DNA of 33,378 bases. Origin: Halomonas sp. Its GTDB lineage: Bacteria > Pseudomonadota > Gammaproteobacteria > Pseudomonadales > Halomonadaceae. A model generated the notes under the pieces. That model did not search any database and was not told the origin of the DNA. It was given only the letters and a program-made list of their open reading frames with translations. The translations under genes were made by a program, and so were the position numbers. This document shows positions 1-33,378 of the stretch, one piece after another; position 1 is the first letter of the stretch; every line of letters starts with the position of its first letter. Location of the stretch: the NCBI GenBank assembly GCA_003552795.1, contig PUOM01000038.1, positions 1 to 33,378 of the forward strand, written 5' to 3'.

Positions 1-1
1 C

Positions 2-652
2 TACAAGGCGGTGACCGTGTCGCTGAAGCGTGCCGGCCAGTCCCCCGGCGACGCCACCTGGGAGCAGATGCATCAGATCGCCGACCTGGCCGAGGCATAC
101 AGTCACGGCGAGCTGCGCGTGACCCACGAGCAGAACCTGGTGCTCTCCGACGTGCCGGTGGATCGCCTCCAGGAGCTCTGGCAGCGTCTCGACGCGCTGG
201 GCCTGGCCAACCCCACCGTGGGCACCCTGGCCGACCTGATCTGCTGCCCCGGCGGCGACTACTGCGGCCTGGCCAACGCCAAGTCGATCCCGGTGGCCCA
301 CGCCATCCAGGAGCGCTTCGACGATCTCGACTACCTCTATGACCTCGGCCCGCTGGAGCTCAATATCTCCGGCTGCATGAATGCCTGCGGCCATCACCAC
401 GTGGGCCAGATCGGCATCCTCGGCGTCGACAAGAAGGGCGAGGAGTGGTACCAGATCTCGCTGGGGGGCGCCCAGGGCAACCAGGCCTCGCTGGGCAAGA
501 TCCTCGGCCCCTCCTTCAGCCGCGAGAAGGTCCCGGAGGTCATCGACACCCTGCTGAAGGTCTACGTCGGCGAGCGCAGCGACGGCGAGACCTTCCTCGA
601 CACCTACCGCCGTATCGGCCTCAAACCCTTCAAGGAGCGGGTCTATGCCTGA
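2..652 (+). CDS. cysI: Sulfite reductase hemoprotein (beta) subunit, C-terminal part; 5' end truncated by the window
   Basis: Frame open from base 2; siroheme/[4Fe-4S] ligand motifs CCPGGDYC and CMNAC; NISGCMNACGHHHVGQIGILG is typical of nitrite/sulfite reductases. Confidence 0.88.
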   Translation, partial: YKAVTVSLKRAGQSPGDATWEQMHQIADLAEAYSHGELRVTHEQNLVLSDVPVDRLQELWQRLDALGLANPTVGTLADLICCPGGDYCGLANAKSIPVAHAIQERFDDLDYLYDLGPLELNISGCMNACGHHHVGQIGILGVDKKGEEWYQISLGGAQGNQASLGKILGPSFSREKVPEVIDTLLKVYVGERSDGETFLDTYRRIGLKPFKERVYA

Positions 653-1193
653 TAAAGCCCCCACCGCACGCCCCGAGTCGCGCCCCTATCTGTTCCGCGG
701 CCGGCCCGCCGCGGACGCCTGGACCCTGGTTCGCGAGGGCGAGGCGCCGGCTGATGCCTCCGCCATCGTGCCCCTCGCCGACTGGCTCGAGGCCGCACCG
801 AGTGCCGCCCTGGCTCCCTGGCTTCCGGCCGACACCGAGCTGACCGATGCCCTGGCCGAGCGCCTCGCCGAGGCACCGCTGATCGCCGTGGACTTTCCGA
901 AGTTCACCGACGGGCGCGGCTACAGCCTGGCGCGGCTGCTGCGCGAGCGCCACGGCTTTGGCGGGGAGATCCGTGCGGTGGGCGACGTGCTGGTGGACCA
1001 GCTCTACTTCATGACCCGCTGCGGGTTCGACGGCCTCTCGCTGCGCGAGGATCAGTGGCTGGAGGATGCCCAGCGCGCCCTGGGCGCCTTCAGCCGCGCC
1101 TACCAGCCGGCCGTGGACCAGCCCGAGCCGCTGTTCCGCCGCCGCGAGCGTGAGTGGGCCCGGGCCCGCGAAGAGGCCCCGGCCTACGCTTGA
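645..1193 (+). CDS. DUF934 family protein, CysI-associated
   Basis: Overlaps the cysI 3' end; FPKFTDGRGYSLARLLRERHGFGGEIRAVGDVLVDQLYFMTRCGFD is characteristic of DUF934. Confidence 0.85.
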   Translation: MPDKAPTARPESRPYLFRGRPAADAWTLVREGEAPADASAIVPLADWLEAAPSAALAPWLPADTELTDALAERLAEAPLIAVDFPKFTDGRGYSLARLLRERHGFGGEIRAVGDVLVDQLYFMTRCGFDGLSLREDQWLEDAQRALGAFSRAYQPAVDQPEPLFRRREREWARAREEAPAYA

Positions 1194-1228
1194 TTAAGGC
1201 GACCCATGCCTGAGCGGGGAGCCACTGA

Positions 1229-1255
1229 GGGGCGCCGGGGATTTCCCGGCGCCCC
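1229..1255. terminator. Strong hairpin between convergent genes, probable bidirectional terminator
   Basis: GGGGCGCCGGG-GATTT-CCCGGCGCCCC, 11-bp perfect stem, no clear U-tract. Confidence 0.5.
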
Positions 1256-1299
1256 ATCTCATTGCTCTCTCGACGAATGAGGTGAAGCAGAACCTCTAT

Positions 1300-1893
1300 C
1301 TATCCCCGCCGCTTCTGCTGTCGCTCGCGGTTGGCCGCCTTGGCCCGGTCGCTCTTGCGCAGCATTACCCAGGTGGCGCCGAGGCCGCCGTCGGAGGGCT
1401 GAGCGGAGACGAAGGCCTGCACCTCCGGGAACTGGGGCAGCCACTTGGCCAGGTAGGAGCGCAGCACGTTGGGCGGGCTGTCGATGGCCTGGCCGCGGCC
1501 GTGGACAATCAGCACCGAGCGCAGGTCGTGGGCGAAGGCCTCGTGAATGAAGGGCGTCAGCGCCCGGCGGCACTCCTCCAGCGGCCGGCGCAGCAGGTGC
1601 AGACGCGCCTGGTCCGCATAGCCGCCGTGGCGCAGACGGTCCACTACCCCCTGCTGGATGCCATCGCGGCGAAAGGAGAGCGGGTCGAAGGGAGGCACCA
1701 GATCGACGAAGTCGTCGGAGAGAAAGCCGTGCCCCTGCATCTCGGCCTCGGCGCTCTCGCGGCGGGCCAGCTGCGCCTCGCTGGGGCCGCGCCGCCTCTG
1801 GCCGGGATCGGCCCGGTTGGCGCCCCTGGAGAGCGGACGCACGTCGCCCATCAGGGCCTGGAAATCGAGGTCGCTGCGTGCCGACTGGGTCAT
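1300..1893 (-). CDS. Smr domain protein (SmrA/SmrB-like)
   Basis: Start taken at CAT 1891-1893 (MTQSARSDLDFQALMGDVRPL); Smr motifs HEAFAHDLRSVLIVHGRG and LPQFPEVQAFVSAQPSDGGLGATWVML. Confidence 0.85.
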   Translation of the reverse strand: MTQSARSDLDFQALMGDVRPLSRGANRADPGQRRRGPSEAQLARRESAEAEMQGHGFLSDDFVDLVPPFDPLSFRRDGIQQGVVDRLRHGGYADQARLHLLRRPLEECRRALTPFIHEAFAHDLRSVLIVHGRGQAIDSPPNVLRSYLAKWLPQFPEVQAFVSAQPSDGGLGATWVMLRKSDRAKAANRERQQKRRG

Positions 1894-2025
1894 GGGACAC
1901 CTCCCGATCATCAAGGGAAACCTCATCCTAGCAGAGCCCCAGGCCCGGGATAAGTCGTCCTGTTCGCCTCGGCAGGCGGCAGCGCGCATGGCAGGATGGG
2001 CCTGTCCACGCCCGACGGAGCCCCC

Positions 2026-2469
2026 ATGCGACGCCTTCACCTGCTGCTTGTCACCCTGATCGGCCTGCCCCTGGCAGTCGCCGGCTGGCTCTGGCTCACC
2101 ATGCTCAGCCCCTTCACCTATGATCGGCCCGATCATCTCCCCGAGATCGATGAAGGCCCCCACGAGGTCTTCGTCTACGGCACTCTGCGTTCGGGACTGG
2201 TGCGCTGGGTGGTCACCGGTCGCGCCGGGGAGTCGCGACCGGCCACGCTGGAAGACTTCCGGCGCAGCGCTCTCGATCTGGAGGAGGCCCCCGGCGAACG
2301 CGTGCAGGGCGAAGTGATCACGGTGAGCGCCGAGGAGCTGGCCCGGCTCGATCGCTACGAACGCCTGGGCATCCGCTACGAACGGGTGCGCCTCACCCTG
2401 GCCGATGGCAGCGAGGCCTGGGTCTATCGGCGCTTGCCCGAGGAGGCGCTGGAGGAGGCCCGGTTGTGA
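2026..2469 (+). CDS. Gamma-glutamylcyclotransferase-like (AIG2/GGCT fold) protein with N-terminal membrane anchor
   Basis: FVYGTLRSG motif; VQGEVITVSAEELARLDRYE; hydrophobic N-terminus LLLVTLIGLPLAVAGWLWLTML. Confidence 0.75.
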   Translation: MRRLHLLLVTLIGLPLAVAGWLWLTMLSPFTYDRPDHLPEIDEGPHEVFVYGTLRSGLVRWVVTGRAGESRPATLEDFRRSALDLEEAPGERVQGEVITVSAEELARLDRYERLGIRYERVRLTLADGSEAWVYRRLPEEALEEARL

Positions 2470-2493
2470 GCAGGCCATACCGCCTTCTACAAT
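2464..2493 (+). promoter_or_regulatory. Candidate sigma70 promoter for the arsC-like/wrbA/DUF2069 genes
   Basis: TTGTGA (2464-2469), 18-bp spacer, TACAAT (2488-2493). Confidence 0.35.
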
Positions 2494-2541
2494 AGCCCTT
2501 CTCAAGCTGTCGGCCCGGCGCCTAACCGTCCTCGAACAGGA

Positions 2542-3952
<1,411 letters not shown>

Positions 3953-3969
3953 ACGAAGCCGGCCACCGC

Positions 3970-6540
3970 TCAGACGACGGCACCGGTCAGAACGTCGGGG
4001 AGCCGATACAGGGCTGACAGCGGCATGGGGCGGGCAAACAGGTAGCCCTGCAGCAGGTCACAGTGGCGCCGCGCCATGTCCTGCTGCTCCGCCCGGGTCT
4101 CGACGCCTTCGGCGACCACGGTCATGTCCATGCGGTGGGCCATGGTGATCACCCCCTGGACGATGGCCGCCGTGCGTCGGTCGCAGGGCGCCTTCTGCAC
4201 GAAGCTGCGATCGAGCTTGAGCTTGTGGGTGGGCAGGTCGCGCAGATAGCCGAGGCTCGAGAATCCCGTGCCGAAGTCGTCGAGGGCGACCCTCACCCCC
4301 ATCGCCTTGAGGGTCTCCATCAGCTCGATCACCGGCTCGGCGCCATCCAGCAGGACACTTTCGGTGACCTCCAGCTCCAGCAGCTCGGGCGGCAGGCCGG
4401 AGGTTGCCAGGGCGTGCCGCACCTCCTCGAGAAACCCGTCGCGACAGAACTGCAGCGACGAGATGTTCACCGCGACCGGCAGCATGCGCCCGGAGTGGGT
4501 ACACATCTCGGCGATGTCCTGGCAGGCCTGATGCAGCACCCGGCGCCCCAGCGGAATGATCTGCCCGGTGCTCTCCGCCAGGGGGATGAAGTCGCCGGGG
4601 GAAATCATCCCCCGGACCGGGTGGCGCCAGCGCACCAGCGCCTCGACGCTGCGCATGCGGCTGTCGTGAGCATCGACCAGAGGCTGATAGTGCACCTCGA
4701 ACTGGTTGTCGCTCAGTGCCGTGTGCAGCTCCTGGCGCATCAGCACGCTGTGTCGCGAACTCTCGGTCCGACGCCCCCGATACCACTGCCAGGTGTTGCG
4801 ACCCTGCCGCTTGGCCTGCTCCACGGCCAGGCTGGCCTGCTGGATCAGCTCGTGGGCGTGAGCCAGCGGCTGGTCGTTGGAGGCAATGCCGATGCTGACG
4901 CTGAGCTGAATCAGCTGATCATCCACCCCGATAGGCTGAGCCAGGGCCTCGAGAATGCGCTCGGCCAGCCGGATCACCCGCGTGCGGTCACCGTCCACCA
5001 GCAGCACACCGAACTCATCGCTCACCAGGCGTGCGACGACATCATCCGGGCTCAACAGCGTCTCCAGCCGCCTCGCAACGCTGTCCAGCACCTGATTGCC
5101 GGCCTGATGCCCGAGGCCGTCATTGATGGTCTTGAAACCGTCCAGGTTCAGGTAGAGCACCGCCAGCCGCTCCTGCTCGCGCAGGCTGCGCTGACAGGCC
5201 GTGTCGAGAAGGCGCGTGAAGGTCGCACGGTTGGGAAGCCCGGTCAGCAGATCATGCGTCGCCTGGTGGGCCAGACGCGCTTCCTGCTGCTTCTGCTCGG
5301 TGACATCCTGCTGAATTCCGATGAAATGGGTGCAGACACCGCCATCGTCGACGACCGGACTGATCACCAGGTAGTTCCAGAATGGCGTGCCGTCCTTGCG
5401 ATAGTTGAGCAGCGTGACGCTGACGTCGCGCCGCTCTCGGATACCCGCGCGCACCTCGGCAACGGCTGCCGGGTCGGTGTCCGGCCCCTGCAGAAAGCGG
5501 CAGTTCCTGCCCATCACCTCCTGCTGCGCATAGCCGGTGATGGCCAAGAAAGCCGGATTGGTGAACACGATGGGCATATCGGGCGCCAACGCGTCCACCA
5601 TCAGCATACCGCTGGGGCTGGCATCGACGCCGCGGCTGAGCAGCCGCAGTTTATCCGTCTGTCGGTTGCGTTCGGTGACGTCACGGCAGATGCCATAGAC
5701 GCCGACGATCTCGCCGTCCAGCGTCACCGGAAAGTTGGTGATCTCCAGCTGATAGGCGTGGCCGCGTACCTGAACGCCACGTGCCTCATAGGTCACCGCC
5801 TCGCCGCGGCGTGCGGCATTGAAGCCTGACAGGGTCCTCTCGTGGGAGTCCGGCTCGATGAACTCATTGAAGTGCCGACCGATCAGGCTGCTCTCCGGCC
5901 GCCCGGCGATCCGCTCCAGGGCGGCATTGCAGCGCAGGAAACGCCCCTCCAGGTCGAACGCGTAGACGCCGTCGGGATGGTTGACGAACAGGGAATGGTG
6001 CCACTCGGAGAGCTCACGGTGTCGGCGATCATCGCGATCACGCAAGAGGGCCAGCGAGATCAGCGCGGCGGCCTGGCACAGGCGTCGCCTGCCACCCGGG
6101 GTGGGAACACGGGGTACCCGATAGTAGGTGCCGAAGGTGCCCAGCAGCTCGCCGTCCGGGCTGAGCACGGGGCTCGACCAGCAGGCGCGCAGGCCCTCGG
6201 CCAGGGCGGCGTCACGGAAGGAGGCCCAGCGAGGATCCCGGGCGATGTCCTCGGTGACCGCCAGGCTGCGGCCGTGAGCGGCGCTGCCGAAGGAGGCGCT
6301 GTCCGGCCCGACCGGAACGCGCTGGAGCCTCGCCGTGAAGCGCGTCGAGAAGCGCTCGCTGGGCAGCAGGCTCAGGGTGTCGTCGCCGGGGTCGTAGCGC
6401 ATGAAGGCCACGATGGCATCGGGCAGCAGCTGCCCGACCCAGCAGGCGATGGCCTCCAGGGTCTGAGGCAAGGGGGCGCGCCGAGCGATCCGTTCGTGGA
6501 TACCCTGCTGGGCCTCCAGTAGAGGAAATTCATCGTTCAT
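3970..6540 (-). CDS. Multi-domain GAF-PAS-LOV-GGDEF(degenerate)-EAL signalling protein
   Basis: Start at CAT 6538-6540 (MNDEFPLLEAQQ). LOV core GRNCRFLQG; GGDEF position reads RLVSDEF; EAL motifs EALVRW, NISSLQF, EVTES, DDFGTGFSS, KLDRSF, AEGVET, LLQGYLFARP. Confidence 0.9.
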   Translation of the reverse strand: MNDEFPLLEAQQGIHERIARRAPLPQTLEAIACWVGQLLPDAIVAFMRYDPGDDTLSLLPSERFSTRFTARLQRVPVGPDSASFGSAAHGRSLAVTEDIARDPRWASFRDAALAEGLRACWSSPVLSPDGELLGTFGTYYRVPRVPTPGGRRRLCQAAALISLALLRDRDDRRHRELSEWHHSLFVNHPDGVYAFDLEGRFLRCNAALERIAGRPESSLIGRHFNEFIEPDSHERTLSGFNAARRGEAVTYEARGVQVRGHAYQLEITNFPVTLDGEIVGVYGICRDVTERNRQTDKLRLLSRGVDASPSGMLMVDALAPDMPIVFTNPAFLAITGYAQQEVMGRNCRFLQGPDTDPAAVAEVRAGIRERRDVSVTLLNYRKDGTPFWNYLVISPVVDDGGVCTHFIGIQQDVTEQKQQEARLAHQATHDLLTGLPNRATFTRLLDTACQRSLREQERLAVLYLNLDGFKTINDGLGHQAGNQVLDSVARRLETLLSPDDVVARLVSDEFGVLLVDGDRTRVIRLAERILEALAQPIGVDDQLIQLSVSIGIASNDQPLAHAHELIQQASLAVEQAKRQGRNTWQWYRGRRTESSRHSVLMRQELHTALSDNQFEVHYQPLVDAHDSRMRSVEALVRWRHPVRGMISPGDFIPLAESTGQIIPLGRRVLHQACQDIAEMCTHSGRMLPVAVNISSLQFCRDGFLEEVRHALATSGLPPELLELEVTESVLLDGAEPVIELMETLKAMGVRVALDDFGTGFSSLGYLRDLPTHKLKLDRSFVQKAPCDRRTAAIVQGVITMAHRMDMTVVAEGVETRAEQQDMARRHCDLLQGYLFARPMPLSALYRLPDVLTGAVV

Positions 6541-6706
6541 CTGTCGTCCTTGGGGGATGAAACCGGTCGTCCTGCAGCATGAGTGGGGTGGCCATTCATC
6601 AGTCGAATAATGGCCCCTTAGGACACTCTCGACAAACGGAATCCTGCTCGGAACGCTCCGGAAGCAGCGCGCCAGTTGGGGAAGCCTTTTTTTGCTACGC
6701 TTGAGA

Positions 6707-6726
6707 GGCTTGACATGAATCAAGCC
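6707..6726. promoter_or_regulatory. FNR/ANR/DNR-type dyad upstream of cytochrome c'
   Basis: GGCTTGA-CATGAA-TCAAGCC, 7-bp perfect arms; inner TTGAC-N4-ATCAA matches 9/10 positions of TTGAT-N4-ATCAA. Confidence 0.6.
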
Positions 6727-6758
6727 GACAACTGACAAGCCAACGAAAGGAGCTCGTG

Positions 6759-7235
6759 ATGACCGTGACTTTCCGCCCCCTGCTCGCCAGCCTCGGCCTC
6801 TCCGCCGCGCTGCTCGCCTCCGCCTCCGCCCAGGCACTGGAGGTCGACAAGGCAATCGAGTATCGCCAGGACGCTCTGCGCGTGATGGCCTTCCAGACCG
6901 GCCCGCTGGGTGACATGGTCCAGGGTGATATCGACTACGATGCCGAGGCGTTCGCGCTGCGTGCCAACAACCTCGCGTCACTGGCCCACCTGCCCTGGGA
7001 GGCCTTCGTCGAAGGCTCTCTGCAGGGGGATGACCACGGCATCGAGACCGACGCGATGGCCGCCATCGCCGACGACATGGACGACTTCAACGCCCGTGCC
7101 GAGACCCTGGTCGAGGAGACTGCCACCCTGGCACAGATGGCCAATGACGGCGAAGAATTCAATGCCCTGCGTCGTCAGATGGGCAGCGTGGTCAACACCT
7201 GCCGCGGCTGCCACGACAACTATCGCGACAACTGA
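6759..7235 (+). CDS. Cytochrome c' (periplasmic, C-terminal CxxCH)
   Basis: Signal peptide, IEYRQDALRVMAFQTGPLGDMV, C-terminal NTCRGCHDNYRDN; AAGGAG RBS. Confidence 0.9.
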   Translation: MTVTFRPLLASLGLSAALLASASAQALEVDKAIEYRQDALRVMAFQTGPLGDMVQGDIDYDAEAFALRANNLASLAHLPWEAFVEGSLQGDDHGIETDAMAAIADDMDDFNARAETLVEETATLAQMANDGEEFNALRRQMGSVVNTCRGCHDNYRDN

Positions 7236-7293
7236 GCGTGCCCGCTGCAGCATCGCGATAGCGCGCGGTCGTCGGCCGGCGCCATGACCAATC

Positions 7294-7314
7294 GGGGCGG
7301 CCAGAAGCCGCCCC
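7294..7314. terminator. Hairpin between convergent cytochrome genes
   Basis: GGGGCGGC-CAGAA-GCCGCCCC, 8-bp perfect stem. Confidence 0.5.
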
Positions 7315-7331
7315 GCTGGTTGCCGCATGTT

Positions 7332-8015
7332 CTAGGCGTTCCAGAGCCACATCACCGGCAGCGCCGCGATGACGATCACCACCAGTGCCAGCCAGGGGCT
7401 GGCGGTAGGCCGGGACAGCCCCCCGGCTGGCTCATCCTCCGGCGCCCCCTCCAGCGGCTTGCGGCCGGTAAACATGGCGCCTACCAGGCGCTCCCCCTTC
7501 AGGCGATGGACCAGCAGCGCCACCAGGTGAGCCGCGATCAGCCCGATCAGCAGGTTGGCATTGAGATGGTGCAGCCCCGCCAGGGTGCGAGCGGTACTTC
7601 GCTCCACCAGGCCATGCAGGGGCGCATCGAAGAAGATATCGTCGCTCAGGAAGAGGCCGCTGACGGCCTGGAACGTCAGCGACAGCAGCATCACCACCAC
7701 CATGATGCCCCCCAGAGGGTTGTGGCCAGCAAAGACGGGGGGGCGCCCGCCGATCAGGCGTCTGGCGTAGGTCAACATGCGAGCCGGAGAATAGAGGAAG
7801 CCGCTGAAGCGGGCGTGATGACTGCCGACAAGCCCCCAAAGCCAGCGGAACAGCAGCAGGCCGACCAGCACGTAGCCAGCCCGCGCGTGAATATCGATGG
7901 GGAAGACGAAGGGCGCCCCGTCGGTCTTCATGGTGTAGAACGCCAGCGCCACGCACCCGACTAGCCCCCAGTGAAAGAGTCTCACCGGAATATCCCAGAC
8001 CTTCAGTCGTGTCAT
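7332..8015 (-). CDS. Cytochrome b561/Ni-hydrogenase-type b cytochrome, membrane protein
   Basis: VWDIPVRLFHWGLVGCVALAF, IHARAGYVLVGLLLFRWLWGLVGSHHARF, LHHLNANLLIGLIAAHLVALLVH. Confidence 0.87.
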   Translation of the reverse strand: MTRLKVWDIPVRLFHWGLVGCVALAFYTMKTDGAPFVFPIDIHARAGYVLVGLLLFRWLWGLVGSHHARFSGFLYSPARMLTYARRLIGGRPPVFAGHNPLGGIMVVVMLLSLTFQAVSGLFLSDDIFFDAPLHGLVERSTARTLAGLHHLNANLLIGLIAAHLVALLVHRLKGERLVGAMFTGRKPLEGAPEDEPAGGLSRPTASPWLALVVIVIAALPVMWLWNA

Positions 8016-8034
8016 CTTGCCTCCTTGCTGATTA

Positions 8035-8049
8035 CAGATGGTTCATCTG
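8035..8049. repeat. 15-bp palindrome between divergent cytochrome b561 and azlC
   Basis: CAGATG-GTT-CATCTG. Confidence 0.45.
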
Positions 8050-8139
8050 GCATTAAGCTGCCATTTCCGACGATTTGCCTTATCATTACCGGTCCTATGG
8101 AGAACGCCCACCGAGTGGGACATTGAAGGAGTCTACCGC

Positions 8140-8844
8140 TTGTCTTCCGCGAACGCCTGGCGTGAGGCCACCACTCTGACCCTGCCGGTGATGTTCGGCT
8201 ACCTGCCCCTGGGAGCCGCCTTCGGCATCCTGGCCGTCGAGGTGGGAATGCCCATCTGGGCCGCGCTGCTCATGTCGCTGCTCATCTATGCCGGCGCCGG
8301 CCAGTTCCTGGCCGTGGCGCTGCTGGCCGCCGGGGCAGGCCTCGTCGAGGTGGCGGTGGCAACCCTGATGCTCAATTCTCGCCACCTCTTCTACGGGCTC
8401 TCGCTGCTCAAGCGCTTCAAGGGCGCCGGCTGGCGCAAGCCCTACCTGATCTTCTCGCTCACCGATGAGACCTACTCGCTGCTCACCACCCTGCCGCCGG
8501 AGCGTGCCCGGGACCACGCCCTGGCCCTGCGCCTCGGCCTGCTCAATCAGGCCTGGTGGGTGATCGGCTCCCTGGCCGGTGCACTGATCGGCACCGCCCT
8601 GACGTTCGACAGCCGCGGCATCGAGTTCGCCCTCACGGCCCTGTTCATCGTGCTCACCCTTGAGCAGGCCCGTCGGCTGCGCCAGGCCCTGCCCTTCGTG
8701 ATCGCTCTGGCGACAGGCGTCGCTGCCCTCCTCCTGCTGCCCGATCGCCATCTGCTGCTCGGCGCCATCGCGGCAGCCAGCCTGGTGCTGCTCGTCCACT
8801 ACCGCTTCCAGGCACCGGCCCGATCCGGGGAGGGCCACTCATGA
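8140..8844 (+). CDS. azlC: AzlC family branched-chain amino acid exporter subunit
   Basis: TTG start after GAAGGAG; LPVMFGYLPLGAAFGILAVEVGMP, LLIYAGAGQFLAVALL, LMLNSRHLFYGLSLL, FSLTDETYSLL. Confidence 0.87.
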   Translation: MSSANAWREATTLTLPVMFGYLPLGAAFGILAVEVGMPIWAALLMSLLIYAGAGQFLAVALLAAGAGLVEVAVATLMLNSRHLFYGLSLLKRFKGAGWRKPYLIFSLTDETYSLLTTLPPERARDHALALRLGLLNQAWWVIGSLAGALIGTALTFDSRGIEFALTALFIVLTLEQARRLRQALPFVIALATGVAALLLLPDRHLLLGAIAAASLVLLVHYRFQAPARSGEGHS

Positions 8845-9188
8845 GCGATACGCATCTGGTGGTGTTTATCGCCACCTGCGCCCTGGCCACCTTCGCCACT
8901 CGGGTGACTCCCTTCGTGGCGCTGGCCCGTCAGGCCGAACATCCGCTGATTCTCCACCTGGGGCGCTACCTGCCCCCCGCAGTGATGATGATTCTGGTGA
9001 TCTATGCGCTGCGCGACTTCCGCCCCCTGGCGGAGGGGCAGCTCAACGCGGGCGCCACCGGCTGGCCGATGATCCTGGCCTCCCTGGCGGTGGTGGTACT
9101 GCACCTCTGGCGGCGCAATGCCCTGCTCTCCATCATCGGCGGCACCGCGGCCTACATGACCATGGTGCAGCTGGGCTGGACGCCGTGA
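8841..9188 (+). CDS. azlD: AzlD family branched-chain amino acid exporter subunit
   Basis: Overlaps azlC stop; FATRVTPFVAL, YLPPAVMMILVIYALRD. Confidence 0.85.
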   Translation: MSDTHLVVFIATCALATFATRVTPFVALARQAEHPLILHLGRYLPPAVMMILVIYALRDFRPLAEGQLNAGATGWPMILASLAVVVLHLWRRNALLSIIGGTAAYMTMVQLGWTP

Positions 9189-9298
9189 GCACCGGAAGGA
9201 ATAAGCTTAAGGTGACAAATCGCCCCGCCCGGCGCAATGGAGTGTTGAGCTGGCGGCGCTGAGAGGCGACCATAAAAAGAAATTTCGAGGAGATTTCC

Positions 9299-9940
9299 AT
9301 GACACGCAAGATCGCCGATATCCGCCGCGACTATGAAGGGGGGCAGCTGGATGAGTCCCAGGCCATCGAGGACCCCATGGCGCTGTTCGAGGAGTGGCTG
9401 GCCCTGGCGCTCGAGAGCGAGGGTGATGACGGCAACGCCATGACCCTCGCCACCGTGGACAGCCAGGGGCTGCCCCATGCCCGCGTCGTCCTGCTCAAGG
9501 GGATCGACGAGCAGGGCCTGGTCTTCTATACCAACTACCACAGCCACAAGGGCAGCGAACTGGCCAACGTTCCGCATGCCGCCCTGGTGTTCTGGTGGCC
9601 TTCACTGGCGCGTCAGGTGCGCGTGGAGGGCAGCGTCGAACAGGTCAGCGCCGCGGAGTCCGATGCCTACTTCGCCAGCCGTCCGCGGGGCAGCCAGCTG
9701 GGCGCCTGGGTCGCGACCCAGAGCGTGGTGATCCCGGGCCGCACCTGGATCGAGGAGCGCCAGAGCCGCTTCGAGCAGGCCTATGAGGGGCAGGAGATTC
9801 CCCGCCCGGTGCACTGGGGCGGCTACCGAGTGGTTCCCAATATGATCGAGTTCTGGCAAGGTCAGCCCAGCCGGCTGCACGACCGGATCCGCTACGAGAC
9901 CCGCGACGGCCGGTGGCAGCACTTCCGCATGGCGCCCTGA
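9299..9940 (+). CDS. pdxH: Pyridoxamine 5'-phosphate oxidase
   Basis: AMTLATVDSQGLPHARVVLLKGIDEQGLVFYTNYHSHKGSEL, WGGYRVVPNMIEFWQGQPSRLHDRIRY. Confidence 0.95.
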   Translation: MTRKIADIRRDYEGGQLDESQAIEDPMALFEEWLALALESEGDDGNAMTLATVDSQGLPHARVVLLKGIDEQGLVFYTNYHSHKGSELANVPHAALVFWWPSLARQVRVEGSVEQVSAAESDAYFASRPRGSQLGAWVATQSVVIPGRTWIEERQSRFEQAYEGQEIPRPVHWGGYRVVPNMIEFWQGQPSRLHDRIRYETRDGRWQHFRMAP

Positions 9941-9975
9941 CCCCCTGGCCGGGCACGGGCCGCCGTCCGCAATCT

Positions 9976-10003
9976 CGAGCCCCTCGCCACCGGCGGGGGC
10001 TCG
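9976..10003. terminator. Strong hairpin between convergent pdxH and pat-like gene
   Basis: CGAGCCCC-t-CGCC-acc-GGCG-GGGGCTCG. Confidence 0.5.
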
Positions 10004-10036
10004 CACCGAGAGGGAAGAGGAGCGGGCCGGGCACCC

Positions 10037-12784
10037 TCAGTCGGGCAGGCTCTCCAGGCGATGGCGCTGCCATTCGCTCTCCGGCTCGTTGAGACGCAGT
10101 ACCGCATCGACCACCTGCTCCTCCATGTTGTAGCGCTGCTTGAAGCCGAGGTGCTTCATCAGTGCGCGCATCGGGTGGTTATCGACCATGATCTTGCCGA
10201 TCATCTCCAGAGTGCCGACGCTTCGGCAGTAGTCGATCATCTTGTTCATCAGCAGGCTGCCGATCCCCAGCCCCTGGAGGTCGTCGCGGATGATCACCGA
10301 GAATTCGGTGCGGATGTTGTCCGGATCGTTCCATACCCGGACCACGCCAAGCATCTCCTTGCTGCCATCCTCGAGCAGGTACTCGGCGATGAAGGCCATC
10401 TGCCGGTCATAGTTGATCTGCGACAGCATCGAGAGGTCGCGCTGGGTCAGGTCCGACTTGTTGTGGAAGTAGCGGAAACGAATGCTCTCCTCGGAGAGCC
10501 GCCGGTGGAAGCTGGTGATCAGCGGCGCATCCTCGGCCCGGATCGGACGCACCTCCACCTCCCAGCCATTCTTCAGGGTTACCCACTCACGCAGCTCTTC
10601 CGGGTAGGGCATGATGGCAAAGCGTGCCGGCGTGCCAAGATCCATGGCAAAGTCCACCGCCACCATGTCGTCGCGGTTGAGCAGCAGCGGATTGATCTCC
10701 ATGCCCCGGAGCTCCAGCAGGTCGCTGGCCATCTGCGACAGCTTGACCAGCAGCTGGCAGAGCCGAGTGATATCGCGCTCGGGGTCGCTGGAGTGCTCAT
10801 GGATCAGCCGGGCCACATGGGTACGATCCACCATGTCCTCGGCCAGTGTCATGTTGAGCGGCGGCAGCGCTACCTGGCGGTCGGCCAGGATATTGACCTT
10901 GTAGCCCCCGATGCCGAACACGATCACCGGGCCGAACACCGGATCCCGGGTGATGCCGGCGCAGGTCTGCAAGGAGTGCTTGCCGCGCTGCATGGGTTGC
11001 AGGCAGTACTCGCGGACCTTGAAGGCGGGATACTTCTCGTGCACCTGCTCGCCGAGCAGCGCCACCCCCTCGACCACCTGCTCGGGACTCCTCAGGTCCT
11101 GCAGCAGCCCCGCCGAGAGCCGATGGGGATGCTTGCGGTAGCGGAATGGCCGGCAGTTGCCCTCGTGCACCACCTTCAGCGCCATGGCCCCCTCGAAGGC
11201 CTGCGCGGCGGCAGCCCCCTCCTCCGGCGTGGTCACGTAGCGACTCGGGGCGACCGGAATCCCGTAGGCCTTCAACACCTGGGCGGTCTCGGAGTGAGAA
11301 AGCGATTCGCGCCCCTCGGCCTTGGCCTCCTTGATCAGGGTGCGGCAGCGGGCGCGGATGTCCGCCGTGGTGGTAAACGGCAGGCTGGGAGGCGTCTCCT
11401 GCAGCAGCGCCTGGACTCGCTGATAGTCGACCATGTGCATGAAGGCGTTGATGGCCTTCTCGGGCGACACATAGGTGGGGATGGCCGCCAGGCTGCACTC
11501 GTGGCGTGCCGAGAGGGCCTCCTCGAGCCCCATGAAGCTGGTCAGCAGGTTGCGGCGGAAGCGCTTGCGGTTGGCCACCACCGCCTGGGCGGTGGTCTTG
11601 GAGGGTGCCAGGCGGGTCGGCGCATGCACCACCAGCACGGCGTCGACGCCGGGGTCGGCGGCGACGATCTCGATGACATCCACGAACGTCTCGGGGGTGG
11701 CGTTGCCCCCCAGGTCCACCGGGTTCTCCCCGGGCTTGCTCATGTCGAAGTCGCCGCGCTCGAGCGCTGCCCGGGTCTCCTCGCTGAACTCGGCCAGCTT
11801 GCCGCCGGCATGGATCAGCTTGTCGATGGCCAGCATCGCCGGCCCCAGGCCATTGGAGACGATCGCCAGACGGTCGCCGCGCAGCGGCTTCATGAGCGAC
11901 AGGGTCATCAGCGCATCGAACAGATCATCGGAGTCGTGCACCCTCACCACGCCGGCGCGGGAGAAGGCCGCATCGAAGATCCTGTCGCGGTTGGCGACCC
12001 CCGGCGTGGGCGGCAGGCCGGTGAGATCCGACTCGGGAGTACGCCCGCTCTTGATGGCCAGCACCAGGCGGTTACGCGAGGCGTCGCGCAGGGCCGTCAT
12101 GAAATGCTGGGCGTCGAAGATCTTCTCGAGATGCAGCAGGATCGCCTGGGTGGGCGAGAACTGGTTGATGTAGTCGAGCAGATCGGGAAGCATGACGTCG
12201 ACGCTGTCGCCCAGGGTGATCAGGTGCGAGAAGCCCACCCCGCGCCCCGCCGCCCAGTCGATCATCGCCGTGCCGAGCATGCCGGACTGCCCCAGATAGG
12301 CGACCTTGCCGGCCTTGATCGGCCGGTTGGCATAGGAGGCGTTGAGCTTGCGCCCCGGCACGATCAGCCCCATGCACTCCGGTCCCAGCACGCGAATCCC
12401 CGACTGGCGAGCGGCATCGAGCATGCGCTGGCGAATCGAGGCCTTGCCGTCGCGGGCCTCGTCGAGGTGAGAGCCGCCGGAGAGCACCAGCGCCGCATGC
12501 ACACCGATACTGCCCAGCCGCGCGATGCGTCCGGGCACCGTGGCCACCGGAGAGCAGATGACGGCGAGGTCGGGCGCTTCGGGGAGCTGACCGATGCGGG
12601 CGAAGGCGGGCTGACCGAAGACGCTATCGTAGCCCTTGGGGTTCACGGCCCAGAGGGTCCCCGGAAAACCGGCCTCCTGAAGGTTACGGATCACCAGCCC
12701 GCCCAGGGAATTGGACTTTTCCGATGCACCGATGACCGCGATGGTACGGGGTTCGAAGAAGTGACGCAGGAAACGGGTGCTCAA
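10037..12784 (-). CDS. pat: Protein lysine acetyltransferase of the Pat/YfiQ type (NDP-forming acyl-CoA synthetase-like domain plus C-terminal GNAT)
   Basis: TTG start after GGAGAG (STRFLRHFFEPRTIAVIGASEKSNSLGGLVIRNL); LGPECMGLIVPGRKLNASYA; GNAT core FSVIIRDDLQGLGIGSLLMNKMIDYCRS. Confidence 0.87.
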   Translation of the reverse strand: MSTRFLRHFFEPRTIAVIGASEKSNSLGGLVIRNLQEAGFPGTLWAVNPKGYDSVFGQPAFARIGQLPEAPDLAVICSPVATVPGRIARLGSIGVHAALVLSGGSHLDEARDGKASIRQRMLDAARQSGIRVLGPECMGLIVPGRKLNASYANRPIKAGKVAYLGQSGMLGTAMIDWAAGRGVGFSHLITLGDSVDVMLPDLLDYINQFSPTQAILLHLEKIFDAQHFMTALRDASRNRLVLAIKSGRTPESDLTGLPPTPGVANRDRIFDAAFSRAGVVRVHDSDDLFDALMTLSLMKPLRGDRLAIVSNGLGPAMLAIDKLIHAGGKLAEFSEETRAALERGDFDMSKPGENPVDLGGNATPETFVDVIEIVAADPGVDAVLVVHAPTRLAPSKTTAQAVVANRKRFRRNLLTSFMGLEEALSARHECSLAAIPTYVSPEKAINAFMHMVDYQRVQALLQETPPSLPFTTTADIRARCRTLIKEAKAEGRESLSHSETAQVLKAYGIPVAPSRYVTTPEEGAAAAQAFEGAMALKVVHEGNCRPFRYRKHPHRLSAGLLQDLRSPEQVVEGVALLGEQVHEKYPAFKVREYCLQPMQRGKHSLQTCAGITRDPVFGPVIVFGIGGYKVNILADRQVALPPLNMTLAEDMVDRTHVARLIHEHSSDPERDITRLCQLLVKLSQMASDLLELRGMEINPLLLNRDDMVAVDFAMDLGTPARFAIMPYPEELREWVTLKNGWEVEVRPIRAEDAPLITSFHRRLSEESIRFRYFHNKSDLTQRDLSMLSQINYDRQMAFIAEYLLEDGSKEMLGVVRVWNDPDNIRTEFSVIIRDDLQGLGIGSLLMNKMIDYCRSVGTLEMIGKIMVDNHPMRALMKHLGFKQRYNMEEQVVDAVLRLNEPESEWQRHRLESLPD

Positions 12785-12898
12785 GAGTCTCTCCGGCAGT
12801 GGATGACGGGAATGCCTTACTACTGTGTACGACCTATTGACACTGTCTGGCAAGGGATTGGGCAAAGTAAAGTGACCGCAGTCAGCCTGGAGGCACCG

Positions 12899-13852
12899 AT
12901 GATCACCGGTTACATCACCCATCCCCATTGCATGCTCCATCACATGGGGCCCGAACATCCCGAGAGCCCGCTGCGACTTGAGGCGATTCGTGCGCGCCTG
13001 TCGCTGTCGGGGCTGCTGCAACAGACCATGCAGTCTGACGCTCGGGAGGCCACCGAGGAACAGCTGGCCCGGGTTCACCCTCTGCGTCACCTGCGTGCCC
13101 TGGACAAATGTGTTCCCGAAGAGGGCATCGTGACCCTGGACAGCGACACCATGATGAACCCGGAGAGCCTCAGCGCCGCCCGGGTGGCCGCAGGCGCCGT
13201 GGTTCGCGGCGTCGATCAGGTCTTTCGCCACCAGGCCGACAACGTCTTCTGCGCCGTGCGCCCCCCCGGCCACCATGCCGAAGCCGCCGATGCCATGGGC
13301 TTCTGCTTCTACAACAACGTGGCCGTCGGCGCCGCCCACGCTCGCGCCAAGTACGGGGCGCGGCGGATTGCGATCCTCGATTTCGACGTCCACCAGTGCA
13401 ACGGGACCATCGACATCTTCAAGGATGACCCCGATGTGCTGGTCTGCACCAGCTTCCAGTATCCCTTCTACCCCTGGCGCTACCTGCGCAGCGAGTGGCA
13501 GAACGTGGTCAACACGCCGCTGGAGGCGGGCACCGACAGCGCCGCCTTCCGCCGCGCCATCGAGAATGACTGGCTGCCCGCCCTGCATCGCTTCAAGCCG
13601 GAGCTGGTCCTGCTCTCCTCCGGCTTCGACGCCCACCGCGAAGATGACATGGCGGAGCTCAACCTCGAGGAAGAGGACTTCTACTGGGTCACCCACATGG
13701 CCCTGGAGATCGCAGCCCTCTACGCGGACAACCGGCTGGTCTCGGTCTTGGAGGGCGGCTATCACCTGGAGTCTCTGGGCCGCTGCGTCGAGGCTCACCT
13801 CAAGGCCCTGCTCGGCCAGCCCTTCAGCAACGCGCCGGCACCTTCGGCCTGA
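12899..13852 (+). CDS. Histone deacetylase family protein (class II-like)
   Basis: HPESPLRLEAIRARL, RPPGHHAEAADAMGFCFYNN, DFDVHQCNGT, SSGFDAHREDDM, LEGGYHLESLG. Confidence 0.92.
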   Translation: MITGYITHPHCMLHHMGPEHPESPLRLEAIRARLSLSGLLQQTMQSDAREATEEQLARVHPLRHLRALDKCVPEEGIVTLDSDTMMNPESLSAARVAAGAVVRGVDQVFRHQADNVFCAVRPPGHHAEAADAMGFCFYNNVAVGAAHARAKYGARRIAILDFDVHQCNGTIDIFKDDPDVLVCTSFQYPFYPWRYLRSEWQNVVNTPLEAGTDSAAFRRAIENDWLPALHRFKPELVLLSSGFDAHREDDMAELNLEEEDFYWVTHMALEIAALYADNRLVSVLEGGYHLESLGRCVEAHLKALLGQPFSNAPAPSA

Positions 13853-13864
13853 CGTTTCCCGATG

Positions 13865-13893
13865 GCCCGGTGGCGGCATGATCGCCACCGGGC
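13865..13893. terminator. Strong hairpin downstream of the HDAC-family gene
   Basis: GCCCGGTGGCG-GCATGAT-CGCCACCGGGC, 11-bp perfect stem. Confidence 0.5.
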
Positions 13894-13906
13894 GTGGTAA
13901 GCTTGA

Positions 13907-13920
13907 GGAAACCTGTTTCC
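13907..13920. promoter_or_regulatory. Perfect palindrome upstream of the XRE-cupin regulator, possible operator
   Basis: GGAAAC-CT-GTTTCC, 18 bp before the ATG. Confidence 0.4.
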
Positions 13921-13938
13921 GATAGTGAATCTTTGCCG

Positions 13939-14571
13939 ATGACTGCCACCACCGACCAGGAAGCCGCTCTGCGCATCGCCTCGGGCCGCAAGCCGCTCGT
14001 CGAACCTCTGCGGCTGGGCGAGCGGCTGCGCGAGATCCGTCTGGCCAACCAGTGGACCCTGGAAGACGTCAGCCAGCGCACCGGGCTCGCCCGCTCCACG
14101 CTTTCCAAGATCGAGAATGACCAGATCTCCCCCACCTTCACCGCCGTCCAGAAGCTGATCGGCGGGCTGGGCATCGACCTCCCCCAGCTGCTCAGGCCAC
14201 CCCGCCAGCAGAGGCGGACCATGGGGCGACGCGACCTGACCCGCAGCGGTCAGGGACAGCAGCACCCCACGCCCACCTATGAGCACGAGCTGCTGAGCTG
14301 CGAGCTGGCCCAGAAGCGCATGATTCCCTTCAAGACCATCGTCCGGGCCCGCAGCTTCGAAGAGTTCAGTGAGTGGGTGCGTCACGACGGCGAGGAATTC
14401 CTGATGGTGCTCGACGGCGAGATCCTGCTCTATACCGAGTTCTACGAGCCCCTGCGTCTCGAGCAAGGCGACAGCATCTACTTCGACAGCGACATGGGCC
14501 ACGCCCTGGTCTCGGTGAGTCCGGAAGATGCGGTAGTGCTGTCGGTCTGTACCCGGGTCGACGCCGCCTGA
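13939..14571 (+). CDS. XRE-family transcriptional regulator with C-terminal cupin domain
   Basis: HTH: LGERLREIRLANQWTLEDVSQRTGLARSTLSKIENDQISPTFTAVQKLIGGLGI; cupin: EFLMVLDGEILLYTEFYEPLRLEQGDSIYFDSDMGHALVSV. Confidence 0.9.
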   Translation: MTATTDQEAALRIASGRKPLVEPLRLGERLREIRLANQWTLEDVSQRTGLARSTLSKIENDQISPTFTAVQKLIGGLGIDLPQLLRPPRQQRRTMGRRDLTRSGQGQQHPTPTYEHELLSCELAQKRMIPFKTIVRARSFEEFSEWVRHDGEEFLMVLDGEILLYTEFYEPLRLEQGDSIYFDSDMGHALVSVSPEDAVVLSVCTRVDAA

Positions 14572-14572
14572 T

Positions 14573-15424
14573 TCAGCCCCGGCGGTTGGCCGCCCGGTCA
14601 CCGGGGCGACGTTGCGGCACCGCATCCAGCACCAGGCGACCCCCGGAGTGGATCGCCTGGAAGTGCCTTCCCTTGGCCCGGGCGATCAGCATGACCCCGA
14701 ATCGCGCGGCCAGCTCGACCCCCTTCTGGGTCACCCCGGAGCGCGAAACCAGCACTCCTATCCCCATCTGGGCGACCTTGAGCACCATTTCCGAGGTGAG
14801 CCGCCCGGTGGTGTAGAAAATATCGGCACGCCCCGACTCCGCCTCCGCCAGCCACTGCCGCCCCGCCAGGGTGTCCACGGCATTGTGGCGCCCCACATCC
14901 TCGACGAAGTCCAGCACCTGCGCCTGCTGGCACAGTGCACAGCCGTGCACCGCTCCAGCGCTGCGGTAGGTCTGGTTGTGCTCGCCCAGCGTCTCCAGCA
15001 GCGCATAGAGCGTCGACTGGCGTAACGGTGTCTCGGCCAGGCGCCGGCGCGGGACGGCATCGAGCAGCCGGCCGAATACCGTGCCCTGACCGCAGCCGGT
15101 GGTAACGGTGCGCTGGCCCAGGCGCTCCTCGAGGTTCTCCGGCAGGTGGCGGGTCAGCACCGCCGCGGCCTCGACCTCCCAGTCCACGTGCACCGCCATC
15201 AGGTCATCACAGGACGTCAGCAGCCCCTGGTTGCGCAGGTAGCCCACCACCAGCGCCTCGGGGTCATCGCCCAGGGTCATCAGAGTGACGATCTCGCGCC
15301 TGTTGAGGTAGAGGGTCAAGGCCCGCTCGGCGGCGATGGCCTGACGTCGGGGCTCTCCAAACTCATCGAAGACCTCGATCTCCACGGTGGCGGGCAGGCG
15401 GGCGTGGCTGCGAGTCAAGGACAT
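14573..15424 (-). CDS. fdhD: Formate dehydrogenase accessory sulfurtransferase FdhD
   Basis: GAVHGCALCQQ (CxxC), VEDVGRHNAVDTLAG, IFYTTGRLTSEMVLKVAQMGIGVLVSRSGVT. Confidence 0.92.
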   Translation of the reverse strand: MSLTRSHARLPATVEIEVFDEFGEPRRQAIAAERALTLYLNRREIVTLMTLGDDPEALVVGYLRNQGLLTSCDDLMAVHVDWEVEAAAVLTRHLPENLEERLGQRTVTTGCGQGTVFGRLLDAVPRRRLAETPLRQSTLYALLETLGEHNQTYRSAGAVHGCALCQQAQVLDFVEDVGRHNAVDTLAGRQWLAEAESGRADIFYTTGRLTSEMVLKVAQMGIGVLVSRSGVTQKGVELAARFGVMLIARAKGRHFQAIHSGGRLVLDAVPQRRPGDRAANRRG

Positions 15425-15548
15425 GGCGCGTCTCGTCTCTGGTGGGTGGGCGCCGACGGCGACCTGGTCATGATGGCATCCGGGCACCTTGCTGTCTGCA
15501 GCCCCTGCTGCCGTGCAGCGGCTGGCAGAGTCGTGACACCCTGCACAC

Positions 15549-15574
15549 GACACCGCCCACGGGCGGTGTCTTTT
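15549..15574 (+). terminator. Intrinsic terminator/attenuator-like hairpin in the DUF1244-moaB-moeA leader
   Basis: GACACCGCC-CACG-GGCGGTGTC followed by TTTT; 50 nt before the DUF1244 ATG. Confidence 0.6.
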
Positions 15575-15624
15575 GTTATGCTGACCCGACTGCCACGCCA
15601 ACCCCTGAGGGAGACAGAGCGACC

Positions 15625-15942
15625 ATGGACCACCTCGACGACGCCACCCGCACCGAACTCGAAGCCGCCGCCTTCCGCCACCTGCTCAAGCACCTCGATG
15701 AGCACAAGGAGGTGCAGAACATCGACCTGATGATACTGGCCGACTTCTGCCGCAACTGCCTCTCCAAGTGGCTGGTCAGCGCCGCCGAGGAGCGCGGTGC
15801 CGAGCTCGACTACGAGGCCGCCCGCGAGTACGTCTACGGCATGCCCTACCCCGAATGGAAGAAGGCCTATCAGCAGGAGGCGACGCCCGAGCAGCAGGCT
15901 GCCTTCGAGGCCCGCCAGGCGCAGAAGTCGGGGAAAGCGTAA
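15625..15942 (+). CDS. DUF1244 family protein
   Basis: NIDLMILADFCRNCLSKWLVSAAEERG, REYVYGMPYPEWKKAYQ. Confidence 0.85.
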   Translation: MDHLDDATRTELEAAAFRHLLKHLDEHKEVQNIDLMILADFCRNCLSKWLVSAAEERGAELDYEAAREYVYGMPYPEWKKAYQQEATPEQQAAFEARQAQKSGKA

Positions 15943-16463
15943 TGAGCGAACCGATGCACCCCCTCGCCGTCGCCGTGCTGACCATCTCCGATACGCGCAC
16001 CGAGGCCACCGACCGCAGCGGCCAGTCGCTGGTAGAGCGGCTCACCGCCGCCGGCCATCGCCTGGCCGACAGACAGATCATCCCCGACGATATCTATCGG
16101 ATCCGGGCGGTGGTCGCGGCCTGGATCGCCGATCCCGAGATCCAGGTGGTACTGACCACCGGAGGCACCGGCTTTACCGGCCGGGACTCCACCCCCGAGG
16201 CGGTCAAGGTGCTGCTCGACAAGGAGATCGAGGGCTTCGGGGAGCTGTTCCGCCAGCTCAGCTGGGAGGAGATCGGCAGCTCCACGGTGCAGAGCCGCTG
16301 CCTGGGTGGGCTGGCCAATGCCACGGTGGTGTTCTGCCTGCCCGGCTCCACCGGAGCCTGCCGCACCGGCTGGGACGGCATCCTCGCCGAGCAGCTCGAT
16401 AGTCGGCACAAGCCTTGTAACTTCGCCAACCTGGTGATTCCCGAGCGGGGCCAGCATGGCTGA
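15942..16463 (+). CDS. moaB: Molybdenum cofactor biosynthesis protein B
   Basis: VAVLTISDTRTEATDRSGQSLVERL, VVLTTGGTGFTGRDSTPEAV, FCLPGSTGACRTGWD; ATG overlaps DUF1244 stop. Confidence 0.93.
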   Translation: MSEPMHPLAVAVLTISDTRTEATDRSGQSLVERLTAAGHRLADRQIIPDDIYRIRAVVAAWIADPEIQVVLTTGGTGFTGRDSTPEAVKVLLDKEIEGFGELFRQLSWEEIGSSTVQSRCLGGLANATVVFCLPGSTGACRTGWDGILAEQLDSRHKPCNFANLVIPERGQHG

Positions 16464-17661
16464 TCTCAAGCCCGTCGAGGCGGCTCTTGCCGCACTGCTC
16501 GAAGGGGTATGCCCGCTGCCCGCGGAGCGCCTTCCCTGCGAACGGGCGGCGGGCAGAATCCTTGCCGAGGCGGTGGCGGCAACGATGGATGTACCCCCCT
16601 TCGATAACAGCGCCATGGACGGCTATGCGCTGCATCATGGCGACGCCGGTAACTGGCTGGCGGTCAGCCAGCGTATCGCCGCGGGCGCCGCCGGTGAGCC
16701 GTTGAAACGCGGGAACTGTGCGCGCATCTTCACCGGCGGTGCCATCCCCCCGGGCGCCGACTGCGTGGTGATGCAGGAGCGCTGTGAGGCTGAGGGCGGC
16801 CGCGTGCATGTCCCCGAGGGAATCCCGGCCGGCGACAATATTCGCGCCCGAGGGCGGGACGTCAGCGCCGGCCGCGAGCTGCTGCCGGTCGGCCAGCCCC
16901 TCGAGGCCGCGGCCCTCGGCCACCTGGCCGGTCAGGGGATCACCGAGGTGTCGGTGCGTCGCCGCCCGCGGGTGGCGCTGCTCTCCACCGGTGACGAGAT
17001 CATCGACCCGGGCCAGCCGCTCGGCCCGGGGCAGATCTACAACTCCAATCGTCCCATGCTCAGGCGGCTGCTGGAGCGTTTCGGCGCCGAGGTGACCCGC
17101 GCTACCGCGATTCCCGACGCTGCCGAGGGTACCCGCCTGGCCCTCGCCGCGGCGGCCCGGGAGGCAGACGTGGTCATCACCACGGGGGGCGTCAGCGTCG
17201 GCGAGGAGGATCATGTGAAGGCGGCGGTGGAAGCGCTGGGCCAGTTGGACCTGTGGCGTCTCGCCATCCGGCCCGGCAAGCCGCTGGCCCTGGGGCGGCT
17301 TGCCGCCGGGCATCGCGAAGCCCGCTTCGTGGGGCTGCCGGGCAATCCCGTCTCGAGCTTCGTCGGCGCCTGGCTGTTTCTCCGCCCGCTGATGGGCGCC
17401 CTGCTCGCTGCCCCCTCCCTGGCCGAACTGCCCCGTCTCACTGCCCGCGCCGACTTTGCCACCCGGACCGGACCCCGCGCCCACTACATGCGCGTTCGCC
17501 TGGCGTTCGGCGCGGAGGGCATCAGGGCTTACGCCTTCCGCGATCAGAACTCCGGGGTGCTCAGCTCCTGCATCGACGCTGACGCCCTGGCGGTGATCCC
17601 GGCGGAGACGCGCATCGAGGCGGGTGAGTCCATCGAGTGTCTCTGGCTCGGCAGCGGCTGA
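16456..17661 (+). CDS. moeA: Molybdopterin molybdenumtransferase
   Basis: VPPFDNSAMDGYALH, ARIFTGGAIPPGADCVVMQE, VALLSTGDEIIDPGQPLGPGQIYNSN, VVITTGGVSVGEEDHVK, GLPGNPVSSFV. Confidence 0.95.
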   Translation: MADLKPVEAALAALLEGVCPLPAERLPCERAAGRILAEAVAATMDVPPFDNSAMDGYALHHGDAGNWLAVSQRIAAGAAGEPLKRGNCARIFTGGAIPPGADCVVMQERCEAEGGRVHVPEGIPAGDNIRARGRDVSAGRELLPVGQPLEAAALGHLAGQGITEVSVRRRPRVALLSTGDEIIDPGQPLGPGQIYNSNRPMLRRLLERFGAEVTRATAIPDAAEGTRLALAAAAREADVVITTGGVSVGEEDHVKAAVEALGQLDLWRLAIRPGKPLALGRLAAGHREARFVGLPGNPVSSFVGAWLFLRPLMGALLAAPSLAELPRLTARADFATRTGPRAHYMRVRLAFGAEGIRAYAFRDQNSGVLSSCIDADALAVIPAETRIEAGESIECLWLGSG

Positions 17662-17674
17662 GGCCCTCTTCGCC

Positions 17675-18247
17675 TCAGCGCCCTTCCGTCAGCTCCAGCG
17701 CCCGTCGCACCTCAGGCCACAGGCGCTGGAAATCCTCCTCCAGCCGAGAATGTTCCGCTGCCAGCCAGGGCACCAGTTCGGCCAGACGGTTGGGGCCGGT
17801 GAGGCGCTGGCCGATGCCGGCGATGGCCCGGCAGGTGAAAGCAAAGTCGGCATAGCGATGCAGCCAGTCCTGCTCCACCAGCAGCGGCACCAGCCTCGCC
17901 AACCGCGCCGGCGCCGGCCGGGCAAGCAGCACCCGGTAGGTGCGTGGAATCAGCAGCGACGGCCGCGCCTGGCGCTGGAGCTCCCGTGAAATAAAGTGAT
18001 CCCACATCAGGTCCAGGCCGATCCCGGCATAGCGACGCTGGCGGTTCGGTGATCTTCGGCGCACCGCCACCACCACCGGATGAGCATCGACGAAGGCGTC
18101 CACGCGGCGGTGGTGGCGAATGCCGCTCGCGACCTCGGCGGGCCAGGACGACAGATCGCTGCCCTTGACCCCGTCAGCGATCAGATTGCCCCACAGGAAG
18201 TCATCGCTGCCGCCGCGGGCCAGCCAGGCGTGGGCGAGGAAATTCAC
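17675..18247 (-). CDS. acpH: Acyl carrier protein phosphodiesterase (AcpH) family
   Basis: MNFLAHAWLARGG..GNLIADGVKGSD, GIRHHRRVDAFVDAHPVV, LDLMWDHFI. Confidence 0.85.
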   Translation of the reverse strand: MNFLAHAWLARGGSDDFLWGNLIADGVKGSDLSSWPAEVASGIRHHRRVDAFVDAHPVVVAVRRRSPNRQRRYAGIGLDLMWDHFISRELQRQARPSLLIPRTYRVLLARPAPARLARLVPLLVEQDWLHRYADFAFTCRAIAGIGQRLTGPNRLAELVPWLAAEHSRLEEDFQRLWPEVRRALELTEGR

Positions 18248-18254
18248 GCGGGGC

Positions 18255-18608
18255 TCACAGGCAATTCGTCGGCTTGGGCAGACCGGCGATGCGGGCGGCG
18301 AGTTTGGCAGGGCTGCCGGGGAAGAGTCTCATCAGGTGAATCGAGCGGCCCTTCTCCTCGCCCAGGGCTCTGGCCACCGCCTTGACCAGCGGGCGCATCG
18401 CGGGAGCCTGCTCGAAGCGCTGGTAGAAGTCGCGAAGTACCCGGATGATTTCCCAGTGTTCATCGGTCAATTCGAGGCCCTCCTCCTTGGCGATGGCCTC
18501 AGCGATGTCTGTTGACCATTCTTCCAGGTTTATCAGGTAGCCTTCCGCATCCAGCGCCACCCGTTTATTTGTCAAATGAAGATAACGGTATATTTCTGTC
18601 GTCGCCAT
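18255..18608 (-). CDS. tusE: TusE/DsrC family sulfur relay protein
   Basis: LDAEGYLINLEEWSTDIAEAIAKEEGLELTDEHWEIIRVLRDFY; C-terminus GLPKPTNCL with the single penultimate Cys. Confidence 0.92.
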   Translation of the reverse strand: MATTEIYRYLHLTNKRVALDAEGYLINLEEWSTDIAEAIAKEEGLELTDEHWEIIRVLRDFYQRFEQAPAMRPLVKAVARALGEEKGRSIHLMRLFPGSPAKLAARIAGLPKPTNCL

Positions 18609-18898
18609 CAGAACCAGCTCACCGTCTTCCGGGCCTCTTCGGTCAGGGTCACGAAGCCCTCGACGTCGACCCGCACTACCGAGTCGTCACAGAGCGGCTC
18701 GAGACCGCGGGCGGCAAGGTCCTCCTCCAGGGCCAGGAGGCGACCTCTCACGTCGCCGAAGCGGCCAACCAGCCCCTTCAGGGCGCCCTGAACGCCATCC
18801 TCGATCAGCAGCAGGCGATCGTCCGGCCCCATGGCCGCCAGGGCCTGCCGATAGACCTCGCTGGTGGCCGGCGAGCGATTGAGAATATGCAACAGCAC
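18608..18898 (-). CDS. tusB: TusB family sulfur relay protein
   Basis: GTG start after GGGAG (MLLHILNRSPATSEVYRQAL, LLLIEDGVQGAL); overlaps the tusE start. Confidence 0.83.
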   Translation of the reverse strand: MLLHILNRSPATSEVYRQALAAMGPDDRLLLIEDGVQGALKGLVGRFGDVRGRLLALEEDLAARGLEPLCDDSVVRVDVEGFVTLTEEARKTVSWF

Positions 18899-18927
18899 AA
18901 GGTATCTCCCGAACGGCAACGCCGTCC

Positions 18928-19311
18928 TCAGAAGGTCAGTACCAGCGAATGGCAAGCGGTAAGCCCGGGCAGCGCCGCCGCCTCGACCCTTCGCGGGGAA
19001 AGCATGAGCTCATCCCCATCGAGGCCGAGGCGCGACAGCGCCTCCGCTTCCACCAGCAGGGAATCGATATCGTACATCTCGAGCATCTCGAGGGTGGGCG
19101 CGGTGCCCTTCTGCCCCAGGGGACCGCGCTGCTGACCGGGCACCAGGGCGGTGACGCCCTCTCCCATGAACAGCAGCGTCACCCGGCGCCCGAAGGCCGC
19201 CGCCACCAGGGCCGCATCCAGGCCCTCGCGCAGCCAGCTGCTGCCGTGGGGACCATGGCGCAGGATCACCAGCAGATCGCCCGCGACGTCTTGCTCCTCG
19301 TCGTTTTCCAT
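18928..19311 (-). CDS. tusC: TusC family sulfur relay protein
   Basis: VILRHGPHGSSWLREGLDAALVAAAFGRRVTLLFMGEGV. Confidence 0.85.
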   Translation of the reverse strand: MENDEEQDVAGDLLVILRHGPHGSSWLREGLDAALVAAAFGRRVTLLFMGEGVTALVPGQQRGPLGQKGTAPTLEMLEMYDIDSLLVEAEALSRLGLDGDELMLSPRRVEAAALPGLTACHSLVLTF

Positions 19312-19320
19312 GACGCCTCC

Positions 19321-19713
19321 TCAGGGTCCGAATGTCACCAGGCGATCGCAGCGCAGGCCGAGATCCACCAGCTGGCCGAGGCCGGTCAGCTCGAAGGGCG
19401 GCTCGACGCTGTGGCCCTGCTTGCCATGGCGCGCCGCCTCCCGCTCATCGAGCAGACCGCGACGCAGGGCGGCGGCGATGCAGACCTGAAGGGGCACGCC
19501 ATGGTCGGCGGACAGCGCCGCCCAGCCGTCCACCAGATGGGGTTCATCCTGGGGCGGCGCCGCGAGCCGCGCGGCGTTGTGAACCCCCTCATGATAGAAG
19601 AACACCGCCTCGAGCCGGTGGCCACGACCCGCCACCGCCCGCGCAAAACGCAGGGCAGAGTGGGCGGCCTGGCTGCTGTAGGGGGCCCCCATCAGTAGAA
19701 TCCCGTAGCGCAT
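19321..19713 (-). CDS. tusD: TusD family sulfurtransferase
   Basis: AHSALRFARAVAGRGHRLEAVFFYHEGVHNA, VPLQVCIAAALRRGLLDEREA (conserved Cys). Confidence 0.9.
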   Translation of the reverse strand: MRYGILLMGAPYSSQAAHSALRFARAVAGRGHRLEAVFFYHEGVHNAARLAAPPQDEPHLVDGWAALSADHGVPLQVCIAAALRRGLLDEREAARHGKQGHSVEPPFELTGLGQLVDLGLRCDRLVTFGP

Positions 19714-19732
19714 TATCGACTCTCCACAAACA

Positions 19733-19760
19733 GGCTGGCCCCGCCGAGGCGGGGCCAGCC
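19733..19760 (-). terminator. Terminator-like hairpin between the yccA-like gene and tusD
   Basis: GGCTGGCCCCGCC-GA-GGCGGGGCCAGCC, 13-bp perfect inverted repeat; minus-strand downstream TGTTTGT. Confidence 0.6.
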
Positions 19761-19783
19761 GAGATCCTCGCGACCCGTCAGGA

Positions 19784-20458
19784 TCAGTCGTTGCTCATGA
19801 AGCCGAGCAGGGCCAGCAGGCTGACGAAGAGGTTGTAGATCGAGACATAGAGGGTAATGGTGGCGAGGATGTAGTTGGTCTCGCCGGCCCGATGCACGAT
19901 CTCGCTGGTCTGGTAGAGGATCGCCGCGGAGGCGAACAGCACGAAGCCGGCAGAGACCATCAGCATCAGGGTGGGAATCTGGAAGACCAGGCCCGCCACC
20001 ATGGCCAGGATCAGCACGATGGCACCGGCCATCAGGAAGTTGCCCAGGAAGCTGAAGTCCTTCTTGGAGATCAGCGCCACGGCGGAGAGGCCGATGAAGG
20101 TCAGGCCCGTCATGGCCAGGGCGTTCATGACCAGGGCCGCACCGTTGGGCAGCGCCAGGTAGGCGTTGAGGATGGGGCCAAGGGTGAAGCCCATGAAGCC
20201 GGTGAAGGCGAAGGTGGCCAGCAGGCCGGCGGCCGAATCGGCGGTCTTGTGTACCAGGAACATCAGGCCGTAGGCACCGATGAAGAACACGAAGATGTTG
20301 AGCCGCTCGACGCCCATGGCCATGGCGGCGCCAGCGGTCACCGCCGAGAACATCAGCGTCATGGCAAGCAGGCCATAGGTGTTGCGCAACACCTTGTTGG
20401 TGCTGACCGTCTGGCTCTGACTCTGTTGACGGGTAAGCTGGGTATCTTGGTATGCCAT
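19784..20458 (-). CDS. Bax inhibitor-1/YccA family membrane protein
   Basis: NKVLRNTYGLLAMTLMFSAVTAGAAMAMG, GFMGFTLGPILNAYLAL, ILYQTSEIVHRAGETNYILATITLYVSIYNLFVSLLALLG. Confidence 0.92.
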   Translation of the reverse strand: MAYQDTQLTRQQSQSQTVSTNKVLRNTYGLLAMTLMFSAVTAGAAMAMGVERLNIFVFFIGAYGLMFLVHKTADSAAGLLATFAFTGFMGFTLGPILNAYLALPNGAALVMNALAMTGLTFIGLSAVALISKKDFSFLGNFLMAGAIVLILAMVAGLVFQIPTLMLMVSAGFVLFASAAILYQTSEIVHRAGETNYILATITLYVSIYNLFVSLLALLGFMSND

Positions 20459-20551
20459 GGATCCAGTGCTCCCTGTGTATTTGGTAGGTCTTGGCAGTGG
20501 ACCTAGAATGCCGACTCGAGGTTCCCCGCGCAAGCCCCTGCCCCCGCGCAC

Positions 20552-21004
20552 TCAACGCTGATTCTCTGCACCCAGTAGCTGCAGGGCCACCTCGGACGCC
20601 GTCGCGCAGATATCCCCTGCGGCCGCCGAGAGGGTCTCCAGGTCCATCCAGCAGGCGTGCGTGGCGTCATCCCCGGCGACCGGCTCCCCGGCTTCCCACG
20701 CCATGCGCATGACCACCACCACGTAGTGGAATCGCAGCCGACCCTGCGCATCGTGCTCGATCACATCGATGGCGGTGAAGGGGGTGCAGGCCCTGGCCTG
20801 CACGCCGGTCTCCTCGAACAGTTCGCGCCTTGCGGCCGCGGCAAGGCACTCCCCCGCCGTCACCTTGCCACCGGGCAGCGCCAGCCGTCCGGCGTTGGGC
20901 GGGTTGCGACGCCTGATCATCAACAGGCGCCCTTCTCTCACCACCGCGCAGGAAACCGCGGCGGCAGGAAAGGCGGTTTCGGCAGCTGATGATGATGGGG
21001 GCAT
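20552..21004 (-). CDS. Nudix hydrolase
   Basis: Nudix box GGKVTAGECLAAAARRELFEETGV. Confidence 0.92.
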   Translation of the reverse strand: MPPSSSAAETAFPAAAVSCAVVREGRLLMIRRRNPPNAGRLALPGGKVTAGECLAAAARRELFEETGVQARACTPFTAIDVIEHDAQGRLRFHYVVVVMRMAWEAGEPVAGDDATHACWMDLETLSAAAGDICATASEVALQLLGAENQR

Positions 21005-21081
21005 GGCGCTCTCCTAAGGTTGCGAGGGCCAGTGTGCCACCCTGCCGGCCCTCTGGCTAACGCCTTGATCCAGTGGTCCTC

Positions 21082-21109
21082 TTGACCCGCTGGAGAAAGC
21101 TGGTAGTAT
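21082..21109 (+). promoter_or_regulatory. Promoter for tRNA-Ser
   Basis: TTGACC (21082-21087), 16 bp, TAGTAT (21104-21109), 15 bp before the tRNA. Confidence 0.6.
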
Positions 21110-21124
21110 TCACCGCCGTAAGCC

Positions 21125-21214
21125 GGAGGGATGGCAGAGCGGTTGAATGCACCGGTCTTGAAAACCGGCAAGGGTTAACGCCCTTCCAGGGTTCGAATCC
21201 CTGTCCCTCCGCCA
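21125..21214 (+). tRNA. tRNA-Ser, anticodon TGA, encoded CCA
   Basis: GGAGGGA/TCCCTCC acceptor, anticodon arm CCGGTCTTGAAAACCGG, long variable arm, GTTCGAATCC T-loop, GCCA end. Confidence 0.96.
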
Positions 21215-21230
21215 CCATATCCAAAGAATC

Positions 21231-21253
21231 AGGCACCTACGGGTGCCTTTTTC
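21231..21253 (+). terminator. Intrinsic terminator after tRNA-Ser
   Basis: AGGCACC-TACG-GGTGCCT followed by TTTTTC. Confidence 0.85.
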
Positions 21254-21292
21254 GTTTCTGGCCATCCTACCCATCATCCTCAGGAGGGCGCC

Positions 21293-21847
21293 ATGGCGCT
21301 GAAGGCCACGATCTGCAAGGCGCGCCTGCAGGTTGCCGACATGGAGCGACACTACTATGGCGAGCACCCTCTGACCATCGCTCGCCACCCGTCCGAGACC
21401 GACGAGCGCATGATGCTGCGCCTGCTGGCCTTCGCCCGTCACGCTCACCCGGATCTGACCTTCGGGCGGGGCGTCAGCGCCGACGACGAGCCGGATCTGT
21501 GGCGCAAGAGCCTCACCGGCGATATCGAGCTGTGGATACAGCTCGGCCAGCCGGACGAGCGGGAGATACGTCGAGCCTGCGGCCGCTCGAGGCAGGTGGT
21601 GCTCTACACCTATGGCGGTCAGGGATCACGGCTCTGGTGGGAGGCGCTGGCCGGCAAGCTGCGCGGCCTGACCAACCTGACCGTCATCGACGTCTCCACC
21701 GAAAGCGTCAGCGAGCTCGGTGGACTCGCGGCCCGGAGCATGGAGCTCAACGCCACCCTCCAGGACGGCATGATCTGGCTGGCCACCCCGGAGGCCTCCG
21801 TGGAGGTCAGCATCGAGATTCGCCAGCAGTCGGCAATGACTCAGTAG
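21293..21847 (+). CDS. yaeQ: YaeQ family protein
   Basis: MALKATICKARLQVADMERHYYGEHPLTIARHPSETDERMMLRLLAFARHA. Confidence 0.92.
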   Translation: MALKATICKARLQVADMERHYYGEHPLTIARHPSETDERMMLRLLAFARHAHPDLTFGRGVSADDEPDLWRKSLTGDIELWIQLGQPDEREIRRACGRSRQVVLYTYGGQGSRLWWEALAGKLRGLTNLTVIDVSTESVSELGGLAARSMELNATLQDGMIWLATPEASVEVSIEIRQQSAMTQ

Positions 21848-23547
21848 AGCCTCAGCCCCACCTTGGTCACGACGTTGCCGTTCATCTCGCTGACCACCCA
21901 GTGAATGCCGTGCCAGTCCACGTCATCCCCCACCACCGGATGCCCGCCCACGCGCAGGGAGATGAAGTCCGCCAGGGTCATCTCCTGCTCCGCCTGACTC
22001 AGCGTCAGACCGTAGGCGTCGGCGATATCCTGCATGCGGGCCTCGCCGGCGAAGGTGAAGGTGCCGAAGAAGGCGCGCTCGCGCTTGAGCTTGGCATCCC
22101 CGTTGAAGAGTCGGTTGAGCGCCGGCAGGTCCTCGCTGCGGCCGATCACGCAGATCACATCGCCCAGCTGCAGGCGGGTGCTCCCCTTGGGATGCAGCAT
22201 CACATGGTCGCGGAACAGCGCCGAAATCAGCGCCCCCGAAGGGAAGCGCAGCAGCCGAATGGGCACATTCTCCAGATCGGAATTCTCCACGTTGTAGACG
22301 AACATCTCGAAATCGTTCTCAGGCAGTATGCCCAGAGGCCCGCGCCGGTTGGGGGTCACGCTGGTGGGCACTTCCACCTTCATCCAGCGCGCCATCCACC
22401 CCAGGGAGCCCCCCTGGATCAGCAGCGAGAGCAGCACCACCGCAAAGGCGACGTTGAAGTAGAGAGAGGCGTTCTCCACGCCGCCGATCACCGGGAAGAT
22501 CGCCAGCACGATGGGCACGGCGCCGCGCAGACCCACCCAGGCGATGAAGCCGGTCTCCCGCCAGCGAAACTTGAAGAAGGGCTTGATGCTGATCAGCACC
22601 GCCAAGGGCCTGGCCACGAAGATCAGCGCCAGCGCCACCAGGGTGGCGGGAAGCGCCAGCTCGAGCAGCTCGCTGGGATTGACCAGCAGGCCCAGCACCA
22701 GGAAGAGGCCGATCTGGCTCAGCCAGGCCAGGCCGTCGTGCACCGGCAGGATGAAGTTGATATGGCGTCCGGGCTGGTTGCCGATCATCAGCCCCGCCAG
22801 ATAGATGGCCAGGAAGCCGCTGCCGCCGAGGAAGCTGGTGATGCCGAACACGCTGAAGCCCAGCGCCAGGGCCAGCAGGGAGTAGAGGCCGGGAGCCAGG
22901 TCCACCCAGCGCAGCAGCTTGCCGCTGAGCCAGCCTCCCCCCACCCCGATCGCCAGCCCCAGGCCGAACTGCTGACCCAGCAGCAGCAGAGTGTCGACGC
23001 CACCGCTCAGCTCCCCGACCAGCATCTCCACCAGCACCAGGGTGAGAAAGATTGCCATGGGGTCGTTGGTGCCCGACTCGATCTCCAGGGTGGCGCCCAC
23101 CCGCTCGTTGAGATTGACCCCGCGGCCGCTGAGCATCGAGAAGACCGCGGCGGCATCGGTGGAACCGACGATCGCCCCCACCAGCAAGCCCTGCAGCAGG
23201 GTGAGGTCGAAGATCCACATGGACAGCACGCCGACGATCCCGCTGGTGATGAAAACCCCCAGGGTGGCCAGCGACAGCGCCGGCCGAAAGCCGACCCGAA
23301 AGGTCTTGAGACGGGTGCGCAGCCCACCGTCCAGCAGGATCATGGCCAGCGCCACATGGCCGAGGGTAAACGCCAGCGAATAATCGTCGAACTGGATGCC
23401 AATCAGCCCCTCTTCCCCCGCCAGCATGCCCAGCCCCAGGAAGATGAGCAGCAGGGGAAAGCCCACCAGGCTGGAGAGACGACTGGCCAGCACGCTGAGC
23501 CCGATCAGCAGGCCGCTGAGTATGAAGAGGCTATTGACGGTGTCCAT
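21841..23547 (-). CDS. cvrA: K+/H+ antiporter, CvrA/NhaP2 family (CPA1 domain plus TrkA-C)
   Basis: GMLAGEEGLIGIQFDDYSLAFTLGHVALAMILLDGGLRT, GAIVGSTDAAAVFSML, TLEIESGTNDPMAIFLT; TrkA-C-like LQLGDVICVIGRSEDLPAL. Confidence 0.9.
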   Translation of the reverse strand: MDTVNSLFILSGLLIGLSVLASRLSSLVGFPLLLIFLGLGMLAGEEGLIGIQFDDYSLAFTLGHVALAMILLDGGLRTRLKTFRVGFRPALSLATLGVFITSGIVGVLSMWIFDLTLLQGLLVGAIVGSTDAAAVFSMLSGRGVNLNERVGATLEIESGTNDPMAIFLTLVLVEMLVGELSGGVDTLLLLGQQFGLGLAIGVGGGWLSGKLLRWVDLAPGLYSLLALALGFSVFGITSFLGGSGFLAIYLAGLMIGNQPGRHINFILPVHDGLAWLSQIGLFLVLGLLVNPSELLELALPATLVALALIFVARPLAVLISIKPFFKFRWRETGFIAWVGLRGAVPIVLAIFPVIGGVENASLYFNVAFAVVLLSLLIQGGSLGWMARWMKVEVPTSVTPNRRGPLGILPENDFEMFVYNVENSDLENVPIRLLRFPSGALISALFRDHVMLHPKGSTRLQLGDVICVIGRSEDLPALNRLFNGDAKLKRERAFFGTFTFAGEARMQDIADAYGLTLSQAEQEMTLADFISLRVGGHPVVGDDVDWHGIHWVVSEMNGNVVTKVGLRLY

Positions 23548-23696
23548 GGCATCCTCGTGGCGGCTAATGGGGCATTATCGCACGCCCCCCGCAGCCGTGC
23601 GACGCCGTCAGCAGGGCTGGTCAGCCCTTCCCTGCAGCGGCTACACTCTGCTGCCGCCAGCCGGCCGTGTGCCGGCACCCCTGCCGGAGCCCCTGC

Positions 23697-25004
23697 ATGT
23701 GCGACCCCGCCCGACCCAAGCCTCTGCCCGTCGTCGCGACCGCTCTCACCCTGCTGATGGCGGCGCTGACAGCCGCAGCGGACGAGGCACCCGTGCCGCT
23801 GGCCATACCCGAGCTCGAGCCGGAGACGCCGGACACCCTGACTCTGGATAGCCGGGTTGTCGTCCCTCGGATGCGGCCACTCGACGCAGGGCCCGAGCAG
23901 GAACTTGGCGACGTCAGGCCCGTGCTACCCGGGGATGAGACCGACAGCGAGGCCAGGGCGCGACCTGGCCTGCCCCGGGCCGGCGACAGGGGCGGCGACA
24001 GGGGCGAGCAGAACGCCACGGCACCGACGCAACCCGACGCCCCCCTGCCCGACGCGGACATCGAGCAGGGCCCCATGGTGACTCTCACTCCCCCCGAGCC
24101 CATTGAGCCGCCGCCGCTCAAGCCCCTGGAGATCATGCTGGACTGGTACCCGGGGCCCCAGCACGCTGCCCTGCTGATCGCTCAGCACAAGGGCATTCTG
24201 GAACGTCATGGTCTGCAGGTGACCCTGACGACCCCTGCCGACCCCGGCCTGCCGACGAGGCTGCTGGCCGCCGGGCGCATCGACCTGGCCGTGAGTCGCC
24301 AGCCGCTGCTGCACCTGCAGGTGGATCGTGGCCTGCCGCTGGCGCGGGTGGGTACCCTGGTCGCGCTGCCCCTGACGGGCCTGCTGCTGCGCGATAACGA
24401 CAGCATCGCGTCGCCGTCGGACCTGGCGGGCAGACGCATCGGCTATTCGGTGGAAGAGAGCAGCGCACTGCTGCTGCCGGCACTGCTCAAGCCCCACGGC
24501 ATCACCATGGACGAGCTGGAACTGGTGGACGTCAACTTTGGTGCCGTGGTCGAGATGGCGGATCAGGAACTGGACGGGGTGTTCACGCCTCAGCACCTCG
24601 CCCTGGCTCGGCGCCTGGGCGACGAGGGCGTCGCCACCCGCCTGGTGCGCCTGGAAGAGCATGGCATTCCTCGCCACGAGGGGCTGATCCTGGTGGCCAA
24701 CCGCGACCGGCTCGGCGCCCAGCAGGAGAGCCTGCGCCGCCTGCTGGATGCCCTGGCCGAGGCCACCGCCTGGAGCCTGGAGCATCCCCAGGCGGCCTGG
24801 GAGCTGCTGGCGGAGAACGAGCCCATCCTGGATACCCCCGCCAACCGCGACACCTGGATGCCCCTGCTGCTGCGACTGAGCGCGCGTCCCGCCGCCCTCG
24901 ATCAGGGTGGCTACGCGCGCTTCGAGGCCTTCCTGCATGAGCAGGGCCTGGTCGAGACCCTGACGCCGGTAGACAAGATGGCGGTCGACGTGGGCGCACC
25001 CTGA
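23697..25004 (+). CDS. NMT1/THI5-like (ThiY-type) substrate-binding protein with long Pro/Asp/Glu-rich N-terminal linker
   Basis: Signal-like N-terminus; EIMLDWYPGPQHAALLIAQHKGILERHGLQVTL; SDLAGRRIGYSVEES. Confidence 0.8.
   Translation: MCDPARPKPLPVVATALTLLMAALTAAADEAPVPLAIPELEPETPDTLTLDSRVVVPRMRPLDAGPEQELGDVRPVLPGDETDSEARARPGLPRAGDRGGDRGEQNATAPTQPDAPLPDADIEQGPMVTLTPPEPIEPPPLKPLEIMLDWYPGPQHAALLIAQHKGILERHGLQVTLTTPADPGLPTRLLAAGRIDLAVSRQPLLHLQVDRGLPLARVGTLVALPLTGLLLRDNDSIASPSDLAGRRIGYSVEESSALLLPALLKPHGITMDELELVDVNFGAVVEMADQELDGVFTPQHLALARRLGDEGVATRLVRLEEHGIPRHEGLILVANRDRLGAQQESLRRLLDALAEATAWSLEHPQAAWELLAENEPILDTPANRDTWMPLLLRLSARPAALDQGGYARFEAFLHEQGLVETLTPVDKMAVDVGAP
23982..24005 (+). repeat. 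Two perfect tandem copies of GGCGACAGGGGC in the linker coding region
   Basis: GGCGACAGGGGC-GGCGACAGGGGC, encoding GDRGGDRG. Confidence 0.7.
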
Positions 25005-26407
25005 TGGACGAGCCACTGATCTTTCTCGACCTGGAGACCACCGGGGTCCGCACGACCCGGGACCGCATCATCGAGATTGCCGCCCTGCGCCTCGAGCACG
25101 GGGAGGTGATTTCACGCTGGCACCGGCTGATCAACCCCGGGGTGCGCATCCCCGCCCCCATCAGCCAGCTGACAGGGATTGACGATGCCATGGTCGAGGA
25201 CGCCCCCGCCTTCGACCAGATCGCCGCGGAGCTCAGGGAGTGGCTGGGCGATGCACCGCTGGTCGCCCACAACGCTCGCTTCGACCATGGCTTTCTGCGC
25301 AACGCCTATCAGCGGGCGGGACTGGAGTACCACGCCGAGGTGATCTGCACCCTGCGCCTCTCGCGACGCCTGGCACCTCAGCATCGCGAGCACAACCTGG
25401 CGGCCCTGCTGGAACGCCATGGCATCGCCTCGCCCGGCCGCCATCGCGCCATGGCCGACGCCGAGGCCCTGCTCGCTCTCTGGAAGCAGTGGCAGCGAGA
25501 GTATCCGGTCCGGCGGCTGAGTGACGAGATCCAGCGCCAGCGCCGCCTGCCCAGCCTGCCCCCCCACCTCGATCCGGGCATGATCCAGGCCATCCCCGGG
25601 ACGCCGGGGGTCTACCTGATGCATGGGGAGAACGACCTGCCGCTCTACATCGGCAAGAGCGTGAACCTCAGAGCTCGGGTCATGAGCCATTTCCAGGCCG
25701 ACCACCGCGAGGATCGCGAAATGCGCCTCGCCCAGCAGGTGAGGCGCGTCGACTGGCGGGAAACGGCCGGCGATCTGGGTGCCCAGCTGCTGGAGGCGCG
25801 GCTGGTCAAGGAGCGCCAGCCCATCATGAATCGTCGCCTGCGCCGTGCGGGTCGGCTGACGGGATGGTCGTGGCCGGAGAGCGCCAGCCGACCCGAACTG
25901 CGTCGCGCCGAAACGCTCACCGGAAGAGAGGCGGCCGAGATGATGGGGCTGTTTCGCAGCGCTCGGGAGGCCCGGCAGGCGCTGCACCGGATCGCCATGG
26001 ACCAGGGACTCTGCCTGCGACTGCTGGGGCTGGAGGCGGGGCGCGGGGCCTGTTTCGCCAGCCAGCTGGGCCGCTGTCGCGGCGCCTGCCGGGGCGACGA
26101 ACCTCTGGAGGCGCACAGCGCACGGGGCAGAGAGGCGCTGTCGCGTCTGCGCATCCATCACTGGCCCTGGTCAGGGCGCCTGGCCATCGGCGAGCGCGGC
26201 CCCACCGGCGCCGAGGCCTGGCACCTCGTGGACCACTGGTGCCATCTGGGCAGCGCCGACTCCCTGGCCCAGCTCGACGCGCTTGGCGGGGCCACGGGAC
26301 GCTTCGACGTCGACACCTACCGGATACTGCGCCGCTTCCTCGATGGCGACGGCGCCGAGCGGCTGTCCCTGGTCACGCTACCCCGCCCGGCAGACGCCTT
26401 GCCCTGA
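25004..26407 (+). CDS. DEDDh (DnaQ-like) exonuclease fused to a GIY-YIG (UvrC-N/Cho-like) endonuclease
   Basis: FLDLETTG, VAHNARFDHGFL, HRAMADAEA (DEDDh); GVYLMHGENDLPLYIGKSVNLRARVMSHF (GIY-YIG); Cys-containing RGACFASQLGRCRGACRG. Confidence 0.92.
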   Translation: MDEPLIFLDLETTGVRTTRDRIIEIAALRLEHGEVISRWHRLINPGVRIPAPISQLTGIDDAMVEDAPAFDQIAAELREWLGDAPLVAHNARFDHGFLRNAYQRAGLEYHAEVICTLRLSRRLAPQHREHNLAALLERHGIASPGRHRAMADAEALLALWKQWQREYPVRRLSDEIQRQRRLPSLPPHLDPGMIQAIPGTPGVYLMHGENDLPLYIGKSVNLRARVMSHFQADHREDREMRLAQQVRRVDWRETAGDLGAQLLEARLVKERQPIMNRRLRRAGRLTGWSWPESASRPELRRAETLTGREAAEMMGLFRSAREARQALHRIAMDQGLCLRLLGLEAGRGACFASQLGRCRGACRGDEPLEAHSARGREALSRLRIHHWPWSGRLAIGERGPTGAEAWHLVDHWCHLGSADSLAQLDALGGATGRFDVDTYRILRRFLDGDGAERLSLVTLPRPADALP

Positions 26408-26413
26408 GGCCGA

Positions 26414-26427
26414 ATGCCCGTTCGGGC
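26414..26427. terminator. Small palindromic hairpin between convergent genes
   Basis: TGCCCG-TT-CGGGCA. Confidence 0.35.
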
Positions 26428-26471
26428 AGTGCCCGCCGCCTTCCCGTGGCCGGCCCACCGACGCGGCACGC

Positions 26472-27251
26472 CTAGTCCGGGTGGCGGGCCAGAAACGCCT
26501 CCACCGCGTCGCGAAAGGCCTCGGGCTGCTCGGCATGCAGCCAGTGCCCCGCCTCCAGGGTCACCACTTCCGCCTCCGGCAACACCGCCTTCAGGGCAGG
26601 AAGCATGGAGTCGGTAACGTAGGGCGAGTTGGCGCCGCGCAGCACCAGGGTCGGCCCCGAGAAGGCTCCCTCGCCCGCCGGTGGCGCCATGACGGTCTCG
26701 TAGTCGGACTGAATCGCGTCGAGCCCCAGGCGCAGCCTGAGCCCGCCCGCCTCGGCGCGCTCCAGGTTGGTGGCCAGGAACAGCCGCACCGCCCGCTCCT
26801 TGACGTGCTCACCCAGCAGCTCGTCGGCCTCGCGGCGGTTGGCCGGCTGGCCCTCCTCCAGGCGACGCAGGCCGGCAAACACGGTGTCGTGGTCGTGACC
26901 GTAGGCAACCGGGGCGATGTCGCCGATGATCAGCGAGGCCGCCCGCTCAGGCGCCAGCCGCGCCAGCGAGATCACCACCTTGCCGCCCATGGAGTGGCCC
27001 AGCAGGTGGGCACGGGGCACCCGGAGACGATCCAGCAGCCGGATCACGTCCCCGGCCATGGCGTCGTACCCCATGCCCTCGGCGTGGGGTGAGCGGCCAT
27101 GATTGCGCAGGTCCACGGCGATCACCCGCCGCATCTCCTGCCACGCCTTGACGTGGGACCGCCAGTTATCGGCGCTGCCGAACAGGCCATGGATGACCAC
27201 CAGCGGCACGCCTTCGCCGCCGGTATCCAGATAGTTGAGCGCTAAGGACAT
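26472..27251 (-). CDS. ybfF: Alpha/beta-fold esterase, YbfF-like
   Basis: VVIHGLFGSADNWRS, VDLRNHGRSPH, LLGHSMGGKVV nucleophile elbow, GHWLHAEQPEAF. Confidence 0.88.
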   Translation of the reverse strand: MSLALNYLDTGGEGVPLVVIHGLFGSADNWRSHVKAWQEMRRVIAVDLRNHGRSPHAEGMGYDAMAGDVIRLLDRLRVPRAHLLGHSMGGKVVISLARLAPERAASLIIGDIAPVAYGHDHDTVFAGLRRLEEGQPANRREADELLGEHVKERAVRLFLATNLERAEAGGLRLRLGLDAIQSDYETVMAPPAGEGAFSGPTLVLRGANSPYVTDSMLPALKAVLPEAEVVTLEAGHWLHAEQPEAFRDAVEAFLARHPD

Positions 27252-27285
27252 GGGACTCTCTCCTCGGCCGGTTCCTCGGCCGGTA

Positions 27286-27969
27286 TCAGGGGCGGGATCT
27301 CGCCGCGGGGGCCGCCGGCGTCTCGGCCTGAGTGGCCGCCACCAGGCGACGGCTCAGGGTCGCCAGCAGCACGCCGTAAAGCGGCACGAAGAACAGCAGG
27401 CTGATGATCAGCTTGATGACATAGTCGACCCAGGCGATCTCCAGCCAGTTGGCCGCCATGAAGGGATCTGGGCTGCTGTAGAAGGCGATCGAAAAGAAGG
27501 CGAAGGTATCCGCCAGGTTGCCCAGCACCGTGGAGACCGCCGGCGCCACCCACCAGGCCTTGAGGCCGCGCAGCCGGTCGAAGACCTGCACATCGAGCAG
27601 CTGGCCCAGCAGGTAGGCCATGAAGCTGGCCACGGCGATACGCGCCACGAACAGATCCCACTCTCCCAGGGCCTCGAGGCCGGCGTAGCTGCCCCGCGGG
27701 AAGACCACCGAGACCACATAGGAGATGACCAGCGCCGGCAGCATGACGCGCATCACGATGGCACGGGCCGGCTCCTTGCCGAAAAGACGCACGGTCAGAT
27801 CGGTGGCCAGGAAGATGAACGGGAAGCTGAAGGCCCCCCAGGTGGTGTGAAAGCCGAACAGCGTAAAGGGCAGCTGTACCAGATAGTTGCTGGCGGCGAT
27901 CACCAGCACATGGAAGCTGATCAGCAGGCCCAGCAGGCGGCGCTGCTGGGCGTCGGAAAGCGCGAACAC
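27286..27969 (-). CDS. yhhQ: Queuosine precursor transporter YhhQ (COG1738)
   Basis: GTG start at 27969 preceded by AAGGA; VQLPFTLFGFHTTWGAFSFPFIFLATDLTVRLFGK, LDVQVFDRLRGLKAWWVAPAVSTVLGNLADTFAFFSIAFY. Confidence 0.92.
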   Translation of the reverse strand: MFALSDAQQRRLLGLLISFHVLVIAASNYLVQLPFTLFGFHTTWGAFSFPFIFLATDLTVRLFGKEPARAIVMRVMLPALVISYVVSVVFPRGSYAGLEALGEWDLFVARIAVASFMAYLLGQLLDVQVFDRLRGLKAWWVAPAVSTVLGNLADTFAFFSIAFYSSPDPFMAANWLEIAWVDYVIKLIISLLFFVPLYGVLLATLSRRLVAATQAETPAAPAARSRP

Positions 27970-27976
27970 GGCGACA

Positions 27977-28009
27977 TCCTTTTTTTGCGGGAGGGGTGAG
28001 GGAACCCTC
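27977..28009 (-). promoter_or_regulatory. Candidate preQ1-I riboswitch aptamer overlapping the yhhQ Shine-Dalgarno
   Basis: mRNA sense GAGGG-UUCCCUCAC-CCCUC-CCGC-AAAAAAA-GGA; H-type pseudoknot possible with loop CCU pairing to tail AGG. Confidence 0.65.
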
Positions 28010-28045
28010 GTGAAACGGGCTGACGGGGTCAGCGTGCGGTCGCGC

Positions 28046-28074
28046 ATTATACGGACCCCACTCGCCGCTGGCCA
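28046..28074 (-). promoter_or_regulatory. yhhQ promoter
   Basis: Minus strand TGGCCA-17 bp-TATAAT (perfect -10). Confidence 0.65.
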
Positions 28075-28088
28075 TGCCGACCAACGCA

Positions 28089-28112
28089 GACGCCGCCCCG
28101 AAGGGCGGCGTC
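28089..28112 (-). terminator. Hairpin downstream of prpE with UUCG tetraloop on the transcript strand
   Basis: Plus strand GACGCCGCCC-CGAA-GGGCGGCGTC; minus-strand loop TTCG. Confidence 0.6.
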
Positions 28113-28133
28113 ATGCGAGGCACGCTCAGCGGG

Positions 28134-30044
28134 TCAGAGCTGACGCGCATCCTGGGAGGCGCCCACCGAACGCGACTTCATGGCGTCGTGAACGTCCTGC
28201 AGGCTGGCCGGATCGTCGATGGTGGACGGCACGCCGTACTCCTTGCCGTCGGCGATATTGCGCAGCAGCTTGCGCAGGATCTTGCCGGAGCGAGTCTTGG
28301 GCAGGCGATCCACCACCAGCACCTGCTTGAAGCAGGCAATGGGCCCGATCTTGTCGCGCACCAGGGCGATCAGCTCCTGCTCGAGATCATCCTCACGTCC
28401 CTCGAACCCATCCTTGGGAATCACCAACCCGATGGGCAGCTGGCCCTTCAGGGCATCGTGGATACCGATCACCGCGCACTCGGCCACCGCCGAATGGGCG
28501 CCGACGACCTCTTCCATCTCGCCGGTGGAGAGGCGATGGCCGGCCACGTTGATGACGTCGTCGGTGCGTCCCATGATGAACAGGTAGCCATCCTCATCCA
28601 CATAGCCGCCGTCGCCGGTCAGGTAGTAGCCCGGGAAGGCCGCCATGTAGGCCGAATGGAAGCGCTGCGGGTCACCCCAGACGCCGACCAGGCAGCCCGG
28701 CGGCATCGGCTGCTTGATCACCACGGCCCCCTGTTCCATGGGGCCCATGCGCTCCCCCTCGCGGTCGAGGATCTGCACGTCGAAGCCCGGCACCGGCACG
28801 GTGGCACTGCCCGCCTTGGTGGGCATCGGCTCCAGGCCATGCAGGTTGGCGGCAATGGGCCAGCCGCTCTCGGTCTGCCACCAGTGATCGATCACCGGCA
28901 CGTCGAGCAGATCGTCCAGCCAGTGGAAGGTAGGCGGATCGAGGCGCTCACCGGCCAGGAACAGCGCCTTCATGCAGGAGATGTCGTACTCCTCGAGAAG
29001 CTTGCCGTCCGGATCCTCCTTCTTGATGGCCCGGAAGGCCGTGGGCGCCGTGAAGAAGCTCTTGACCTGATACTCCTCGATCAGCCGCCAGAAGGCACCG
29101 GCATCCGGTGTCTTCACCGGCTTGCCTTCGTAGACCACGCTGGTGGCCCCGCGCAGCAGCGGCGCATAGACGATATAGGAGTGACCCACTACCCAGCCCA
29201 CGTCCGAGGCGGAGAAGAACACCTCGCCGGGCTCAACGTCGTAGATGACATCCATGGAATAGGCCAGGGCCACCGCATAGCCGCCGGTGTCGCGAACCAC
29301 GCCCTTGGGCTTGCCGGTGGTGCCGGAGGTGTAGAGCACGTAGAGCGGGTCGGTGCCCTTTACCGGCACGCAGTCGGCCGGTTCGGCCTGAGCCATCAGG
29401 GCGGCCCAATCGTGGTCGCGCTCGCCCAGCTCGGCGGTGTGCTGCTCGCGCTGGAAGATCACGCAGGCATCAGGCTTGTGGGCACTCTGCTCGATAGCCG
29501 AATCGATGATGCCCTTGTAGGGCAGCACCTTGGTGCCCTCTATCCCGCAGGAGGCCGCGACCACTGCCTTGGGCGCGGCGTCTTCGATACGCACGGCCAG
29601 CTCGTGGGGGGCAAAGCCGCCGAAGACCACCGAGTGCACCGCGCCCAGGCGCGCGCAGGCGTACATGGCCACCAGCGCTTCGGGCACCATGGGCATGTAG
29701 ATCACCACCCGGTCGCCCTTCTCCACCCCCAGCTCCCTGAGAGCACCGGCGAAGCTGGCCACCTGGTCGCGCATCTCGCGATAGGTCAGGGTGCGCTTGG
29801 AGTCGGTGACCGGCGAGTCCCAGAAGATCGCCGGCTGATCGCCGCGCCCCTGCTCCACGTGGTGGTCCAGCGCCGCATAGGAGATATTCAGCTCGCCGTC
29901 GGCAAACCAGCGCGCATGGTCGGCCTCATCGTAGTGAAGGATCTGGGTCGGGGCCTTGAACCAGGGAATTCGACGGGCCTGCTCGGCCCAGAAGCTCTCC
30001 GGCTGCTCGATGGAGCGGCGAAATTCGTTGGCGTAAGTGCTCAT
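28134..30044 (-). CDS. prpE: Propionyl-CoA/acyl-CoA synthetase (PrpE-like, AMP-forming)
   Basis: YTSGTTGKPKGVVRDTGGYAVAL, HWWQTESGWPIA, GRTDDVINVAGHRLSTGEMEE, LPKTRSGKILRK. Confidence 0.88.
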   Translation of the reverse strand: MSTYANEFRRSIEQPESFWAEQARRIPWFKAPTQILHYDEADHARWFADGELNISYAALDHHVEQGRGDQPAIFWDSPVTDSKRTLTYREMRDQVASFAGALRELGVEKGDRVVIYMPMVPEALVAMYACARLGAVHSVVFGGFAPHELAVRIEDAAPKAVVAASCGIEGTKVLPYKGIIDSAIEQSAHKPDACVIFQREQHTAELGERDHDWAALMAQAEPADCVPVKGTDPLYVLYTSGTTGKPKGVVRDTGGYAVALAYSMDVIYDVEPGEVFFSASDVGWVVGHSYIVYAPLLRGATSVVYEGKPVKTPDAGAFWRLIEEYQVKSFFTAPTAFRAIKKEDPDGKLLEEYDISCMKALFLAGERLDPPTFHWLDDLLDVPVIDHWWQTESGWPIAANLHGLEPMPTKAGSATVPVPGFDVQILDREGERMGPMEQGAVVIKQPMPPGCLVGVWGDPQRFHSAYMAAFPGYYLTGDGGYVDEDGYLFIMGRTDDVINVAGHRLSTGEMEEVVGAHSAVAECAVIGIHDALKGQLPIGLVIPKDGFEGREDDLEQELIALVRDKIGPIACFKQVLVVDRLPKTRSGKILRKLLRNIADGKEYGVPSTIDDPASLQDVHDAMKSRSVGASQDARQL

Positions 30045-30233
30045 GATCGTCCTGTAGCAGGTCAGTGGCGTCGAATGAATTGTTGACACTGTAATGCACA
30101 TCGACGGCGATGCCTTCATACGATAGGCTAACTTTCGACAAAAGGTGGAGATGTCAGCGGTCACATTGTCAACAACGTGACGTGGATCAAACCCTGGCTC
30201 AACGCTGATGGGCACTCGCCCCCTCCGGCTTGC

Positions 30234-30262
30234 TTGGACTATGCTTTAATCAAGTGCTAAAT
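30234..30262 (+). promoter_or_regulatory. Candidate sigma70 promoter for the ArsR-family gene
   Basis: TTGGAC (30234-30239), 17 bp, CTAAAT (30257-30262). Confidence 0.35.
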
Positions 30263-30409
30263 GAGCAAAGCACGCTCGCCAGGGAACGGCCAGGACCCAG
30301 AGAGTCACGGGGCGCAGCCATGGGGACTTGACCTGAATGGCTGGCCGCGAGAGGAAGCCAGGGGTGAACGGCCAACCATCATCAGCACCTGCCAGCGCGG
30401 GGAATCAAC

Positions 30410-30733
30410 ATGGGCAATTCCAACAGCACCTCAGCACGCCTCCTCGCCGGAGGGGACGACGCCATCGATCGGGCCTCGGCGCTGCTCAAGGCCATGGCCA
30501 ATGATAACCGGTTGCGCATCCTGTGCCTGCTCGATGGGCAGGAGCTATCGGTGACCGAGCTCAACAACCGACTCACCCTGAGCCAATCGGCGCTCTCCCA
30601 GCACCTGGCGATCCTGCGCCGGGAGAAACTGGTCACCACCCGGCGGGCCTCCCAGACCATCTATTATTCCTGGCACGGCGACAGTGCCCATACCATCATC
30701 GACGCCCTGGGCCGGCTGGGACTGGCCGACTAG
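30410..30733 (+). CDS. ArsR-family transcriptional regulator
   Basis: LLKAMANDNRLRILCLLDGQELSVTELNNRLTLSQSALSQHLAILRREKLVTTRRASQTIYYSW. Confidence 0.9.
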   Translation: MGNSNSTSARLLAGGDDAIDRASALLKAMANDNRLRILCLLDGQELSVTELNNRLTLSQSALSQHLAILRREKLVTTRRASQTIYYSWHGDSAHTIIDALGRLGLAD

Positions 30734-31794
30734 CGGCGACGCAGGGGGCTCTGCTCCAGCACCTCGAGCCCCTTCTCCAGCGCCCGCTCCACCCCGGCCG
30801 AGACGGCCGCTCCCAGACGATCGGCGAACCGGCGACGCGGCTCGAGACGCAGGTGAATCACCCGCGCCTCCCGCATGCGCTCCACCAGGTAGGCCTCGCT
30901 GGTGCCCAGCGCATCCACCAGGCCGCGTTTGAGGGCTTCGCGGCCGTACCAGGTCTCCCCGGTGGCCACCGTCTCGATATCCAGCGCCGGGCGTCGCTCG
31001 GCCACATGCTGCTTGAACAGCGCATGGACGCTCTCGAGATCATCGATGAATTTCTCGCGCCCCTCCTCGCTGTTTTCTCCCAGCACCGTCAGGGTGCGCT
31101 TGTAGCGCCCGGCGGTCAGCACCTCCACATCGATGTCATGGCGCTTGAGCAGCCGGTGGATATTGGGGATCTGGGCCACCACGCCGATGGAGCCCACCAC
31201 CGCCAGCGGCGCGGCGCGCACCTGGTCGGCGCCGCAGGCCATCAGGTAACCGCCGCTGGCGGCGACCTTGTCCACGCAGACGGTGGTCTTGAGGCCCGCC
31301 TCGCGCAGCCGGTCGAGTTCGGCGGCGGCCAGCCCGTAGGCATGCACCAGTCCGCCGGCCGACTCCAGCCGGACAATCACCTCGTCCCCCTTGTCGGCGG
31401 CATCGATCAGCGCCGAGACCTCCTCGGCCAGCCGGCCCGTGGCGCTGGCACGAATGTCGCCATGAAAGTCGATCACCCAGGCAATGGGCCGACGGCGCGT
31501 CGCTTCCTTGTCCTCGCTCTTGTCCGCGGCCTTGGCCCCCGCCTTGCCGCGCGCCTTGTCCTCGCGCCGAAACCCCTTGATCAGGCGCTTGCGGGCGCCG
31601 GGCTCACTGGCGGCCAGGGTCAGGCGCCGGCGGCGGTAGTCCCGGGTGTGGTTGAGCTCATCGAGGCGCAGCCGGGTCCGCTCGGTGGCCTCGCCGCGGA
31701 CCCGGGCCACCAGCGCCACCGCCAGCGCAATGATCACCACCAGGCTCAGCAGCTGAGCCAGAAACATGCCGAAATCGGCCAGCCAATCGTTCAT
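30730..31794 (-). CDS. sohB: SohB-type signal peptide peptidase/S49 serine protease
   Basis: VIDFHGDIRASATGRLAEEVSALI, ASGGYLMACGADQVRAAPLAVVGSIGVV, VLTAGRYKRTLTVLGENSEEGREKF. Confidence 0.92.
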   Translation of the reverse strand: MNDWLADFGMFLAQLLSLVVIIALAVALVARVRGEATERTRLRLDELNHTRDYRRRRLTLAASEPGARKRLIKGFRREDKARGKAGAKAADKSEDKEATRRRPIAWVIDFHGDIRASATGRLAEEVSALIDAADKGDEVIVRLESAGGLVHAYGLAAAELDRLREAGLKTTVCVDKVAASGGYLMACGADQVRAAPLAVVGSIGVVAQIPNIHRLLKRHDIDVEVLTAGRYKRTLTVLGENSEEGREKFIDDLESVHALFKQHVAERRPALDIETVATGETWYGREALKRGLVDALGTSEAYLVERMREARVIHLRLEPRRRFADRLGAAVSAGVERALEKGLEVLEQSPLRRR

Positions 31795-31906
31795 ACATCT
31801 CTCCTGTGCATATGGGGGCGCCTATCGGGGCCACTCTCTCCAGAGTCGGGCAAACATGATATTGTCACGCAACTGCGGCACGGCAACACTACCCAAGGAG
31901 AACGCC

Positions 31907-32188
31907 ATGTCCTCATCGCCAATCCAGAAGACCCGCGTCATCAACGAGCTGCGCGGTTTCATCAAGAAACTGCTACAGGATCCAAAGATCCTCGAACAGT
32001 CCCTCGAGGTTGCCCGGCGCCACCTGCCCGACGGCAGCAGCAGCGCCGTGATGGCGCGCATTGCCAACGAGATCTCGGAGACCACCAGCGTACATATCCC
32101 GGAGGACCCTGCCGAACACTCCGAGGCCGACCGACTCTTTCTGGAACTGCTCAAGGAAGTGGTCGACGAGGAGCAGGCGCTCTACTGA
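31907..32188 (+). CDS. Small protein of unknown function (93 aa)
   Basis: AAGGAG RBS then ATG at 31907; charged sequence with no family I recognise. Confidence 0.65.
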   Translation: MSSSPIQKTRVINELRGFIKKLLQDPKILEQSLEVARRHLPDGSSSAVMARIANEISETTSVHIPEDPAEHSEADRLFLELLKEVVDEEQALY

Positions 32189-32224
32189 GGGGAGCGGGGA
32201 CGCGGCCGGCCCACTCTGGTAGAA

Positions 32225-32255
32225 TGTAAAGCATTGTTTCAACAAAGGCTTTACA
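32225..32255. promoter_or_regulatory. Nested dyad immediately upstream of thiI
   Basis: TGTAAAGC-a-TTGTT-tc-AACAA-ag-GCTTTACA; overlaps a TAGAAT -10-like hexamer (32220-32225); followed by GATTTTTC. Confidence 0.5.
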
Positions 32256-32266
32256 GATTTTTCACG

Positions 32267-33378
32267 ATGTACTACCAGCTCAAGCTGTTTCCCGAGATCA
32301 CCATCAAGTCGCGCTCGGTGCGGCGCCATATGACACGCTGCCTCGCCGCCAACGTGCGCAACACCCTGCGCCAGCTTGACCGGCGCGTGAAGGTGCAGGA
32401 GCGCTGGGACAGCCTGCAGGTCGCAGTACCCGATGATCTGCCCGCTTCGCGTCTGAGCGCCGTTCAGGCGCGGCTGACGCGCATTCCCGGTATCCACGAG
32501 GTGCAGGCCGCCGAGGAGGTGGGCTTCGACGACCTCGAGGATATCGCCCGCCGGGTGGTCCCGCTGTGGCAGCGGGCGATCGCCGGGCGCAGCTTTCGGG
32601 TCTCCGCCAAGCGCCGCGGCAAGCACGCCTTCACCTCCGCCGACATGGAACGCCGGCTGGGCGCGCGCCTGCTGGCGGCCGAGCCCACCGCGCGCGTCGA
32701 CCTGCGCCGTGCCGAGGTCGACGTCCCGGTGCAGGTAGTGGACGATCGCCTGCGCCTGATACGCCAGCGCTGGCCGGGAATGGGCGGCTACCCCCTGGGG
32801 ATGCAGGGCCAGGCCATGGCGCTGATCTCCGGCGGATACGACTCCCCGGTAGCGGCCTGGCGGATGATCCGCCGCGGCATCAAGACCCACTTCCTGTTCT
32901 TCAACCTGGGCGGGGCCGAACATGAGCGCGGCGTGCGCGAGGTCACCCACCACCTCTGGCAGCGCTACAGCCTGTCGCACCGCGTCTCGTTCATCTCGGT
33001 GCCTTTCGAGCCGGTGGTGGCCGAGATTCTCAGGAAGGTGCCCGACGGTCTCATGGGCGTGGTGCTCAAGCGCACGATGGTGCGCGCCGCCTCGCGCATC
33101 GCCCGCCGCGCCCGGGTGCCTGCACTGGTCACCGGCGACGCCATCGCCCAGGTCTCCAGCCAGACCCTGAGCAACCTGGCGCTGATCGACGAGGCCAGCG
33201 AGCTGCCGGTACTGCGCCCGCTGCTCACCGAGGACAAGATGAGCATCATCGATCAGGCTCGCCGGATCGATACCGCCCGCTTCGCCGAGGCGATGCCTGA
33301 GTACTGCGGCGTGATCTCCCGGCGCCCCCACACTCGCGCCAGGCAAGACCGGATCGCGGCCGCCGAGGCCGGCATCGA
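32267..33378 (+). CDS. thiI: tRNA 4-thiouridine sulfurtransferase, 3' end truncated by the window
   Basis: KLFPEITIKSRSVRRHM, THUMP region, SGGYDSPVAAWRM PP-loop, ALVTGDAIAQVSSQTLSNL, PEYCGVISRRP. Confidence 0.95.
   Translation, partial: MYYQLKLFPEITIKSRSVRRHMTRCLAANVRNTLRQLDRRVKVQERWDSLQVAVPDDLPASRLSAVQARLTRIPGIHEVQAAEEVGFDDLEDIARRVVPLWQRAIAGRSFRVSAKRRGKHAFTSADMERRLGARLLAAEPTARVDLRRAEVDVPVQVVDDRLRLIRQRWPGMGGYPLGMQGQAMALISGGYDSPVAAWRMIRRGIKTHFLFFNLGGAEHERGVREVTHHLWQRYSLSHRVSFISVPFEPVVAEILRKVPDGLMGVVLKRTMVRAASRIARRARVPALVTGDAIAQVSSQTLSNLALIDEASELPVLRPLLTEDKMSIIDQARRIDTARFAEAMPEYCGVISRRPHTRARQDRIAAAEAGI

Follow-up and report, generated by a model that had tools for sequence, protein, structure and literature searches.

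Type III of the class I preQ1 riboswitches was reportedly defined by McCown et al. in 2014. Its E. coli yhhQ member binds preQ1 with a Kd of 57.9 nM, was solved at 2.3 Å and gave a 6.1-fold repression of a reporter (PMC10622847). The type III fold contains the pairs U11-A28, C10-G29 and C9-G30, with C14 as the specificity base (PMC10622847). The subtype is recognized by UU following the P1 5′ strand, by AC preceding the 3′ strand, by a loop rich in pyrimidines and by an AAGG tail that pairs with this loop (PMC11625349, PMC10622847). Type III elements are almost exclusively gammaproteobacterial and located before yhhQ (PMC10622847), whose product is a transporter of preQ0/preQ1 (PMC5372724).

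A type III preQ1 element in the Halomonas yhhQ leader

The window is the whole stretch of Halomonas sp. DNA that was analysed (33,378 nucleotides, contig PUOM01000038.1). On its minus strand, starting from 28009, the yhhQ leader reads GAGGG-UUCCCUCAC-CCCUC-CCGC-AAAAAAAGGA-UGUCGCC-GUG. The element corresponds to 28009-27977 and is separated from the GTG start codon by the seven bases UGUCGCC. We consider it, with a probability of about 95%, to be a class I type III preQ1 riboswitch in the yhhQ 5′ leader acting as a translational OFF switch, for which we infer ligand binding, repression and the promoter. It is a new member of a subtype already described, and its novelty is low. The features of the locus are collected in Table 1.

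Table 1. Features of the yhhQ locus in the window
Feature	Coordinates	Strand	Basis and remarks
P1 5′ strand, GAGGG	28005..28009	-	Sequence; covariation, 33 distinct hairpins; E. coli positions 1-5, G5 = pocket floor (PMC10622847)
L1, P2 5′ strand and L2, UUCCCUCAC	27996..28004	-	Identical in the E. coli K-12 yhhQ leader; in E. coli numbering U6, U7, C8, C9, C10, U11, C12, A13, C14 (specificity base)
Anti-Shine-Dalgarno CCU (C9, C10, U11)	27999..28001	-	P2 with AGG 27980-27978, by E. coli C9-G30, C10-G29, U11-A28 (PMC10622847)
P1 3′ strand, CCCUC (C15-C19)	27991..27995	-	Sequence, leader comparison, covariation
Variable linker CCGC, P1 to A-tract	27987..27990	-	1-46 nt in relatives
A-tract (L3)	27980..27986	-	A27 equivalent = 27981, A28 equivalent = 27980 (numbering of PMC10622847)
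Shine-Dalgarno AAGGA	27977..27981	-	Sequence; GG to GTG start codon = 8 nt
yhhQ, 7-cyano/7-aminomethyl-7-deazaguanine transporter (QPTR/COG1738), GTG start	27286..27969	-	Profile matches
Predicted sigma-70-like yhhQ promoter	28046..28074	-	-35 TGGCCA 28074-28069, 17-nt spacer, -10 TATAAT 28051-28046

The closest system is that of E. coli K-12. A blastn search of E. coli genomes with the 33-mer gave no match, the query being of insufficient length and divergent both in P1 and in the linker; the E. coli K-12 yhhQ locus was therefore read directly. Its leader, UUGGG-UUCCCUCAC-CCCAA-UGGUUAAUC-AAAAAGG, matches the published type III element: it precedes the same gene and contains the linker GGUUAAUC named in PMC10622847. 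The window element shares with it the loop UUCCCUCAC, a 5-bp P1, the AAAAAGG tail, the CCU/AGG pairing of P2, the location directly upstream of yhhQ and a gammaproteobacterial host. It differs in P1 (GAGGG/CCCUC as compared to UUGGG/CCCAA in E. coli), in the linker (CCGC as compared to GGUUAAUC as published), in the length of the A-tract (seven as compared to five) and in having a GTG start codon.

The whole published type III signature is found in the window element. P1, which has 5-6 bp in type III, has five base pairs here and is closed by a G-C pair at the pocket floor, and AC precedes its 3′ strand (A27997 and C27996, the latter being the C14 specificity base). The A-rich tail AAAAAAAGG at 27986-27978 ends with AAGG and is complementary to the loop CCU. 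Because the nine-base loop is identical to that of E. coli, every base named as a ligand contact has a single counterpart here: the G5-C15 floor at 28005/27995, U6 at 28004, C14 at 27996, A13 at 27997, A27 at 27981 and A28 at 27980. The A27 equivalent, a ligand contact in E. coli, is the first base of the Shine-Dalgarno sequence.

The other described preQ1 riboswitches are more distant. With type II (T. tengcongensis, B. subtilis) the element shares an H-type pseudoknot, AC before the P1 3′ strand and an A-rich L3. However, the T. tengcongensis loop has the purines G8, A10 and G11 whereas the window loop is all pyrimidine except A13; moreover, type II hides only two Shine-Dalgarno bases, and the window element carries the type III signature UU after P1 (PMC11625349). 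Type I, as in the leader L159, also has UU after the P1 5′ strand and can control yhhQ homologues too, but it has a longer loop, a conserved tail C (ACUA) and two ligands, and RF00522 sees L159 and not the window element. PreQ1-II and PreQ1-III (RF01054, RF02680) share preQ1 sensing and masking of the Shine-Dalgarno sequence, with a different fold.

These comparisons bear on the first-pass annotation, which had quoted a candidate preQ1-I element before yhhQ. The quoted sequence is real and exact at 28009..27977, and its assignment to the preQ1-I class agrees with the published type III structure (PMC10622847). The parts that had been recognized, namely P1, the C before its 3′ strand, the CCU/AGG pseudoknot helix and the masking of the Shine-Dalgarno sequence, all match that structure (PMC10622847). 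The likeness to the T. tengcongensis type, or type II, has to be corrected: the loop UUCCCUCAC is without the purines of that type, and the subtype is type III.

Conservation and covariation in yhhQ leaders

The comparison set consisted of 110 distinct yhhQ leaders. All of them retain a paired P1, an A-tract followed by GG and the core GGGUUCCCU..C, which has GAG in two leaders; extraction itself demanded at least four A before GG, and 5-7 A are found in the extracted leaders. The distance from the Shine-Dalgarno GG to the start codon ranges from 5 to 12 nt. In one fetched set of relatives, the element was present at every yhhQ locus. The outer pairs of P1 co-vary, being GAGGG/CCCUC in halomonads, UUGGG/CCCAA in Photobacterium, Vibrio and E. 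coli and AUGGG/CCCAU in Pseudomonas; UCGGG/CCCGA and ACGGG/CCCGU occur elsewhere.

The covariation counts come from the 33 distinct hairpins whose loop has nine bases (alignment A3), because alignment A1 shifts ten-base loops by one column in P1. In A3, 97.6% of the P1 cells are paired as compared to 83.7% after shuffling, and double changes are seen in 17 cells as compared to 2.9 in the shuffles. The P1 covariation score of 0.344 (0.090 shuffled) was reached by none of 500 shuffles and lies above every slid register. The leader alignment that had been proposed as a check thus shows a conserved core and a covarying P1. The positions of UUCCCUCAC are invariant in A3, position 12 excepted. The two strands of P2 are nearly invariant, so that P2 rests on homology and structure, not on covariation.

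A covariance model (R1) built from 18 non-halomonad leaders gave the window element a score of 33.6 bits (E = 4e-6), with no second match in the genome of the window. In a single-sequence fold, P1 is the best helix, at -6.5 kcal/mol with a pair probability of about 0.73. The local fold, judged on this single sequence alone, was no better than shuffles (z = 1.36); the case for the element rests on comparison.

Some relatives depart from the common form. In two leaders (L155, L156), P1 is UGAG/CUCG, in which A-U takes the place of G4-C16, and the linker has only 1-2 nt; among the type III elements seen, these two are the most compact and have diverged furthest. In L119, L120, L122, L127-L130 (Photobacterium), L133 and L150, U or G stands in place of the gatekeeper A13. 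These changes always go with a ten-base loop, which has one extra C before the P1 3′ strand, and the combination is possibly a compensating change of the pocket.

The linker also varies. Its 4 nt in the window compare with a published 8 nt in E. coli, and it is long in many Halomonas/Billgrantia relatives. In L017-L027, L029, L030, L032-L034, L037, L039, L042, L080, L082, L083 and L113 it reaches 19-46 nt instead of 1-13. Most of these long linkers can fold into a hairpin that directly precedes the A-tract; the stem sequences differ, and the z-scores of the single sequences are modest, mostly between 0 and -2.6. RNAalifold found no consensus for the long linkers because their alignment is unreliable, and single folds were used instead. 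Since a variable linker is already allowed by the published consensus, the long linkers are variation and not a new class. They offer natural variants for testing how far the tail of the pseudoknot can stretch.

The Rfam models and a positive control

The first-pass annotation expected a match to the Rfam preQ1-I model and counted its absence as refutation. No Rfam preQ1 match was found at E values up to 10 in the window, in stretches of 600 bp and of 91 bp (the latter surrounding the element) or in the genome as a whole. The gathering score of RF00522 (PreQ1) is 39 bits, which the window element does not reach, and PreQ1-II and PreQ1-III (RF01054, RF02680) had no match in the searched sequence either. 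However, RF00522 also missed the proven E. coli K-12 yhhQ type III element at E values up to 10. The negative result in the window therefore carries no weight as counter-evidence, and absence of a hit with this model is not a valid test; it means only that the element falls outside what RF00522 covers. The model does detect the type I element of L159 (1429-1474), which belongs to a yhhQ homologue, with 31.4 bits, below the gathering score. Both type III elements that were tested, that of the window and that of E. coli K-12, escape RF00522, so that automated annotation with this model overlooks such a switch.

Distribution and link to yhhQ

A strict pattern of the element matches once in the genome of the window, with no control match. 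Of 369 sampled genomes of the class, 7 contain it, immediately upstream of yhhQ in all 7, and the reversed-pattern controls gave none. The covariance model gave hits in 57 of the 398 genomes sampled from the phylum. Every one of these genomes belongs to the class of the window or is a closer relative, and none lies outside that class; a number of this size suggests a wide gap in RF00522 annotation. A yhhQ homologue adjoins each of the 30 model loci that were inspected. This distribution, in gammaproteobacteria and at yhhQ, agrees with that published (PMC10622847).

Several yhhQ homologues (L148, L149, L152-L154, L158, L163, L165-L170) are without the element. In L159, a type I preQ1-I element stands in place of type III, and the subtype thus differs within one gene family. 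Type III in viral contigs was also considered: the two pattern matches lie inside predicted reading frames, the fetched stretches show no yhhQ homologue, and both matches were judged to be chance.

Alternative readings of the conserved stretch

In halomonads, unlike in E. coli, the loop carries a second copy of the P1 3′ strand. The ligand-free halomonad RNA might partly adopt a GAGG/CCUC hairpin competing with P1, as a lineage-specific tuning of type III; we regard such tuning as unlikely. The first-pass annotation suggested that the switch might operate by pairing of GAGGG with either CCCUC copy; such a mechanism, with the 4-bp GAGG/CCUC hairpin as the alternative state, is quite unlikely. 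That hairpin can form here, with a pair probability of about 0.17, and hairpins of its type have 3-5 bp in halomonads. However, it is less stable than P1 (-5.4 vs -6.5 kcal/mol), and a full 5-bp pairing of GAGGG with the first CCCUC is sterically impossible, as only 2 nt would remain for the loop. Competition of this kind is moreover confined to halomonads: the alternative has at most 2 bp in non-halomonads including E. coli, where the loop CCCU is kept though P1 is UUGGG/CCCAA. Since the loop is kept there without the alternative helix, its conservation is for the pocket and for the pseudoknot, that is, for pairing with the Shine-Dalgarno sequence. The proposed choice is thus unsupported.

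The conserved stretch overlaps the ribosome-binding site, and preQ1 binding in the organism of the window is our inference from homologues; another translational control of yhhQ without preQ1 sensing, such as a site bound by a protein or an sRNA, might account for the conservation. We hold this to be very unlikely, as the core is base-for-base identical to the proven E. coli type III aptamer (PMC10622847), P1 covaries and the gene association is as published.

Coding conservation, with the leader as the beginning of a longer yhhQ reading frame that is open in the window up to an in-frame ATG at 28047, or a chance hairpin, has a negligible probability: coding is excluded by mixed frames (core-to-start distances in all three residues modulo 3, 36/29/45) and by in-frame stops inside 36 of the 110 leaders, the predicted -10 box overlaps that ATG, which would not be transcribed, and chance is excluded by the strict-pattern survey of the class, the covariation of P1 and the match to the non-halomonad model.

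Proposed control of yhhQ by preQ1

The yhhQ product matches NF008406 with 350.6 bits (cut-off 252), TIGR00697 with 204.8 bits and Pfam Vut_1 with 122.4 bits, which upholds yhhQ as the target gene; its closest named relatives are from Halomonas. The promoter consensus scan found one site as compared to a mean of 0.0 in 50 shuffles, and in most relatives hexamers resembling a -10 box precede the element, usually by 30-70 nt. From the predicted promoter, the transcript would start near 28039, about 30 nt before the element. The genome encodes Tgt (553.8 bits) and contains a QueF-like match (58 bits, below cut-off), which indicates that preQ1 is probably made and used.

As a type III riboswitch, the element would act on an mRNA beginning at this start. 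At low preQ1 levels, AAGGA and the A-rich tail would remain free and the importer would be made. When preQ1 is present, the ligand would lie on the G5-C15 pair and be read by C14, U6 and A27. Bound preQ1 would then lock the CCU loop (28001-27999) onto AGG (27980-27978), and initiation on yhhQ would be blocked. By homology, this would be an OFF switch in which the ligand directly touches the first Shine-Dalgarno base, and the Halomonas importer would be placed under preQ1 feedback, as in E. coli.

Two further observations concern the surroundings. A propionate/acetate-CoA ligase-like gene lies upstream of yhhQ on the same strand, and the predicted promoter is located between these two genes; 3′ of the ligase gene, at 28112-28089 of the minus strand, a strong GC hairpin, GACGCCGCCCUUCGGGGCGGCGUC, stands without a U-run and perhaps marks the mRNA end of the ligase gene. 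Elsewhere in the window, a tRNA-Ser(TGA) gene (21125-21214, plus strand; Rfam and ARAGORN) lies inside a mechanically listed open frame of 894 amino acids (21073-23757), whose true start is probably farther downstream.
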